Shown here piece by piece: positions 1-63,361 of a stretch of DNA of 63,361 nucleotides. The DNA lies in IMG/VR virus record IMGVR_UViG_3300045581_000306, positions 1-63,361 of that record. One strand, written 5' to 3'. The translations under genes and the position numbers were made by a program. Each line of letters begins with the position of its first letter. The stretch's first letter is position 1. Source of the DNA: a virus. Below the pieces are notes generated by a model. That model worked only from the letters and a program-made list of their open reading frames with translations. It was not told where the DNA came from and did not search any database.

Positions 1-92
1 GGCATATTCTGGCAATCGGATGTGGATCGCCAAGATCGGATGCAAGAACAATATTCTTTTCGGCGATCCACATCCGATTGCCAGAATATGCC
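1..92. repeat. 31-bp inverted repeat at left contig edge (fold-back)
   Basis: Bases 1-31 are the exact reverse complement of 62-92, with a 30-base loop. In the same locus at the right edge (from 63236) the left arm is absent and the sequence continues differently upstream of 63236. The genuine sequence holds only a short GGATCGCC / GGCGATCC pair, which could seed a fold-back copy. The first 22 bases are therefore probably a chimeric artefact of amplification or assembly rather than a real palindrome. Confidence 0.8.
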
Positions 93-148
93 ATGTGAGT
101 CCCAGTTGGAATGTTGTGATCCTGATTGCCAACCTTGTCAGACCCATC
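23..148. repeat. Terminal direct repeat, left copy
   Basis: These 126 bases are identical to 63236-63361. The tail gene reads through the junction without a frame change when the two copies are merged. The overlap marks circular closure of the contig; it need not be a physical terminal repeat of the virion DNA. Confidence 0.95.
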
Positions 149-715
149 CCACCACCCCGGCGCAGAGATGCCATCTTGCATCATCACGATTGTGTGTGCT
201 GGAGTGACCAATTCGTTTTCGGAAGTTGCTAAATTGGCAGTCTTCGTAGCTAAAGCAAAGGTGATGTTCTCGACATCTTTGTCGAACTTGATGTTTGTCA
301 GCTTAAAATCATTCCAGTTCTTTGGCTGAACCAATGGAAATGGCGCATAATAAACAGAACCATCAACTGCAAATACAATGTAGCTCAATTCTTGCTGTAC
401 GACTCCCTCGCCATTCACATCAAAAATCTTCGCAGGAACTACAGTCGTGACTCCGTTTTCTTCGCGGCTGAATGATGCGTCCTTTTGCTTGTTAGCTTGA
501 AATATCACTCCACCTTGCAGGTTGCCGGGAGGCAGGCTTAACCGCATCGCATAGCCGGGCCGGGTCTGCGCGATGCCGCCGCGAATCGATAGGTTGACTC
601 CCCACTTAAACTGGTTCTCTGGCAACGCCCAAGGATTCCGCACCGAATTGACTCCCTGCGTCCATCCAGTTGAAACCTTTTGAAGTCTGCCTGATGTGAT
701 GTTGTCGCTTTTCAT
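23..715 (-). CDS. Tail nozzle / tubular-B-like protein, N-terminal part (continues at 63361)
   Basis: The ATG at 715 directly follows the stop codon of the adaptor gene. The protein runs off the left edge and continues at the right edge down to 61799, giving about 709 residues in total; this part supplies roughly the first 230. It contains the stretches WGVNLSIRGGIAQTRPGY and SYIVFAVDGSVYYAPF, typical of phage beta-propeller-like tail proteins. Its place just after the adaptor gene, as gp12 follows gp11 in T7-like phages, supports a role as the short-tail nozzle through which DNA leaves. Bases 1-22 are probably not genuine and are left out. The assignment rests on context and style of sequence, not on a recognised catalytic motif. 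Confidence 0.7.
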
Positions 716-3700
716 CTAGAACATCACGGGTTCTTCGCCATCGGCGTAAACTAGATTTTGGATTTGCGGAGGTTGGAATGCGTGACCATCAAGATGCTCT
801 TGCTGGTTTTTCAGATAATTGAAAGCAACACCCCAGTAGCGAACTGCCTGCTCTGCGAAATCTTTGTCTTCCAGATCGCAAGCATGAACGGCAGTAATGA
901 TCGCCCTCTCATGCTCAAGCGGAATATAATCCTGCATGGAAGTAATTGTTGGCGGGGTCAAACGATATGCGATCCGCGCCCAAGCACACTTCTTGCCGAT
1001 CCGAATTCTGCGATAACTTGGATTGATTTCGTCTGGATGGTACTGACCGATCAGAGTCATGTCATTGCTGCGTCCGTAATCGAAAGCGTAAAGCGACACA
1101 TAACCATCGGTCTTCGGCTTTTCAATGTGCGACACAGTCTTGACCAATACTGGGCCTTGCACACTATCAACAAAGAATTTCGAGGTTGTTTTATTTCCGC
1201 TAGTCAAATACTCAACTCGCCCAGTTGTAGACGATAGGTTTTGAGCGTTGGCAAGCGTGTTATACAACTCAAATTCGTCGGAATTAATCTTGCGAACATA
1301 GTATGTTGTTCCTGCAACTAGTCCGTTAGGCAACACATCATTCTCTGCCGCTCTAACCGAGATTTTATCTCCAGTCTCGTACAAGCAAGCAGGCGCATAA
1401 ATGCTAGTCGAAGGCTGAACTGTCATCACTCGGCGAATGTCTAAAGTCAAACGACCTGAACCGGGCGTTGTGATAGGAACTAGCGTTCCGCCTTGATAAA
1501 CTTTTACACGATTGCCAAACAATTTGATTGTGTAGTCTGTGCCAGCAACAAGCGGATTAGGCAATGTGCCAGACGATGTGAAATTCACTATTTCGCCATC
1601 TTCGATGAACTGGATATTGTCTGGTTCAATCAAATTGTCATAGACGCTAGGAGTGACGCTAAACCGGATTCCAAAGTAAGTTTGTCCAGTACCGAATGCG
1701 GTCGCGACAACTTGCCCAGTTGTGCCTCCAGCAATGGCATTTGCTTCGCTTGTATAAACTCGACCGGATTCATCCGTGTCCTTGCGTAGCCAGAATTGCG
1801 TTACTCCGTTATCAATTGATGGCGATGTCGTAGGTAGCAAGAAATCAGTTCCAAAGTAGAATCCTTGAGTCTGACCTAACGACGAATAATCCCCGCGCCA
1901 ATTTCCTGTGAATGCAACTCCAAAAGACCTAGAAAGCACCACATATAAGGTTCCAGACCCAGCAGACTTAATATCTACATCAGAATAATCTGTTCCTTTA
2001 ATTGTAAAGGTCGTAGAAGTTGGATTCTCTGCTCGATATGCAGTACCTGCTGTTAAAGGTTGTGGCAATGTGCCAGTTGATTGAAACTCAACAAACACAC
2101 CAGTCGATGGAGAAAGCGTCACGGCAGGAGCAGATGTGTATCCACTTCCTTGCGTGATGATGTCAATCGATGTTACTTGACCACCAGAAATATTTGCTTT
2201 TGCAGTCGCTCCAGTTCCTCCACCACCCGTAATTTTCACTTGCGGTGCTTCTGTGTAACCAGAGCCACCAGAGATTTGAGTGAAACGAGAAATGAAAGAT
2301 GTAGTAATTGATGCGGCAGCAGTTGCTTGATTCCCAGAAGCAACTTTGGCGGCAGTAATATTTCCGCTAGCATCTACCAGAGCAGAACCAACAGAATAGG
2401 TAAATGTATTAGTACTTACATTCGATATTGTTTTTGTTCCATTGTAATCGTTCGGAGATGCGCCAGAGATTAAAATTTGATTTCCGTTAGCAAATCCATG
2501 CGCGACAGCAGTTGTTACTGTTGCAATCAATGTGCTGGGATTTGTAACGATGGAAAGGACTGTAAAATTTGTTGTTGTCGGAGGATCAATTGTTACAGTC
2601 GGAGGCGAAGAATAGCCTAACCCTGCATCGGTAATAATCACTTCAGAGATTGTATTGCTAACAGTATTTCGGATTGCGTAGCCTTTTGCCGTGCGTGATT
2701 GCTGCCCAACTGGAGGAGTCGGAGGGTCGCTAAAAGTAACATTCGGCTCGGTAGTGTAGCCAGAACCAGACGCAGACACGCGAACGCTAGTAACTGACCC
2801 AACAGGAACAGCACTAAACTGCGCTCCAGCACCGGATGGAACAGGAATTGAAAGCCCCGGAGCAGTAATTTGATTGGTAGTGCCAACCACCGCAGTCGCA
2901 GGAATCAATTTTACCAACGAAACAACGCCACTTCCGGGCGTGATCAGCACAATCGGGTTTACAAAGAATGTAGTAGATGAAGCATTGGCATCCGCTTGAT
3001 TTTCGTGCAGAGTGATCGTTGTTGCATCGATCACATTTACAAAATAATTTTTGTTGGCAATTAAAGGACGAGGCAACACGCCACCAGAAGTGAATGCCTG
3101 AACTTGGTCGCCATCCACGAACAAGTGTGGAACAACGAAGGTTAGTTTGGTTTCAGGCGCAATCTCTTTTCGGATATCAACATTGATTGGATCAGTTGAT
3201 CCTGTTGTGTAAACCTCTCCATAGTTGTTTTGAGAGTTCTCTTCAGTCTCAAAAATCTGAAGATTGGTAGAATCTAAAAGATTTCCGAAATATGTTGTCT
3301 CTGTCTTTAGAGGCGCAGGCAAAGTTTGGCCCGGAGGAAAGAAAATTGGATTTGCTACGGAAATTCCAATTGCAGGAGCAATAGCAAAACGAAGAGCAGT
3401 CACAACTCGACTTGCTCGTTCATCAAGGAACTCCAAAGGCCCAGCACCGACGATTGATTGCAATGAAATCGGGTAATCGCCCGATTGCGCGTTTAATGAG
3501 TCATTGAAAATCTTGATCGTAAGAGCATCGATCACGCCAATGTAATATGTCTGCCCATCAGAAAGCGGCACAGGAATGGTTCCGCTAATCGGCGTGATGC
3601 TCATCCCTTCACCAGAATTTAATTGATGAGGAGTTGCGGATTTGAAAGACTGGATCGGAGTGATGCCAACCTCGCGGGTCACAATATTCGCGCCAGATGG

Positions 3701-4219
3701 AGAGATCGTTCCAAAAGCAAAATCAGAAGGTGAGTTGATCGGAATTAGCAACCCATCAACCCCAGTTCCATCCGCTAATTGACTGCGGATTGGACGATTC
3801 GTGTCGTTAGTGCCTACAACCCGGATAACTTTGCCAACATCGTTAGATGATTCCGCAATAGCTACGAGTTCGGAAGGCTGAATGATTTCCATCAAGGTCG
3901 CCACATAGCCTCGATCATCCCATGCCCACTCGACAGGATTGAACATCCCGCCCTTGTTTACATGATACTGGAAAAGCCGATTGCGGAAGTATGTCGGACT
4001 GCCATCAACATTGACCGCAAGAGGCACAGAAACGCCGCGAGGAAGCGCAATGGAGCAACCATCCCATCCTGTGCAAACATCGACTTCAGCAGTCGAATGC
4101 ATCCAATGCCCAGACTCCATAAGAGTCTGAACTGCCTGCGAGATTTTTCGGAAAACCTTGCTCTTATCAGTCGTTCCTAAAATCTCCGCGCATTCTTCGT
4201 AGATTTGCGAAACAAACAT
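716..4219 (-). CDS. Head-tail adaptor (tubular-A-like) with a large beta-repeat insertion
   Basis: 1167 residues. The two ends resemble the short-tail adaptor family (T7 gp11-like): an N-terminal helical part (QIYEECAEIL... to about 150) and a C-terminal part with YRRIRIGKK, ARIAYR and DYIPLEHERAIITAVHA followed by helices. Members of that family are usually near 200 residues. Between the ends lie some 850 residues of beta-rich repeats of two kinds: 'GTLP-PL-AGT-Y' units and 'GSGYT-AP-VT' units. The product should join the portal to the tail, with the insert displayed around the neck. It sits between two small structural genes and the nozzle gene, with the next ATG touching its stop codon. 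Confidence 0.7.
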   Translation of the reverse strand: MFVSQIYEECAEILGTTDKSKVFRKISQAVQTLMESGHWMHSTAEVDVCTGWDGCSIALPRGVSVPLAVNVDGSPTYFRNRLFQYHVNKGGMFNPVEWAWDDRGYVATLMEIIQPSELVAIAESSNDVGKVIRVVGTNDTNRPIRSQLADGTGVDGLLIPINSPSDFAFGTISPSGANIVTREVGITPIQSFKSATPHQLNSGEGMSITPISGTIPVPLSDGQTYYIGVIDALTIKIFNDSLNAQSGDYPISLQSIVGAGPLEFLDERASRVVTALRFAIAPAIGISVANPIFFPPGQTLPAPLKTETTYFGNLLDSTNLQIFETEENSQNNYGEVYTTGSTDPINVDIRKEIAPETKLTFVVPHLFVDGDQVQAFTSGGVLPRPLIANKNYFVNVIDATTITLHENQADANASSTTFFVNPIVLITPGSGVVSLVKLIPATAVVGTTNQITAPGLSIPVPSGAGAQFSAVPVGSVTSVRVSASGSGYTTEPNVTFSDPPTPPVGQQSRTAKGYAIRNTVSNTISEVIITDAGLGYSSPPTVTIDPPTTTNFTVLSIVTNPSTLIATVTTAVAHGFANGNQILISGASPNDYNGTKTISNVSTNTFTYSVGSALVDASGNITAAKVASGNQATAAASITTSFISRFTQISGGSGYTEAPQVKITGGGGTGATAKANISGGQVTSIDIITQGSGYTSAPAVTLSPSTGVFVEFQSTGTLPQPLTAGTAYRAENPTSTTFTIKGTDYSDVDIKSAGSGTLYVVLSRSFGVAFTGNWRGDYSSLGQTQGFYFGTDFLLPTTSPSIDNGVTQFWLRKDTDESGRVYTSEANAIAGGTTGQVVATAFGTGQTYFGIRFSVTPSVYDNLIEPDNIQFIEDGEIVNFTSSGTLPNPLVAGTDYTIKLFGNRVKVYQGGTLVPITTPGSGRLTLDIRRVMTVQPSTSIYAPACLYETGDKISVRAAENDVLPNGLVAGTTYYVRKINSDEFELYNTLANAQNLSSTTGRVEYLTSGNKTTSKFFVDSVQGPVLVKTVSHIEKPKTDGYVSLYAFDYGRSNDMTLIGQYHPDEINPSYRRIRIGKKCAWARIAYRLTPPTITSMQDYIPLEHERAIITAVHACDLEDKDFAEQAVRYWGVAFNYLKNQQEHLDGHAFQPPQIQNLVYADGEEPVMF

Positions 4220-4221
4220 GA

Positions 4222-4512
4222 TTAGACAGCACCACGAGAGAGTTCTTGAGCGAAAGCGGCAAGATCAGCATCTTCAGTCTCGCCGGGAGCAGGAGCAACA
4301 GGCATTTCACCTTCACCAGCACCTGCGGCTTGCTGCTCCACCTGAACTGCAAGAGCATCGATTGCCTCTGCCAATTGCACGACAATGCCGTGTAATTGGT
4401 CGAAAGTGGTCTTGGGGATGCTCATCATTACCTCGCCACCTTCAGGGGCGGCAGGAGGCATTGGTGCTTCATTCATAGCCTCCATAGGCATTGGATTATC
4501 TTGTTTTTTCAT
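4222..4512 (-). CDS. Small methionine- and proline-rich structural-region protein
   Basis: 96 residues, not recognised. The start is rich in Met, Pro and Glu; the middle (about 36-64) is a predicted amphipathic helix (FDQLHGIVVQLAEAIDALAV) and the tail is Ala/Glu-rich. It lies two bases upstream of the adaptor ATG and three bases after the preceding stop, so it belongs to the tail operon. It could be an assembly chaperone or minor virion component; the sequence does not decide. Confidence 0.65.
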   Translation of the reverse strand: MKKQDNPMPMEAMNEAPMPPAAPEGGEVMMSIPKTTFDQLHGIVVQLAEAIDALAVQVEQQAAGAGEGEMPVAPAPGETEDADLAAFAQELSRGAV

Positions 4513-4515
4513 AAA

Positions 4516-4929
4516 TTAGTCTTCTTCTTCGCTACCACCAATTTCGATTTCGATTTTGGTCTTTGGCTTTTCTTCCGCTTCTTCAAGTCCGCTCTCAATG
4601 GCATCCTCATCATCCATCTCTTCGTCCTCGGATTCCATTTCCTCTGAACCTTCAGGCTTGATTCCACAGATGCAAAGTTCTACGCAATGACGCTTCTCGA
4701 TCTTGCCATCACGCATCATCGTTTCGTTTTTCTCCATGACCTTCTTAAAGTAAATCATGGCAGTTCCTTCTTTTGGCAAATTTTTCAACGCTTCTGCATT
4801 TTCAAAATAAAGCGATGGATAATGGTATTCGCTTTTCGGCATTTCCATGTCCATGTTAATTGGTTTCACAGGCTCACCAAGGTCTTCAAACCCGGATGGC
4901 AGATCATATTTTTCAGATGTGTAAGGCAT
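4516..4929 (-). CDS. Acidic-tailed head/neck region protein, unknown function
   Basis: 137 residues. Residues about 1-95 form a compact domain (SLYFENAEALKNLPKEGTA, then a possible strand ending CVELCICGIK), followed by a highly acidic tail (EEMESEDEEMDDED) and a charged C-terminus. The leader is A/T-rich (AATAATAAAACAAT before ATG) without a Shine-Dalgarno sequence. It opens the adaptor/nozzle gene group after a 39-base gap. Likely a virion or assembly protein by position only. Confidence 0.65.
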   Translation of the reverse strand: MPYTSEKYDLPSGFEDLGEPVKPINMDMEMPKSEYHYPSLYFENAEALKNLPKEGTAMIYFKKVMEKNETMMRDGKIEKRHCVELCICGIKPEGSEEMESEDEEMDDEDAIESGLEEAEEKPKTKIEIEIGGSEEED

Positions 4930-4968
4930 ATTGTTTTATTATTTAATAAATAAAAAAAGTCAAGAATT

Positions 4969-5868
4969 TTATTTCACTTGCCAATCACGAATGCAAATAT
5001 TTTTTGGCAAATTACCTTTTATAATGTTATTTGATGCAAGATCATTTGGATTTGCGCTAGAACCGAACGGCTTGCTTGTATCCCTATTTTTGAATTTCGA
5101 TCCAGCCATGTAGAAATATTTAATGACTCCAGACCTTGATCCAAGCCAAATAGCAGGAAATACAAGTTGATTTAATTTTGACTTGAAAGAACCATCATAC
5201 TTAAATGTATTGTTGATGATTTTATTGAAACTTGGAGTCTGATGACGAATCGTTCCGCCTTCTCCTAAGTTCCTGTAAAGATAAATGCCACCAAAATCAA
5301 GAAAATGAAAGGTATTGTTTTGAATTGTATTGTGTGCGGAACCATCAACAGCAATAGCTTCTCTTTTGGTTTTTGTCTTAATGATGTTGTTTTGAATCTT
5401 GTTATTGGCCGATTCGCAACACAAATAGATTGAAACGGATTCCGTATGACCAGTTAATTCACTGTTCTGTAGAGTGATATTCGTGCAACCGGGAGCCACA
5501 TAGAATGGAGTCCTGACATTTGCTTCTATTTTAATATTATCAAAAACAATATTCTTCGGAGCAACTGATTGAGCATACTCTGTATGGTTTTCGTTCTTAG
5601 ATGATTCTCTGACAAGCTCGCCCTCTCCATTTATTCCAAGACCAATAACTCTAACAGAACCTTTAATTACAAAGTTCTTGATCGTGATGTTTTCTGGAAT
5701 CAACCATTTTCCTGCTTGCTGAACAGACTTTATAAGCAAGCAGTCGTTTCCATCCAATATCTTTCCATGACCATCAATTATACTCCCATTTTGGGAGCTT
5801 CCTTCTATGATAAGTGTCTTGTTAGACATCATATTCGGATGAACTAATCTCAATCTCCGAATTGTCAT
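4969..5868 (-). CDS. Right-handed beta-helix tailspike (pectate-lyase-like)
   Basis: Up to 299 residues. It shows regular parallel beta-helix rungs with asparagine ladders: IIEGSSQNGSIIDGHGKIL, NITIKNFVIKG, NIVFDNIKIEA, NITLQNSELTGH, NTIQNNTFHF and KIINNTFKYDG. Such proteins bind or cleave surface polysaccharide. It lacks the N-terminal virion anchor seen in the neighbouring spike, so it may attach to that protein or be a branched partner. The ATG at 5868 gives the longest frame, but the ATG pair at 5832/5829 overlaps the stop of a short upstream frame (ATGTCTAA) and is an equally good start; the helix signature begins only after it. Confidence 0.75.
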   Translation of the reverse strand: MTIRRLRLVHPNMMSNKTLIIEGSSQNGSIIDGHGKILDGNDCLLIKSVQQAGKWLIPENITIKNFVIKGSVRVIGLGINGEGELVRESSKNENHTEYAQSVAPKNIVFDNIKIEANVRTPFYVAPGCTNITLQNSELTGHTESVSIYLCCESANNKIQNNIIKTKTKREAIAVDGSAHNTIQNNTFHFLDFGGIYLYRNLGEGGTIRHQTPSFNKIINNTFKYDGSFKSKLNQLVFPAIWLGSRSGVIKYFYMAGSKFKNRDTSKPFGSSANPNDLASNNIIKGNLPKNICIRDWQVK

Positions 5869-5917
5869 TCATGGTATTATCCTCAACATCCCCATCTATT
5901 TCGTAGTCTGCTTCCAT
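5822..5917 (-). CDS. Possible 31-residue acidic peptide before the tailspike
   Basis: An ATG two bases downstream of the preceding spike's stop opens a 31-codon frame, MEADYEIDGDVEDN... ending SSSEYDV, whose stop overlaps the internal ATG of the next spike gene (ATGTCTAA). The arrangement fits translational coupling, but the frame is short and overlaps the longest reading of the next gene, so it may be a leader frame only. Confidence 0.35.
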   Translation of the reverse strand: MEADYEIDGDVEDNTMNDNSEIEISSSEYDV

Positions 5918-5918
5918 A

Positions 5919-7571
5919 TTAAGGATTTCTTGGAGTTCTTGAAATTTCATACCAAGCATTTCCAAGATGAATAAGCGTTAAAGAATTACCATTTGCTGTT
6001 GTAAAGTTTCCATCAAGAACCATTTCATTTGAATTTGGTGTAGGAGATGTTGCTGTTTGAACTATTAAAACACCAGTAAAAATAAGAGTTACTTGCCTTC
6101 CAGTCCATCCATAATTTAACAAATTAAAATTATTTGTTCCATTTACAAAAAAAGTTGATCCATTTTGAAATAGATTACATGATCCTCCAGATGGAGTTAC
6201 ACTTTGAGATACTATTCCAGAGACAGGATTAATATAAGTGGATAGTCCTACATTGTTATTCGATCCAATTAAGGTTTTTGAATTATTTACAGTTGCATTA
6301 ATTACTTTTGTTGTAATATTGTAGCAATAATTGTTATCAAATATTAATTCAGATGTTGCGCTTGTTGTTGAGACAGCAAAACTTACATCTCTGATTCCGC
6401 TTCCTTTAATTATTGCATTACCATTGTAAATTAAAACTCCGTGAGTTGACCCACCCCAACAATTATATGATTCAATAGTTACCCATCCTGTTTCATTATC
6501 CATAAATATGCCAGCAGATGCTTGAGCAGCACATTGACATCCAATAATTCTTGTATCCAAACATCCTCCTTCTATTGTAATTCCAATAGAACTTGGATGA
6601 CCACCGGGAACATTATCAAATCCACATCCAAGCAATGTCATTGAATTTACATCAGAAAGTTGACATCCTCTAAAATATCCATAAGAAAAACAATTTGTCA
6701 ATTTACACCAGTCATTAACAGTTGAAAACTTATATGCTGTTCCAGACCTTATTATTGTTGATCCTGCTCCCCATGCAATGGATGCAAACGGCCAAGCGTG
6801 ACAATTAGAGATATATGCAATATCGTAACAAGTAATAATCTCAATTCCATTTACATTGTCCATGTAAACATACTCAATTCTTGCTCTTTGATGTCCTTGA
6901 GAAAAATATGCTTTATTAAACCCAAGTATCATTGAATGACTAACTGATACATCGTCATCTTGCGCTATAATTGCTGTTCCAGTAAATGCAGACGCATTTT
7001 GAACAGGGAAAACCATACCTTTTCTGTAAATTAATAGTCCAGAAATACTGGAGCCTCCTTTCATATAAATTGAAACACCCGCAGTTGCTGCGTCCAATAT
7101 AATTGCACCGCCAAGATTATTATATGGTGCGGATGAATTATCTTGAGGACTACCAACAAATTTATGAGGGCCAACTAATGATACATTTGGCTTTATAATT
7201 AATCCATTTAAATCAATAAGACATTTCATTCCATTTGGAATAAAAACAGTTCCTCCTGCTGCGCCCAAACTATCAATAGCTGCTTGAATTGCTGCTCTGT
7301 CATTAGTAACCCCATCACCTACAGCTCCGAAGTCTTTCACATTCACTACATCTGCGAACCTGTCGGCCAATTGCCTTGCCGTAGTCGATCCAGTCGCGAG
7401 AGCCGTAGCACTTGATGCGTTGCCAGAGAATGTTCCTCCTCCAGTAATATCTCCTGTGACATCAGCAATAATTGCCTGTGTAAATGTCTTTTTTCCAGTA
7501 ATAGTCTGCTCGGTATCTGTAGTGCAGATATTCGGAGCTATTACTGCTTGTGTAGCTTTTGTTATTGCCAT
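5919..7571 (-). CDS. Tailspike with pectate-lyase-type beta-helix
   Basis: 550 residues. Residues 1-75 look like a fibre or anchor segment with the 'NASSATALATGSTT' style common in phage fibres. Residues 79-112 carry the hallmark KDFGAVGDGVTNDRAAIQA... that opens Pectate_lyase_3-type beta-helix tailspikes, followed by helix rungs to about 430 (for example ISNCHAWPFAS and SIGITIEGGCLDTRIIGC) and a small beta C-terminal domain. The likely role is recognition and possibly depolymerisation of host capsule or LPS. No catalytic pair can be fixed from sequence alone. Confidence 0.85.
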   Translation of the reverse strand: MAITKATQAVIAPNICTTDTEQTITGKKTFTQAIIADVTGDITGGGTFSGNASSATALATGSTTARQLADRFADVVNVKDFGAVGDGVTNDRAAIQAAIDSLGAAGGTVFIPNGMKCLIDLNGLIIKPNVSLVGPHKFVGSPQDNSSAPYNNLGGAIILDAATAGVSIYMKGGSSISGLLIYRKGMVFPVQNASAFTGTAIIAQDDDVSVSHSMILGFNKAYFSQGHQRARIEYVYMDNVNGIEIITCYDIAYISNCHAWPFASIAWGAGSTIIRSGTAYKFSTVNDWCKLTNCFSYGYFRGCQLSDVNSMTLLGCGFDNVPGGHPSSIGITIEGGCLDTRIIGCQCAAQASAGIFMDNETGWVTIESYNCWGGSTHGVLIYNGNAIIKGSGIRDVSFAVSTTSATSELIFDNNYCYNITTKVINATVNNSKTLIGSNNNVGLSTYINPVSGIVSQSVTPSGGSCNLFQNGSTFFVNGTNNFNLLNYGWTGRQVTLIFTGVLIVQTATSPTPNSNEMVLDGNFTTANGNSLTLIHLGNAWYEISRTPRNP

Positions 7572-7580
7572 ATTTTTAGT

Positions 7581-7985
7581 TTAGTTAAGAATTTCGGGCC
7601 AAATTGATTTGATTCCAGCAAGATCATCAGGAAGCGTAGTCAGCGTCACATCGCGCAATGCTTGCTTGTCTGCGGCAACTGCGGCTTTCTTTGCTTCATC
7701 ATTCACTTCTACTGCTTTCATATACTCTACATCAAGTTTGTCAAGTTTAGGCTTGCGAGCAGCACGGAACTTATCAAGATGAATAGCTTTGGCTTTCTCG
7801 ATATTTACCTTTGCGCCAAGTTCAGCGTCAAATTCGTATGCGTTGAAGTAGTCGTTATCAATGTCAACTGATTCAACAATCTTGTATTCTACGCCTTCTG
7901 GAACATCTTTGATTGCGTCATTAACATCTTCAGTAGGAATGACTACTGCTACTTGTCCGTTTGGTTGTGGGTAGGTGATAAGCAT
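7581..7985 (-). CDS. Tail-fibre assembly-like protein
   Basis: 134 residues from ATG at 7985, chosen because it follows the stop of the upstream fibre gene by four bases; longer frames would overlap that gene. It starts MLITYPQPNGQVAVVIPTED, has a charged helical middle (KAKAIHLDKFRAARKPKLDKLD) and ends in ALRDVTLTTLPDDLAGI then an IWPE segment. This end pattern is seen in phage fibre assembly chaperones and XkdW-like proteins. It sits between a spike and three short fibre genes, which fits a chaperone role; the assignment is tentative. Confidence 0.55.
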   Translation of the reverse strand: MLITYPQPNGQVAVVIPTEDVNDAIKDVPEGVEYKIVESVDIDNDYFNAYEFDAELGAKVNIEKAKAIHLDKFRAARKPKLDKLDVEYMKAVEVNDEAKKAAVAADKQALRDVTLTTLPDDLAGIKSIWPEILN

Positions 7986-7989
7986 AAAA

Positions 7990-8448
7990 TTAATTGGAAA
8001 ATGCAGTAATGTTAATTTCTGGAGAATCTCTATAAGATGCTCCATCTGTTGTTGCAATATAAATTTGACTTTGTGTTTTAGTCCCTAATCTAATGTCTTG
8101 AAACGCAAGCCAACCTATGCCAGTAGAAAGATTAAGTGTTGATCCATATACTGTAGAATAATTTGTATCAGTAAATGCGGTAGTAAAGTTTACAATATAG
8201 TTTCCTGTTCCTGTTTTTGTAATGCTGGAGACATTGTAACTGGAGCGGATCGCGCCGGGACTCGTAGTGCCATTAAAATTCACCCATGCTTTAGCAATCT
8301 GCTTCTGTTCATTAGTGCCAAGTTTTGCTGCGGTGACTGAACCATTTGCAATCTGCGTTGCTCCTACTGCGTTAGCTGGAATAACAGCACTCGTCAGCGT
8401 AGTCGCATCGTTAAAAGTAATTCCTGCGGATGTAATTGTTGTTGGCAT
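7990..8448 (-). CDS. Short tail fibre / receptor-binding module A
   Basis: 152 residues. The N-terminal segment (MPTTITSAGITFNDATTLTS, then GATQIANGSVTAAKLGTNEQ) is a thin fibre stalk; the C-terminal domain begins IAKAWVNFNGTTSPGAIRSS and continues as beta strands. The domain is clearly paralogous to that of the next upstream gene (CRAWVNFDGTRDTTGAV). Probably a distal tip bound to the tail. Confidence 0.7.
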   Translation of the reverse strand: MPTTITSAGITFNDATTLTSAVIPANAVGATQIANGSVTAAKLGTNEQKQIAKAWVNFNGTTSPGAIRSSYNVSSITKTGTGNYIVNFTTAFTDTNYSTVYGSTLNLSTGIGWLAFQDIRLGTKTQSQIYIATTDGASYRDSPEINITAFSN

Positions 8449-8452
8449 AAGA

Positions 8453-8974
8453 TTAGTTTCCGAAGACTATCGCGTTAGTATCAATAAAATCTGATTTAAG
8501 AGCATTTTGATTAAATGTTGTTATTCTAAAAGTAGATTGAGTTTGTGTTGATATTGAAACTCCACCAATAACAATTCCGGTTCCATTTATTCTTCCGTTT
8601 CCACCGCCAACATTTACGCAATAATTCGCATCACTCATTGGAATTGTAAGTGTAATCGTATAATCTCCTTCAGCATTCCTCAATACACTCGTCACATTCC
8701 CACTTGAACGAATAAGACGATTTGTATTTGCCGTGCTTACTGCACCAGTAGTGTCGCGTGTTCCATCGAAGTTCACCCATGCACGGCAGGCGTAAGCAGG
8801 AGCAGAACCAGTTGTAGTGGAGAACTTCGTAGCAGTATCTGCGTTGCCTGTGACATTCCCAGTCAGATTAGCCGTAATTCCAGAGGTAGTCAGCGTAGCG
8901 GCAGTCGTGCCGTTGACTTTGATATACCCTTGCGCGAGGGAACTATCGTTTTCGAGTGTGAGTGAAGTTGCCAT
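8453..8974 (-). CDS. Short tail fibre / receptor-binding module B
   Basis: 173 residues. It starts with an anchor of the type MATSLTLENDSSLAQGYIKVNGT and a 'LTGNVTGNADTATKFSTTTG' stalk, then a C-terminal domain paralogous to the downstream fibre (RAWVNFDGT, IRSSGNVTSVLRNAEGDYTI). The start overlaps the stop of the upstream fibre gene (TAATG), so the fibres are translated as a coupled set. Confidence 0.7.
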   Translation of the reverse strand: MATSLTLENDSSLAQGYIKVNGTTAATLTTSGITANLTGNVTGNADTATKFSTTTGSAPAYACRAWVNFDGTRDTTGAVSTANTNRLIRSSGNVTSVLRNAEGDYTITLTIPMSDANYCVNVGGGNGRINGTGIVIGGVSISTQTQSTFRITTFNQNALKSDFIDTNAIVFGN

Positions 8975-9585
8975 TATTCGTAAGATATGTTAATTGTTCC
9001 AGCGTCAAATGTGTCTGTGCCGTTTACTGTTGTGATGCGGAGTCTGTCTAATGCACCAGAAAGCGAAACTGAACCTGCTCCAACAATTTCAAATGTATTT
9101 CCAGATTGATTAAAATAAAAACAATGAGAAGAAACAAATGAATTTGATGACATTAATGTTAATGTCATATGTCCAGTAATAAAATTAACTGAAGACAGCG
9201 ATTGAATAACAAATCCATTATTATATACTGGGAAACCAGTTCCGGTTACTGTTGTCTCTCTGCTTGCAGAATTATATCCAGTTGTTTGAATGCTTCCAGA
9301 ACCAATTTGAATTAATGGTTGGCTGCTTCCGTTAGTGGAAACACCATCAAACATCACAGTAATCCGCTTTGCCCAACTCGGAATGCCAGTAAAGTCAACA
9401 GCAGTTCCAGATGCGGTTTGTGCCGTTGCAAGAGTAATAGAACCACCAGATGACGATGTTAAATAATCTGTTCCAGCCACAGCTTGTGATACAACTCCAG
9501 ATGTTGCTTTAAGGATGCCTGTAATTGATCCTACTGTTGCTCCCGGCGTTACTACTCCAGTTGTTCCATTTAATGTGATTGGCAT
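8974..9585 (-). CDS. Short tail fibre protein C
   Basis: 203 residues. The N-terminus, MPITLNGTTGVVTPGATVGS, is a common phage fibre opening. The middle contains ASGTAVDFTGIPSWAKRITVMF, the start of a beta-sandwich domain frequent at fibre tips, and the C-terminal part alternates Ser/Thr/Gly-rich strands ending INISYE. Its stop overlaps the next ATG. Receptor-binding by position; no enzymatic motif is seen. Confidence 0.7.
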   Translation of the reverse strand: MPITLNGTTGVVTPGATVGSITGILKATSGVVSQAVAGTDYLTSSSGGSITLATAQTASGTAVDFTGIPSWAKRITVMFDGVSTNGSSQPLIQIGSGSIQTTGYNSASRETTVTGTGFPVYNNGFVIQSLSSVNFITGHMTLTLMSSNSFVSSHCFYFNQSGNTFEIVGAGSVSLSGALDRLRITTVNGTDTFDAGTINISYE

Positions 9586-9597
9586 AATTTTTATCCT

Positions 9598-12536
<2,939 letters not shown>

Positions 12537-12553
12537 ATATTACTATTCGTTTT

Positions 12554-13084
12554 ATGAAAACTTGCTGTCGTTGTAATATTCAAAAGGAATTGAGTGAATT
12601 TGTCAAATCTAGCAGATCGAAAGATGGATTCTGTAACAGATGCAAATCTTGTCATAGAATTGCAAGCATTCAATCGTGTAGAAATAATCCAGATGGCAGA
12701 AAGAAGGCTTGCTTGAAATATTACGAAACACACAAACAAGAACACATCAAAAGATGCATTTCTTGGGCTAAAAGAAACCCCCAAAAAGTCAAAGAGATTA
12801 AGTTGAGATGTCTTCAAAATATGACAGAAGATCAAATTGAAAAATTCAATCAATGCAGAATAAAATCCGCTAAAAAACAAAGACAAAAATTCTCTGATAA
12901 ATATAAAGCAAGAAATAAAGTAAACAATGCTGTCGCTAAACAAAAAATTCCAAAGGTTTCCACATTGCAATGCATAAATTGCGGGAGTCAAGCAAGCCAA
13001 TATCACCATCATAAAGGATATGATGAAAAACATTGGCTTGATGTTGTCCCTATGTGTATTCCTTGTCATTCTTTGGTTAAATAA
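12554..13084 (+). CDS. HNH endonuclease-like protein (free-standing)
   Basis: 176 residues, the only plus-strand gene. The N-terminus carries a zinc-finger-like CxxC pair set (C4/C7, C27/C30/C33) and the middle is strongly basic. The C-terminus has C140xxC143, the HHH at 151-153 and C168xxC171-H172, the zinc-bound pattern of phage HNH endonucleases. It sits between the lysin and a holin-like gene, reading against both, and has its own promoter. It is A-rich compared with its neighbours. These features fit a mobile homing-type endonuclease gene that entered the lysis cassette. ATG 12554 is preferred over upstream starts because the zinc-binding domain begins there. Confidence 0.8.
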   Translation: MKTCCRCNIQKELSEFVKSSRSKDGFCNRCKSCHRIASIQSCRNNPDGRKKACLKYYETHKQEHIKRCISWAKRNPQKVKEIKLRCLQNMTEDQIEKFNQCRIKSAKKQRQKFSDKYKARNKVNNAVAKQKIPKVSTLQCINCGSQASQYHHHKGYDEKHWLDVVPMCIPCHSLVK

Positions 13085-13087
13085 CAA

Positions 13088-13261
13088 TCATTTTCCTTTA
13101 CGAAGCACATTAATTAAACCTACTAAACCTAAACCAGCAACAAGGATTTGATTCTGCAACTCTGGATCAAGTTTTACTCCAAGTGCCGTAGCTACAAGGA
13201 TTAAACCGCGCCATGTAGAGTTCTCGGACAGACGCTCCAATAAGATATTTACAATTTTCAT
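13088..13261 (-). CDS. Holin-like small membrane protein
   Basis: 57 residues from ATG at 13261, which overlaps the stop of the upstream lipoprotein gene (ATGA). The sequence STWRGLILVATALGVKLDPE then QNQILVAGLGLVGLINVLRK has one or two hydrophobic segments and matches the style of small phage holins containing 'ENSTWRG...VGLINV'. It would act in the inner membrane, releasing the lysin. Confidence 0.65.
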   Translation of the reverse strand: MKIVNILLERLSENSTWRGLILVATALGVKLDPELQNQILVAGLGLVGLINVLRKGK

Positions 13262-13464
13262 TTGTCTTTTATGGTTTTTGAGAAGTGCTGCCAAGCATAT
13301 ACTACATTGTCATCAGCTTCTCGATCTGGATTTGCATATGGAACATACGAAACTGACAACTTAATCGCTCCAAGTTTACCTTGATGCTCTCCGGTTGGCG
13401 GAATCGGTATACTCACACATGACGAAAGATACATTAACGAAATCAATGTCAAAAAATATTTCAT
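13258..13464 (-). CDS. Small lipoprotein in the lysis cassette (possible outer spanin)
   Basis: 68 residues with a lipoprotein signal peptide: Lys2, a hydrophobic core and the lipobox LSSC with Cys16. The mature part is short, begins with a Pro-rich linker (IPIPPTG) and has no further membrane segment. Both ends overlap neighbours by four bases. A lysis-cassette lipoprotein in a phage of a Gram-negative host suggests an outer-membrane spanin subunit, but no inner-membrane partner with a coiled coil is obvious nearby. Confidence 0.6.
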   Translation of the reverse strand: MKYFLTLISLMYLSSCVSIPIPPTGEHQGKLGAIKLSVSYVPYANPDREADDNVVYAWQHFSKTIKDK

Positions 13465-13667
13465 TTTGCTTTTGGTTTTTTATCTTTGCTCAATTTTGAT
13501 AGCATCACATAGATGCTAACCCAAGCAGCAGCAATAGCTGAAATTGAAGCTAAAATACGGAACCATACATCTAATTCAGGTAACATAGAAATAACAACAG
13601 CAAATATACTGAAGATTGTACCAGTAATCCCGGTTCCTTGCGAATAAATTCCGTTGTCTGAGTTCAT
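13461..13667 (-). CDS. Two-helix membrane protein (holin or antiholin candidate)
   Basis: 68 residues from ATG at 13667, selected by a Shine-Dalgarno-like AGAAGGA seven bases upstream and an ATGA overlap with the preceding gene. There are two hydrophobic segments (about 13-30 and 36-55) and a Lys-rich C-terminal tail (KLSKDKKPKAK). Size, topology and place in the cassette fit a holin or antiholin. Confidence 0.6.
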   Translation of the reverse strand: MNSDNGIYSQGTGITGTIFSIFAVVISMLPELDVWFRILASISAIAAAWVSIYVMLSKLSKDKKPKAK

Positions 13668-13849
13668 TTTGTTCCTTCTAATTCGTATGCCCAAGGCAAG
13701 TTAAGTTCTGCCGCTTTTGCTTCACATTCTTCTTGTGTTCCGCAAAATATGTTTTCTTGTGTAGTTGTTATTCCGATAACTTCTTCCAAAAGAATTAAAC
13801 ATTTGTCATTATACACTAACTGAAATGGGCCCTCTTCTGTGATAATCAT
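13664..13849 (-). CDS. Small protein of unknown function upstream of holin genes
   Basis: 61 residues, acidic, with two Cys and a short helical end (EECEAKAAELNLPWAYELEG). Not recognised. It opens the lysis cassette one base after the stop of the PATR fibre gene and is coupled to the next gene by ATGA. Confidence 0.6.
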   Translation of the reverse strand: MIITEEGPFQLVYNDKCLILLEEVIGITTTQENIFCGTQEECEAKAAELNLPWAYELEGTK

Positions 13850-13850
13850 A

Positions 13851-15262
13851 CTATGTCAAGGTTAGTGTGCTTGTCAACGAATCGTAAGAAGGAGTTAGTC
13901 CACCTCCATTCGTCAATGTTATCGAAGCATAGGATTGCGTTGTAGAAGTCGGAAAAAACTTGAATGTCATTCCAGAAGATGGAACAACATTGAATGAAAC
14001 GCTTAATGTAGTGTTCGTAAAGTTTGCAGTTGCGGTAACTGTTCCGGGTGATGTTCCTCCATTGTTTACAATGCGCCTTGTTGTTCCAGCCAGAGTGCTT
14101 GTTGCTCCAGTATAAAGAAGCGTTCCACTTAACACCAATGTTCCAACTCCTAGTTTGGTAACACCACCTCCGCCGCCTCCATCAGAAAGACCCCCTGTTG
14201 TTAGTGTGACTCCTGCATTTGGACTAAAAATAGCCCCTCCTGCTTGAACGATGTAATTAAATGGAGTTGGAAGTGTCACATTGACTGTTGCAACAAATGT
14301 TCCACCATTGAAATTGAATGTATTTGTTCCGCCACTTCTAACAAATGAGTTGCAGTTTAAGGTTCCTCCGTTGAGACTAAATGTAGATGTTGATGTTGCT
14401 CCACCAACAAGCCCCCACCGCAAAGCTGATGTTAGTGTCATAACACCAGAGTTCAAATTAACTATGCTGGTTGTTGTCCCGCTTCCACCACCAAGATCAA
14501 ACCCTTGAGTCAAAAATGTTCCGCCATTTATATTAAGAGTGCTTAAAACTCCAGCCTCCCATGCCATTCCATTAACTTGAAGCGTTCCACCATTACAATT
14601 AACAGTCGATGTTCCCCCGCCATTCTCGCCCATAAACAATCCTGTTGTAATCAATGTTCCTCCAGTAATTGTAAGAGTTGAAACACTTGTCAACGGCAAT
14701 GAAAGTTGAAAATTTCTAGGATTCGCGGCTTTAGTTTGCGTATGGGTTCCAGAAGACACAACGATTGTTCCGCCTCGTAATTGAACATTTCCACCAAAAG
14801 TTGAAGTTCCAGATAGCGTTTGAGTTGCTGATCCAGTTTTTTGAAAGGTTCCAGTCGAGCTTGTAAGATTTCCAGAAAATTCAGTTGATCCAGACCCGGA
14901 TAGCGTTAGCTGATTTGCGCCCAATACTACATTTCCAGAACCAGCAATTGACGCTACAGTTTCTGATCCACCAATCTGAAATGTTGCGCCAGAATCCACT
15001 TCGATATCAGAAGTATCAGGTATTTTATCTGCTGCACTTGTAGTAAGCGTTCCTCGGCGAACTATTGTTTTACCAGTATAGCTATTAGCCCCAGAAAGCG
15101 TAAGAGTTCCAATGCCATCTTTTATGAAATCAATAGCACCTGATGTTATTGATGAAAGCGTGTAAGAAACAAATACCCACAATTTTGTAAATAAAGTATT
15201 TCTTACAACCGCATATCGATTGTCATCGGCTCCAACATAAATTTTAGATGCTTCATTCAGCG

Positions 15263-15266
<4 letters not shown>
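13851..15266 (-). CDS. Fibre with autotransporter-associated beta-strand repeats
   Basis: 471 residues. From about residue 45 the protein is a chain of Gly/Ser/Thr-rich rungs of the autotransporter-associated beta-strand (PATR) type: '[15 protein letters not shown]', '[20 protein letters not shown]', '[16 protein letters not shown]', '[13 protein letters not shown]'. PATR units are common in secreted bacterial surface proteins and unusual in phages. The N-terminus reads [19 protein letters not shown]. Its ATG overlaps the stop of the upstream collagen-like fibre (ATGA), tying it to the fibre array. Likely a side fibre or adhesin acquired from a host surface protein. Confidence 0.75.
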
Positions 15267-16790
<1,524 letters not shown>

Positions 16791-16794
16791 AATT

Positions 16795-18033
16795 TTATCC
16801 AGTTACAGTCCAGCCTTTCGCTGTTGCGATTGATGGATCATCAGATGCCGTTCCATAGTTTCCAGTAACAGTAATCGTTTTACCTGTTCCATTGGAAGAA
16901 AGGTTAGCGTAAATCTCGTTTAGTGCAGCAGCCCCAAACATACAGTTTGCCATATTGACTGAAACATTAATTCCAGTAGCTTGCATTCTAGTTAGTGAAC
17001 TTGAACTTCCACAAAACGCTTGCCCTGTTAGAGTATTTACAGCAGACAAATTGATAGCTGGGATTTTTTCTAATGCAAAGCAAGAAACAAACATACTTGT
17101 TGCATTTGTTACTGCTGAAGTATCCCATCCAGCGATATTTAAGTCTCTCAGGGAAAAACAACTAGCAAAAATGCCATTCATATTTGTTACCGAAGAAACA
17201 TCCCAGCCAGATAAGTCTAATTCCTCTAGCGCATAACAACTATTAAAGAGGTTCGATAAACTCGTTGCATTGATTTTTCCGCTTGGTGCTATAAATGAAA
17301 TCATTCCATTACATCCAAGGAAGGCGTTTGCCCAATTAGTTATACCGGATGTATTCCAAGTAGAGCAATTTAATTTTGAGATAGCTCCACAACTTCTAAA
17401 AATATTGCCGACATTGTTTATATTTGTCATGTTCCACTCAGTTTCATTGAGTGATTGTAAGCGGGTGCAGTTAAAAAAGAAATCCGCGAGGCTATTGATG
17501 TTGCCCCAGCTAGTGATATTGACTCGCTCCAAAGAGGAATGACGAACTGCATTTCCTCCAAGAATTAAGTTATTACCAGCCCCAAGATTCGGAAGGTTTA
17601 TATTAATGTCGAGGAATCCAGAGTTGTATTGTTGCAATCCTGAAGGAGAAACTTCTCTTATGCCAAGTTGGGCAAAAGTAAATACACCACTTGTCGGCGT
17701 AATTGAAATAATCGCTTGCTTATATCCACGGGTTGTTAGCGTTCCATCCAAGGCAGGATTGTTGAAATCGTAATTATGGCTTACTGTCGTATTGCTATTA
17801 AAGGTTTCTACAACACCATCACCCCAATCTACTTGATAAGTTCCAGTACTTGTAATCATCCGCAAGCGCGTATAATTTTCTGTCTGATCGGATACGGATT
17901 TTAGAATTTTAACGGACTGCGGTTCAGCAGCAGGAAGCGGCAACCAATCGGCAGGTCGTTGGTAAGTAGTGGAACTTTGTCCTGCGTCAAACAATGGAAC
18001 TTGCCCTAGATATACTTTAATTGGCTGAGGCAT
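16795..18033 (-). CDS. BspA/DUF285-type leucine-rich repeat fibre protein
   Basis: 412 residues. From about residue 150 the protein has repeats of the DUF285/BspA kind, with units such as LDLSGWDVSSVTNMNGIF, LNIAGWDTSAVTNATSMF and LNCSTWNTSGITNWANAF. The N-terminal part (MPQPIKVYLGQVPLFD, later YQVDWGDGVVETF) contains a PKD-like VDWGDG strand. BspA-type repeats serve in adhesion. Located inside the fibre array, it is probably a receptor-binding or environmental-adhesion protein. Confidence 0.8.
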   Translation of the reverse strand: MPQPIKVYLGQVPLFDAGQSSTTYQRPADWLPLPAAEPQSVKILKSVSDQTENYTRLRMITSTGTYQVDWGDGVVETFNSNTTVSHNYDFNNPALDGTLTTRGYKQAIISITPTSGVFTFAQLGIREVSPSGLQQYNSGFLDININLPNLGAGNNLILGGNAVRHSSLERVNITSWGNINSLADFFFNCTRLQSLNETEWNMTNINNVGNIFRSCGAISKLNCSTWNTSGITNWANAFLGCNGMISFIAPSGKINATSLSNLFNSCYALEELDLSGWDVSSVTNMNGIFASCFSLRDLNIAGWDTSAVTNATSMFVSCFALEKIPAINLSAVNTLTGQAFCGSSSSLTRMQATGINVSVNMANCMFGAAALNEIYANLSSNGTGKTITVTGNYGTASDDPSIATAKGWTVTG

Positions 18034-18470
18034 TATTTAATAAAATAAAGTGTGTTCGGATCGTAAGTTCCAAGCGCATCATACTCGCCTTGCGTCAGGC
18101 AGCGAATACCATTTACTGGAGTGGCATCGGCGGTTGATCCAACCACAATAGGGCCGCTTTTGTCAGGGATAGTAAGAGTTCTAGCAGTAGTGCTAGACGG
18201 AGTTAGCGTTGTAGAGTTCGCGCCAACAGAAAGAACAAGACTACCAGCATTGGTCAGTTCAAGTTCGTTATTTTTATCAATAGAAAGAAGCTGATCGTGA
18301 GAGTGCTGATAAGGCGCACCAATCGGAACTACATTCCCTGTGCTTGGGTGCTTTCCATACCAAACCTGATCTGCATAATTTATAGCAACTTCTCCGCTAG
18401 CCAAATCTGTAGTTAGCGGAACTTTATCAGCAATAGTGCTTTTTTTAGGTATAATTTTAGGATTAGCCAT
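18033..18470 (-). CDS. Tail fibre protein with shared C-terminal tag
   Basis: 145 residues. The start, MANPKIIPKKSTIADKVPLT then ASGEVAINYADQVWYGKHPS, is the classic phage fibre N-terminus. It ends IRCLTQGEYDALGTYDPNTL followed by YFIK, the same module as the collagen-like fibre at 15263-16597. Probably a short fibre or a base onto which other fibres dock. Confidence 0.75.
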   Translation of the reverse strand: MANPKIIPKKSTIADKVPLTTDLASGEVAINYADQVWYGKHPSTGNVVPIGAPYQHSHDQLLSIDKNNELELTNAGSLVLSVGANSTTLTPSSTTARTLTIPDKSGPIVVGSTADATPVNGIRCLTQGEYDALGTYDPNTLYFIK

Positions 18471-18491
18471 CTTATAGAAGAAGGTTTGCCC

Positions 18492-18511
18492 CCGTGGGTT
18501 TTACCCCACGG
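18492..18511 (-). terminator. Hairpin between fibre genes
   Basis: A 7-bp perfect stem (CCGTGGG / CCCACGG) with a 6-base loop, 20 bases after the coiled-coil fibre stop. No U-tract follows on the minus strand, so it may stabilise or process the mRNA rather than terminate it. Confidence 0.45.
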
Positions 18512-18531
18512 AGGACTTGTTTTATTTAACC

Positions 18532-19449
18532 TTAGTAAACTCCACCATCAATGGTGGTCTCAAGAGCAGAGATGCGGGTTTCGTGATCCGCAACATCAGC
18601 TTCGAGGTCATCCAAGCGGCTATCAGCACTAGCAGCTTCAAGGGCGTCAACGCGATTGCTGAGGGAGGTATCAGCAGTCGAGCGAGCGGAAGCCTCGGCA
18701 TCAATGTTGCTTTGGAGCGTGGTGTCAGCAGCAATACGAGCATTCTCTTCGTCATGAATCTCAATAAGGAGATTAGAGTCAGCAGCAGCGCGATCATTAA
18801 TCTCGCTAGTAAGATCAGCCTCTACAGTCGTGACGCGAGCTTCAAGAGCAGTTGCGGCAGACTCAACACCATCGATGCGAACTCCGAGAGCGGAGTCGCC
18901 AGCTTGGCGGTCGCTAACCTCTTGAGCGAGGGCAGCGTCATTGCTCAAAACATAACCAGCAAATGCTTGATCGTTAGTGGTATCAATAGAATTGATAAGG
19001 GTAACGATTTCAGCAAAACTATCCTTATCGGCCTCAGAGGCATCAAGGATTGCATCCACGCGATTCTTCTCGGTGGTGATTTTCGCATCGAGAGCATTGT
19101 CAGCAGCAACACGCGAAGCGGCTTCAGCCGAAACTGCGGCAACGCGAGCAGTTTCTTCGGCGGTAATGTCATCAGCGAGATCGCTTTCAGCGGCTTGAGC
19201 GCGGCTAATCTCAGCGTTCAGATTGTTGGTCAGAGTCGTATCAGCAGCTTCACGAGCAGATTGCTCAGTCGAAACAGCAGAGTCAACATATGTCTTCTTA
19301 GCAAAGATATGCTCGCCACCAATAGCGATAACTCCTTCGGCAGTACCGATAAGAAGACTTTTGTTGAGTGTATCATAAGCTGGTTCGCCAACCTGCAATG
19401 TTACAGGTGAGCCAGAACCTCGTTTAAGTTTGATAATTGGATTAGCCAT
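18532..19449 (-). CDS. Coiled-coil tail fibre
   Basis: 305 residues. The N-terminus MANPIIKLKRGSGSPVTLQV then GEPAYDTLNKSLLIGT is a phage fibre anchor (major-tropism-determinant-like). The rest, from about residue 60 to 295, is a long Ala/Glu/Asp heptad coiled coil (STEQSAREAADTTLTNNLNA, ERIAADTTL-type units) and the protein stops at LETTIDGGVY. It should form a trimeric rod to which the downstream fibres attach. The leader is A-rich without Shine-Dalgarno. Confidence 0.8.
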   Translation of the reverse strand: MANPIIKLKRGSGSPVTLQVGEPAYDTLNKSLLIGTAEGVIAIGGEHIFAKKTYVDSAVSTEQSAREAADTTLTNNLNAEISRAQAAESDLADDITAEETARVAAVSAEAASRVAADNALDAKITTEKNRVDAILDASEADKDSFAEIVTLINSIDTTNDQAFAGYVLSNDAALAQEVSDRQAGDSALGVRIDGVESAATALEARVTTVEADLTSEINDRAAADSNLLIEIHDEENARIAADTTLQSNIDAEASARSTADTSLSNRVDALEAASADSRLDDLEADVADHETRISALETTIDGGVY

Positions 19450-19498
19450 AATGTTTTATTTTGTTTTTTGTTGTTTGTTTTTCTGGTTATCAGAAATT

Positions 19499-19675
19499 TT
19501 ATTCTGGTGCTTGCTCGTATTCGCCAGCATCAATTTCAGCGACATTAGTTAATGTTCCATTTTGGGTCTGAGCTATTTCATTCCCGTTTGGAAGAGTTCC
19601 ATCTTCACCTATCTGAAAAGTAGAACCACCACCAAAATCAAGTTTCCCTGTAAATGGATTGAATTTTACCGCCAT
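19499..19675 (-). CDS. 58-residue protein with fibre N-terminal tag
   Basis: An ATG at 19675, one base after the upstream stop codon, opens 58 codons: [20 protein letters not shown] then QIGEDGTLPNGNEIAQ... ending EYEQAPE. The first 13 residues match the N-terminus of the collagen-like fibre at 15263-16597 ([14 protein letters not shown]). It is probably a real small structural protein, or an anchor that lost its fibre body. Confidence 0.7.
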   Translation of the reverse strand: MAVKFNPFTGKLDFGGGSTFQIGEDGTLPNGNEIAQTQNGTLTNVAEIDAGEYEQAPE

Positions 19676-19676
19676 C

Positions 19677-19946
19677 TTATGAAATACTAACTTTTACTAA
19701 ATTAGCATCATTTGTAATTGGAGGCTGAACTGAATATTCCAAGGTAAGAGTAGCAACTGCGCTGCCATCTTTGCTATAAACAACAGTCGCCACATTGTTA
19801 GTTGACCCGTAATAAGATAAAGTCAGTTCATCATATTCAGGAATTTGAAATCCTTGAAGATTTGAAATTGCTGTAGCGATGCTTGTGGTTCCATCTAAAA
19901 CTAGATGGCGATACTTTGCTGTGTCGAGAATCGATGGGATATCCAT
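19677..19946 (-). CDS. Small structural-region beta protein
   Basis: 89 residues, MDIPSILDTAKYRHLVLDGT and a beta-rich remainder (IPEYDELTLSYYGSTNNVAT, VVYSKDGSAVATLTLEY). It resembles short phage proteins found between capsid and fibre genes. It lies after the capsid-gene hairpin and one base before the 58-residue tag protein. Function unknown. Confidence 0.6.
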   Translation of the reverse strand: MDIPSILDTAKYRHLVLDGTTSIATAISNLQGFQIPEYDELTLSYYGSTNNVATVVYSKDGSAVATLTLEYSVQPPITNDANLVKVSIS

Positions 19947-19967
19947 AGTATTATAATTAGCTGAATT

Positions 19968-20000
19968 GGGGAGCGTGAGCCATACCTTCTCACGCTCCCC
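19968..20000 (-). terminator. Strong hairpin after the major capsid gene
   Basis: A 12-bp perfect stem (GGGGAGCGTGAG / CTCACGCTCCCC) with a 9-base loop begins 16 bases past the capsid stop. Only AAUUCAG follows, not a U-tract, so it may act as a 3' stabiliser or partial terminator that keeps capsid mRNA more abundant than the fibre mRNA. Confidence 0.65.
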
Positions 20001-20016
20001 TGTTTCAACTAACTAA

Positions 20017-21225
20017 TTACAGACCACCAACAGAGGTCGAGCAAGGAAGCGGAATTCCGTCGAATGGGCAACGCTTGTAGACAATCGCGCAAACATTCTG
20101 CGGACGAATCGGCTGAATCGCACGGGAGATTTGGTAGATGTGCTGACCAAAATCACCATAGAGGTTGCAATCGTTGTCGCGGAAGTAAGTCCACTCCAGT
20201 TCGCCCATCGCGAGTTGCGGAGCAAAGCGGAAGGTTCCCTCACCTGTGTAGGTTTCAGGCACAAGACGCTTGAACGCCTCGCCAGCAATGACGAACATGA
20301 CTTCGTAAGGAGCCGACACCCAAGCAGGATTACGGCGTTGAGCGAAGCCATTCGTAACAGCGGTGCTGACGATAGGATTGACGAGAACGAGGTTGCCAGA
20401 ACCATCGTAACCAGTCGCACGAAGAGGTTGCTGATCGATGCCGAAAGCAAACCCACGATAACCAAAGAACTGATAGCCTTTGATCGAGTCTTCACCGAGC
20501 TTGAACGAACCAGTCGTAAGAGCAACGAGGTCTTCTTTGACATCGGCATCGTTACGGAAGTTTTCGATCTGATCGGCGGAAGCCATGACCATGAAGAACT
20601 CGCCATCTTTAGTGCCAAAAGGCTCGGCAAGCATCTCTTCACGGAGGAAGGTTCCGATTTTGTAGAGGGTCTTGAAGTTCATCGGAGCATCAGGAAGGAT
20701 GCCAGTAGCGAACTTCGTGTTGATCGCTTGCATATCGCCAGTCAGATTCTGCGAGAACGACCGGGTGCTATTCGACACATACTTGATGCCAGACTGGATC
20801 AGGTACTGATAACGGATATCAGCATTGATAAGCTGGAGGATGGTCTTCTCAAGCGAGATTTGAGCTTGGAGATACGAACCCTTGAAAGCGGTACGCGAGG
20901 TCTTCACGCAGACGCGAGGCCCAGCACCACGGAGGGTCTGAAGCTGGAACTGATACTCGGTCGAACCAACTTGGTCGGGAGTAGCCCCAACGCCGCAGAG
21001 GGTTGTGTCATTCGCGAAGGTTGGCGAAGCGAGCGAGGCGGCAGGTACTGCCATCTCTTGCACAACGGAACGCACAACATCCGAAACATTCGGAAGAGTG
21101 CCGCCATCAATGGAGTTAATGTAGGGAGATTTGCGAGCAAGAACTCGACCAATCTGACCGATAATGCGGTTTACATCTTTAGCCGCGAAGTTCTGGACTG
21201 CGGCTAGTGAAATACAATCTGACAT
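20017..21225 (-). CDS. Major capsid protein
   Basis: 402 residues. The order portal, scaffold-like, this gene, and the composition (alpha/beta, no low complexity) fit a HK97-fold capsid subunit. A helix-rich N-terminal arm (LAAVQNFAAKDVNRIIGQIG) is followed by YQFQLQTLRGAGPRVCVKTS, a long spine-like helix (GSYLQAQISLEKTILQLINA) and a C-terminal beta region (VSAPYEVMFVIAGEAFKRLV, GELEWTYFRDNDCNLYGDFG). It is preceded by the longest untranslated leader in the genome and followed by a strong hairpin, consistent with high expression. Confidence 0.8.
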   Translation of the reverse strand: MSDCISLAAVQNFAAKDVNRIIGQIGRVLARKSPYINSIDGGTLPNVSDVVRSVVQEMAVPAASLASPTFANDTTLCGVGATPDQVGSTEYQFQLQTLRGAGPRVCVKTSRTAFKGSYLQAQISLEKTILQLINADIRYQYLIQSGIKYVSNSTRSFSQNLTGDMQAINTKFATGILPDAPMNFKTLYKIGTFLREEMLAEPFGTKDGEFFMVMASADQIENFRNDADVKEDLVALTTGSFKLGEDSIKGYQFFGYRGFAFGIDQQPLRATGYDGSGNLVLVNPIVSTAVTNGFAQRRNPAWVSAPYEVMFVIAGEAFKRLVPETYTGEGTFRFAPQLAMGELEWTYFRDNDCNLYGDFGQHIYQISRAIQPIRPQNVCAIVYKRCPFDGIPLPCSTSVGGL

Positions 21226-21466
21226 AGTTTTAGTTTTCTAGTTTTGGGTTTTTGTTTTAGTTTACTGACCCCTACTAGTCCTAAAACTGGCAGGGTATCA
21301 AATAAGGTTTTAGATGCGATTTCTCGCATACATAAATTCTCGTTTGTTACCCCGGCACGCTGGGCGGATTCGGCCTGATTGCAATGTTAGTAGGCATTGC
21401 TACCCGTTGGATAACGCTCCAACACCTCGCGGTATAAATCATCTACTACATCACTTTTTTAACCTG
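21226..21466 (-). promoter_or_regulatory. Structured leader upstream of the capsid gene
   Basis: A 241-base gap without a gene. Minus-strand RNA from it can form at least four hairpins: 21406-21423 (GUUGGA/UCCAAC), 21381-21400 (GCAAUG/CAUUGC), 21314-21329 (AUGCGA stem with a GAAA tetraloop) and 21254-21287 (GUUUUAG/CUAAAAC). A GC-rich stretch at 21351-21375 can pair internally. The A-rich end runs into the ATG without a Shine-Dalgarno sequence. It may hold the capsid promoter and a regulatory or protective RNA structure; no known riboswitch was recognised. Confidence 0.5.
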
Positions 21467-22042
21467 TCAAATAATCGGAGCAAATTTTTTTGAAAATTTT
21501 TCCTGCATTAATTTGATGTCTTGAATGTGTTCTAGTGAGTCCACATCTAAATCTACAAATGGATTGAAAATATCTTTTTCATATTTGATTACTCCATCCT
21601 GAATCAAGTCTTCATTAAGGATTCTTTGCAAAGCAGCATTGCATATTTCTTTTGAAAGATACATCACGCAAGCAGGGTTTCCGTTTATCACAAAAGAATT
21701 CGCTTCATAAGCGTTAGCAATGCTTGGAGTGAATCCATAATTCAAAACATCATAGTCGCTAATCCAACCTCCACCCGCCGCATGGATAGCGCAAAGACGA
21801 TTGTATCGAAGCTGAATTACTTCTACAGATTCGTTCTTTGTTTTTTCAAGCAGAGGATATGTTTGAATTAGCTTTTTTTGAAGTTTAATTCGGTTTGGCG
21901 AAATCTGCGCGTGACTTGAATTCAACATCACAGGATTCCACCCGGCGCGAGTCCATGAATCCTTCCAAAGATTGGCTTTTGAGAATTCTACTGCCTGATC
22001 ATTCGCCTGAAGCGATTCGTAGTAAGCGTAAATATTTTTCAT
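21467..22042 (-). CDS. Glycosyltransferase with DxD motif (GT32-like)
   Basis: 191 residues. The core LRYNRLCAIHAAGGGWISDY then DVLNYGF contains the DxD (Asp96-x-Asp98) of sugar-nucleotide glycosyltransferases that bind a divalent metal, and the 'AAGGGWISD' context resembles the capsular-polysaccharide/GT32-like group. The likely reaction is transfer of a sugar from a nucleotide donor. The ATG overlaps the stop of the other glycosyltransferase. The place between scaffold and capsid genes suggests glycosylation of a virion protein, or surface change in the infected cell. Confidence 0.7.
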   Translation of the reverse strand: MKNIYAYYESLQANDQAVEFSKANLWKDSWTRAGWNPVMLNSSHAQISPNRIKLQKKLIQTYPLLEKTKNESVEVIQLRYNRLCAIHAAGGGWISDYDVLNYGFTPSIANAYEANSFVINGNPACVMYLSKEICNAALQRILNEDLIQDGVIKYEKDIFNPFVDLDVDSLEHIQDIKLMQEKFSKKFAPII

Positions 22043-22989
22043 CAGTAAGTCTTGTAGCCAAGATGGAATGTAGGCACAGAAAGGTCGATGTGCGTTGCGT
22101 GTCCTGCTTTCTTTGCTCGGATGCAGAACGAAATGTCTTCGCCTGTTTTGCCATCAATCGGATGAAAATAATTCCCGTCGATATCCGGGTAAGTTTTGGC
22201 GATATCTTCAAATACCCTACGATGAACAAGCATTGCGCCAGTACCTAGCCAATCAACTTCAACAACAGCATCTTCGTACTGCCTTGCTCGCGCCACTAAA
22301 GACTGGTCAGAGCATACCAACCCAGCACCTTCTCGACGCTCGAAATAAGCAGCACCGACGATGGTTTTATTATCACCAATCAGTTTGTGAACAATATGCC
22401 TCTGAAGTGGCAAATCCAGCACATTTCGAGCAGAAGGAACCCAAAAGCGCATCCATTCCGGTCGGCCAATGCACGGGATCATATCGTCATCCAGCATCAA
22501 CAACCAACGAGCGTCAGTTTCAAGGAATTTAGCGGCAAGTTTGTTCCGCGCCTGATAAATCATGCTGTTGCCGCACTCCATGTCGAAACGGATTTTGTCG
22601 CGCCCGAAATCAAGTGCCAAAGCGGTCAAAACGAATGCTGTGACCGGGTTGGTGGTCTTGTATGCCACCATGCCTACAAAGATGTCTCTGCCGCCAAACT
22701 CGCAGCGATACGAAGGCATCCCTTCTGGAGTCCTAGACTCAATAATCGGGCTTTCAAAAACATCCTCCACGATGTCTTCTTTTTTCGGCGGAACAACTTT
22801 TTCAAGGCGAGGTTTTTTCTCTGGTTTTGCCTTAACTTTTGGTTGTTTTTTCACGCTTTCCTTTGGCGTTTCCGCTTCAGTTTGTTCCTTTTTTTTATGC
22901 CGAAATGGCATAACGAGATTTGCAAATGGATCGAATGAATCAAGAGCATTTGCGGTATTCTTTTCGAGTTGTGTAGTTTTTGTATCCAT
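22042..22989 (-). CDS. Glycosyltransferase, GT-A fold
   Basis: 315 residues. The first 80 are a charged, Lys/Pro/Glu-rich linker. The GT-A domain follows, with IFVGMVAYKTTNPVTAFVLT, a GNSMIYQARNKLAAKFLE helix, the metal-binding DDD (167-169, WLLMLDDDMIPC) and a later WLGTGAMLVHRRVF with GEDISFCIRAKKAG, typical of family-2-like transferases. Its basic N-terminal extension could hold it on a virion substrate. It follows the scaffold gene and tRNA-Leu and is coupled to the second transferase. Confidence 0.8.
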   Translation of the reverse strand: MDTKTTQLEKNTANALDSFDPFANLVMPFRHKKKEQTEAETPKESVKKQPKVKAKPEKKPRLEKVVPPKKEDIVEDVFESPIIESRTPEGMPSYRCEFGGRDIFVGMVAYKTTNPVTAFVLTALALDFGRDKIRFDMECGNSMIYQARNKLAAKFLETDARWLLMLDDDMIPCIGRPEWMRFWVPSARNVLDLPLQRHIVHKLIGDNKTIVGAAYFERREGAGLVCSDQSLVARARQYEDAVVEVDWLGTGAMLVHRRVFEDIAKTYPDIDGNYFHPIDGKTGEDISFCIRAKKAGHATHIDLSVPTFHLGYKTY

Positions 22990-23015
22990 ATTTATTTATT
23001 TAAAAGTTTTTATCT

Positions 23016-23096
23016 TGCGTGGATGGGACTTGAACCCATACAGGATTGCTCCTAGCAGATTTTAAGTCTGCTGCGTCTGCCATTTCGCCACCACGC
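23016..23096 (-). tRNA. tRNA-Leu (anticodon TAA)
   Basis: The minus strand folds as a cloverleaf: acceptor GCGTGG/CCACGC with one mismatch at position 7, anticodon stem GCAGA/TCTGC around loop CTTAAAA (anticodon TAA), a variable arm, T-arm ATGGG-TTCAAGT-CCCAT and discriminator A. CCA is not encoded. It lies between the scaffold-like and glycosyltransferase genes. Confidence 0.88.
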
Positions 23097-23102
23097 AATT
23101 TT

Positions 23103-24374
23103 TCAATTGCCTAGTGCCTCATCCAATCCTGCGTCAATAGCATCCGCGCTATTCATTCGCAGTCTGTCGTTGAGGTTAGGAGCGATGCGGTTTGATCCGC
23201 TCACATTCTGCCGGGGAAGTCGTCCTGCGTTTTTAAGCCTGTTGTTTTCTTCGGTCAGTTTTTTCAACTGTTCCGACATTTTTGCTTTTGAGGTTTGCTC
23301 GATTCGCAATTGTTCAGTAAGAACATGGGAGAAGACAGCAGCAGCAGCAACATTAGCGCGATCTTGAGCAGTAGTAGGCCAAAGAGCAGAGTTGAATTTT
23401 TCAGCAAGGCTACCAACGGCAGCATTGTGTCTTTCAATCTCTTGAATTTGATCCTGCGTTGCACCTTGCGGAACTTCTCGGAACCTAGCCCACGGGAGGT
23501 CTTTCGTCACCTGATCCATATAGGTGTCGATTTCGTTGACTGTGCCGTGATACCAGTTTACCTGCTCTTCATGTTTTTTAGCATAATACTGCTCGGCATT
23601 TTGACTGGCATTCTCGATCTCAAATTGTTGCTTTTCCTTTAGGTCAACAACATCAACAAGGTTGCGCTTGAGTCGCTCCGCTTCAGTTAGTGGCAGGCGA
23701 TCAATTGCATTAGTTTTCCACCATTGCTGGTCGATCTTGTCAGGCCCACCCGCTTTTTCGATGCTTTGAATTACCTCATCGCTTGCTCCATTAGCTTTGA
23801 GAATCTTGTAGATGTTCTCTTTTGCACTAGCAATAGGCGCATCAAATTTCGATTTGAATTCCGGGTCGTTCTGAATATCAAAAATCGCCCGAAACTTACG
23901 AAGTTCTTCGTAATCTTCAGGTACTTTTACTTGCTGCTCGGTTTCGGCAAGTTTTTGGCGCAAGATTGCCGCTTCTTCGGCTTGCTTTTTGTATTGGCTA
24001 GCGGTTTCTTGCAATTTCCGCCAGTTGCTTTGATTCTTTTCAGAAAGGTTACGAGGACGCTCAATAGCCGCGATTTCAGGGTCGATTTCGACTTCTGGTT
24101 CGGCTTTTGGCTCGGAAGGCTCGGCTTGCTCTTGCTCGTCTTGGACGGGTTCTTCTTGGGCAGACTCTTCGAGTTGCTCTTCTTGGACGGGTTCTTCACT
24201 TTGTTCTTCATTTTCTTGAATAGGTTCTTCGTTGTTTGTTTCAATTCCTTCCGCTTCATCCAACATCTTTTCAAGCGTGGAATCCAAATCGGCATCGATT
24301 GGATCGGCGTCAAGGCTAGGTTCTCCAAAGCTGGAGGCTACATTTGGTTCAATTGCGTCTTCGTTATCTTTCAT
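23103..24374 (-). CDS. Scaffolding-like protein
   Basis: 423 residues, acidic and mostly helical. Residues about 1-105 are Glu/Pro-rich repeats (EEPVQEEQLEESAQEEPVQD). Coiled-coil stretches follow (SQYKKQAEEAAILRQKLAET; MSEQLKKLTEENNRLKNAG), and the C-terminus is short and basic before NSADAIDAGLDEALGN. Acidic coiled-coil proteins placed between portal and capsid genes are usually scaffolds that guide procapsid assembly. The A/T-rich leader lacks a Shine-Dalgarno sequence. Confidence 0.7.
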   Translation of the reverse strand: MKDNEDAIEPNVASSFGEPSLDADPIDADLDSTLEKMLDEAEGIETNNEEPIQENEEQSEEPVQEEQLEESAQEEPVQDEQEQAEPSEPKAEPEVEIDPEIAAIERPRNLSEKNQSNWRKLQETASQYKKQAEEAAILRQKLAETEQQVKVPEDYEELRKFRAIFDIQNDPEFKSKFDAPIASAKENIYKILKANGASDEVIQSIEKAGGPDKIDQQWWKTNAIDRLPLTEAERLKRNLVDVVDLKEKQQFEIENASQNAEQYYAKKHEEQVNWYHGTVNEIDTYMDQVTKDLPWARFREVPQGATQDQIQEIERHNAAVGSLAEKFNSALWPTTAQDRANVAAAAVFSHVLTEQLRIEQTSKAKMSEQLKKLTEENNRLKNAGRLPRQNVSGSNRIAPNLNDRLRMNSADAIDAGLDEALGN

Positions 24375-24401
24375 GTGTTTATTTATTTATTGTTTGTTTT
24401 A

Positions 24402-24656
24402 TTACTTCATTGATTTTGCGCCTTTGCACTTCCACTTTTTGCGCGAAAGTCGGTTCGGAGAATTAGGATCATTCTTCCAGTCTCCCTTAATTTTTAGCGA
24501 TCTCGCGCAATAGGCATCGCCCTTTTTAGTTCCGGGCCGAATACGATCTTTACCATCTGCTGCCTTTCCAGCTTGACCATATTTAACTGTGCGTTTGCGC
24601 CCAGTTTTTGGATTGGTAACGATTTTAGTGAAGCGATGTTTGATTTCAGCACTCAT
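24402..24656 (-). CDS. Small basic phage protein (DUF6321-like)
   Basis: 84 residues, strongly basic: FTKIVTNPKTGRKRTVKYGQ then AGKAADGKDRIRPGTKKGDA and RLSRKKWKCKGAKS. This is a familiar conserved phage pattern (named DUF6321 as far as I recall) found near portal genes. Positively charged and Cys-containing, it may bind DNA or be packaged. Function unknown. Confidence 0.7.
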   Translation of the reverse strand: MSAEIKHRFTKIVTNPKTGRKRTVKYGQAGKAADGKDRIRPGTKKGDAYCARSLKIKGDWKNDPNSPNRLSRKKWKCKGAKSMK

Positions 24657-24658
24657 GT

Positions 24659-24898
24659 TTACATCTCTGTGAATTTTCCGTTTGATGCGTCTTGATCCTT
24701 GTCATCGTAGTTCAAAAGGAATTCAATCTCCGAAATAGCAAACTCAAATCCTGCTTTGTATTTCGCTTGCAAGGCAACTTCTTCAATTGTCTTACCATCG
24801 CATTTCGGCATCGATCCTTGAAGATACTTTAGGAGTTTTGATCCAGATGTCTTTGCATATTCGCGAAAGGCAACTGCGTCGGCATTTGTCCAAGTCAT
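24659..24898 (-). CDS. Small hypothetical protein near the portal
   Basis: 79 residues, helical (NADAVAFREYAKTSGSKLLK; ALQAKYKAGFEFAISEIEFL). It resembles short phage proteins with an 'R...G..L..L....P' helix, but I cannot name a family. It is coupled to the upstream gene by ATGA and ends two bases before the basic protein gene. Confidence 0.65.
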   Translation of the reverse strand: MTWTNADAVAFREYAKTSGSKLLKYLQGSMPKCDGKTIEEVALQAKYKAGFEFAISEIEFLLNYDDKDQDASNGKFTEM

Positions 24899-25197
24899 TT
24901 GAGCTTTTCTTTAGCTTTTCCAACAACTTCTTTAACCTTGCCAACAACTTTCTTTACACCTTTTTTCGCACCTTTGTAAACATCCTTACCAAACTCGACA
25001 AGTTCTTCAGGAGAAACAATTCCCTGATCACTCATTTTTTGTTTTTCAAGACGCTTGTAAGTAGCTTCTTCTTGAGCTTTTTCTTCCTCTGTTAGAAGCC
25101 GATCAATCTCTGCTTCTTTGTCGTTCTTTGTAAGTTCGACTTCTTTGTCAGATTTTGAGCCTAACGACCCACTTTTTGTTTTTTGTTTTTTTTCCAT
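24895..25197 (-). CDS. Lysine-rich hypothetical protein
   Basis: 100 residues from ATG at 25197, four bases downstream of the portal stop; a longer frame would overlap the portal. Lys/Glu-rich with a helical middle (AEIDRLLTEEEKAQEEATYK) and a repetitive basic end (KGAKKGVKKVVGKVKEVVGK). Possibly a minor head protein; function unknown. Confidence 0.65.
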   Translation of the reverse strand: MEKKQKTKSGSLGSKSDKEVELTKNDKEAEIDRLLTEEEKAQEEATYKRLEKQKMSDQGIVSPEELVEFGKDVYKGAKKGVKKVVGKVKEVVGKAKEKLK

Positions 25198-25201
25198 GTT
25201 T

Positions 25202-27610
25202 TTATCCTGCGGTTGGAGGTTTACCCGGAGCGGCAATTCCAGTTACCCCGGCAAATTGATCTGGCGATACCGCAAGATTTGCTTGTTCGGCTTGCGCTAC
25301 GCTAACTCGTCCGCCGCCGCCCCTTGGCATCCCTGCGCCTGCTGCTGGCATCATGTCTTCTACAGGTGGCGCGGCCATGCCTGCGGTAAGATGTTGGTAA
25401 GCCTCTTTGACCATTTGCTTGTACTCGGCAATCTTGTTTTTATCCGCACCTTTCATCTCTGCCTGATTAATGTGCATAATGAAATGCTCTAGTGCTTTGG
25501 CAAATGGTGAAACCATCTCTGGCGGGAGTGCGCCCTGTGGCGAATTGGCAATTACAGGCATCAATTTCGCAACAACAGTCTCCAAGTGTACCATGTCATT
25601 GTCACGAGGCGAAACAGGCACTTCTTGACCAGCAATAATCGCTTGAAGTTCGATAATTTGCTGGCGAGTAGCTTCAATTGCTACTGCTTCGACTTGATCC
25701 TTCGGCAAGATGACCTGATTTGCGATTTCTTGACCTAATTTACGACTCCAATCGAGTTTAATGAGTTCATCTTGATTGACTGCGGGATTTCCGGTGTAGC
25801 GTTGGATCAGAAGATCAAGAATTGCGCCTTCCTGCACAGTATTATCAGGAATTAGTTCTTGCGCTGGGCTGAATGCCATCAAAACGATGTCGGATGGAGG
25901 CAAATTGCGATCCAGCATTGCCAAGCAACATCCAACTGCGTCTTCATCAAGGTGCGAAGGCAGTTCAAATGGCACTAGAAACGATGGCATCTCTAGTTCT
26001 GATCCCTTGAAAGCCTCAACCACTTCTCTTTTGGCCCATACTGCGTCCTGATTCGACATTCTAGCGATGTCCAACAGCATTTTGATCTCGGATGCCGCAC
26101 GAATATGCTCTGGATGGCAAATGCCCCTCTGCATTCGTGCAACAGCAAGCGAATATTGCTTGCTCCATCGCATCAAAATGCCTTCGCGAATTTGGTTTTC
26201 GATGGCAGCAACACGATTAATCTCTGAAGCGGTCTTATCGCCGCCTGTTAGACCTAAAGCTGACGAAGGAAGGAAGGTTCCAAGCTGGATTTCAGCAAGC
26301 CCGGAGATAAATTGGTCGAGTTTTAGGAAATCATCGACATCAGCAGGCGCATTTTGAGGCACGACTTCGTATCCCTCGGCAACATAAGCCACGGGATGCA
26401 TGACTGTGAGAGGTGCGATGCCGGGTTTTGCTGTTGCGGTCTTCTTCAGAAGCAACATTCCTTTCAGATACACATTGTCCTGCACTAAATTTCGGGCTTT
26501 ATCGATTGCGATATGGGAATTGTACAGGTCGCGCCCTGCGCCCCGGCTCGACATGAGGCTACCAGAACCGATTTCGACGCTAAACAACGCTAGGCAGTCG
26601 CTCATGCGGTTGTAGCGGTCTAACTGTGTACAGATTTCGTTGCCGCTTTTGTCGTCAAACAAGAATCTGCTGATCTTGCCGTGCGGTTCTTTGACTAAAA
26701 GTTCTCCTAGCTCAACATATTTTGCATCATTTTCGTAAGATGCACCATAAGACCCCTCGCGCATCCAGTCCTCAACCCGGCGAGCATCATCATCGGAATC
26801 CAAAGTACGACCAGCGGGGGTTGCATTGTTAAGTGCCTTTACTAAATTTTGAATGTTCCACCCGGCTAAAGCTGATGTTTCCGGGTCTTCCAAGATCGGA
26901 AGCAACTCTGCGATTTGATATCGGCGTTTCCGCGCCCAAATTGGCGTTGCTTCTACCTCTTGCGGAGTCTCAATGCTAAAGAATGTGTAATCCTGACGGC
27001 AGAACTCCGGTTTCCAGTCGCGAGGATCATCCCAAGTTAACGCAGTAAACCCAAAGACTGTGTTCTCATGCACAATCTGCGCGACAATGTCTTGGTGACC
27101 CTTCCAAGATCGGATACACTTCGTAATCTCTTCGCGGAAAATATTAGTTTTGTTTTCCGCATCTACTCCCTGTGCAGGGTATTTTGTAAAAGTAAGACTA
27201 GTGCTGGATTCAATCACCTGTTTGAAAGGTGACTGAATTCGCGAAACCATTGTAGATAAGAACCCGGTCGGACGATTGCTTCGCCAATTCTGCCCCATGC
27301 TTTCCAGCTTTTTTGCAGAATACGGAGGTTCATTATTTAGTTTCTTTTGGATGAGTGCATTTTTACGATTCCTCTCAACATTTTGTTGTTTTAGCCTGCG
27401 ATATGCAGAATAAGCCTGCTCCGCATTGCGAAATGTGCGTTTAACTTCTAGCGTTTCTTCATTAACAACTTCGTCTGTCTGGTTAACTCCCGGCATCACA
27501 ACATTAAGTCGCGATTTAATATTTTTATCCCCAGCCTCAAGTGTACGAGGTGCTTTAGTTGCGAAAGCGTCGATAACCTCGACAGGGATCGGATCGTTGT
27601 AATTTGCCAT
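25202..27610 (-). CDS. Portal protein
   Basis: 802 residues from ATG at 27610, which follows the preceding stop by two bases. It is large and helix/beta mixed, with NRPTGFLSTMVSRIQSPFKQ, VIESSTSLTFTKYP, FGFTALTWDDPRDWKPEFCR, a SGLAEIQLGTFLPSSALGLT segment, DKTASEINRVAAIENQIREG and a long C-terminal helical barrel region, ending in Pro/Gly-rich sequence. This matches podovirus-type portals, which form the dodecameric DNA channel and motor dock. Position directly downstream of the large terminase supports it. Confidence 0.8.
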   Translation of the reverse strand: MANYNDPIPVEVIDAFATKAPRTLEAGDKNIKSRLNVVMPGVNQTDEVVNEETLEVKRTFRNAEQAYSAYRRLKQQNVERNRKNALIQKKLNNEPPYSAKKLESMGQNWRSNRPTGFLSTMVSRIQSPFKQVIESSTSLTFTKYPAQGVDAENKTNIFREEITKCIRSWKGHQDIVAQIVHENTVFGFTALTWDDPRDWKPEFCRQDYTFFSIETPQEVEATPIWARKRRYQIAELLPILEDPETSALAGWNIQNLVKALNNATPAGRTLDSDDDARRVEDWMREGSYGASYENDAKYVELGELLVKEPHGKISRFLFDDKSGNEICTQLDRYNRMSDCLALFSVEIGSGSLMSSRGAGRDLYNSHIAIDKARNLVQDNVYLKGMLLLKKTATAKPGIAPLTVMHPVAYVAEGYEVVPQNAPADVDDFLKLDQFISGLAEIQLGTFLPSSALGLTGGDKTASEINRVAAIENQIREGILMRWSKQYSLAVARMQRGICHPEHIRAASEIKMLLDIARMSNQDAVWAKREVVEAFKGSELEMPSFLVPFELPSHLDEDAVGCCLAMLDRNLPPSDIVLMAFSPAQELIPDNTVQEGAILDLLIQRYTGNPAVNQDELIKLDWSRKLGQEIANQVILPKDQVEAVAIEATRQQIIELQAIIAGQEVPVSPRDNDMVHLETVVAKLMPVIANSPQGALPPEMVSPFAKALEHFIMHINQAEMKGADKNKIAEYKQMVKEAYQHLTAGMAAPPVEDMMPAAGAGMPRGGGGRVSVAQAEQANLAVSPDQFAGVTGIAAPGKPPTAG

Positions 27611-27612
27611 AA

Positions 27613-28191
27613 TTAAATTTTCAGCCAGCAATTTTGCGGAACACTATCTGTTACCTCAAAGTGGTCTTTGTCAAAGAAAACCGCAGCACGATTATCATGT
27701 CTTAAAACAGAACATCCTTTGATTTTTTTTGTAGAACGAGTATCTCTACCTTGCCTAATACTTGCTGTCAATCGTTCTGTTGCAGTAATGCAGCTTCCAC
27801 AACCTTGCTTCCACACAGCATTTTTAGGACACTTTAAACAGGTTAATGCTCTTGCTTCTGCTAATTCATCAGAAACCATCTTAATTGGTTTCTGACTTAA
27901 TAAAATATTTTTCGCCCAGACTGTAATGTCGTTAAGTAATTCATTTTGCCTTGTTGGCGCATCGACACTAACGACCACAACCGAATCAACCCCGTGACAA
28001 TTGCGAGGAAAATTACCGCAAATATAACTATTGACATCGCCATGTACATCACCAATAGAAAGATGATTTTCTGCGCGATAGTCTTGAACAACTTTGTACA
28101 AGTTCTCCAAGCTATATCCTTGCAATTTAACATCTCCTTGCCAGTAATGCCATCCTCCGGGCGGTATTAATCCATCTATAGGTTGTGCCAT
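27613..28191 (-). CDS. Conserved Cys-rich phage protein beside terminase
   Basis: 192 residues. The N-terminal half starts GLIPPGGWHYWQG and has a helix-strand pattern; the C-terminal half has a zinc-ribbon-like CLKCPKNAVWKQGCGSCITA and ends with GCSVLRHDNRAAVFFDKDHF and CWLKI. I know this layout from phage genomes next to the large terminase, but not its function. It ends two bases before the portal ATG. Confidence 0.65.
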   Translation of the reverse strand: MAQPIDGLIPPGGWHYWQGDVKLQGYSLENLYKVVQDYRAENHLSIGDVHGDVNSYICGNFPRNCHGVDSVVVVSVDAPTRQNELLNDITVWAKNILLSQKPIKMVSDELAEARALTCLKCPKNAVWKQGCGSCITATERLTASIRQGRDTRSTKKIKGCSVLRHDNRAAVFFDKDHFEVTDSVPQNCWLKI

Positions 28192-28209
28192 TTATAAAAA
28201 AGTTAGCCG

Positions 28210-30066
28210 TTAATCTGAAAAGTCAACATACTCCATAGCTTCAATAGATGGAAGTCTTTTTTCACGATATTGCTCTGGTTTTTGTTCAGTCATAGTTGCA
28301 ACCGCTCCACCTCGTTGGCGCATGAGGTATACCAACAAACTTAATGAATCAAGTTGGTCAGGACTATTTTGTCTAGTACGCTTTGTATAATCTCCTTTAC
28401 TTTCGACACGAACTAATCCTTGTCCAATTTGTTTGTATCGACGCGAAGTTGCTTGACGAACTAATTCTTCAGTTCGGAACGAGGGAGATATTTTAAGAAA
28501 CTCAAATTCCAGATATTTCGCCAATCCAAAGATCAATTCGGTAACCACCCCAGAGTAGAGTTCGTTTGCTCGTTGAGAATCGTCGCCTAATACATGAGTT
28601 TCGGATGCGGCCCAAGAATAGTTAACTCCCATTACATCTTTTCCGAATAAACTGCATAATGCATCGTGGATTCCCGATCCGTTACCTGTGCGATCCACGC
28701 ACAACCACCCCGACCCGATCCTCATCTGCTTGCAGAAATTCATAATAGCATCCGCCTGTTCTAGCGTTGCTTTTTTAGGAAAGTTAATTTGCGAATCCAA
28801 CTGTAAAACAACTTTTGGTGATTTAAACTCTCTAAACTTCCCATCCATTGGAGTCCACCCGTCAGAAAGCCCAAATCGCCCATAGGAACACACAACTTGG
28901 TCTTTGCCTTCCAACGCCAAGTCAAACGCCGCTAGCCCCACTACCGGGCCAATAAAGCGCACTATGCCCATTGCATTGTCCATCATCGCAGGCGTGATGA
29001 TTGCCATCGCAACACCTTCTTGCGGAAAGAATCCTCTCGCCATCGTGTAGTACTCGGCAGTCTTTCCTCGCGCCTCGTACGCCATGAATCCCTCGTAAGT
29101 CTGAAAGCCGGGGAACACGATCTTGCGATTTGTCACATTCTCGCACCTCGCGGCATCAAGTCGGAGGATGTGCCAGTCTTCCCGGCTAGTCCATTCAAAG
29201 TCTTCTTCGCAGTCTACCCTCAACCATCCACCGACAGGCTCGCATCGCTTGCCGAATTCACTATTGCGATCTTTTGGGTTCGATGCGCCGAAAATTTTAA
29301 TGCGTCCTTTGCTGCTCGTCGTATCGGCGGCAGACAGGATGTTCTGCAAGCCTTCCCAAACACCAGCAGGGATTTCTTCAGCTTCATCCAGCACCACATG
29401 GGTTCGGCTCATCGCTCCCCACTTTGGATGCGGTTTCTGGCGCGGAGAAGGGTGAAATCCACGAAGCGTACCAGTTCCTGCGTCACCTTTCGGAATAGCA
29501 ACGAGATGGATTCCATTCTTGTCATCGTCGTTGACCTGAATCGACTTCACCAAGTCTGATTCTCCCTTATACTCTGGCTTGACCAGAGCAGTCCGATAAA
29601 AGGTCTTAATTGCAGCGAACACATTTCGTTGCGCGTGTTGCTCGGTCAACGAAACAACTTTAATACAGGTATACTCTGGATCACGCATCCAATCTAGCAA
29701 GAACCATGCTGCGGCATTGAATGTCTTGCCCATCGCGCCTGCCCCCTGCACCAATAACTTGTCGTAATTAAACAAGCATCTCCATGTATCCTGCGCGGAA
29801 CGAGGTCGCCAGTCATATACGCTCGGCCCCCATAGAATCGTCGCCGCAGCTTCAAAATGATCAGCATCCAGCAATGACTGGACAAACTGCATGATTACAC
29901 TTTTTGAAATCTTTTCGTCCAGAACCACGCTAGATTTCACGCCTCCAGTCGCGACATTGGCAAGAATGTACTTTGCCGCATACAGCAATCCCATGCGGTC
30001 ATCTCGATCCGCTTCTGCCCTGACTGCCTCGGCAATCTTCAATACTTGCTGTACAGAATCTACCAT
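28210..30066 (-). CDS. terL: Terminase large subunit
   Basis: 618 residues. The ATPase domain has Walker A GAGAMGKT (108-115) and Walker B HVVLDEAEE (about 223-231). The nuclease domain has VVGLAAFDLALEGKDQVVCS, WLCVDRTGNGSGIHDALC and NSPDQLDSLSLLVYLMRQRG, supplying the expected acidic residues. It pumps genome DNA into the procapsid and cuts it. Its start overlaps the stop of the small Zn protein upstream. The small subunit lies 4 kb upstream, which is unusual. Confidence 0.92.
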   Translation of the reverse strand: MVDSVQQVLKIAEAVRAEADRDDRMGLLYAAKYILANVATGGVKSSVVLDEKISKSVIMQFVQSLLDADHFEAAATILWGPSVYDWRPRSAQDTWRCLFNYDKLLVQGAGAMGKTFNAAAWFLLDWMRDPEYTCIKVVSLTEQHAQRNVFAAIKTFYRTALVKPEYKGESDLVKSIQVNDDDKNGIHLVAIPKGDAGTGTLRGFHPSPRQKPHPKWGAMSRTHVVLDEAEEIPAGVWEGLQNILSAADTTSSKGRIKIFGASNPKDRNSEFGKRCEPVGGWLRVDCEEDFEWTSREDWHILRLDAARCENVTNRKIVFPGFQTYEGFMAYEARGKTAEYYTMARGFFPQEGVAMAIITPAMMDNAMGIVRFIGPVVGLAAFDLALEGKDQVVCSYGRFGLSDGWTPMDGKFREFKSPKVVLQLDSQINFPKKATLEQADAIMNFCKQMRIGSGWLCVDRTGNGSGIHDALCSLFGKDVMGVNYSWAASETHVLGDDSQRANELYSGVVTELIFGLAKYLEFEFLKISPSFRTEELVRQATSRRYKQIGQGLVRVESKGDYTKRTRQNSPDQLDSLSLLVYLMRQRGGAVATMTEQKPEQYREKRLPSIEAMEYVDFSD

Positions 30067-30293
30067 TTCGCTTCAGGACAACTCTCGGTAGCCATGATTG
30101 TTTTAATTTCCATGTTGCACCCGCAAACCTTGCATTCCCCAGCACCATTGTACTTCTCGACATCAAAGTTCGGGCAATCCGCGCAAATGCGTAATCTCCG
30201 CGCAATTTCTCGTTCATCCACACATGGCAACCCGGCTTTCACAAAAGCAAAAGCACTCTTCGCGAAATTAGACGCTTTAGTCAGTAAATTCAT
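30060..30293 (-). CDS. Zinc-ribbon protein upstream of terminase
   Basis: 77 residues with CADCPNFDVEKYNGAGECKV then CGCNMEIKTIMATESCP: two Cys pairs of a zinc ribbon and a last Cys near the end. Of the small phage zinc-binding kind that often accompanies terminase genes. ATGA overlap with the upstream gene; its end overlaps the start of the terminase gene by seven bases. Confidence 0.7.
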   Translation of the reverse strand: MNLLTKASNFAKSAFAFVKAGLPCVDEREIARRLRICADCPNFDVEKYNGAGECKVCGCNMEIKTIMATESCPEAKW

Positions 30294-30478
30294 TTCTCAA
30301 GCCACTCGACTGCTTTTTTAGCTTCTGAATCACACACATCTTTTGCCATGATAGAATTGTCGCTAATTATTCCATTATCTTGCAAATCGTTCATTGTCTT
30401 AACCTCATCGCTCCAGCTTTCTGCAATATATTCTTCTAGTTTATTTATTTGTGAACTTCCATGCTGCATAATGGGCAT
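30290..30478 (-). CDS. Small acidic hypothetical protein
   Basis: 62 residues, MPIMQHGSSQINKLEEYIAE... ending KKAVEWLEK. The second ATG (30469) is an alternative start. Not recognised. It overlaps the end of the membrane peptide gene and is coupled to the Zn-ribbon gene by ATGA. Confidence 0.5.
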   Translation of the reverse strand: MPIMQHGSSQINKLEEYIAESWSDEVKTMNDLQDNGIISDNSIMAKDVCDSEAKKAVEWLEK

Positions 30479-30600
30479 ATCTCCATGTTGATTCTATTGT
30501 CTACTTGTTCTTTAAATACAATGAAAGCAGTTATTAAATAGGTGATTACAATTATTAAAATTGCAATCAATACCTTAATTTTTTTCCAGAAAGCATTCAT
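30445..30600 (-). CDS. 51-residue membrane protein with CxxC motif
   Basis: The ATG overlaps the upstream stop (TAATG). One hydrophobic segment (about 9-29, KVLIAILIIVITYLITAFIV) follows a basic start and is followed by a soluble tail with CPLC. A small single-span inner-membrane protein; it could be a signal-anchor inner spanin or superinfection factor, but no coiled coil is present. Function unknown. Confidence 0.6.
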   Translation of the reverse strand: MNAFWKKIKVLIAILIIVITYLITAFIVFKEQVDNRINMEICPLCSMEVHK

Positions 30601-31022
30601 TAATTCTTTAAAGCGTCATTCGCAATTTTCCTAACAGCATCCATTCGGTCTGGAAGTGTAATAACAAAATCGCAATCAGCAATCCGTTGTAACGCCTCCC
30701 GCGCCTCGTCGCGCTCTACAATATATTTTTCTAAAAAGTGTTTTGCTGCTGAAAGTTGCTCCCGCGCCTCGTCGCGCTCGCGCTCTGATCTCAATGCCCA
30801 TTCGCGGTTTTCATCAGCACGGCGGGCTTGTTCTGCACCTGCGCGTTCCACGGCGTTAAATGACGACTCCCACTTTGCAGCCGCCTCCCGCGCCTCATCG
30901 CGCTCACGCTCAAGTTTCTCACATTTCACAGTTAGTGTTGCTGCGAGACGAGTCGGCGGGTGATCGGCGGTCGCTGCGTTGCGGACGACTGCATCCGTCT
31001 CTGGTGTCGGTCGGTCGTTCAT
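30600..31022 (-). CDS. Coiled-coil hypothetical phage protein
   Basis: 140 residues. It opens MNDRPTPETDAVVRNAATAD and continues as an arginine/glutamate-rich coiled coil with repeated 'ERERDEARE' units, then a small C-terminal domain (LPDRMDAVRKIANDALKN). Proteins of this layout are widespread in phages and unexplained. Its repeated ERDEAREA DNA is repetitive. Start overlaps the preceding stop (ATGA). Confidence 0.65.
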   Translation of the reverse strand: MNDRPTPETDAVVRNAATADHPPTRLAATLTVKCEKLERERDEAREAAAKWESSFNAVERAGAEQARRADENREWALRSERERDEAREQLSAAKHFLEKYIVERDEAREALQRIADCDFVITLPDRMDAVRKIANDALKN

Positions 31023-31192
31023 TTTTTCTTCTTAAACCAGTTTGGGAAATGACCAAAGTCGCGAGGTTCAGTCACATTATTGTTCTTCCCGCAGACATCG
31101 CACTTCCCATAATGCCATGTCGATACTTTATTCACTAGCTTGCCGTGCTTCATTCCACATTCGGAACAGCACCAGTTAGGATATGGTTTCAT
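31019..31192 (-). CDS. Small zinc-finger protein (57 residues)
   Basis: ATG at 31192 opens MKPYPNWCCSECGMKHGKLV then STWHYGKCDVCGKNNNVTEP and RDFGHFPNWFKKKK, with two CxxC pairs and conserved His, a compact zinc finger that I know as a recurrent small phage protein. Stop and next ATG overlap (ATGA); the start overlaps the end of the preceding gene by 17 bases. Confidence 0.75.
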   Translation of the reverse strand: MKPYPNWCCSECGMKHGKLVNKVSTWHYGKCDVCGKNNNVTEPRDFGHFPNWFKKKK

Positions 31193-31445
31193 TCTTCTTC
31201 TTTATTAACTCAAATATCGGTTCCGCTTCAATAGCCAATGCATCGCACACCTCTTGAAATTTAATCTTGCTTTCCACCTCGTCGTTGATCCACCCATTTG
31301 CTGACTTGCGATTATCATCGATCTCCTTCTGCTTATAGTGGCTTTTAAATTTCGTATAGTTCCTCGCATCACCTACCGCAACCTCGATCATTGCACATAG
31401 CAAGCTCCGAATGTTGTTGATCTCGTTTACATCGATTTCGCGCAT
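31176..31445 (-). CDS. Small helical phage protein, paralogue A
   Basis: 89 residues. It starts MREIDVNEINNIRSLLCAMI and has NGWINDEVESKIKFQEVCDA then LAIEAEPIFELIKKK. It is similar in order to the 80-residue protein at 33274-33516 (MFARNILCEIIHQAMADAAI; IRFIKTKSFEGICTTLGLE), so the two are likely paralogues. A common uncharacterised phage family. Confidence 0.65.
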   Translation of the reverse strand: MREIDVNEINNIRSLLCAMIEVAVGDARNYTKFKSHYKQKEIDDNRKSANGWINDEVESKIKFQEVCDALAIEAEPIFELIKKKNETIS

Positions 31446-31825
31446 ACAAGTTCAATCCCAAATTCCCTAGCCAATTCAATTGTACTCGGATCGTTCTCGT
31501 ATTTATCCGAGTAAGCAATCGTGTGAATCCCATACGCCGCAACCTGCCTCAAACACTCGTTGCATGGAAGCGTAGTACAGCACAACAACCACACCTCTCC
31601 GGGCCGACAATACCTCAATGCATTCGCCTCCGCATGGACTACAAACTGCCGCCTGCCTTCCCGGTCGTCCCAGTCCTCAAACATCCCAGTCGGGTAACCA
31701 TTGTACCCAACACCAGCAACAGAGTTGTCTTTGCGGAATACTACCGCGCCAACCTTTCTCCACGGGTCTTTGCTCTTCGTCGCAGCGGCAAATGCCAACT
31801 GCATTCCATAATCAATCCATGTCAT
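31427..31825 (-). CDS. dCMP deaminase
   Basis: 132 residues. The zinc and catalytic motifs are HAEANAL (His64, Glu66) and PCNEC (Cys88, Cys91). It would convert dCMP to dUMP and so feed dTMP synthesis in infected cells. The DPWRKVGAVVF and GYNGYPTGM segments match deoxycytidylate deaminases. Coupled to the next upstream gene (ATGA). Confidence 0.9.
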   Translation of the reverse strand: MTWIDYGMQLAFAAATKSKDPWRKVGAVVFRKDNSVAGVGYNGYPTGMFEDWDDREGRRQFVVHAEANALRYCRPGEVWLLCCTTLPCNECLRQVAAYGIHTIAYSDKYENDPSTIELAREFGIELVCAKSM

Positions 31826-32079
31826 ATTAATTCAGGTAACCTCCTTCTCTCTTTCTCGCGAATGATAAAATCCCAGACTCTGTGCAGCGTCTCGTAATCT
31901 CCTTGACATTCCTTCCCGTCCTCGTTCCGCCACTTCTTGAACTCTCCGCAATCGTCGTTGACCATCGCTCGCAGCTCACCTTCCAGATCGCTTATTAGCA
32001 ATAAGGCATCTACCCCGTGGACTGCATACTCATGCTCGTACTGTTCCTCTGGCAGATTGAATTCTAGTGTTGCTTTCAT
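31822..32079 (-). CDS. Hypothetical phage protein (KATLEFNLPEE family)
   Basis: 85 residues starting MKATLEFNLPEEQYEHEYAV then HGVDALLLISDLEGELRAMV. This opening is common among small phage proteins of unknown role. Overlaps the dCMP deaminase start by four bases. Confidence 0.7.
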   Translation of the reverse strand: MKATLEFNLPEEQYEHEYAVHGVDALLLISDLEGELRAMVNDDCGEFKKWRNEDGKECQGDYETLHRVWDFIIREKERRRLPELI

Positions 32080-32158
32080 CGTTTATTGGTCAGCGTTTTT
32101 TGGGATGCGCTGCCCCCCTTCGCCCCTGCGTAGCCCATACGGACTCGCGAGGAAATTG

Positions 32159-33277
32159 TTATGGCAGCATCTTTGTCATTGCTTCCAGTCCGTTGCCTTC
32201 TGCGTACCAGCCCTTGCCCTGATACACATCCAGCACATCGTTGAAATACTTCTCATACATTGGCGCAACCTTCTCAAGAGAGAAGTTCTCTGCCCATAGC
32301 CTGCATGACTCGCTAGAGATTGCGCCTTGCTTCACGGCATTGATGGCATCCACGAAGTCACCCATCGTCCGACACCGATAGCCTGTCACGCCATGCAGGT
32401 TATTCTCTGCAAAGCTACCCCAGTCCGTAGTAATCGTTGGCGTACCGCTAAACAGGTTCTCGATCTGCACCCCGCCGAATGGCTCGACATACTGCGATGG
32501 TATGAGCGATCCCTTCGCTTTGCTCATCAGTTCTCGCCGCTTCTCTGTGTCGGCATAGCCAATGTACTCGACATGGTCTGGAATCTTGTAACCGGGTTCT
32601 ATCTGTCCTGCCACCTTGAGCCGCACTCCTGCTCTCTCTGCCGCCTGAAACGCCACATCGCATCCCTTGCCGCTGTAGACTCGCCCAAGGTACAGGAAGT
32701 AGTCTTCCTTCTCGTCGTTGCCTCGATAGGTGAAGTCTTCGCGATCAAAGTAATTCGGGATTACCACATCGTACCAGTCCTGCCTGCACGATCCAACAGA
32801 CTGCAATCCACAGTAGGCATGGTAGATCGCATAGGACTCCCAGATTTTCCACCTAGCCCAATGACCGCCAGCGTAGCCGATCCCCGGCTCAACGCAGATC
32901 AGGTCTTGATGAGCATCGCAGACTGGTCGTACACCGCTACCCCAGAAAGGCAGGATAAAGTCATGCTTCAGCTTGCGCTTGCCCACCTCACGAATGGCAT
33001 TAGCGTAGAAGGTACGATAGGCGTGATCGTTCACATTGAACTTGAAGAAGGTCTTGCGCCAATCGTGATCTCCATAGGCTACCTGCCAGTCCTCGTTCTC
33101 CAGCACAGGAATGTGTTCAGTACACTCCAGCACCGAATCTCGATGCCCATAGTGCAGAACCTCGTGGCCGCGCCTAGTCATCATCTTGCCGAATTTGACA
33201 ACCTTCTGCGTGTAGGCACAGGCGTTGAATTCTTTGCTCGTTACTGTGTGGGGAAGCCCCAGAATGTGGAATCTCAT
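32159..33277 (-). CDS. Glycosyltransferase, GT4-like (GT-B fold)
   Basis: 372 residues. The C-terminal domain has YLGRVYSGKGCDVAFQAAER (about 197-216), a KAKGSLIPSQYVEPFGGVQI segment with the EPFGG donor-site motif (265-269) and SGTPTITTDWGSFAEN. The N-terminal domain starts MRFHILGLPHTVTSKEFNAC. It probably transfers a sugar from a nucleotide sugar. It lies in the metabolic cluster between MazG and deaminase genes, so DNA base, LPS or virion glycosylation are all possible. Its ATG overlaps the stop of the upstream gene. It is GC-richer than its neighbours. Confidence 0.82.
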   Translation of the reverse strand: MRFHILGLPHTVTSKEFNACAYTQKVVKFGKMMTRRGHEVLHYGHRDSVLECTEHIPVLENEDWQVAYGDHDWRKTFFKFNVNDHAYRTFYANAIREVGKRKLKHDFILPFWGSGVRPVCDAHQDLICVEPGIGYAGGHWARWKIWESYAIYHAYCGLQSVGSCRQDWYDVVIPNYFDREDFTYRGNDEKEDYFLYLGRVYSGKGCDVAFQAAERAGVRLKVAGQIEPGYKIPDHVEYIGYADTEKRRELMSKAKGSLIPSQYVEPFGGVQIENLFSGTPTITTDWGSFAENNLHGVTGYRCRTMGDFVDAINAVKQGAISSESCRLWAENFSLEKVAPMYEKYFNDVLDVYQGKGWYAEGNGLEAMTKMLP

Positions 33278-33516
33278 AGGTATGCTTTCTTTCTGAATGG
33301 ATCGACCTCTAGCCCTAGCGTTGTACAGATGCCTTCAAACGACTTGGTCTTGATGAATCGAATAGCGTCTTCTCTCCAGCTTGCTGCGATAGCCCTGTTG
33401 CGCTCGCATATGATCTTGGATTCATCGATAGCGGCATCCGCCATTGCCTGATGGATGATCTCGCAGAGGATGTTTCGTGCGAACATCACTTCTCGGTCTT
33501 CTTTGGTCTGGATCAT
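33274..33516 (-). CDS. Small helical phage protein, paralogue B
   Basis: 80 residues, MIQTKEDREVMFARNILCEI... ICTTLGLEVDPFRKKAYL. Related in layout to the protein at 31176-31445. Four-base overlaps with both neighbours show it is part of the operon. Function unknown. Confidence 0.65.
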   Translation of the reverse strand: MIQTKEDREVMFARNILCEIIHQAMADAAIDESKIICERNRAIAASWREDAIRFIKTKSFEGICTTLGLEVDPFRKKAYL

Positions 33517-33905
33517 GCCTTGTCCGCTCGCTCCTGCGCCTGCTCGTTGCTGTAGGTTCCCTTGTGGTATCGCCGGGACAGCTTCACTCGATTCATGCGG
33601 ATCACCTCTTGGATGGTCACAGGATCGTCCTCTGTGCTGCTATAATGGTTCAGGATGCCCTGTACGAAAAAAAGGATATCGCCACACTCCTCTAGGACAT
33701 TCTCGCGATCCAGAGGCTTCCTGTACATGACAGACTTCTTGATGGCATCTAGCAACTCCCCGGCTTCCCCAGCTACTCCCATTGCCATGTGAGTCAGGTG
33801 GGCATCGCGAGGTTCCATCTGGACTAGGATATCAATACCCGGCTTGCAGAGTGATTCCACGAACTGGGCGTATGTTGGTTCTTGTTGGTTTTGTGTGTCT
33901 TGCAT
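33513..33905 (-). CDS. mazG: MazG-like nucleotide pyrophosphohydrolase
   Basis: 130 residues. It has the EExxE-like GEAGELLDAIKK (Glu47, Glu50) and the paired EECGDILFF (Glu72, Glu73, Asp76), the metal-binding helices of all-alpha NTP pyrophosphatases. It may hydrolyse non-canonical dNTPs or reduce the host alarmone response. Located with dCMP deaminase in a nucleotide-metabolism group. Confidence 0.85.
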   Translation of the reverse strand: MQDTQNQQEPTYAQFVESLCKPGIDILVQMEPRDAHLTHMAMGVAGEAGELLDAIKKSVMYRKPLDRENVLEECGDILFFVQGILNHYSSTEDDPVTIQEVIRMNRVKLSRRYHKGTYSNEQAQERADKA

Positions 33906-33951
33906 AAAGTCAGTTCAATTATCCACTAGCTGTGTTATCAGAAGTTACACC

Positions 33952-34152
33952 CTATTTCCGCTTAATAATCTTCTGGTTTCGAGTGATATACGCTTGAATT
34001 TCACTCATGTCGTGTTCTGCCTGCTTCCTCCCATCAGGCGTATTATTATAGGTGTGCTGGTACTTTGGGAGTGGTTCTCCTCGTTGAATGCGAGGCCCAA
34101 TTGGACATCCGTTCAGGCAGATAGTTAGCCTGATCTCTAGGTCAGTTCTCAA
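33952..34152 (-). CDS. Small hypothetical protein with TTG start
   Basis: 66 residues, MRTDLEIRLTICLNGCPIGP... ending RNQKIIKRK. The start codon is TTG at 34152, supported by GAGGAG ten bases upstream, inside the end of the small terminase gene. Not recognised. Confidence 0.5.
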   Translation of the reverse strand: MRTDLEIRLTICLNGCPIGPRIQRGEPLPKYQHTYNNTPDGRKQAEHDMSEIQAYITRNQKIIKRK

Positions 34153-34591
34153 GTTGCTTGTTCTCCTCTAGCTCAATTTTGCGTGAAGGTAGCTGGAAAG
34201 CCAATGTGAGAGGTTGTGCAGTCTCGATCTCAATCTTCTCTCCGTACTTCTTGGGAGCCATCTTGCTTGCCGCCCACTTGAGTGCGTCAACCCGGAGCCT
34301 GCCTATGCCTGCGTCATGGCTTGAGTAGGATTCGTCTACTATAAGTTCTGCGTAGTAATCGGCTTGTTCCGCGCGTGCTTGTGCGTACTGGTTGCAGAAG
34401 GATTCATTAGCGCGAAGCCAGCGATAGATAGTAGTCCTGTTTGGCATATTATCTGAAGAAGCGATGATGGTGCGAAGCGTTTCGCCTTTTGAAAGTCTTT
34501 CACAAATTTCATCAGCAATTTCTTGTGAGAATTCTGATTCTCTGCCCTGTGATTTTTTTTCTAAATTTTCTTCAGATTTTGCTTGACTCAT
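34142..34591 (-). CDS. terS: Terminase small subunit
   Basis: 149 residues. The N-terminal helix-turn-helix (EICERLSKGETLRTIIASSD then NMPNRTTIYRWLRANES) is followed by YAQARAEQADYYAELIVDES, RLRVDALKWAASKMAPKKYG and a short beta tail, the arrangement of Sf6-type small terminases. It should recognise the packaging site and hand DNA to the large subunit, which here is 4 kb downstream. First gene after a hairpin that separates it from the RusA-like gene. Confidence 0.88.
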   Translation of the reverse strand: MSQAKSEENLEKKSQGRESEFSQEIADEICERLSKGETLRTIIASSDNMPNRTTIYRWLRANESFCNQYAQARAEQADYYAELIVDESYSSHDAGIGRLRVDALKWAASKMAPKKYGEKIEIETAQPLTLAFQLPSRKIELEENKQLEN

Positions 34592-34618
34592 TTTTGGTAG
34601 GGTCGTTAAAATAGCTCC

Positions 34619-34643
34619 GCAGGAACAAGCGAGTTGTTCTTGC
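34619..34643 (-). terminator. Hairpin between resolvase and small terminase genes
   Basis: A 10-bp stem with one mismatch (GCAAGAACAA / TTGTTCCTGC) and a 5-base loop lies 24 bases past the resolvase stop, followed on the minus strand by GGAGCTATTTT. It is a weak terminator or processing site that may divide replication genes from packaging genes. Confidence 0.5.
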
Positions 34644-34659
34644 TTCGCAGTCGTGATTG

Positions 34660-35055
34660 TTAGTGTTTATGCGGGTTTGCGGGTGGATGGTTGCTGGGGA
34701 TGGTAAATGATTTGGACGATGGTTTTCTCGTCTTTTTTGTGCTTACATTTTTGTTGTTTGTAGTGTGCGGTGATTGATTCTGGATCGTCATCAGGAATGA
34801 GTCCAGAGTATCGAAGTTGATCGGTGAGAGGTTTTGTTCCCCCGACAAAGTTGTCAAAGTCTTGGAGTTTAGTGCTAACTCGTTCAATGACGAGAGTAGT
34901 GCGGTTTTTGCCTTTTGCTTGTGTTTGTGGAGGTGTGACCAATGGTTTGAGAGGATCGTGTTTAGGGACGGGGTCAAGTACCCTGTGAGATGGAGGGTGA
35001 GGGTAGTACTGCCCGTCTGGGTGTCGGTGGTAACCGAGCTTTTCGAGTTGTTCAT
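34660..35055 (-). CDS. Overlapping frame encoding a RusA N-terminus-like segment
   Basis: 131 codons. The ATG overlaps the stop of the upstream gene (ATGA), as at most real starts here. Residues about 16-50 (STTLTLHLTGYLTPSLNTIL, SNHWSHLHKHKQKAKTALLS) resemble the beginning of RusA-family proteins; after that the frame turns Ser/Thr-rich and looks non-functional. A -1 shift near the A5 run at 34905-34909 would join it to the catalytic frame. It is either half of a split or frameshifted resolvase, an overprinted gene, or chance. Confidence 0.4.
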   Translation of the reverse strand: MNNSKSSVTTDTQTGSTTLTLHLTGYLTPSLNTILSNHWSHLHKHKQKAKTALLSSLNELALNSKTLTTLSGEQNLSPINFDTLDSFLMTIQNQSPHTTNNKNVSTKKTRKPSSKSFTIPSNHPPANPHKH

Positions 35056-35068
35056 GTGTCCAATTCAT
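34667..35068 (-). CDS. RusA-like resolvase, C-terminal/catalytic frame
   Basis: 133 residues from ATG at 35068. The C-terminal part has RTTLVIERVSTKLQDFDNFV then GGTKPLTDQLRYSGLIPDDD and PESI, the RusA-type signature with D-x-DN and DD acidic residues for Holliday-junction cutting. The N-terminal part (MNWTHEQLEKLGYHRHPDGQ) is a linker-like segment. The usual RusA N-terminal strand-helix unit is missing here and is found in the overlapping -1-related frame (35055-34660). ATG 35068 is chosen over the GTG at 35098. Confidence 0.7.
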   Translation of the reverse strand: MNWTHEQLEKLGYHRHPDGQYYPHPPSHRVLDPVPKHDPLKPLVTPPQTQAKGKNRTTLVIERVSTKLQDFDNFVGGTKPLTDQLRYSGLIPDDDPESITAHYKQQKCKHKKDEKTIVQIIYHPQQPSTRKPA

Positions 35069-35306
35069 TGAGTCGGGATGCGAGATTTTTAAGATCACCG
35101 ATTTCGTTCAGGAATTGTTGCAGATCAGGTCGGTCATTGATTGCTAGGGCTACCCCATCGGAGAGATGTTCTACTAGTGCTTGGAGTTCAGGTGATGGAA
35201 CTGTTGCTGTGTTGGCGCAGAGATTTTCGTAGTTCTCCATGATGGTTTTAATGCAACCTGTGAGCAGCTGGGCGACGATAAGAAGTTTAATTTCGTGATC
35301 ATTCAT
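35052..35306 (-). CDS. Small helical hypothetical protein
   Basis: 84 residues from ATG at 35306 (MNDHEIKLLIVAQLLTGCIK); a longer start at 35342 sits on the U-run of the terminator upstream and is less likely. The C-terminal half is NDRPDLQQFLNEIGDLKNLA then SRLNELDT. Not recognised. Confidence 0.6.
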   Translation of the reverse strand: MNDHEIKLLIVAQLLTGCIKTIMENYENLCANTATVPSPELQALVEHLSDGVALAINDRPDLQQFLNEIGDLKNLASRLNELDT

Positions 35307-35342
35307 GGATGGAACTTCTTTTGGAATGAATTTTTTTATCAT

Positions 35343-35378
35343 AAAAAAGGGTTGCGAGGTTTTATGTGGTTACCTCGC
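35343..35378 (-). terminator. Rho-independent terminator-like hairpin
   Basis: Minus-strand stem GCGAGGT / ACCTCGC with an 11-base loop, followed after AACCC by TTTTTT. It lies 51 bases after the stop of the 51-residue gene. It may attenuate transcription entering the resolvase and packaging genes. Confidence 0.7.
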
Positions 35379-35429
35379 GGGGTCTAATGATGACCAGCAA
35401 CTACAGGATGCCGCCACAATCCCCAAGGT

Positions 35430-35585
35430 TTACTCTTTCGGTAGGTAGCTGAATGTGTTGCCACCCGGAACTTCGTTTGGGTGGTTTCGTTCCCAATGTT
35501 TGTTGAAGTCCTCGGTCTTTTGTTCTTCGCGATCTTTGAGCATTTGGAAGTACTCTTCAGGATCGTCTTGGTAGTCTTTTTTCAT
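35430..35585 (-). CDS. 51-residue charged hypothetical protein
   Basis: The ATG overlaps the SSB-like gene's stop (TGATG). Sequence MKKDYQDDPEEYFQMLKDRE then EQKTEDFNKHWERNHPNEVP, charged and helical. Not recognised; the overlap supports it as a real gene. Confidence 0.6.
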   Translation of the reverse strand: MKKDYQDDPEEYFQMLKDREEQKTEDFNKHWERNHPNEVPGGNTFSYLPKE

Positions 35586-36043
35586 CAGAAAGGAATTTCG
35601 TCTGCTTCTTCTAGCGATGGTTTATATTCACGCTTTGGCAGGGATGCAGCGATCTCGTTGGAGGTCTTTAGTGCCTCTTGCGTATCACGCTTTGGTTGTC
35701 CTCCGCCAACGCCATTGAGGTACTTCGCCTTGATCTGGGTCTTGCCGTTGTATTCCTCTTCTTCTGTGACAATGACGACTCGTTTACCTGCGAATGGGAT
35801 TTTGCTCCATGTCCAGTTGTTTCCGAATACATCTGCCAGAACCTCCTCTGTACGCTCGTAAGCGTTGCTGGTGAGGTAGCCCAACCAAGTTATCTTCTTA
35901 CCCTTATGTGGGCCTGCTTCGTCCACCACGCATGGAATGCGAATGAACTGGGAGCCTTTGGATGATTTGTCGAACCATCCGAGTTGTGGAGCTTCTACGA
36001 TGCACTCGAAAGTGCCAACTGCGTCTAGCTTTTGGAATGCCAT
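35585..36043 (-). CDS. Single-strand DNA-binding-like protein
   Basis: 152 residues. A beta-rich core (GTFECIVEAPQLGWFDKSSK, IRIPCVVDEAGPHKGKKITW, PFAGKRVVIVTEEEEYNGKT) is followed by a linker and an acidic end, EEADEIPF, similar to the C-terminal tip by which SSB proteins recruit replication partners. Position among replication and recombination genes supports this. It may alternatively belong to a DUF669-like family. Confidence 0.6.
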   Translation of the reverse strand: MAFQKLDAVGTFECIVEAPQLGWFDKSSKGSQFIRIPCVVDEAGPHKGKKITWLGYLTSNAYERTEEVLADVFGNNWTWSKIPFAGKRVVIVTEEEEYNGKTQIKAKYLNGVGGGQPKRDTQEALKTSNEIAASLPKREYKPSLEEADEIPF

Positions 36044-36044
36044 G

Positions 36045-36269
36045 TTAGTTTGTTTCTGGTTGTGTTGTTGTTTTCGCCTGCTGGTTGTTCTCGGCGTTTT
36101 CCGCCTCGATCTGCTCTCTCATGCTGTTGAGGACAGGAACGATCTTATTCGCCCAGTCTACTGCTTTGTTGTGTGGCATGAGAATCTCGATTTGCGTACC
36201 CACGGGTGGGGTGTGCTTTTTACGGGTGAACGCCGATAGAACTAGCTTCGTGTCTTTTTTATGCTTCAT
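36045..36269 (-). CDS. Small hypothetical protein in replication region
   Basis: 74 residues, basic N-terminus (MKHKKDTKLVLSAFTRKKHT), middle PHNKAVDWANKIVPVLNSMR and a Gln/Thr-rich end. Leader AATAAATAAATT before ATG. Not recognised. Confidence 0.6.
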   Translation of the reverse strand: MKHKKDTKLVLSAFTRKKHTPPVGTQIEILMPHNKAVDWANKIVPVLNSMREQIEAENAENNQQAKTTTQPETN

Positions 36270-36280
36270 AATTTATTTAT

Positions 36281-36643
36281 TTATATGTCTCGTAATATCA
36301 CGAATGCTTGGCATCTCTGCCGTGGATTCGCGAATATTAATGGGCAAGGTCTGAAACCCTGTCCTTCGCTAATAATTCCATTATTGACTATCGATGTCAA
36401 GATGTTTGCGTAAATAATTTCCTCATCTTCCCGCAGGTCAAAATAGATGTCTTGACAGAGGTTGAGATCGTTCAAGTAGTCAGGCACGAAGTCGAGTTCC
36501 TCATCTTCGCGAACCCAGCATTGATCGGCCTCGTTGAACCTCCAACCTAGTTCATTTGCAATTTCTGCGTTGACGATGTGTTCGCAGATTTCTTCCAGAG
36601 CATCATCGTCGTCGTGAGGAAAAATAAATGTGTTATCTTTCAT
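36281..36643 (-). CDS. Acidic hypothetical protein
   Basis: 120 residues with FPHDDDDALEEICEHIVNAE, GWRFNEADQCWVREDEELDF and a C-terminal SIVNNGIISEGQGFRPCPL. Strongly acidic in its first two thirds; not recognised. Confidence 0.6.
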   Translation of the reverse strand: MKDNTFIFPHDDDDALEEICEHIVNAEIANELGWRFNEADQCWVREDEELDFVPDYLNDLNLCQDIYFDLREDEEIIYANILTSIVNNGIISEGQGFRPCPLIFANPRQRCQAFVILRDI

Positions 36644-36806
36644 TGTTTTTATAAAACGCTTTTAATTCTTGATAGCAATTCTTGCAGTAATACCTGCCAT
36701 GATTTTCGTTTTTTCCGGGGTGAACGAAACCATATTTTTTCTCTGTCTGATTCCTGCACTTTTTACCGAATGCGCCAGCACATTTTGTTGGTCTGTATGT
36801 TTTCAT
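36633..36806 (-). CDS. 57-residue zinc-ribbon-like protein
   Basis: ATG at 36806 overlaps the DnaC-like gene's stop (TAATG). The sequence MKTYRPTKCAGAFGKKCRNQ then GRYYCKNCYQELKAFYKNN has Cys9/Cys17 and a CxxC pair, a small zinc-binding fold. Typical of short phage regulatory or accessory proteins. Confidence 0.65.
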   Translation of the reverse strand: MKTYRPTKCAGAFGKKCRNQTEKKYGFVHPGKNENHGRYYCKNCYQELKAFYKNNER

Positions 36807-37507
36807 TATTTTTCAAATTTAACGATGATTGAGAAGTCACGAATGCGCCGAATGATCGGATGCGAGCGATCTTCTGATAGCATTTTGGATAATTGCGCTC
36901 CAGTTGCGTTTGTGGTGACTATTGTTGGTTTCAGATTATTGGTGCGATGCTCTAGCACATCGTAGAGTTCAACCTCTGCTCGTTCTGTCATCTTCTGCTT
37001 TCCAAGGTCATCAATGAGCAGGATGGATGTTCGGCGGCAACGATCCATTGCTTCGATAGCCATGCCCTTGTCCTCCCGGTTGTCATGCCATTGGTCGGCG
37101 GCGGCTTTGGCAAATTGAGTTGCTGTGAGTCCGTAGCAGGATCGTCCCTCCTCGGTCATTCGCTTCAAGATGTGCCATGCTGCTCTAGTCTTGCCTGTGC
37201 CAGCATAACCTTCCAGCAGGAGTCCTGTTGGTGAATACTGCCAAGATTCGGCGATTGCGCTAAAAGGCCCGTAGATTCGTTTTAAGTCTGTCTCCCTATA
37301 CAGAGGTGGGCAGATATCATCAAACGCAGTTTTAAGCCTAATTCTGCGCTCAAGCGAGGCTTTCTGCTCTGCCTCTTCCTGATACTTTTGCTCGCATGAC
37401 TCGCAAAGCAGTTTGAATTCAAGCGTACGCCCGAATGCTTCAATGAGCGGAACATCCACGATCTCAAAGCAGTTGTCCCCGGCGCAAGGTTTTTGTGTAG
37501 TGATCAT
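36806..37507 (-). CDS. DnaC/IstB-like helicase loader ATPase
   Basis: 233 residues. Zinc-binding Cys pairs (C8/C13, C35/C38) occupy the N-terminus. The AAA+ part has Walker A GYAGTGKT (100-107) and Walker B ILLIDDLGK (162-170), then a sensor-like IVTTNATGAQL and an arginine-rich end (HPIIRRIRDFSIIV). It probably loads the replicative helicase at the phage origin. The initiator gene lies immediately upstream; no phage helicase gene was found, so host DnaB is the likely partner. Confidence 0.85.
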   Translation of the reverse strand: MITTQKPCAGDNCFEIVDVPLIEAFGRTLEFKLLCESCEQKYQEEAEQKASLERRIRLKTAFDDICPPLYRETDLKRIYGPFSAIAESWQYSPTGLLLEGYAGTGKTRAAWHILKRMTEEGRSCYGLTATQFAKAAADQWHDNREDKGMAIEAMDRCRRTSILLIDDLGKQKMTERAEVELYDVLEHRTNNLKPTIVTTNATGAQLSKMLSEDRSHPIIRRIRDFSIIVKFEK

Positions 37508-37521
37508 TAGTTTTTAATTGG

Positions 37522-38283
37522 TTACCAAGACGAGAAGTCGTACTCTGGTGGTATTTCACTTTTCGGTGGTTGTGGCGCAGCAGGTTTGTGGCGATTAAGC
37601 CAACCTACCACGAACTTACGGGTCATCTCCCGGTTGTTTGCGGAACACCACGCTTCCATTTTGCCGAGTTCGGAATCGATGGCGATGTCCGGGTAGTGGC
37701 TTTTGAGGTCTGCGATCCATTCGGCGTCGATTGGTTTTTGTTGACGCTTACGCTTTGGTTTCGGTTCCTCAACTTTTTGTTCAGAATGCGATGGCATTCC
37801 CACCGCATCATCATTGTTGTTGTTGCCGCCTACTAATACGATAGCTTTAGCTAGAGTATTAGTATATGAAGATGAAGAATGAAGAGCATCGGTTTGGGAT
37901 GCCTGTTGGGATATCCCAGATTGATGCGATGGGATATGCGTTGGGATGCCTTCTTTGCCATTTTCTTCGTTTTTCCATCGTTTTTCTGAATTCGCCTTTT
38001 GTTTCGCACGATATTCGTTTTGCTTTTGTTTTATCGATTCAAGTCTAGCGTTACGCAACTTGCCATCTTGGCATATGCCAAACTTATCCCAAATTGATGC
38101 GATGGCATTCCCATCGCATCCTGCGATTCTGGCAAGAATTACCTTGTCGTTCGGCAAACCATCGTTCGTCCATTGGTAGCAAAGCAGTCGAATGTATGCC
38201 CCGGTCTCCTCGGCAGACAGCATTGCTGTACCTACCAAAAAATCCTGCGGGTAGAATTGAAAAGCGGGTGTATTAGATTTCAT
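37522..38283 (-). CDS. DUF1376-type replication initiator
   Basis: 253 residues. The N-terminal domain (FQFYPQDFLVGTAMLSAEET then GAYIRLLCYQWTNDGLPND) is the winged-helix DUF1376 domain of phage replication proteins. A low-complexity linker (about 115-165; GIPTHIPSHQSGISQQASQT) coincides with short DNA repeats, and the C-terminal domain (DAEWIADLKSHYPDIAIDSE ... KFVVGWLNRH) may bind the loader. The layout is like lambda O: origin repeats inside the initiator gene. Confidence 0.75.
   Translation of the reverse strand: MKSNTPAFQFYPQDFLVGTAMLSAEETGAYIRLLCYQWTNDGLPNDKVILARIAGCDGNAIASIWDKFGICQDGKLRNARLESIKQKQNEYRAKQKANSEKRWKNEENGKEGIPTHIPSHQSGISQQASQTDALHSSSSYTNTLAKAIVLVGGNNNNDDAVGMPSHSEQKVEEPKPKRKRQQKPIDAEWIADLKSHYPDIAIDSELGKMEAWCSANNREMTRKFVVGWLNRHKPAAPQPPKSEIPPEYDFSSW
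37786..38120. repeat. Putative origin: palindromic and iterated repeats inside the initiator gene
   Basis: A 23-bp element (ATGCGATGG-CATTC-CCAYCGCAT) occurs at 37786-37808 and 38097-38119 with one mismatch; the second copy extends to a perfect 10-bp inverted repeat (38096-38120). A third partial copy, TTGATGCGATGG, starts at 37921. Between 37893 and 37950 the unit KTTGGGATRYC is iterated (GGGAT at 37896, 37908, 37931 and 37943, spacing 12, 23, 12). The two long copies are read in different codon frames, so protein conservation does not explain them. Confidence 0.6.
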
Positions 38284-38608
38284 CTGCGATGCTTTGCTTG
38301 GTTTGGAATATTCCTTTTAAGTCTGCGTTCTCTGCCATAATCTTTCGAGCGTAGCAAGCCCGGAAATCATTACTCAATTTATAATCATCCTCTGAATCGG
38401 TGGTCATGTAGTAATTCCACCGCAGAACCTCATACAGCATTCCTATGCCGATCTTGCTCTCGCCCCGGCGATCTCTGAACTGCCTAGCAAGATTGACCAG
38501 AGCATCGTAAACATGAGGATTTGCCGAATGGAATCGTTTGAAGCGTTCAGGGATCGAGTCGCCTTTAACTTCATTAATCGGCTCAAAATTAAATTCGTTT
38601 TGTTCCAT
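38273..38608 (-). CDS. Conserved phage protein upstream of initiator
   Basis: 111 residues. It contains FKRFHSANPHVYDALVNLAR, ESKIGIGMLYEVLRWNYYMT and LSNDFRACYARKIMAENADL then KGIFQTK. I know this family from many phages; function unknown, possibly DNA-related. Overlaps both neighbours. Confidence 0.75.
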   Translation of the reverse strand: MEQNEFNFEPINEVKGDSIPERFKRFHSANPHVYDALVNLARQFRDRRGESKIGIGMLYEVLRWNYYMTTDSEDDYKLSNDFRACYARKIMAENADLKGIFQTKQSIADEI

Positions 38609-38792
38609 ATTTTTTCAAGATTCTTACCAATGATTCTAATGCTTCTTCGCGATTCCATCGCAATCCCTCTTCGATGACCGAATGCCACTTGTTGTCGATC
38701 TCAACTTCGTAGTCCCACCGGGCGCAATCATCTTGATGATTAGGAACGCACCGAAGCGGGAATCCCATAAACTCATTATATTTTTCTTTCAT
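38589..38792 (-). CDS. Small hypothetical protein
   Basis: 67 residues, MKEKYNEFMGFPLRCVPNHQ then EVEIDNKWHSVIEEGLRWNR. Short beta-helix protein, not recognised; joined to the nuclease gene by ATGA. Confidence 0.6.
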   Translation of the reverse strand: MKEKYNEFMGFPLRCVPNHQDDCARWDYEVEIDNKWHSVIEEGLRWNREEALESLVRILKKYGTKRI

Positions 38793-39787
38793 TTCTTTTT
38801 GTCTTCGATCAACCGGGTTGATTCTTTTCCGATCACCATGTCTTCATTAGCCGGGAAGTAATCCCGTGCTGCTGCCCATTTGCGGAAGTCTTCCGCGCCA
38901 ATGTTGCCAAACAACTCGGCAACTTCTTTGTAGGTTGCACCTGTAGCCTGTGCCGCCTCGGCAACAGAATTAGGAGTGAACTCCTCTTTGCCCCTTGCTT
39001 TGGATAGCCTCCAACCGGGAACTTCTTCGCCGCGCTCGATACGCTCCTTCGCTTCTTTCTTCGCCCAGTCCCACAATTCGGTTTTGAAAATGTTACAGGA
39101 TTTAAGGAATTTTCCCAGCTTCTCTGGTTTGGCGAGTTGCGCCTTGAGGGTATCAATTGATACCTCGTTATTGACAACTCGGAGCGTCTGCTCGGCAGGC
39201 TTGACAACCTGTGGGCAAGTAGACTTTTTAGCACACCATGAGCAATATTGGCAGGCGGATGGTTGTTTGTCTGGATCGTTGTACGCCGCGATGATTCGCT
39301 CCACGATCTCCGTAGCGGAGTCCATCGTGAAGTGATGAGTAACCACTCTGCCCTGATCGCAATAAACAATGTGGCAAGTCCATTCTGGTTCAAAGAACCT
39401 AGTCATGTTGCCAAGTGCGTATGCAGCCATTTGAGCCTCGTAATCATACGAATTCCCTGTTTTCAGGTCTAGGCTAGTGCGAATGTCTGCCGCCCGAATG
39501 TCTTCCGTTCCGACATGATCCATGCCGGGAGTTTTCACCCACAATTCTGACTCGCGAGTCTCAATGACTGTCTGGTCTGGAACAAGACTCTTAACGAGAT
39601 TAATCGCAGTCTGCGCGGATGTACGATCCTTGTCGTTGTCCAGTTCGTTCAAGCAGTCTTCACCTTGAAGCATTCGACGCACAACAGAGTCGATCTTCGT
39701 TCCCCTGCTTGCTGCCGGGGATGTACCCCCGGCAGACTCGTAGCATGGGCAAGCCTGCAATTTTGGTAGTGCAGAGTGCCTAATCAT
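38789..39787 (-). CDS. PD-(D/E)XK nuclease, RecB/Cas4-like, with Cys cluster
   Basis: 332 residues. Motifs: VGTEDIR (Asp96 region), SLDLKTG (Asp107-x-Lys109) and QMAAYALG, the core of PD-(D/E)XK exonucleases; a later CQYCSWCAKKSTCPQ cluster may bind iron-sulfur, as in Cas4/AddB-type nucleases. The C-terminal third is helical. With the RecT-like gene immediately upstream (ATGA overlap) it forms an exonuclease-annealing pair for recombination. Confidence 0.82.
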   Translation of the reverse strand: MIRHSALPKLQACPCYESAGGTSPAASRGTKIDSVVRRMLQGEDCLNELDNDKDRTSAQTAINLVKSLVPDQTVIETRESELWVKTPGMDHVGTEDIRAADIRTSLDLKTGNSYDYEAQMAAYALGNMTRFFEPEWTCHIVYCDQGRVVTHHFTMDSATEIVERIIAAYNDPDKQPSACQYCSWCAKKSTCPQVVKPAEQTLRVVNNEVSIDTLKAQLAKPEKLGKFLKSCNIFKTELWDWAKKEAKERIERGEEVPGWRLSKARGKEEFTPNSVAEAAQATGATYKEVAELFGNIGAEDFRKWAAARDYFPANEDMVIGKESTRLIEDKKK

Positions 39788-40623
39788 TTCTTTCCTCCGG
39801 TAGCCGCCTTAACGAATCCCTCGGCATTCGCGATGATGCGCTTGCGGTATTCGTTGTCTGCTAGATCGCGCCATGTCTGACCAACCTCGATCTGTCCCTT
39901 GGCGACAAGGAATGCGTTGACTGGCAGTTCATGCGATCCCAGCACAGGCTCAAGATCGGCGATCCATGATCCATCTTCAGCAACGATGTTGTTTTCAACA
40001 ACGACGATTTCCTCTGGTTTGACCTCTTCAGTCTTGATCTCGATCACCTCTGGTTCTGGCTCGACCTTCTTCGCTTTCTTCGCAGGTGCTGGCGCAGGAG
40101 CGGGTGCAGGCGCAGGCGCAGGAGCGGATACGGATGGCGCGAAGTCTTGCACTTCCTCTGGAGTATAAAATCCTTGCAAAACAGCAGGATACACTCCGCG
40201 AACTCCATCCGAAATAACGCGAGCGCGAAGCATTTGGCGAGGGTACTTTTTCCAGTTGTCTTTTGTTCCAAGACCAGCAGCTTTCGCCCGGTTCATGTCC
40301 CAGTCTACTTTAAGCGATCCACCAGCAGGGTGGCTGAATGTTCCGCTGACGCATTCGTCGGTGTACTCGCTCCACTCGACCTTGCCGCCTGCGCTTTGGA
40401 AACGAGCAAGAATGGCATCTGCCTTCAATGCTGGTCGGCCTTGAATGATGTGGTATTCGGCGGCAACTGTGCCGGGATGCCTGCCCTCTGCTTGCGCGAC
40501 AAGCATGAGTGCTACTGCCTCCTCGGTTTTGCGAAGTCCGAATAGACCGGACTTGACGATGTGGTTTGCCATGATCTCCAGTTCGGAAACAGGAGCGGGT
40601 TGGGTTTGGATTAATTGTGACAT
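39784..40623 (-). CDS. RecT-like single-strand annealing protein
   Basis: 279 residues. The core (about 10-160) contains EGRHPGTVAAEYHIIQGRPA then LKADAILARFQSAGGKVEWS, GTFSHPAGGSLKVDWDMNRA and KYPRQMLRARVISDGVRGVY, a well-known phage recombinase type. An Ala-Pro repeat linker (about 165-183) joins it to an acidic C-terminal region. It should anneal complementary single strands produced by the partner nuclease. Confidence 0.8.
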   Translation of the reverse strand: MSQLIQTQPAPVSELEIMANHIVKSGLFGLRKTEEAVALMLVAQAEGRHPGTVAAEYHIIQGRPALKADAILARFQSAGGKVEWSEYTDECVSGTFSHPAGGSLKVDWDMNRAKAAGLGTKDNWKKYPRQMLRARVISDGVRGVYPAVLQGFYTPEEVQDFAPSVSAPAPAPAPAPAPAPAKKAKKVEPEPEVIEIKTEEVKPEEIVVVENNIVAEDGSWIADLEPVLGSHELPVNAFLVAKGQIEVGQTWRDLADNEYRKRIIANAEGFVKAATGGKK

Positions 40624-40630
40624 AATGTAT

Positions 40631-40954
40631 TTATTGGGTTAGTTGGTTACGGAGTGTTTCGTTGTAGATTTGAGCGGAGAGAAGAGCATTCTGATGCTGT
40701 AGCCTCTCCAACTCTTGTTCTGGGTTTTCCTGTGGAAGCACATCGTTGTCTGGCAGGATGCCAGCATATACAGGTGCATTTACAGGTTGGGTTGGTTCTG
40801 CCTGCTGATTTTGCAGGTAGAAATCTTTGATATGCGGAACGCTTTTTTTTGGGTAGGTCAGCGTCCGGGTTTCGGTGTAGGTTTCTTTGCTCACACTAGA
40901 GCAAGCCTGAACGGCAAGTGCCGTTGTTATGACTGCTAATTGCTGTAGTTTCAT
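40631..40954 (-). CDS. Early lipoprotein
   Basis: 107 residues from ATG at 40954, preceded by AAGGAG at good spacing. A lipoprotein signal peptide (LQQLAVITTALAVQAC, lipid-modified Cys18) is followed by a Pro/Gln-rich chain and a short coiled coil (ENPEQELERLQHQNALLSAQ). A membrane-anchored early lipoprotein could act in superinfection exclusion or as an outer spanin; sequence does not decide. Coupled to the upstream peptide (ATGA). Confidence 0.7.
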   Translation of the reverse strand: MKLQQLAVITTALAVQACSSVSKETYTETRTLTYPKKSVPHIKDFYLQNQQAEPTQPVNAPVYAGILPDNDVLPQENPEQELERLQHQNALLSAQIYNETLRNQLTQ

Positions 40955-41088
40955 TTTTTCTCCTTCTTGGTTTTCTTCTGGGGGTAAACTGTGCTTTTGA
41001 ATTTCGGAACTTGATTTTCGCAAGCCCGGATGATCCGCAGGTATGCTTCCGGTGGAAGGCAGGTCGCTTCGTTTTTTTCGGTTCCCAT
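40951..41088 (-). CDS. 45-residue basic peptide
   Basis: ATG at 41088 with GGAGG seven bases upstream; stop overlaps the lipoprotein ATG (ATGA). Sequence MGTEKNEATCLPPEAYLRII then RACENQVPKFKSTVYPQKKT. Good initiation context; function unknown. Confidence 0.6.
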   Translation of the reverse strand: MGTEKNEATCLPPEAYLRIIRACENQVPKFKSTVYPQKKTKKEKK

Positions 41089-41090
41089 TT

Positions 41091-41249
41091 TTAGTCCTCC
41101 TCAAATTCTTGCCAGCGTTGTTTCCGTTCCCGTCTCCGTTTCCTGTACTCTTCGTATTCGTCGAGGACGCTTTGTCTGCCTGCGCGATAGGCAACACATA
41201 TTGCGAGCAAGCTAGCGATGCCAACGCCGATAATGTAGAGGTCATTCAT
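41091..41249 (-). CDS. 52-residue single-span membrane protein
   Basis: MNDLYIIGVGIASLLAICVA then YRAGRQSVLDEYEEYRKRRR: one N-terminal membrane helix and a basic/acidic cytoplasmic helix. The stop is inside the upstream Shine-Dalgarno region of the next gene. Could be an inner-membrane host-interaction peptide. Overlaps the preceding small gene by eight bases. Confidence 0.6.
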   Translation of the reverse strand: MNDLYIIGVGIASLLAICVAYRAGRQSVLDEYEEYRKRRRERKQRWQEFEED

Positions 41250-41361
41250 GTTTTCCGATTGTTAATGCGGTAAATGTTGCTCCTGCCAATATGGCAACTG
41301 GCAGGAAGGTGAACACGAACTCCAAGCAATGCTGGAGGGTAACAATTAGTGGTACATTCAT
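41242..41361 (-). CDS. 39-residue hydrophobic peptide
   Basis: MNVPLIVTLQHCLEFVFTFL then PVAILAGATFTALTIGKHE, hydrophobic through most of its length (one or two membrane segments). It lies after the T-loop hairpin at 41381-41403 and overlaps the next membrane peptide gene. Plausible but short. Confidence 0.5.
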   Translation of the reverse strand: MNVPLIVTLQHCLEFVFTFLPVAILAGATFTALTIGKHE

Positions 41362-41380
41362 GGATTTATTTTTGGGTTGT

Positions 41381-41403
41381 GGATCAGGGATAGAACCTGA
41401 TCC
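41381..41403 (-). terminator. T-loop hairpin after the 41412 gene
   Basis: Perfect 8-bp stem GGAUCAGG / CCUGAUCC with a 7-base loop UUCUAUC, beginning eight bases past the stop. No U-tract on the minus strand. The loop fits the tRNA T-loop pattern except at one site. Confidence 0.5.
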
Positions 41404-41411
41404 GAATTTTT

Positions 41412-42158
41412 TCAGGCAGGGAGCGCGTCAATGATCTCTTGATATCTAGCGTTATAAGCCTTGCTGTTTCTGCGTCCCGTTAACTTGGCGGCTATTTCTG
41501 AAAGGATATTAATTGCGCGATCAGAAGGGATATTACCTTTCAAGATTTCGCGGGAAACGCTACCAGCAAATTGATGAGGTTGGTCATCGGCGAAACGCTC
41601 CAGAATATTGCGTCCGAAAGCGGCAATGATTTTATCTATGCGAGACGATTTCTCGGCATTCTTTGCGGCGAGATAGGGAGCGATCAATTCGGCGGCAACC
41701 TTCGCGCAATGCTGACCATCACCAGAGTTCCATGTGGCAACGAAAGACACATATTCTGGGTCGGTGGTGACAAGGTCGCGAAGTGATTTGCCAGCATATT
41801 TCCCAAAAGGAAGGATGCTCCAGTCGGTGGTGCGAATGCGTTCTGCTTCACGCTCGCGTTCTGCTTCTAATGCCTCGGCAGATCGGCGTTGGATTTCGGA
41901 CAAGTCCCAATCGATATCAAGTCTGCGACGACGAGGATCGACTCCATGCTCGTCGAGCCATGCGTTAGCGGCAACGAGTGCCTGATCCTTGTCAGTAGAA
42001 AGGTTTTTGATGAACTGATCACGCTCGGCAATTTGAGCCTCAACTGCACCAGTCTGCTCGTAGCCCTCGCTGCGAACATAAATGGTTTCATCGAACCTGT
42101 GCTTGAGAGTGTAAAACCCGTTAAGGTCACCCGTGGAGATGTAGTAGTAGTTTTTCAT
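41412..42158 (-). CDS. Early protein with ExoX-C-like domain
   Basis: 248 residues. N-terminal part MKNYYYISTGDLNGFYTLKH and a helical middle rich in Arg/Glu; then ILPFGKYAGKSLRDLVTTDP and EYVSFVATWN, like the small 'FGKYKGK' domain at the C-terminus of ExoX-type exonucleases, without the exonuclease itself. The C-terminal 90 residues are helical. It is read from promoter P4 with a leader of about four bases. Function unknown; DNA-related by domain. Confidence 0.65.
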   Translation of the reverse strand: MKNYYYISTGDLNGFYTLKHRFDETIYVRSEGYEQTGAVEAQIAERDQFIKNLSTDKDQALVAANAWLDEHGVDPRRRRLDIDWDLSEIQRRSAEALEAEREREAERIRTTDWSILPFGKYAGKSLRDLVTTDPEYVSFVATWNSGDGQHCAKVAAELIAPYLAAKNAEKSSRIDKIIAAFGRNILERFADDQPHQFAGSVSREILKGNIPSDRAINILSEIAAKLTGRRNSKAYNARYQEIIDALPA

Positions 42159-42168
42159 TAGGATTTGA

Positions 42169-42222
42169 AATTAACCCAAGCAAGTTGGGTGGTCAATAAC
42201 TTTTTTTTGCTGCTGTGTCATA
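42169..42222 (-). promoter_or_regulatory. Early promoter P4
   Basis: Minus strand: TATGACA (42222-42216), 19 bases, TTGACC (-35, 42196-42191), ACCCAA immediately after, 16-base spacer, TTAATT (-10, 42174-42169). The start codon is 10 bases beyond the -10 box, so the mRNA is nearly leaderless. Confidence 0.65.
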
Positions 42223-42472
42223 GCCACTCGTTGTGCGCTAGACCCTTTGCCAAGGCCCATCGGCAGACATCTGCTGTATTCCGAAAACCAAATTTCCGGT
42301 GCAGAGATTCACGATGTTTTTCGACTGTCTTGATGCTGATACCGAGGATATCGGCGATTTGCGGATTCGTGTTTCCTGCCGCGATTAATCCAGCAACCTC
42401 CTGCTCGCGCCGCGATGCTTTCGGCAGCTTGCCCGCTTTCGCTTCAAATAATTTTTCGATGAGAGATTTCAT
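42218..42472 (-). CDS. LuxR-type helix-turn-helix protein
   Basis: 84 residues, essentially a GerE/LuxR DNA-binding domain: KASRREQEVAGLIAAGNTNP then QIADILGISIKTVEKHRESL and HRKFGFRNTADVCRWAL. No signal-sensing domain is present. It could switch phage transcription, for example at the promoters nearby, or interfere with host regulators. It follows the T-loop hairpin of the DUF932-like gene. Confidence 0.85.
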   Translation of the reverse strand: MKSLIEKLFEAKAGKLPKASRREQEVAGLIAAGNTNPQIADILGISIKTVEKHRESLHRKFGFRNTADVCRWALAKGLAHNEWL

Positions 42473-42485
42473 TTTTTGGAAAGAT

Positions 42486-42510
42486 GGGGCGAGGGATTGA
42501 ACCTCGCCCC
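42486..42510 (-). terminator. T-loop hairpin after the DUF932-like gene
   Basis: Perfect 9-bp stem GGGGCGAGG / CCUCGCCCC with 7-base loop UUCAAUC, eight bases past the stop. The loop and closing pairs match a tRNA T-arm exactly, but no other tRNA arm is present. No U-tract follows. Confidence 0.6.
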
Positions 42511-42518
42511 GGTTGAGA

Positions 42519-43301
42519 TCAGTTGTTCAGCAGGTACTGCTCGGTGAGGTTCCAGAGTTGCTTGTTGACCTTGAAGTCTGTTGTAGGTGCTGTGACTCGG
42601 CGAATGCCAGAACCGGGGCGGCCTTTGACGAGGTTTTCTTGAACTCTGTTGAAGGTGTGCCAGAGGTTGGTTCCAGAGTCATTGTAGCGGCGAGCGCGGT
42701 TGAGGTAGAACAGGCGAGTGTCCCACTCCCGGCGATCTGCGTAGTCCGCATCCGCTTCAGGTTGGTCGTAGCGGAGCTTGAGTGCATCGACCAGATACTG
42801 CTGCTGCGCGGCAGGCGTGAGTTCCTTCTGTTTGAATAAGTGGACTCGTTCGGCGAGTTGCGGGACATTGTCGCGGAGAGTTGTAGCGGCATCGAGGAAA
42901 CGATTCACATCGACCGAGCGATGGTAGATTTTGATCGTCTCGAAAATGTCTCCGGTCACCAATCCGTTCAAGCAAGCGAAGACTTGCAAGCCAACGGAGA
43001 GTTGAGCGGAGCTAGTGCCATCATGCGAGTTGATCAGAACGAACTCTGGGGAGGCTTCGCCAGCAATTGTGATGTTGTCACGATGACCGAAACGAATCAG
43101 ATGCTTTTGGAATCCCTTGTTCTCGTCCTTCCTCGCTTTGGCGAGTTGGATTTGGCGAGGCACATAGCCGTTCTCTTGGAAAGAGGAAACGATCTGTTGG
43201 GTCGATATGAATCCGTAGCGTTCGCTACGAGTGGATGAAGCGTGAGTCGCTTCGACTGGGTTTGTGTTCACGATGTCGAGTGATGGGATGATGATGCTCA
43301 T
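42519..43301 (-). CDS. DUF932-like early protein
   Basis: 260 residues from ATG at 43301. Sequence includes RYGFISTQQIVSSFQENGYV, HLIRFGHRDNITIAGEASPE, FVLINSHDGTSSAQLSVGLQ and WDTRLFYLNRARRYNDSGTN then LWHTFNRVQENLVKG, characteristic of DUF932 (LGT-like) proteins of phages and plasmids. Role unknown. The 59-base spacer before it is duplicated upstream. Confidence 0.75.
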   Translation of the reverse strand: MSIIIPSLDIVNTNPVEATHASSTRSERYGFISTQQIVSSFQENGYVPRQIQLAKARKDENKGFQKHLIRFGHRDNITIAGEASPEFVLINSHDGTSSAQLSVGLQVFACLNGLVTGDIFETIKIYHRSVDVNRFLDAATTLRDNVPQLAERVHLFKQKELTPAAQQQYLVDALKLRYDQPEADADYADRREWDTRLFYLNRARRYNDSGTNLWHTFNRVQENLVKGRPGSGIRRVTAPTTDFKVNKQLWNLTEQYLLNN

Positions 43302-43357
43302 TGTATTGGGTCTTTCTGTTGATGGGTTGTGTTCTGGGAGGAACAAAGATTAGAAGC
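43299..43357. repeat. Duplicated 59-base intergenic spacer, copy 1
   Basis: Matches 43533-43591 at 56 of 59 bases. It spans from the ATG of the DUF932-like gene to the last codon of the upstream gene and contains a short GTTC-CTCCCA-GAAC hairpin. Confidence 0.9.
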
Positions 43358-43535
43358 TGAAGCTGCAATCGCAGTTGTCGCAGATTCCGTAGTCCACACC
43401 ATCTGTGCGAACATCGGTGGAGCGGCATTCTGGGCATTGTTGTGCGGTTGCCGTCTTGAACCATTGCTGGCGATTGTTAGCGATTTTGGTGAGGGTGTCT
43501 TGATCGTTGTCGAGGAGTGCTTCGATGATGTTCAT
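43350..43535 (-). CDS. Zinc-ribbon early protein
   Basis: 61 residues. MNIIEALLDNDQDTLTKIAN then CPECRSTDVRTDGVDYGICD and NCDCSFSF: two CxxC zinc ligand pairs. Likely a small nucleic-acid or protein-binding factor. Both ends lie in the duplicated spacers. Confidence 0.7.
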   Translation of the reverse strand: MNIIEALLDNDQDTLTKIANNRQQWFKTATAQQCPECRSTDVRTDGVDYGICDNCDCSFSF

Positions 43536-43591
43536 TGTAGTGGGTCTTTCTGTTGATGGGTTATGTTCTGGGAGGAACAGAGATTAGAAGC
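43533..43591. repeat. Duplicated 59-base intergenic spacer, copy 2
   Basis: Second copy of the spacer at 43299-43357, with three mismatches. It links the 43584-43955 gene to the zinc-ribbon gene. A duplication of the gene-flanking sequence or recombination cassette. Confidence 0.9.
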
Positions 43592-43955
43592 GGATGAAGT
43601 GAATCGGGTCGCTCACATGGCAGCCAACGAGTCGAACTGTGAAGACTTCACCTTCGATCTCGACCTTTTGCCCATTGTGCAGTTCGACTGCTTCGGCAAT
43701 GTCCTTGAGGTATGCTGCGTGTGCCTCTGCCTTGCCGGGATAGTCTGCCGTCAGGCAAGCGGCATCTTGGTTTGTCCATGCTGTTGGGTGACCATTATTG
43801 ATTGCGCGTTGGTGCGCTTCCTCTTGGTTGTCGTTGTATTCAGCAGAATATCCGCGAGCGGTTCCAACCGAGATGCGTTGAGCGTATACTGGGAATCCAG
43901 CACCGCGAACAGTCTGGTTGTGTTGGAGAGTCAGGATGGAGTTTGTAGTGGTCAT
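43584..43955 (-). CDS. Early hypothetical protein
   Basis: 123 residues from ATG at 43955, selected because promoter P3 lies upstream of it at 44012-44067; longer frames would begin inside the promoter. MTTTNSILTLQHNQTVRGAG, then an Ala/Glu-rich helical middle and a beta end (GQKVEIEGEVFTVRLVGCHV). Not recognised. Confidence 0.65.
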   Translation of the reverse strand: MTTTNSILTLQHNQTVRGAGFPVYAQRISVGTARGYSAEYNDNQEEAHQRAINNGHPTAWTNQDAACLTADYPGKAEAHAAYLKDIAEAVELHNGQKVEIEGEVFTVRLVGCHVSDPIHFIRF

Positions 43956-44011
43956 TTTTGTAGTTTCTATTTTTGGTTTGGTTCGTCGGCTTCGTGCCTT
44001 CGATGGGAATG

Positions 44012-44067
44012 ACAATATCGAACCTGCTTGGGTTTGCAACAGAAAAATAAAAATATTTTTTGTCATA
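44012..44067 (-). promoter_or_regulatory. Early promoter P3
   Basis: Minus strand: TATGACA (44067-44061), 21 bases, TTGCAA (-35, 44039-44034), ACCCAA, total spacer 16 bases, TATTGT (-10, 44017-44012). The leader of about 50 bases resembles that of P1 (TCG-AGGCAC...GCC-ACGA...GAACCAAA). Confidence 0.75.
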
Positions 44068-44115
44068 GAAAAAATTCTTTTAAATTTCTATTGACACCCG
44101 CAGATGCCGATTAAA

Positions 44116-44286
44116 TCAGGCTTCGCAGGCTACCGCAACTTTGCGTGGTCTTCCACCCTTCATTCCATTGAGTGCTGCCGCCAATCTTTTTTTGTCGCTC
44201 GTTGCGCTTCCACCACGCTTTCCGATCTCCGAAAGGAATCGGCGTACAGGCGAGGGAAGAGGATCATTTTTCGTTTTTGTGTTCAT
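44116..44286 (-). CDS. Small basic early protein
   Basis: 56 residues from ATG at 44286. Contains FLSEIGKRGGSATSDKKRLA then AALNGMKGGRPRKVAVA, resembling small bacterial 'GRKGG...ARAAAKARW' proteins and a GRPRK AT-hook-like motif. Likely DNA-binding. It overlaps the end of the preceding small gene. Confidence 0.6.
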   Translation of the reverse strand: MNTKTKNDPLPSPVRRFLSEIGKRGGSATSDKKRLAAALNGMKGGRPRKVAVACEA

Positions 44287-44416
44287 TAGATTTTTTGTGT
44301 GCTGACCAATCAATGGCAGCGAAGTTTTCTTGGTACTGCTTGGATTGCGTGTCGGTGCGGGGTTTGTCACCCTTTCCGTTTCTCGTCCACTCGCTGTCTT
44401 TAACTTTTTGGCTCAT
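44264..44416 (-). CDS. 50-residue conserved phage protein
   Basis: ATG at 44416 gives MSQKVKDSEWTRNGKGDKPR then TDTQSKQYQENFAAIDW and a Lys-rich end. The 'WTRNGKGDKPR' start is a recurrent small phage protein. Overlaps both neighbours. Confidence 0.65.
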   Translation of the reverse strand: MSQKVKDSEWTRNGKGDKPRTDTQSKQYQENFAAIDWSAHKKSNEHKNEK

Positions 44417-44663
44417 CGTCGTTGAACTTTACGACATTGTCCGGTTCTTGTTTTCCGAGCGTGTCGCGGAGGTGCAACTGCTCTAGCAAAGCAGACGCAA
44501 CCATCAGGCGGAAGCTGAACAATTTTGTGTTGTGCATGAGATCATGGAACACATCGTCTTTGGTGATCTTCTCGAAATCAATCCCGGCGAGAACTGCCTC
44601 AACAGAGTTTTTGATTTCTTCCTCCGGTGTTCCCGGTGCTTCGTTGTTATTTTCTTTATTCAT
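44400..44663 (-). CDS. Early hypothetical protein
   Basis: 87 residues, acidic N-terminus (MNKENNNEAPGTPEEEIKNS), helical middle (DVFHDLMHNTKLFSFRLMVA then SALLEQLHLRDTLG). Not recognised. A/T-rich leader (AAAAAATAA before ATG). Confidence 0.6.
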   Translation of the reverse strand: MNKENNNEAPGTPEEEIKNSVEAVLAGIDFEKITKDDVFHDLMHNTKLFSFRLMVASALLEQLHLRDTLGKQEPDNVVKFNDDEPKS

Positions 44664-44874
44664 TTATTTTTTGTCTTTCATCCAACATTGAATCCGCATC
44701 GCGGAACGATAGCTCCGCAACAAGACGCGAATCCGCTTGGCTAAATTTATCTGATGCTCGATATCCCTGCAAGGCGGAACCTGCAAACCAGTCGCGCATG
44801 GACATCCCAGAGTTCGGCCTAATCGGCGGACTCTGGCTTCCCTGAACCGGGAATGCTGGATGGTTGTGCGGCAT
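44656..44874 (-). CDS. Conserved small phage protein (MRDWFAG type)
   Basis: 72 residues from ATG at 44874 (MPHNHPAFPVQGSQSPPIRP then NSGMSMRDWFAGSALQGYRA); a GTG at 44916 overlapping the upstream stop is an alternative. The 'GM(T/S)(L/M)RDWFAGQAL' pattern is widespread in phages without known role. Confidence 0.7.
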   Translation of the reverse strand: MPHNHPAFPVQGSQSPPIRPNSGMSMRDWFAGSALQGYRASDKFSQADSRLVAELSFRDADSMLDERQKINE

Positions 44875-44912
44875 GGCGCAGATATGCCATGACTGGCAAT
44901 GTAAAGCAAATA

Positions 44913-45176
44913 TCACTTCTCTTGTTCCCTTAAAGAGATGAGATGCTGAAGCAGGTACTCCTCTACTTGACCTAGAGCGTTGCGTTGCTCAATTCGATGT
45001 TCAAGTGCCTTGCTCCATGCGTCCGGGCCTTGCACATAATAGTCGCGAGAGTTGAACTCGATCTTTGCTAGTGCGTCCTGCGCGGCCCGTACGGCATCGT
45101 ATGCTGCCTCGTAGCCTGCCCAGAGGTCTTTGTAGCCTGTGCCGTTCAAGTGGACTGTTGGTGCGGTGATGTTCAT
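44913..45176 (-). CDS. Conserved small early protein
   Basis: 87 residues, MNITAPTVHLNGTGYKDLWA then GYEAAYDAVRAAQDALAKIE, followed by a helical end. This 'NGT...L...Y..A...V..A...L' form is common in phages and unexplained. ATGA-type overlap with the upstream gene. Confidence 0.7.
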   Translation of the reverse strand: MNITAPTVHLNGTGYKDLWAGYEAAYDAVRAAQDALAKIEFNSRDYYVQGPDAWSKALEHRIEQRNALGQVEEYLLQHLISLREQEK

Positions 45177-45394
45177 GGTAAAAATCCTTCGATGATGTTG
45201 CTATGTCTTGCCCCTGTAGCCTCCTGCACCCATCGGTCGAGTGTCAGTTGCTTCAGGAAGCAAACAAGTACGCTATTGCCGATCTGGTGACTTGTGGCGA
45301 GGTCTACGAAGTAAAAGTACCCGTCACCATTCCCGATAATTTCGAGGTTCAGATGCTTGATAGCTTGGTTAATTTTTTTCTTGGTGATGTTCAT
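45173..45394 (-). CDS. Early hypothetical protein
   Basis: 73 residues, MNITKKKINQAIKHLNLEII then GNGDGYFYFVDLATSHQIGN. Three neighbouring genes start MNIT, suggesting duplicated 5' ends. Not recognised. Confidence 0.65.
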   Translation of the reverse strand: MNITKKKINQAIKHLNLEIIGNGDGYFYFVDLATSHQIGNSVLVCFLKQLTLDRWVQEATGARHSNIIEGFLP

Positions 45395-45398
45395 GGTA

Positions 45399-45671
45399 TT
45401 ATTTCAATGTTGAGTTGTGGGCTTCGCAGAGTGCTTGCGCCTCTGCACGGGTTTTGAAACGAGCGAGTGCTGTTCCAGACACTCCGATCTCACAGGCGGT
45501 TTTAACGATGTAGTATTCACGCTTGCCCCGGTTGGACGAGCAGTAGGCAACAATCCATCGGGAGCGACGAGCAACCTCGATGTGTTCCAGAAGGAACTCG
45601 CGGAGGTGCGGGTATTCAGCTTTCTCCGATTGCGCGGCGAGCTTGGCGAGTGTTGTTTCGGTGATGTTCAT
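45399..45671 (-). CDS. Early hypothetical protein read from P2
   Basis: 90 residues, MNITETTLAKLAAQSEKAEY then PHLREFLLEHIEVARRSRWI. Helical, basic. The ATG lies about seven bases beyond the -10 box of promoter P2, so the message would start at or near the ATG. Not recognised. Confidence 0.65.
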   Translation of the reverse strand: MNITETTLAKLAAQSEKAEYPHLREFLLEHIEVARRSRWIVAYCSSNRGKREYYIVKTACEIGVSGTALARFKTRAEAQALCEAHNSTLK

Positions 45672-45677
45672 GTGAGT

Positions 45678-45722
45678 AGAATATCGAAGCGGGTTGGGTT
45701 TGCAAGAGGAATTTTTGTCATA
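45678..45722 (-). promoter_or_regulatory. Early promoter P2 (leaderless)
   Basis: Minus strand: TATGACA (45722-45716), 10 bases, TTGCAA (-35, 45705-45700), ACCCAA next to it, 16-base spacer, TATTCT (-10, 45683-45678). The expected transcription start coincides with the ATG at 45671. Confidence 0.75.
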
Positions 45723-45737
45723 GTGGATATCTATCTT

Positions 45738-46202
45738 TCAATTCACTCCCCAATTTCCTTCTCCATGCCGTGCGTCGAAAAGGCATTTGTAAAAGAGGTC
45801 TTTGTTCTTTTTGCAAATTCCCCTTGGGCTAACCTCAAAACCACCTTCTTTATTCACCCATACAAGACACTTTGCACCATTTGTGAGTGTCCCTTGAAAT
45901 TCAACATTGCTTGCAATAGAGTATGAAATTTGGGCTTTTGCCTTTTCCTTTGTGATCGATGCAACAGGAGCTTTGAGTCTGGTTTTGACATAAATGTAAT
46001 TAGGGTCTTCCAGATCATTGTTGTTCTGCTGAATGCGGAGCAGAGCATATGGATACAATTCATCCACTAATTTGCTTTCTCCTTCTGCCTTCACTTTTTT
46101 CTTGAGACTATGACAGTAGTCAAATGTATGAGGCGTATTGTCCAGATTGAATGGTTTTCGCTCGATCCAATTGATGTTTGATCCACAATATTTGCATTTC
46201 AT
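45738..46202 (-). CDS. First early protein, zinc-ribbon N-terminus
   Basis: 154 residues. CKYCGSNINW and later DYCHSLKKKV suggest a metal-binding N-terminus; the middle (YPYALLRIQQNNNDLEDPNY) and a beta domain follow, ending FDARHGEGNWGVN. It is the first gene after promoter P1 and probably one of the earliest expressed; the role may be host takeover. Not recognised. Confidence 0.65.
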   Translation of the reverse strand: MKCKYCGSNINWIERKPFNLDNTPHTFDYCHSLKKKVKAEGESKLVDELYPYALLRIQQNNNDLEDPNYIYVKTRLKAPVASITKEKAKAQISYSIASNVEFQGTLTNGAKCLVWVNKEGGFEVSPRGICKKNKDLFYKCLFDARHGEGNWGVN

Positions 46203-46251
46203 GGTTGTATTTTTTGGTTCGTCGTTGGCGTTGTGCCTCCGATCTGGGTTC

Positions 46252-46306
46252 AGAATACCAAATCCGCTTGGGTTATCAAGAATTATTTTTTGACTCTTGT
46301 GTCATA
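46252..46306 (-). promoter_or_regulatory. Early promoter P1
   Basis: Minus strand: TATGACA (46306-46300), 20 bases, TTGATA (-35, 46279-46274), ACCCAA adjacent, 16-base spacer, TATTCT (-10, 46257-46252). Leader of about 44 bases. It opens the early region after the late-operon hairpin. Confidence 0.75.
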
Positions 46307-46358
46307 AAAAAACCATTTATGCTTGACGCTTGATCAAAAACCCAAGTAGTCCGAAGAA

Positions 46359-46381
46359 CCGCATGAACACTAGTTCTGCGG
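46359..46381 (-). terminator. Hairpin ending the late region
   Basis: Minus strand CCGCAGAAC-TAGT-GTTC-A-TGCGG: a 9-bp stem with one bulged A, six bases beyond the tRNA-Met; a GGGTTTTT run follows about 16 bases later. Probably terminates or processes the long late transcript. Confidence 0.6.
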
Positions 46382-46385
46382 GGGT

Positions 46386-46454
46386 AGCAGGACAAGGATT
46401 TGAACCTTGAACTTCAGGTTATGGGCCTGACGAGATACCTTTTCTCTATCCTGC
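46386..46454 (-). tRNA. tRNA with CAT anticodon (Met or Ile2)
   Basis: Acceptor GCAGGA/TCCTGC, short D-arm GAGA/TCTC with GG in the loop, anticodon arm TCAGG-CCCATAA-CCTGA, T-arm CAAGG-TTCAAAT-CCTTG. It is short (69 bases with discriminator U) and has one base between acceptor and D-arm, so somewhat degenerate. It could decode AUG, or AUA if modified by TilS. Confidence 0.65.
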
Positions 46455-46460
46455 GGAAAA

Positions 46461-46616
46461 TTATTTTTTGCGAGCAGCAGCAGCTTTTTTCGCTCGCGCC
46501 TTGCGCTGTACTGCGTAGGCAATCGCCACCGATTGTTTCACCGATTTTCCTGACTTTACCTCCGAGGAAACATTGCGATCAAAGCAATTTTGTGAAGCGC
46601 ATTTTCGTAGTGGCAT
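46461..46616 (-). CDS. 51-residue basic protein
   Basis: ATG at 46616 opens MPLRKCASQNCFDRNVSSEV then KSGKSVKQSVAIAYAVQRKA and an Arg/Lys/Ala end. The 'SG...KQ.VAIAY...RKA' pattern is seen in small conserved phage proteins (often repeated near internal virion genes). It follows the polyvalent protein by four bases and precedes the tRNA. May be packaged with DNA. Confidence 0.7.
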   Translation of the reverse strand: MPLRKCASQNCFDRNVSSEVKSGKSVKQSVAIAYAVQRKARAKKAAAARKK

Positions 46617-46620
46617 AAAA

Positions 46621-49600
46621 TTATTCTACTGGAGATTTAATTCCTGTCAAAGGAGCAACCGGAGCTACAACCGGAGGCTTGAGATCGGCTAAAAGTTTTT
46701 CTGCTTTTGCCAATGCTACCTCGGCTTTTTGTTTAGCTTTTTGATCAGTTGGATCGACCTTTGCCAATTGATTCCTAGTCTCCTCTACTTTTAGTTCTGC
46801 TTTTTCTAGCTTCTTGTCTGCTTTCTTCGCATCTGCAATTGCCTTCTTTCGGGCGGCAACAAGTTGAGCGTACTCTTCTGGAGTTTTAGCATCTTTGATT
46901 TTTGTCAATTTCAACTCTGTGTCGTAAGGAACCAGTCGAACAATTTCTTTTTTCTTCGTGCCGTCTTGTTGCTCCACCTGACGCTCAAGTTGGAAAAGAG
47001 TCCCGTAACTCATCAATTCGGATACATTCTCTGCGGAGTCAGCGTAGTCGGCAGGCTCGGCCCCGGATACTTGCGCTCCATAAAGACCAAATAATTCTTT
47101 TTCATTGTACCAGAGTGCTGCCTGCATATCAGCAATGCTGATGTCAATGCCTTTTCTGCGAAGTTTCTTCTGGGCGATCTCCATGACATTTTGCTGGAAG
47201 TCACGCTCAAGATCGGTTCGTGGAGCAGCAACTGGATCAGATCGATTCTCAACCCAGTTTTTCGCAGCCCTACGGAGGTCGCTTTTCGTTTTGTATTGAC
47301 CAGACCTAAACCTGTCTTCAAGTGCTGTTGCGAAGTCCAGCATTCTTTGAGGATCATTGATCAACTCTCCAAATTCATTTTCGGTTAATCCCTCAAGTTC
47401 TGTTTCGTTGAAGTAATCAAACAAAATCTCCTTGCCTTCGCTATTAGTTTTCTTAACGAAAGGCTTGAATTCTCGACCATAGGATTCGGTTTTGTTCTTC
47501 CGATACTGTTCTAGCAATGCTTTTCGGAACGCATCGTACTGCTTTGCTTCTTTAAGTGATGCGTGTTGGAAAACATTCCCAAGAATTCTATTCCATGTCC
47601 GGGTGTACCACAGGTCTGCCGTGAGCGTTGAATAATCTCCATGCAGGTTATTGATGAACGATCCGATCTTTGGCCCAAAGACGCTAAACCCTGTCACCAT
47701 CTGATCTGACTTACCATCTACTGAAAGAGGTTCACCTTTAAAATAAAGGTTTTTATTTTTCTTCAGGTATGCGTTCCACTCGGAAACTGTCATTTTTTTC
47801 CTGAATATTTTGTCCAGAGTTTGCGTGTCGTTGTTTTTTAAAAGTTCATCGAGCTTCAGCAAATTGTTTTCAATAGCCCTAGTCTGACCTCCAAAAGTGT
47901 CATACAATAATTCTTCGCTTGCTATCTCTGGCAAGGTCTTCCCGTTCTCCAAGAGGAACTGAATCCTTGCCGCCATCTTTCCATTCTCGAAAACATTGTT
48001 GCCCTGTGAGGTGATTCCCAGCACAGAATCAAACACGAACTCTTTATCGGCGTTATAATCTTTTGAATTGCGATTCAAGAATGGGAAATACTTCGCGTAT
48101 TCAGCCTTCATTCTTTTCAAAGCTGCATCATACCACCCAATGGCATTAGGAGCGTCAGGATTCTGCTTTGCTCGCTCCATGTGTCCTACAACTTCATCCA
48201 CGATAGTCTCTGAAATAATTTGCCCTGCCCGTGGACTGTAGTCGCCGGGAGCAATAAAACCATCGTCTGCGCTTCTGCGCTGCAAAGCGTACATGAGATC
48301 GTTTACCGAGGTCTTGAGCTTGCCGTCTTTGGTGTAGAATGATTCAGGCACGACAAATTTTTCTGTGCCTTCCAGAATTGGAGTCACAGATCGGCTCAAG
48401 CCTGTCGCGGGATACAATTGCTCGCGGATATAGTCCGCAACTTCCTGACCTAGTCCGTATCGTTCTGCGAATCGGTCTGGGTCGAAGGTGAATCCTTCGC
48501 CTGCGAGGGCTTTTGCGTACGGGACAAGAACTGAATCGATACCCCCTCGGAGTAATACGGAGAGTCCTCCGGTAGTGGCGTACTCCCTGCCAATGCCGCC
48601 TGCCTCCTCGCCTCTTCCCTGCTGATCTTGTAGATTTTTTTCATTTATTGATGCTCCTTTCAGCCAATCTGGAACTCTGGTGCTTCCATCTTCTGCTGTA
48701 AAGTCTGAAGTTGTGTCATAGTAAAAAGAATCAACAAGAGTGTCGTGGAAATTTTTAATTCCTGCCGCTTTTTGGATTTCACCAAGTTTATCATAAAATC
48801 CTTCAATCCCATCAAAGTTTGCCGCCTTGATGCCTTTGCCGTCAACAGTCACCGACAACCCATCAATGCCTACTTGTTTGGCCTTTTCAAAAGCCTTCAG
48901 GATTTGATCCTCGGTCAGTTTTTTATTGTGAACCAAGTAAACAGATGGCGCACCTTCAGTCAGGCCAATGCTGGGTTTCCAAGCAATGCCTGCGTCTTGC
49001 GTCATTAAAACAGACAACCATTTTGTTATCGTCTGCGCTTGATCCCATGTCATTCCCGGCGCGGAGAAGACAAAGCTAGGTTCAGCTTCAAATTTCCATG
49101 TTCCAAGAATATTATCAAAATTGATTCCTTCCAATCCTGCCGCACTAGCTACAAATTGCTTGAATTTTTTTGTCTTGAACAATGTGGCAACTGCACTTTG
49201 CAAGGATTTCAAAGCAGTTTCTCGATCTGCCGGGAACTTGAATGGTGCTGGAGTCATACCCCGTTGAAGTTCATTGATCCGTTTAGTCAATCGGTCTACT
49301 TGCGCTACTTGGATGGCATCGTCAATGGTAAATTCCTTGTCATCTTTTGCCATGAATTCCTGAAGAAATTGATCGACTTCTTTTATTCGACTCCGGTCTT
49401 CATCGGATTTATTTTGTTTATTCAAAAGATCGTTATTCTCCCACCAAAGATTGCCGATTTCCATTAAGGCATCCCGTTTTTTATTAAATTCTTCGCTGCG
49501 CGGAGCTAATGTTTCTAAAAGGTCTTTTTTGCGTTGCTCGGAAAGTTCTAGTTCGGGTTGCAGTTTGGCAACGGATGTATATTCAAACCCGTATTTACCG

Positions 49601-52600
49601 GGCTTCCCGCCGATCACAACAGAGAAGTCTCCAGCATCTTCCTTCATGGTTTTCTCAACTTGCTTTGGTAATACAGAAGCACGAACAGGAGGCTCGACCC
49701 CCTGCAAAGGCGGAATCATGTCAGAGATGCGGCGATAGGTTTGCGGTGCTTCCACGCCTGTCATGCCTTGCGGTTCTTGCTCTGCTGGCATGAACTGCAT
49801 AACCGGGCCTACAGGCTTATCGTTTTTTTCGAGAACCTTGATTAATTTATCGTCAAAAACAACATAGTTATGAGTTCCTTCTCCAGCACCTCGGCTTATC
49901 GCATCAAAGTATTGAATACCCGGAACTCCGCGAGATAGTAAAAAGTTAGATGCTTTGGGAGCGTCTTCTGTAGGTCTGCCACCAAAGGTATTAACTAAAT
50001 GTCTGTATGCTCCCTTTCCAGAAATCGACAAAGGGTCTGGCATCGGTTCTTTAAATCGCTCTAATTCTTCTGGCTTAAATGGTTTTCCACCAGCTTTTGT
50101 TCCTTTTTTAAGAATATATTCTCTTGCATCTGATATTTTTTTAAACTCGGAAATAATGGCAGGAAGAACAGCATCTTGAACAGTTTTGCTTTGTTCGCTT
50201 AATGGCTTATCCCAGTCTAGTAATTGTTCTGGTTTTACATCAAGATCAACAGAATAGAATGTTCCTTCGCTAAATGATTTTTTAACTATATTATTTGCTT
50301 TTTCTTTTAAATCATCTGGCAATGTTTGCGATATTTCAGATAAGTAATTAGCAAATTGACCAATGTCATCAATTGCATCTAACGAAAATACAGGTGCTTC
50401 AAGTTCGTTGTATGGGCCATTCCAGCTTAATCCTTTATCAATTCTACCTTGAAGTTGACGCATTACAGCATTTGCTTCTCTGATAGGCTTTTTAGATACT
50501 TCAGACAGTTTATCTCTGTAGGATTTTGCTACATTAGGATTTCCAGAGAAATACAGTCCATAGCCATAAGCCTGCGATCCCTCTCCAGAACCTATTTTAC
50601 TAATGCTGAATTCATCAAAGTCGTAAGGTGACCCGTGGAATGCAGGGAGAAATTGTATCCCGGCGGGTGCTACAACTGCGTTAGAAAATGCAGTTCCAGA
50701 ACGAATGCGGTCTTTTAATGATTGGCGATATTGAACAACATCATTTGCTGCCGCCTCGATTTGCTGATCGGTAACATTTTCTGGTATTTGTAATGCACCA
50801 GATGATTCAACTGTTGCACGAATATGCTGCGCGAGGGTCTGCGATTTATTGTCTACTCTGCCTGAATTGTAGTCATTTACTGCTGCCAGAATTACATTTG
50901 TTGGCTCATTCATCGTATCCACATCGGTAGTCTCCGGTGCTTCAACAATGTCTTCAGTTTCCGCTTCACGATCTTCCGCTTGCGAATCTAACTTTTGGTA
51001 AATTTGCTCAAGCTCGGATTCGTATGCATTAATATTTTTGTCAGTTCCTCCAGCAGCATACATTTTATCTAATTCTGAAGATAAAAATCTTGCTCGTTCC
51101 TGTGGCATCTCGACTTCAGTCTCTACAACTTCAAGAGATGGTTTTTCTGGTTCGCTTTCCATTGGATCGAACACAGCTTGCGTAGGATCAAACATGGAGC
51201 GAACGCGAAGTTTTCCATCTTGAACATCTACATACTCGGCAGGACGCAAAAGGTCTTGTTCGTGCAATTGCAGTTCCAGAGGCTCGACATTGCCTTGCGC
51301 GGCGAGTCGTGCTAGTTCGGCATCAACTTCCATGCCTTGAGCGAACTGCTCTGGAGTTTGTAATTCAGCAAATGGATTTTCAGCCGGGAGATAGTTTTGG
51401 ACTGCTAGTTCATAGCTGAACGGCATCTTCGGCAATGCGGTTTCATCATAGCTATTGACACGATCCATGCGCCGGGAGCGGATCACAACATCGCGGCTAT
51501 CCTGCCCTCTGCGTTTTGGCAATGTGGTTCTAGCTGGGTTAGCTTCGCGAGTTTCTTTGCGATAAACATTGAACAGGTCATTGATCCTATTCTTCATGTC
51601 CATCGCGACAGCAGGGTCTGGGTGCAAGCCAATATGCCCCTGCAAGCCTGCCTTGTGATTATGCAGGTATTGCCTGACAGAATCCCAGAACTTGGTCATG
51701 TCTCCACCCCACAGGCTCAAATTGCGAGGACGCTTTGCTGCCCATGCGTTCGCCTTATCGTGCATCCGCGACAACGACATTGTTGTCATCAAAAAATTGC
51801 CTTGCTTGTCAAACTGGAATCCAATTGGGATTTCAGTCCGCATCTGCGGTTGCAACGCACGATACTTCCCATCACGCAATGCCGCCTGATATTCGATCTC
51901 TACGATGCTTCCATCTTTGCGCCCCAAGATATCGTTAAAGAATGCAATCTTGCGTTTAAGCGATGGCGCAACGAGATCGTTTGGCAATGCATTGATTGCT
52001 GCAATCTGTGTTGGAGAAAGCGTCCCGCGATAATTGCCGTTGCCCGTGTCTTCCAACCTCACTCCAGAACCATCGTCTGGTGCTTCGTCAATAACTTTTC
52101 GGATTGCTTCACCACGCTTCTTTGCGCGGCGTTTGGATTCCCGTGGAGAAAGGATGCGCGGCGATCCATCGGCATTTCTGGCAATGCGCGTGTCAACAGA
52201 AATAGATGTGCCATCAGGCATCGCTTGAAGCGGGATGTCAGGCCCAAGTGAAATAGGATTGCCTTGCTCATCCACCAACTGACCATTTGCAAAGCGATAG
52301 TCGCTGACAAACGAATCAACTTTCGCGCCCGGAGGAACGACAATCTCTTGCGTCTGACCATCCGGGGTTGTCATTTTGACAACTTGTTCCTGCTCGAAAA
52401 AGTCAGAATGCTTGTAGCGTTCTTGCAAGACTCGATTAGTTGCCAACTCTGTCAAAGGAATCTCTGGCGCATCTTTTAACGGATCGGAATTATAAACCAA
52501 TGACTCGTTCAAATCGCGCAATCCTCGTTGGTATTGGCGCATCATTGCCATTGCCTCTGGGTTTAATTGCGCCCCAATGACAGATGAGAATTGACCTTGG

Positions 52601-55128
52601 TCATCGACAACAACTCCATAATTACGCAAACCCTCTTTGATCCGCTTCAAAGCTCCGTTCTTTGTCTTGGTTTCAATCCAATCCACAACAGAACGACCAA
52701 CGGAATCCAGATTGCCTCGCAAATTGCCTTGGATGCCGCCAGAAAGCCCTGCCAACTCGGACAGGTACTCTTCCTTCATGTAGTTCCTCAACTGATCCTG
52801 ATTGGCAAATTGAGAAAGGAATGACGCGCCACCAGCAGAGTCCATTGCCGCCGCATACTGCAATGCAAATTTGTCCAAGTCTGCATCTGAAACAATGCCT
52901 TTGGAAACTGTTTCAAAAGTTCCATCAGGATTAAGAATTTTCTGGTCGAAAAGTTCTTTCCGAATCGGAGCGAGCATATCACGAACCTCTTGGAAGTTCG
53001 ACAATGCGTGTTGCATTTCGTGATTAATGACTCGACCAAGATTCAATCCATCACGCCCCATTTGGGCAACCAGATCGCCATTGATAACGACTGTCGCGCC
53101 TTTCTGGTTCTGCAACTTCAAATGCTCTGGTTGACCAGTTCTTTCTGAAATCGCAAATCCTCTGGCAGTAGATGCCCCGGCTACATCTTGCAGATATTGT
53201 TTGATCGTTTGATCGGCTAGATTGAGCAGTTCCTGCTCTGATGGTGACAATCGAGGATTGCCCACAAGCTGACGAACTACACTCTCGGCATCGGTCAATG
53301 TCTTGCCATAAAGATCGCGATAGAAATCGTCCATTTGATCAGGACGAAGAACCTTGACTTGGATGTTATTCAATCCTGCCGCTGCGCCTGTGGTCTTTGC
53401 CAAGTCCATTGCATCAGCAAAGCTCAATTGTACCTGACGCTTGATTTCAGCCTCGGTCTGCGGAGTTGATTTATCCAGACCCTTCCTTTGCTGCGTGAAA
53501 AGATCGATTTGATCTTGGATTCGCTTCTCATCTTCTTTGCGAATCTGCGCGGCTTTTTTCGCTTCAAGATTTTTGATCTTCAGATCAAGAGCAGACTTAA
53601 TGTTGTTGACATTCGACAACTCATCGATGCTGGACATCAAGGTCGGATCAGCAGTTTGAACGAATCGTTGAATATCGGCATCTTGATCCTTACGCAATTG
53701 AGCAGGATCAGGAGTGATTACGGCATCGATCTTTTCTGCAAGACCAGTTGTAGGATCAATCAATGCTGCACCACGCTCCATGAGCCTTGCGCCACTATAT
53801 GCGCCAATGCCTGCGCCAACGCCAGCAGTATAGCCTAGATCGCGAGCAGTCTCGATATCTGGCAATCCTAGTGCCACATTCAGCACCGCACCATTGACGG
53901 CAGGCTGAATGATTGCGTTGGATTGGCGTACTGCCCAGTCTGCTGCTTTTGCTCGACCTTTGCCGCCCAATGCTTCAGGCCCGAATAATTTCTTGGTTAA
54001 ATCTCCAGCAGTCGCAGCCCGTCCTGCTCGCTCAAACATTCCACGCCTACCCGGCCCAGCTTGCCCAGCAACATCTGCAATTGTTGTTGCAATACCTCTA
54101 GTCATCTTTGCTGGCAGCTTTGCTGGCAAAGCAATAAATGTATTAGCGGAAGACCTAACAAAAGTATCAGGATCACCAACTGTGTACTCTCCGATTTTGC
54201 GAGATGCGGTTTGAATTGCCTCAATGCCAGTTTCAACGCCACCAGCAGTTTTAGCCACTCCTTTTGCAAGCGGAGCAACAACACCTTTCAAGGCTAATTC
54301 GCCTGCCTTCTGCGTTACTTTACCTGTAGCTTGTCCAAATGCTTTTGTGACTGTATTTGTACCCGGCAATGAAAGCGGATTAGCTACATCAAAAAGCAAA
54401 GCAACATTTTCATTAATTTCTTCTTTCTTTAAACCAGATTCTTTTACTAGGTCTTCGTATGCTTTTTTAGCAAGTTCAGCTTCTTCTGGAGTCGCGCCTT
54501 GAGCTAATGCGGCAGCATATGCAAGTTTCTGTAATAATGGATTTTCCGACAATAAACGAGCGGCATGATCAGGATTGTCTTCGTATACTTTTTGAGAAAA
54601 CTGACGCATCCCCTCGCGGAGCATATATTTTTCAAATCGTTCGTCTTTAGACCTTCCTAATAATTTGTCAGTAATATCACTACCAAACATTGCAAACCTT
54701 ACGGCAGCATCTGCCGCTTCTTGTGATCCCTCGGCAACTCCAACTGCTCCCGATCTCCAAGTATTGCCTGCTACTTTTAATGTTTTCTCCGCTTCTTCTG
54801 GAGATTGCGACATTGCATCGATAGGTTTTAAGATGCCCTTGTAAATAAATTCACCAGCACCAGTTCCAAGTTGTTTTGCAATATTAATTCCAGTAGGAAT
54901 AAAAGTAGAGATTGCTTCAGATGCTTTTTGCGTAAATGGCTTTTCTTCTTCAGCATCAAACAAAATGCGTTCTTGATCACGGGACAGTTCTTGACCAGAT
55001 TGCTTCATTTGTTGAAGCGTGCCTACATCTTTAATTTTAGTAGGACTATTATCTAACTCATCTTCAGGAGGTCGCCATTGTTGATTTAGATTTTTATCTA
55101 ACTCATCTTCAGGAGGTTGCCAAGCCAT
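46621..55128 (-). CDS. Giant polyvalent virion protein (metalloprotease + ADP-ribosyltransferase)
   Basis: 2835 residues. The start holds a tandem duplicate (WQPPEDELD / WRPPEDELD). Around 703-707 the zinc-protease motif HEMQH occurs in RVINHEMQHALSNF. Residues about 1495-1765 match the ADP-ribosyltransferase domain of polyvalent proteins: FHGSPYDFDEFSISKIGSGE, GSQAYGYGLYFSGNPNVAKS and closing NYVVFDDKLIKVLEKN. Further conserved blocks follow (RMDRVNSYDE/MPFSYELAVQNYLP near 1230; GPKIGSFINNLHGDYSTLTA near 2490), and the C-terminus is a Lys/Glu/Ala coiled coil. Such proteins are thought to be ejected with the DNA to disarm the host. Its start is four bases past the coiled-coil gene. Confidence 0.88.
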   Translation of the reverse strand: MAWQPPEDELDKNLNQQWRPPEDELDNSPTKIKDVGTLQQMKQSGQELSRDQERILFDAEEEKPFTQKASEAISTFIPTGINIAKQLGTGAGEFIYKGILKPIDAMSQSPEEAEKTLKVAGNTWRSGAVGVAEGSQEAADAAVRFAMFGSDITDKLLGRSKDERFEKYMLREGMRQFSQKVYEDNPDHAARLLSENPLLQKLAYAAALAQGATPEEAELAKKAYEDLVKESGLKKEEINENVALLFDVANPLSLPGTNTVTKAFGQATGKVTQKAGELALKGVVAPLAKGVAKTAGGVETGIEAIQTASRKIGEYTVGDPDTFVRSSANTFIALPAKLPAKMTRGIATTIADVAGQAGPGRRGMFERAGRAATAGDLTKKLFGPEALGGKGRAKAADWAVRQSNAIIQPAVNGAVLNVALGLPDIETARDLGYTAGVGAGIGAYSGARLMERGAALIDPTTGLAEKIDAVITPDPAQLRKDQDADIQRFVQTADPTLMSSIDELSNVNNIKSALDLKIKNLEAKKAAQIRKEDEKRIQDQIDLFTQQRKGLDKSTPQTEAEIKRQVQLSFADAMDLAKTTGAAAGLNNIQVKVLRPDQMDDFYRDLYGKTLTDAESVVRQLVGNPRLSPSEQELLNLADQTIKQYLQDVAGASTARGFAISERTGQPEHLKLQNQKGATVVINGDLVAQMGRDGLNLGRVINHEMQHALSNFQEVRDMLAPIRKELFDQKILNPDGTFETVSKGIVSDADLDKFALQYAAAMDSAGGASFLSQFANQDQLRNYMKEEYLSELAGLSGGIQGNLRGNLDSVGRSVVDWIETKTKNGALKRIKEGLRNYGVVVDDQGQFSSVIGAQLNPEAMAMMRQYQRGLRDLNESLVYNSDPLKDAPEIPLTELATNRVLQERYKHSDFFEQEQVVKMTTPDGQTQEIVVPPGAKVDSFVSDYRFANGQLVDEQGNPISLGPDIPLQAMPDGTSISVDTRIARNADGSPRILSPRESKRRAKKRGEAIRKVIDEAPDDGSGVRLEDTGNGNYRGTLSPTQIAAINALPNDLVAPSLKRKIAFFNDILGRKDGSIVEIEYQAALRDGKYRALQPQMRTEIPIGFQFDKQGNFLMTTMSLSRMHDKANAWAAKRPRNLSLWGGDMTKFWDSVRQYLHNHKAGLQGHIGLHPDPAVAMDMKNRINDLFNVYRKETREANPARTTLPKRRGQDSRDVVIRSRRMDRVNSYDETALPKMPFSYELAVQNYLPAENPFAELQTPEQFAQGMEVDAELARLAAQGNVEPLELQLHEQDLLRPAEYVDVQDGKLRVRSMFDPTQAVFDPMESEPEKPSLEVVETEVEMPQERARFLSSELDKMYAAGGTDKNINAYESELEQIYQKLDSQAEDREAETEDIVEAPETTDVDTMNEPTNVILAAVNDYNSGRVDNKSQTLAQHIRATVESSGALQIPENVTDQQIEAAANDVVQYRQSLKDRIRSGTAFSNAVVAPAGIQFLPAFHGSPYDFDEFSISKIGSGEGSQAYGYGLYFSGNPNVAKSYRDKLSEVSKKPIREANAVMRQLQGRIDKGLSWNGPYNELEAPVFSLDAIDDIGQFANYLSEISQTLPDDLKEKANNIVKKSFSEGTFYSVDLDVKPEQLLDWDKPLSEQSKTVQDAVLPAIISEFKKISDAREYILKKGTKAGGKPFKPEELERFKEPMPDPLSISGKGAYRHLVNTFGGRPTEDAPKASNFLLSRGVPGIQYFDAISRGAGEGTHNYVVFDDKLIKVLEKNDKPVGPVMQFMPAEQEPQGMTGVEAPQTYRRISDMIPPLQGVEPPVRASVLPKQVEKTMKEDAGDFSVVIGGKPGKYGFEYTSVAKLQPELELSEQRKKDLLETLAPRSEEFNKKRDALMEIGNLWWENNDLLNKQNKSDEDRSRIKEVDQFLQEFMAKDDKEFTIDDAIQVAQVDRLTKRINELQRGMTPAPFKFPADRETALKSLQSAVATLFKTKKFKQFVASAAGLEGINFDNILGTWKFEAEPSFVFSAPGMTWDQAQTITKWLSVLMTQDAGIAWKPSIGLTEGAPSVYLVHNKKLTEDQILKAFEKAKQVGIDGLSVTVDGKGIKAANFDGIEGFYDKLGEIQKAAGIKNFHDTLVDSFYYDTTSDFTAEDGSTRVPDWLKGASINEKNLQDQQGRGEEAGGIGREYATTGGLSVLLRGGIDSVLVPYAKALAGEGFTFDPDRFAERYGLGQEVADYIREQLYPATGLSRSVTPILEGTEKFVVPESFYTKDGKLKTSVNDLMYALQRRSADDGFIAPGDYSPRAGQIISETIVDEVVGHMERAKQNPDAPNAIGWYDAALKRMKAEYAKYFPFLNRNSKDYNADKEFVFDSVLGITSQGNNVFENGKMAARIQFLLENGKTLPEIASEELLYDTFGGQTRAIENNLLKLDELLKNNDTQTLDKIFRKKMTVSEWNAYLKKNKNLYFKGEPLSVDGKSDQMVTGFSVFGPKIGSFINNLHGDYSTLTADLWYTRTWNRILGNVFQHASLKEAKQYDAFRKALLEQYRKNKTESYGREFKPFVKKTNSEGKEILFDYFNETELEGLTENEFGELINDPQRMLDFATALEDRFRSGQYKTKSDLRRAAKNWVENRSDPVAAPRTDLERDFQQNVMEIAQKKLRRKGIDISIADMQAALWYNEKELFGLYGAQVSGAEPADYADSAENVSELMSYGTLFQLERQVEQQDGTKKKEIVRLVPYDTELKLTKIKDAKTPEEYAQLVAARKKAIADAKKADKKLEKAELKVEETRNQLAKVDPTDQKAKQKAEVALAKAEKLLADLKPPVVAPVAPLTGIKSPVE

Positions 55129-55129
55129 A

Positions 55130-57061
55130 TTATTTTTTAGTACCCAAATCTCCGTTAAAATTATATCTTTGTCCAGATTTTAATTTTGACCACTCTTCTT
55201 GTGATTTAATTAAAATCGGTGCATTTTCTTGAATTGGTTGAAAATTAGTTTGTTTTTCAGTTTTTAACAAATTTTTTTCATGTGCTTCTAATTTATTTTG
55301 CACATCTGTTGCCCTTTTTTCTATATCTTCAAGAACTTTTAAATATTTTTCTTTGTGTAAATTCTTAACATCAAGACTGCCTTGAAGCGAAGTTAACATT
55401 TTAAGTTCAGCATCTGATAATGCACCAAGACTTCCTCCTGCCGCTTTTAAATCTACCAATTCTTGGAAACCAATAATTCCTTTTATAGTTTCGTTAAGTG
55501 ATTCAACTGTACTAGCATCAGTTGGAAATGGAAGTTTTGACAATAAATTTGCCATGCCTCCAACGCCGGGACTTACACCTCCAATAATTCCACGAATTTC
55601 AGAAATTGCTTTTTTTAATGTTTTTGCCCTATCAATTCCAACTTCAACTGTTTTAACTTGCTGCTCAACAGGCACAGCAGGAACATATGTTGTAGTAACA
55701 GTCCCGTCCTTATTAGTCACTTGTTTCAGTACCATTCCTTTAGGAACTTTCTCCATTGGAGATGGTTCATCTTCTGTAATTCTTACATAATGCAAGCGTG
55801 TTCCCTTTTCGCCTTTTTCAATATCAATTGTAGCCTTAACGCCTAGTTGTTGCTCTAAAATCTTCTTTGCCATTCGCGCATCGGCAGCACTTTTAAATGG
55901 TCTGCCAGTTAATGAACTTTCAGCACGATATCTATACTCTTCTTCAGTTTCCTGAATTGGTTCAGCAATCAATGTTTCTGAAGGCGCAGCTTCAGGTAAT
56001 GGTACTTCAACAGGTATTGCTTTTCTAATTGGTATTCCTTCCGCTCCAGATACAGGTACTGTTTCTAAAGTTTCTCCACCTACTACTGCTTTCCCAAGGC
56101 TTTCTGGATATGCATACTGTGCTTGTTCTGGAACTTTTACTGGAGGTAATGAATATCCTTCTTCTTGTGTTGGAATAGGAGTAATGGCACTTATATTAGA
56201 AAAAATTCCTTGTTCTGAAGCGGGTTTAGAATCAATTACAGGTGGATTGCTTAACCCAGCTAAAGCACCTTCAATTTTTTTAACAGAACTTGAAAGTCTT
56301 TTATAATCCATTAAAGCACTTTCAGGAATAGCCCCAAGACTTGCAAGCCGTTCAAGCTCTTGAATATTATTTTCCTTTAAGGCTTTTTCGGCTTCCCATT
56401 TTACTGATTTTGGGAATGAACTAACAAGTTTTTGTTTTGCTTCATCAAGAGATTTTTGCCTGTCTTGCAAAGCAACTTCAACTTTTTGTTCTTTTAATTG
56501 CGTAGCAGACGATACATCTGTAGATGGAATAACCTGTTCAGAAACAGATGTGTTATCAGATGGTATTTCTTCTGGTTTTTTATTAAGATTTGGTCTATAA
56601 AAGTCACCCCAGTTTATTTCACCAGACTCAACAGCATCAGTATCTTCTTTTTCTTTTAAATCTTCATTTTTTGCAGTTGCCGCTTGGACTTGTTGACCAA
56701 GCAAACTTAACCTTGCTTGCTTTATAAGTTTTTCTTCTTCTGTTGGAGTAGCTTTAATTTGAGCAAGATGAACATCTCGTAAATATTTAAGTGCTTCATC
56801 ATCTTTTTTCTCTTCGCGTTCACGCTTTTTGACATAAGCAGTCGTGATGCCCTCCAATGCTGCACCTGCTCCTTTACTCACGCCTTCAATCGCGCCAAGA
56901 CCTACTAATTCTTCTCCAGCAGAACGGATTTGAAATGGTTTATCTTCTCTAAAAGATAATGCCGTGTGCTGGATACTTGCAACAGGACGCATCCCGGCAA
57001 GCGGAGATTCGCTTCGGATTGTCGCGAATTGCGGTGAAAAAGAGTAGGATTCTGATGCCAT
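55130..57061 (-). CDS. Large internal virion-like protein
   Basis: 643 residues, mostly helical and charged, with a Pro/Glu-rich middle (about 270-380) and a helix-rich C-terminal part (IGFQELVDLKAAGGSLGALS, KYLKVLEDIEKRATDVQNKL). An N-terminal KPFQIRSAGEELVG matches MPFQIRSSGENAVY of the protein at 59007-59420, implying a shared docking motif. Likely an internal core/ejection protein by position before the polyvalent gene. Confidence 0.65.
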   Translation of the reverse strand: MASESYSFSPQFATIRSESPLAGMRPVASIQHTALSFREDKPFQIRSAGEELVGLGAIEGVSKGAGAALEGITTAYVKKREREEKKDDEALKYLRDVHLAQIKATPTEEEKLIKQARLSLLGQQVQAATAKNEDLKEKEDTDAVESGEINWGDFYRPNLNKKPEEIPSDNTSVSEQVIPSTDVSSATQLKEQKVEVALQDRQKSLDEAKQKLVSSFPKSVKWEAEKALKENNIQELERLASLGAIPESALMDYKRLSSSVKKIEGALAGLSNPPVIDSKPASEQGIFSNISAITPIPTQEEGYSLPPVKVPEQAQYAYPESLGKAVVGGETLETVPVSGAEGIPIRKAIPVEVPLPEAAPSETLIAEPIQETEEEYRYRAESSLTGRPFKSAADARMAKKILEQQLGVKATIDIEKGEKGTRLHYVRITEDEPSPMEKVPKGMVLKQVTNKDGTVTTTYVPAVPVEQQVKTVEVGIDRAKTLKKAISEIRGIIGGVSPGVGGMANLLSKLPFPTDASTVESLNETIKGIIGFQELVDLKAAGGSLGALSDAELKMLTSLQGSLDVKNLHKEKYLKVLEDIEKRATDVQNKLEAHEKNLLKTEKQTNFQPIQENAPILIKSQEEWSKLKSGQRYNFNGDLGTKK

Positions 57062-57062
57062 G

Positions 57063-57620
57063 TTACATTCCTCCGAATTGTAGCCCGGATGCTGTTGGTA
57101 AAGTGAAACGATTCGTTGATTGTTGGGTTCCTCCGGTTCCTACATTCGATGCCATTGCTTGAGGAATGCCCATTTGTCCTGCGCCGGGCGCATTAGTAGC
57201 AGCAGGCCCAGCAACACCACCAGCACCACCAGCGGCAGCAATCTTTTGTTGTTGTGCAGTCGCCATATTGTAGCCAGACCCAGCGACAGCAGTCTGTCCT
57301 GCGCCTTGAGCGGCTTGCTGATCTAGCTTTTGCTGATTCTCTGCCATTGACTGAAAATTCTTTTGAAGATTGCTTTCAGCAGAACGACGAAAATCTGCGG
57401 CTTTTTGATTTTCAGCTTGGATAGCTTGTTGACGCTCACGCTCAGCTTTCTCTGCGGCAAGACGCTTCTGCTCTGCCTCTGCGGCTTTTCGAGCGGCTTC
57501 CATTTGTGCCTGCATCTGCGCTTGCTGTGCCTGCATCTGCGCTTGCATTTGCGAGTTTTGATCTGATGATTGACTTCCGCCACCACCACTAGATTTTTTT
57601 CTTCCGCCTCGTCCACCCAT
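57063..57620 (-). CDS. MGG-series virion protein 1
   Basis: 185 residues. It begins MGGRGGRKKSSGGGGSQSSD, continues as a Gln/Ala/Lys coiled coil (QMQAQMQAQQAQMQAQMEAA) and ends in a Gly/Ala-rich part with FTLPTASGLQFGGM. Shine-Dalgarno GGAGG stands nine bases upstream of the ATG. It shares its first residues and its end with the next two MGG proteins. Probably an internal virion or ejection protein. Confidence 0.7.
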   Translation of the reverse strand: MGGRGGRKKSSGGGGSQSSDQNSQMQAQMQAQQAQMQAQMEAARKAAEAEQKRLAAEKAERERQQAIQAENQKAADFRRSAESNLQKNFQSMAENQQKLDQQAAQGAGQTAVAGSGYNMATAQQQKIAAAGGAGGVAGPAATNAPGAGQMGIPQAMASNVGTGGTQQSTNRFTLPTASGLQFGGM

Positions 57621-57622
57621 AA

Positions 57623-58135
57623 TTATGTTCCTCCGAATTGAAGACCAGTTGTTTTAGGCAAAGCAAAAGCATTGCTTGCCGTTGGTTTGTTTAATTCTGT
57701 AGTTGGCAAATTTGCCATTGCACCCATGTCAATAAGTGCTTTTTGTCGAGCCGCTCCTAAATTGTATCCGCCACCAGTTGCAGCAGTTCCTGCCGCCATT
57801 TGAGCTTGTCGTTCTTGCTCTAGTTTATTCTGGTCAGAAATTTGTTGAATATTAGAAAGAGCAGACAACTCTTCCTGCGCCTTTGACTCTTGCTGGCGAC
57901 GAAGTTGTTGAGCGGCGGCATTCTGTGATTCAATTGCCGCTTGCCGCTGCTGTTCTTCAACACGCTTGCGTTCGGCTTCATATGCTGCTTGTTGCTCTTG
58001 ATACATTTGCATCTGTTGCGCCATCTGCTGATTAAACATAGCTTGCTGCATTTGCATCTCTTGCGCTCGCAGATTTTGTTCTGCTCTAATTTGGCTTTTA
58101 CTTGGGCCGCCTCCGCCACCAAACATACCTCCCAT
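57623..58135 (-). CDS. MGG-series virion protein 2
   Basis: 170 residues from ATG at 58135, chosen by AAAGGA upstream and by avoiding overlap with the previous gene. MGGMFGGGGGPSKSQIRAEQ, a Met/Gln-rich coiled coil (QMQQAMFNQQMAQQMQMYQE), a GGGYNLGAARQKAL segment also seen in protein 1 (GSGYNMATAQQQ), and the end FALPKTTGLQFGGT. Paralogue of protein 1. Confidence 0.7.
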   Translation of the reverse strand: MGGMFGGGGGPSKSQIRAEQNLRAQEMQMQQAMFNQQMAQQMQMYQEQQAAYEAERKRVEEQQRQAAIESQNAAAQQLRRQQESKAQEELSALSNIQQISDQNKLEQERQAQMAAGTAATGGGYNLGAARQKALIDMGAMANLPTTELNKPTASNAFALPKTTGLQFGGT

Positions 58136-58160
58136 TTTATTATTTCCTTTCTTTTTATTT

Positions 58161-58727
58161 TTATACCCCGCCAAACTTTATGTTTGACATATCGGGCATT
58201 TGAAAAGTATTTGCCGCAACGCTTTTGGTTGTTGCTGTTGCAGGTTTGTAAATATATTCGGCAGGCATAGAAGAAAGTGCAGTTGTATCACCAACTTGAC
58301 TTTGTGCAAGTGCAGTTGTTGCTGGAGCAGTCGTTGTTGCTTGAGGTGATTGACTAACTTGAGCAGGAGCAGTAGTTGCAGTTGGATAAATTTCTCCTTG
58401 AGTACGCAAATTTGCTAATTTAGCTTGCTGTTGTTGACGCATATTCCCCAACATTTGTTGTTGTTGCGCGAAGTATTCAGGATTGCTGCTCAACCCTTTT
58501 GTCATTGGCGTATAACTGCTGCTTCCTCCACCTAAATTCCATTGCAATTTCCCGTAATTTTTATCCAAAGTAAATGGCTTTTTGCCAGCAATCATACTGG
58601 TTGGCAAAATTCCCATTGGATCCATAATATTAAGAGGATCAACAACTTTATTAACTGACCTCCAGAACTTTCCAGACATTCCTCCCGGCCCTTTTAGTCC
58701 TGTTTTAGAAATAATTAATCCACCCAT
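58161..58727 (-). CDS. MGG-series virion protein 3
   Basis: 188 residues: MGGLIISKTGLKGPGGMSGK, a middle of Gln-rich helix (FAQQQQMLGNMRQQQQAKLA) and Ala/Thr-rich linker, ending FQMPDMSNIKFGGV, the same closing motif as proteins 1 and 2. The membrane-free sequence suits an internal virion protein. Confidence 0.65.
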   Translation of the reverse strand: MGGLIISKTGLKGPGGMSGKFWRSVNKVVDPLNIMDPMGILPTSMIAGKKPFTLDKNYGKLQWNLGGGSSSYTPMTKGLSSNPEYFAQQQQMLGNMRQQQQAKLANLRTQGEIYPTATTAPAQVSQSPQATTTAPATTALAQSQVGDTTALSSMPAEYIYKPATATTKSVAANTFQMPDMSNIKFGGV

Positions 58728-58728
58728 A

Positions 58729-59010
58729 TTAAATTCCTAGTTTTGCTCTAGCCTCCAAACATAATTCCGATCCGGGTTCAAATAACCTACACGCTTGTGG
58801 TCTGCAATTATAAACAGAACACTTAACTTTAGTTCCTACCTCACCTTCCAAAGCAACGCATCTATTATTTTCTGTCTTCATTAGCGGGTAGTCGGTTCGT
58901 TGCATTTCAATAGGAATGCCAATTGCGTCTGATCGATCTCGTTTGAAGATCGGCCATGACCACTTAAAACTGCAACAGGCTCCACATTTTTCACAATCAT
59001 AGTTCGTCAC
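58729..59010 (-). CDS. CxxCxxCC metal-binding protein (YkgJ-like)
   Basis: 93 residues with GTG start, overlapping the upstream stop (GTGA). MTNYDCEKCGACCSFKW carries the CxxCxxCC pattern (Cys6, 9, 12, 13), and VKCSVYNCRPQACRLFEPGS the distal Cys ligands, the signature of YkgJ-type zinc/iron chelating proteins. It sits among virion genes next to a PAPS-reductase-like gene, so a redox or metal role in assembly or modification is possible. Confidence 0.8.
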   Translation of the reverse strand: MTNYDCEKCGACCSFKWSWPIFKRDRSDAIGIPIEMQRTDYPLMKTENNRCVALEGEVGTKVKCSVYNCRPQACRLFEPGSELCLEARAKLGI

Positions 59011-59420
59011 ATTCCGTACATTTTACCAACGCCACCAATTGCGCTACTAGCTAAAGTTTTTGCCGCATTACCCCAAGCATCGTAGACTGCATTTTCGCCA
59101 GAACTGCGAATTTGGAATGGCATATTCGGCATGAAATTCAAGCCTTCTTTTTGATTCTTCTGAAGCATTTCAAGCATCTTCAAATATTTCTCTGCTTGAT
59201 CTTGACTTTGCATCGCATTCGACTCGGAAGAGTCGAAATTAATGCCTCTGATGCCTTCAGCAAATGCTCCAAGACCTTGTGCTATTCGTTTATTTTGAGC
59301 TTGAGATGCATCAAAAGCAGCAAGGTCTGCTGCGGTTGCCCGTGTTGCTGGACGAACTTCTGCTTGTGGGTTGAATGCTCCACCCGGCGTTGTACTTGTT
59401 GCTGAATTTGCTCCTCCCAT
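59007..59420 (-). CDS. MGG-series virion protein 4
   Basis: 137 residues from ATG at 59420, preceded by AAGGAG. MGGANSATSTTPGGAFNPQA, a helical middle, and MPFQIRSSGENAVYDAWG, the motif shared with the 643-residue protein; it ends IGGVGKMYGM. Short phage internal-virion-like protein. A longer frame from 59441 would overlap the upstream gene. Confidence 0.65.
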   Translation of the reverse strand: MGGANSATSTTPGGAFNPQAEVRPATRATAADLAAFDASQAQNKRIAQGLGAFAEGIRGINFDSSESNAMQSQDQAEKYLKMLEMLQKNQKEGLNFMPNMPFQIRSSGENAVYDAWGNAAKTLASSAIGGVGKMYGM

Positions 59421-59421
59421 A

Positions 59422-60276
59422 TTATTTCTCCTTCCATTCAACAGGTCGAAATCCCAGATCGGGAATTACGATATCTTCGTAGGGTGCTAAATGTGAAATG
59501 TTGCTGATTGTTGCTTTTAACTTCGGACAATGCACATGACTGCCCTGATGCCGATCAACGCAATTCAAACAGGTCGGATAGAAGTCGGCATTCTGTGATT
59601 TATCTGGGTTGTTGACCCATTGCTTTGCGCTTGTGTGAATGTTGATCCGCTCAACATAACGAGTCGGATCAGGCTCGACATTGTTATCGATCAGATACTT
59701 GAAGATGTCGTGATCCATCCAGCCGTGCATGGGGTATAAACTCACAGGACTGCCCTCTGCGTAGCGAATTTCCTGCGACAATGGTACATGACCCTTGATC
59801 AAATCTGTATCGGAATTTTTCGTTCCAATCCACACCGATTCCCAAGGCCAATTGAAAGTGCCTGTTGGGCGTTTCAAGAAGTCATCAACGCCACACATGA
59901 ATTTCTCGCCTTCCTTTGGACGCTCGGTTCCTAAAGATAGCACAACTGCTTTGGTTCCCCATTGAAAGTAGTGAAGGAGATCAAAACGAACCTCGCCAGT
60001 CTCGGTATCAGGCCCATCTGCGAGCGCATATCGACTAGCCGGGTACTCGTAAACAGTCAAGTTCCATTCTTTAATTAATCGGTCTGAATAAGCGTAGCGT
60101 TCACGAAATTTAGGTTGGCGGAACTGGATTACAGGAACGTCAATTCCAGCTTTAAAACGAAGCAAGTGCAGCATGGCAGTTGAGTCCTTGCCCCCACTCC
60201 ACAAAACAACAGAGTTGGGCCAATTTTTAGCCCATAGCTTTGCTTTTTCAATCGTGCTTTCAACAAGTTTCGTCAT
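59422..60276 (-). CDS. PAPS-reductase-like PP-loop protein
   Basis: 284 residues. PP-loop WSGGKDSTAM (27-33 core SGGKDST) and a PAPS reductase/DndC-like fold: PVIQFRQPKFRERYAYSDRL, later PMHGWMDHDIFKYLIDNN and a Cys-His cluster (FYPTCLNCVDRHQGSHVHCP). Members adenylate or reduce sulfur or activate it for thiolation. Its place inside a virion operon, with the CxxCxxCC protein gene nearby, is notable. It overlaps its upstream neighbour by ATGA. Confidence 0.82.
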   Translation of the reverse strand: MTKLVESTIEKAKLWAKNWPNSVVLWSGGKDSTAMLHLLRFKAGIDVPVIQFRQPKFRERYAYSDRLIKEWNLTVYEYPASRYALADGPDTETGEVRFDLLHYFQWGTKAVVLSLGTERPKEGEKFMCGVDDFLKRPTGTFNWPWESVWIGTKNSDTDLIKGHVPLSQEIRYAEGSPVSLYPMHGWMDHDIFKYLIDNNVEPDPTRYVERINIHTSAKQWVNNPDKSQNADFYPTCLNCVDRHQGSHVHCPKLKATISNISHLAPYEDIVIPDLGFRPVEWKEK

Positions 60277-61145
60277 ATGATAATTGCTGCCGCGCCAATA
60301 GCCGCCCCACCTAGTGCTGCGCCACCACCAATCAATGCGCCTTTCATTTGATTCTGTGACTGCGCCCGTTGGCTTGCCGCATCATAAAGTGCTTGCTCGT
60401 ATTGCTGTCGATTTGCTCTAGAAGTTTGCTGTAAATTCAAAATCTCACCCATGTTTTTGGAAAGATAATCAAAAGCATTCTGCCTAGCTTGCCCAAGTCC
60501 TTCACCCATTGATTGCGCCCCGGCAAAAATGTTTTTTTGCCAGTCTGCCATAGCACCAAGATTTGCCGCTTCTGCCGCCATCCTGCCGCCAATTAACGCG
60601 CCGGGGTCTAGTCCTCCCATTGGTTTTGGTTGAGATTGAAGAAAACCTTGACGAATGTTGATGTCTTCTAAAATTCGCCTTCTGCCTTCTTCAGTTGACA
60701 TATCAGCAAGTGCTGATCGACCAAAAGTACTGGAAGGATCAACGCCTGTTGCGTAAGAAGCGGCAATACCTTTGTTCTGCAACCACTCATCCATTAAATT
60801 TTTAAAAGCAGGAGCAGATGTGGCTTGCTCAATTTGTTCTGGCAACTGGTAGCGCATACGAGCAGTTGCAGGAGAAAGCATTTGCTCAAATCTACGGGAT
60901 GTAGCCTCGTTACTTAATCCAAACTCTGCTGCCTGACGAGATGTTTTATCTGCATCAAAAGTTTGCATGAGAGGTTGCGTTTTGGAATAAAGATCAAAAA
61001 GCTGACCTTGAGTTTGCAATCCTGCAATTTGACCTTCCAAAGCACCACGGCCCATTTCTTGTTTTTGAGATAATAAAGCACCTTCCTGACTCATATCAGG
61101 ACGACTCATATATCTGCCAGCTTCAACTGTTGCTACACCTCCCAT
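60273..61145 (-). CDS. MGG-series virion protein 5, glycine-zipper C-terminus
   Basis: 290 residues: MGGVATVEAGRYMSRPDMSQ, a long helical body with Gln-rich coils, and a C-terminal glycine-zipper membrane segment (GALIGGGAALGGAAIGAAAI). This end suits a channel or membrane-inserting ejection protein. First of the MGG series after two small genes. Confidence 0.7.
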   Translation of the reverse strand: MGGVATVEAGRYMSRPDMSQEGALLSQKQEMGRGALEGQIAGLQTQGQLFDLYSKTQPLMQTFDADKTSRQAAEFGLSNEATSRRFEQMLSPATARMRYQLPEQIEQATSAPAFKNLMDEWLQNKGIAASYATGVDPSSTFGRSALADMSTEEGRRRILEDINIRQGFLQSQPKPMGGLDPGALIGGRMAAEAANLGAMADWQKNIFAGAQSMGEGLGQARQNAFDYLSKNMGEILNLQQTSRANRQQYEQALYDAASQRAQSQNQMKGALIGGGAALGGAAIGAAAIII

Positions 61146-61148
61146 AAA

Positions 61149-61538
61149 TTATTCCTTTCGTTTAAGATAATAGATTTCACGATTCATTCGTTCCAGTCCA
61201 AGTTTATCCATGATTTCATTAGTAAATGTAGGTCGATCTGCAATTAATGGAACTCCAATATAGCTCGGCCCTCCAGTAAATTGATTATGAACTCGCCAAT
61301 CATGCATCACTTGTACAACATCTCTTGGAGTTGTAAAGTCAGGGTGGAAAGCTGGATAGATAGTTGGAATGAATACATGATCACTATAGCCAATTAGCTT
61401 ATTGTCTCGGTAATGACCATAAACATTAATTTGAGGATGATCTACAACTTGATGATCAAATGTTTCCGCGAAATCAACAAGCTCAAGAAACTCTCCAGAG
61501 TCTTTAGGAATTAATTTATATTCAATAGGTGATCTCAT
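61149..61538 (-). CDS. GNAT-like small protein
   Basis: 129 residues: NKLIGYSDHVFIPTIYPAFH then PDFTTPRDVVQVMHDWRVHN and MDKLGLERMNREIYYLKRK, an order reminiscent of GNAT acyltransferases (strand, helix, then 'klG...R...Y'). Similar small proteins occur among podovirus tail and internal genes. Enzymatic activity is not assured. Confidence 0.5.
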   Translation of the reverse strand: MRSPIEYKLIPKDSGEFLELVDFAETFDHQVVDHPQINVYGHYRDNKLIGYSDHVFIPTIYPAFHPDFTTPRDVVQVMHDWRVHNQFTGGPSYIGVPLIADRPTFTNEIMDKLGLERMNREIYYLKRKE

Positions 61539-61545
61539 GTATTTA

Positions 61546-61797
61546 TTAGTTGAAACCTACGAACACATCGTCAGGTACTGGGCCTTGCTTAAACCCAGTA
61601 TACTTTGACCCAATTTGATCCAAAACATCTTGCCGATCTTTGTATGTGCCACACAAGGCACATGGCAAGCAGTTGTTTTGATTTTTTTCAAACGGAATTG
61701 ACGAGTAAACCGGGACGATGAATTCATCGGCAAACGGACTAATGAACTTATTTGGAAAGTTCGTCAATCTTATTTTTGCTTTATCGATACTTGGCAT
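61546..61797 (-). CDS. Small hypothetical tail-region protein
   Basis: 83 residues, MPSIDKAKIRLTNFPNKFIS, with a CLPCALCGTY Cys set and a short helical end. Not recognised. It lies one base after the nozzle gene and seven before the GNAT-like gene. Confidence 0.55.
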   Translation of the reverse strand: MPSIDKAKIRLTNFPNKFISPFADEFIVPVYSSIPFEKNQNNCLPCALCGTYKDRQDVLDQIGSKYTGFKQGPVPDDVFVGFN

Positions 61798-61798
61798 A

Positions 61799-63361
61799 TT
61801 AGCAAGGATTGTTCGCTTTGAATTCTTGTGCGGCGTTTGTCGCGGCTTGCTCGGCTAGCTTGCTCGCCTCTTCCTTCGCATGACTATAAGAAACAGTTGA
61901 AATAAAAGATGCGCTTGCGGTAGCTGAAATAGTCTTACTGCTACTAGTACAAGACAGAGTCACAGTCTTGTAAACCTTCGCGCTCCAAGTCTGCTGATTA
62001 AGCGAAATATTTTCATATGGGCTAGGCTCAAGATCGATAGTAAAATTCTCGCCATTTGAACCAACGACACATGACTTCGTTTCGTTAGCTTGAGGGATTC
62101 CTGTGGCTTTCTCGCTCCAAGGATCGATAAACAACCGCACGATCTCAATTCCCATTTCGCCACACCATTCGACAAGAATTGAAAAAGCCTTGTCAACATC
62201 GTTGGTTAATGGGCTTTCGCAGGTTTCATACGATGGGAGCCTGCCAGCAGATTCTGTGATCAACCTGCGATATTGAGTGTTGAGAAACCCAACATTATTA
62301 ATCTGCTCTTCGTAATCTGATCCTTTATACTGCCACTCGTTCGTAACTGCCAAAATCCGCTGGTTCAAGATTGGCAGATATTTTCCCTTGCTGCCTTTGT
62401 AACTTACTTTGACATCAACTGTGCCGCCGATCTCTGTAGCTTCAATTTCAGAGTAAATAAACTGCTTTAAATCCATGCCGTCTCCGAGCAATGGAGTTTC
62501 TAACTGGCAATAAATCCGATTGTATAATTCCGTTGTAGACCCATCAGGATTGATTTGAAGATAAGAATCGTAGCGTTCTGGCTGAAATGCCTCCCAGAGA
62601 TGATTGTACGAACCATCAGCAGTCGGAGCATAGTCAATAGAAAATTGAAAGCATCGATTTTGATTGTCGATCTTGCCAGTTGTCCATTGCACCGGGCGAG
62701 TACCAGTCCATACTCCTGCCCATGCTGGTTGCCTTGCCGCGCCCCATTCTGCTGCTGGCGCATAGTCCATTACCATCGTGTCAGTATTTAGCTTTGACAA
62801 GTATGGAACGGAGTACATGAGATAGTTCTCAAATGAAACCGCACAAATGTTGGAAGGATCGCCATCCATCAATCGTTTCGTTCGCGCCATCTCGATGTCT
62901 TTAAACAAGACCTGCGATGAGAGGTAGCTTGCTGCCGCCACATCCGCCGCGACAAGTCCGCCATCCGAATACCACCACATCTGCCCTGCTTGGAACGCAA
63001 TTGAGCGAGATGCTACACAACCAACAGTCGGGTAAAGCGTATTTTGAAAATTAGCAGTAGTCGGCCATTGGGAACGATCCAAAATTCCGCTTGCAAGGGA
63101 ATAAGTAGCCCGATCTGTAAAAACGATCAAACGAGTAGATGTGTCCTGACCTACATACGAAACAAGACCTGTGACTGGTCGCACAAAAGCAAAGTCTCCG
63201 CGCCCAGTTCCTGTCTTGCGTTCCTCCCACGAGGTTGGATCGCCAAGATCGGATGCAAGAACAATATTCTTTTCGGCGATCCACATCCGATTGCCAGAAT
63301 ATGCCATGTGAGTCCCAGTTGGAATGTTGTGATCCTGATTGCCAACCTTGTCAGACCCATC
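61799..63361 (-). CDS. Tail nozzle / tubular-B-like protein, C-terminal part
   Basis: The rest of the gene that starts at 715. The ATG at 63307 is internal, not the start. Sequence includes RLIVFTDRATYSLASG, FQAGQMWWYSDGGLVAADVA and LNTQYRRLITESAGRLPSYE, beta-propeller-like. The C-terminal 130 residues have a further beta domain ending in an Ala-rich helix (SHAKEEASKLAEQAATNAAQ). Together with the N-terminal part it makes about 709 residues. Confidence 0.7.
   Translation of the reverse strand, partial: DGSDKVGNQDHNIPTGTHMAYSGNRMWIAEKNIVLASDLGDPTSWEERKTGTGRGDFAFVRPVTGLVSYVGQDTSTRLIVFTDRATYSLASGILDRSQWPTTANFQNTLYPTVGCVASRSIAFQAGQMWWYSDGGLVAADVAAASYLSSQVLFKDIEMARTKRLMDGDPSNICAVSFENYLMYSVPYLSKLNTDTMVMDYAPAAEWGAARQPAWAGVWTGTRPVQWTTGKIDNQNRCFQFSIDYAPTADGSYNHLWEAFQPERYDSYLQINPDGSTTELYNRIYCQLETPLLGDGMDLKQFIYSEIEATEIGGTVDVKVSYKGSKGKYLPILNQRILAVTNEWQYKGSDYEEQINNVGFLNTQYRRLITESAGRLPSYETCESPLTNDVDKAFSILVEWCGEMGIEIVRLFIDPWSEKATGIPQANETKSCVVGSNGENFTIDLEPSPYENISLNQQTWSAKVYKTVTLSCTSSSKTISATASASFISTVSYSHAKEEASKLAEQAATNAAQEFKANNPC
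63236..63361. repeat. Terminal direct repeat, right copy
   Basis: Identical to 23-148; closes the circle. The upstream base context here (63206-63235) reads through the nozzle gene in frame, so this copy shows the genuine flank. Confidence 0.95.

Follow-up and report, generated by a model that had tools for sequence, protein, structure and literature searches.

A spacer-centred inverted repeat in four putative early promoters of an uncultured phage, and a candidate GerE/LuxR-type regulator

Introduction

The early promoters of phage lambda and other lambdoid phages carry operators, such as lambda OR and OL, that are bound by CI and Cro. The phage described here has several promoters that likewise share a promoter-overlapping 17-bp dyad, one half-site being better than the other, and the presumed regulator gene adjoins. 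The arrangement differs in other respects. Lambdoid operators are tandem triplets, whereas here the dyad is single, spacer-centred and on one strand. There is no divergent pair, no CI-like or Cro-like protein was recognisable among the proteins scanned, and the candidate regulator is of the GerE type.

Bacillus GerE is a stand-alone GerE/LuxR-type regulator of 74 aa (PMC5595907) that regulates sigmaK promoters directly (PMC4750369). Cyanobacterial PedR acts as an activator on some genes and as a repressor on others, its own operon being among the latter (PMC13421787, PMC4361706). The 84-residue candidate resembles both in being small and essentially a GerE domain alone; unlike them it is phage-borne, and no shared binding consensus was demonstrable. 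Aeromonas phages ARM81ld and Apop encode LuxR-type quorum-sensing receptors (PMC6456758, PMC10432266), which are also phage-encoded proteins with a GerE/LuxR DNA-binding domain. Those receptors carry a homoserine-lactone-binding domain at the N-terminus and govern the choice between lysis and lysogeny, whereas the 84-aa protein has the DNA-binding domain only, and the role proposed for it is early-gene control.

Results

Four sites in the window share one architecture

The window, that is, the whole stretch of DNA analysed, is a 63,361-bp phage record in IMG/VR (IMGVR_UViG_3300045581_000306). Minus-strand sites composed of TATGACA, 10, 19, 20 or 21 nt, TTGNNN, ACCCAA, 10 nt and a -10 box occur in it exactly four times (P1–P4, Table 1). 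TTGNNNACCCAA was found 4 times, always on the minus strand (42196, 44039, 45705 and 46279), against 0.64 expected, and this count was reached in 0 of 100 shuffles. When the whole window was scanned with a matrix built from all sites, P1–P4 scored 33–38 bits, and no fifth site exceeded 10 bits. Pattern search and matrix scan returned the same four sites, confirming the four-member family claimed by the first-pass annotation, which lies in the early-type region. The genes served encode DUF932, RecT-like, DUF2800, primosomal and DnaC-like helicase-loader proteins.

As first written, TTGNNN and the -10 hexamer were separated by a spacer of 16 in all four promoters. That claim held with one reservation: in P1, the hexamer TAATTT at a spacer of 17 is equally good as TTAATT or better, and the spacer in relatives is 16 or 17. 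Nearly all sites have TTGNNN and TATTNT/TAATNT-like boxes 16–17 bp apart, and we infer from these letters that P1–P4 are active as host-sigma70-type promoters. Because the P3 -10 box lies only 6 nt before the ATG of 45399-45671, its transcript is probably leaderless. A Bacteroidetes-type promoter has -33 TTTG and -7 TANNTTTG. Only P1 of relatives G002 and G014 read TAATTTTG, so this reading was not general.

Table 1. Positions of promoter elements, putative operators and genes in the window
Feature	Position	Strand	Remark
P1 upstream element TATGACA	42216..42222	-	19 nt upstream of TTG; contains TGA stop of GerE-type gene
P1 -35 hexamer TTGACC	42191..42196	-	
P1 putative operator ACCCAA-cttgc-TTGGGT	42174..42190	-	perfect dyad; halves invariant, centre variable in most lineages
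P1 -10 box TTAATT (or TAATTT, 42168-42173)	42169..42174	-	ATG of 41412-42158 10 nt downstream
First gene after P1	41412..42158	-	weak ExoX-like C-terminal match; swapped for other genes in several relatives, P1 kept
Candidate regulator, 84-residue GerE/LuxR-type DNA-binding protein	42218..42472	-	downstream of P2, ends immediately before P1
P2 upstream element TATGACA	44061..44067	-	21 nt upstream of TTG; then A/T-rich UP-like stretch
P2 -35 hexamer TTGCAA	44034..44039	-	
P2 putative operator ACCCAA-gcagg-TTCGAT	44017..44033	-	imperfect dyad; TTGGGT perfect in relative G012
P2 -10 box TATTGT	44012..44017	-	
First gene after P2	43584..43955	-	
DUF932 gene in P2 unit	42519..43301	-	
P3 upstream element TATGACA	45716..45722	-	10 nt upstream of TTG
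P3 -35 hexamer TTGCAA	45700..45705	-	
P3 putative operator ACCCAA-cccgc-TTCGAT	45683..45699	-	
P3 -10 box TATTCT	45678..45683	-	ATG of 45399-45671 6 nt downstream
First gene after P3	45399..45671	-	
P4 upstream element TATGACA	46300..46306	-	20 nt upstream of TTG
P4 -35 hexamer TTGATA	46274..46279	-	
P4 putative operator ACCCAA-gcgga-TTTGGT	46257..46273	-	
P4 -10 box TATTCT	46252..46257	-	
First gene after P4	45738..46202	-	

ACCCAA is one half of a dyad that fills the spacer

The constant ACCCAA noted in the first pass is real, and it is not a lone hexamer. It forms the left half of a 17-bp inverted repeat, ACCCAA-N5-TTGGGT, that fills the -35/-10 spacer and is perfect in P1 and imperfect in P2–P4, whose right half-sites are degenerate. 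The match to TTGGGT at gap 5 was 19 of 24 positions in the window, against 12 of 24 at the next best gap, and the maximum among 20,000 random sets was 18 of 24. Over 18 sites, the match was 86/108 at gap 5 and 51/108 at the next best gap. The dyad spans roughly -28 to -12, and its last base is shared with the first base of the -10 box. This geometry is that of a repressor operator, not of the "extra upstream element" first proposed, which was right insofar as extra elements are conserved. The window thus has the same putative dyad operator overlapping several early promoters, as in a phage repressor/operator regulon.

An inverted repeat could also act at the RNA level, where a hairpin would terminate or attenuate transcription of the upstream unit. 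This is plausible only for P1, in which a 6-bp stem could close a 5-nt loop ahead of a T-rich stretch. P2–P4 keep only 4–5 of the 6 pairs, conservation is of the letters and not of the pairing, compensatory changes are absent, and the repeat is locked in position to the -35 and -10 boxes. We consider a role in RNA very improbable.

TATGACA lies at helical-turn distances

TATGACA alone was mildly enriched in the window (13 against 7.2 expected). Its presence within the 10–21 nt interval at all four sites had a joint chance of about 2e-11 when the upstream 60 nt were shuffled, keeping base composition only. The element had been described as lying at a variable distance; it is present at all four promoters, and the variation falls at helical turns, one or two upstream of the -35 (10, or 19–22 nt), and is not random. 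In relatives, the P1 element was found at 19 nt in G004, G007, G010 and G012 and was absent in G002, G005 and G014. The P3 element at 10 nt was also present in G005 and G012, and appeared as TATAACA in G011.

This second conserved element, together with the almost invariant ACCCAA and the moderate -10 boxes (TATTNT), would suit a spacer activator site or a promoter class of a phage-modified RNA polymerase, silent until a phage factor is made, as in middle promoters. But a protein at -28 to -12 blocks polymerase unless it uses the MerR mechanism, and MerR-type activation was rejected since it needs the dyad in an over-long 19–20 bp spacer and the spacers here are 16–17 bp. In addition, the -35 and -10 hexamers can be used unaided, and neither a phage sigma nor a phage RNA polymerase turned up among the proteins scanned. 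An activated promoter class is therefore unlikely. If the dyad is an operator, repression rather than activation is likely.

The promoter module is conserved in related phages and absent from bacterial promoters

A motif search in related phages was the test that the first-pass annotation had set for itself, and it was passed. The promoter module recurs at syntenic places in about ten related phage contigs, which are not identical to one another. The first-pass claim that the elements go beyond the needs of a sigma70 promoter is supported. Conservation in relatives refutes chance resemblance among A/T-rich intergenic regions, for which nothing spoke except the small number of sites, and against which the 100 shuffles without four sites also stand; we regard its probability as negligible.

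The P1 half-sites are invariant in most lineages and enclose a variable five-base centre (cttgc, agcgg, attgc, gatgc). In several relatives, the upstream context and the downstream gene of P1 differ while P1 is kept. In G012, the P2 right half is a perfect TTGGGT and the P1 left half is TCCGAA, indicating that both halves wander around one consensus. G001 has two P3-like promoters with the half-site variants TCCCAA/TTGGAT and TCCCAA/TTTGAT. In G002 and G004, of which roughly 60 kb each was read, matrix matches outside the early promoters did not exceed 16 bits.

A sister clade (G013, G015 and G016) had no such promoters, and a search of it gave no recognisable motif variant; it retains the GerE-type protein (61–62%), DUF932 and RecT. 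In nucleotide and protein searches of isolated phages, covering 50,697 phage records, no close relative was found by the region's DNA or by terminase, and DUF932 and the GerE-type protein gave distant matches only. Motif matches in viral contigs L014, L019, L021 and L024, and in L095, L096 and L100 from the P1-type scan, lay outside any related promoter context and were discounted as chance matches. A literature search for an ACCCAA phage promoter motif found no relevant paper.

Phage early promoters often exploit host factors, and the phage could have borrowed the operator of a host regulator. Against this, a strict 28-bp pattern gave 27 matches in 84,980 bacterial and archaeal genomes, scattered over unrelated taxa, nearly all inside long open frames, and none forming one host group's promoter set. 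They do not make up a recognisable host regulon. At the strictness of the pattern used, the module is absent from bacterial promoters. Binding by a host regulator is thus highly unlikely, and the binder is very likely phage-encoded.

A GerE-type protein is the leading candidate for the binder

The 42218-42472 protein matched Pfam GerE (PF00196) with E=1.2e-15 and 57.3 bits against a cut-off of 23.5. Only this DNA-binding domain was matched in its 84 aa, with no N-terminal autoinducer-binding domain. Its model (pLDDT 80.5) had a GerE-like four-helix fold, and the matches of the model included B. subtilis GerE (1fse) and LiaR DNA-binding-domain chains (probability 1.00, E 0.001–0.01). It was the sole transcription-factor match among about 45 proteins scanned. 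The protein was conserved in 8 of the 9 records tested, and among the motif-bearing records of the family only G001, a 19.6-kb fragment, lacks it. Its recognition helix, LGISIKTVEKHR, was invariant across five lineages, down to 62% identity; L069 has LEISIKTVEKHR instead.

The half-site fitted the published NarL (TACYYMT, PMC4886647) and PedR-type (RWWTRGGYNNYY) sites no better than random. For the PedR-type site, 8 of 10 positions were reached by 44% of random 30-mers, so this comparison does not discriminate.

The GerE-type protein, which the first-pass annotation had suggested as a possible binder, is the leading candidate because it is the only recognisable transcription factor and adjoins P1. 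The sister clade counts against it, since it keeps the protein without the motif. We put the chance that this protein binds the dyad at about even.

A different phage protein might occupy the operator instead. Candidates include three small early proteins, encoded at 44913-45176, 44400-44663 and 44116-44304, of which the third ends in an AT-hook-like GGRPRK tail. All three were present in all well-covered motif-bearing lineages tested and absent from the motif-less sister clade; their distribution agrees with that of the motif better than the distribution of GerE. No recognised DNA-binding domain scored above the Pfam cut-off in any of them. AT-hooks bind in the minor groove of A/T DNA, and ACCCAA would not be read by one, whereas GerE-type domains are known binders of such dyads. 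We regard binding by one of these small proteins as somewhat unlikely.

Discussion

The explanation that we find best, and favour slightly, is that sigma70-type promoters with a spacer operator are bound by a phage protein for coordinated early-gene shut-off. P1–P4 would be ordinary host-sigma70-type promoters, each with the same 17-bp operator, ACCCAA-N5-TTGGGT, filling the spacer. A dimeric phage-encoded protein on all four operators would block RNA polymerase, so that the early/DNA-metabolism genes are shut off together or come under negative feedback. Binding would be tightest at P1, which has the perfect dyad. TATGACA and the following A/T tract probably raise promoter strength, as an UP-type or activator contact. 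One virus-made protein thus probably switches the whole promoter set off together. More tentatively, and with somewhat less confidence, we propose that a stand-alone GerE/LuxR domain serves as a Cro-like shut-off repressor of the early set, with TATGACA at integral helical turns for a further factor.

The dyad is a usable family marker, as many of the relatives came to light in a scan for this pattern. The regulon gives this uncultured phage family concrete testable promoters, an operator and a candidate regulator. If the proposal is true, the known proteins that shut off phage early transcription would gain a new type.

An inverted repeat in the spacer of the early promoters

All four minus-strand promoters (P1–P4) described by the first-pass annotation, each with TATGACA, TTGNNN (−35), ACCCAA and a −10 box, were found in the window sequence. 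Long ORFs lie nearly all on the minus strand of the window, which is one entire IMG/VR virus record (63,361 bp). As genes for RecT-like, DUF2800, primosomal and DnaC-like proteins come downstream of the 42.1–46.3 kb region, "early" is a reasonable label for it.

The annotation's interpretation is supported in part and can be made more precise. It had described ACCCAA as a constant sequence inside the spacer. This hexamer is the left half-site of a longer inverted repeat, ACCCAA-N5-TTGGGT (the operator). When a window was slid behind ACCCAA at the four sites, TTGGGT matched 19/24 positions at gap 5 and no more than 12 at any other gap; none of 20,000 random four-site sets scored above 18 at any gap. 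The dyad starts directly after the −35 hexamer, and its last base is also the first of the −10 box. Among family sites, spacer lengths include 16 and 17. Degenerate right halves, read on the opposite strand, mostly fit a common half-site, (A/T)(C/T)C(C/G/A)AA, and the right half is perfect at P2 of the relative G012.

TATGACA lies 10 nt (P3), 19 nt (P1), 19–20 nt (P4) or 21–22 nt (P2) from TTG, corresponding to one or two helical turns; UP-element-like A/T tracts come after it, clearest in P2. It was absent at P1 of G002, G005 and G014 and at the G001 sites, and the remaining TATGACA(A/C)A copies had no operator promoter downstream. We infer that it may have a polymerase-strengthening or activator role.

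Features of the window and of the related contig G001
Feature	Position (strand)	Observation
P1 dyad		perfect
P2 dyad		right half 4/6
P3 dyad		right half 4/6
P4 dyad		right half 5/6
P1, −10 box to ATG	42159–42168	10 nt
P3, −10 box to ATG	45672–45677	6 nt
P2 leader	43955–44011 (−)	ATCGAAGGC-N5-GCC-GACGAACCAAA
P4 leader	46200–46251 (−)	ATCGAAGGC-N5-GCC-GACGAACCAAA
GerE-domain protein	42218–42472 (−)	84 residues; predicted fold GerE-like
TTYTATCGGCATCTGCGGGTGTCAATAG	44068–44115 (−)	upstream of P2, immediately downstream of the 62-aa ORF; largely conserved in all aligned relatives, G001 included
62-aa protein	44116–44304 (−)	C-terminal GGRPRK (AT-hook-like); kept along with the promoter motif, missing from the sister clade
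Polyvalent-type protein	46621–55128 (−)	2,835 aa; weak ADP-ribosyltransferase (ART-PolyVal) match
tRNA Leu(taa)	23014–23098
tRNA Met(cat)	46383–46455	directly upstream of P4
G001 tandem P3-like promoters	L055 17700–17930	two; half-site TCCCAA, 17–18 bp spacers; precede short genes starting MN(I/T)

Conservation and specificity

When 2.9 million viral contigs were scanned with a strict pattern, 12 stretches matched, and 8 of these belong to the same phage family. Further relatives were recovered when the neighbouring protein and the GerE-type protein served as queries. After near-identical contigs were merged (G008 with G004; G006 and G009 with G005), about ten members (G000, the window itself; G001, G002, G004, G005, G007, G010, G011, G012 and G014) carry the module, so the motif is kept in close relatives. 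P1, P2 and P4 positions are retained in most members, and five (G000, G001, G005, G011 and G012) carry P3 or P3-like sites. P1 half-sites are constant in most lineages and the centre varies (cttgc, agcgg, attgc, gatgc); G001, G011 and G012 have variant P1 sites. The gene downstream of P1 differs in several relatives.

With a matrix built from 19 sites, members scored 30–39 bits. No window position besides the four sites reached 10 bits, and nothing exceeded 16 bits outside early promoters in the parts of G002 and G004 read. The strict pattern gave 27 matches in bacterial and archaeal genomes; they were spread across unrelated taxa, and almost all fell inside long open frames. Within the limits of that pattern, this argues for a phage-specific regulator; a host regulator binding the dyad is less likely.

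Candidate binder

The GerE-type protein was the sole transcription-factor-like match among the proteins scanned, and its gene is kept beside P1 in relatives; G001, a fragment, is without it. The sister clade (G013, G015 and G016) retains this protein, DUF932 and RecT and is missing the motif, and three small early proteins track the motif more strictly. Published LuxR-type consensus sites, NarL (PMC4886647) and PedR (PMC13421787), fitted the dyad no better than chance. On balance, we give the GerE-type protein an even chance of being the binder; that some phage protein binds the dyad is very probable.

Leaders

Because ATG follows the −10 box so closely, transcripts from P3 and P1 would have no leader or almost none, in contrast to those from P2 and P4, with leaders of ~50 nt. 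The element common to the P2 and P4 leaders also occurs in relatives' P2/P4 leaders and could form a small 5' hairpin, with GGC/GCC in 9/9 and outer UCG/CGA in 7/9. No compensatory changes were found among the nine, so this structure is putative. In the sister clade (L146–L148), repeated AATAAATAAATAAAT leaders without Shine-Dalgarno-like sequence precede several genes.

Proposed mechanism

By established promoter biology, the dyad's place at −28 to −12, together with the normal spacers and recognisable hexamers of P1–P4, favours steric-block repression; activation through the dyad is less likely. Under repression, an early gene product would shut its own and neighbouring early promoters, P1 first, having the perfect dyad and lying behind the GerE-type gene. 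The outcome would be an early burst that limits itself, and the four-promoter set would be a phage operator regulon, a kind already known.
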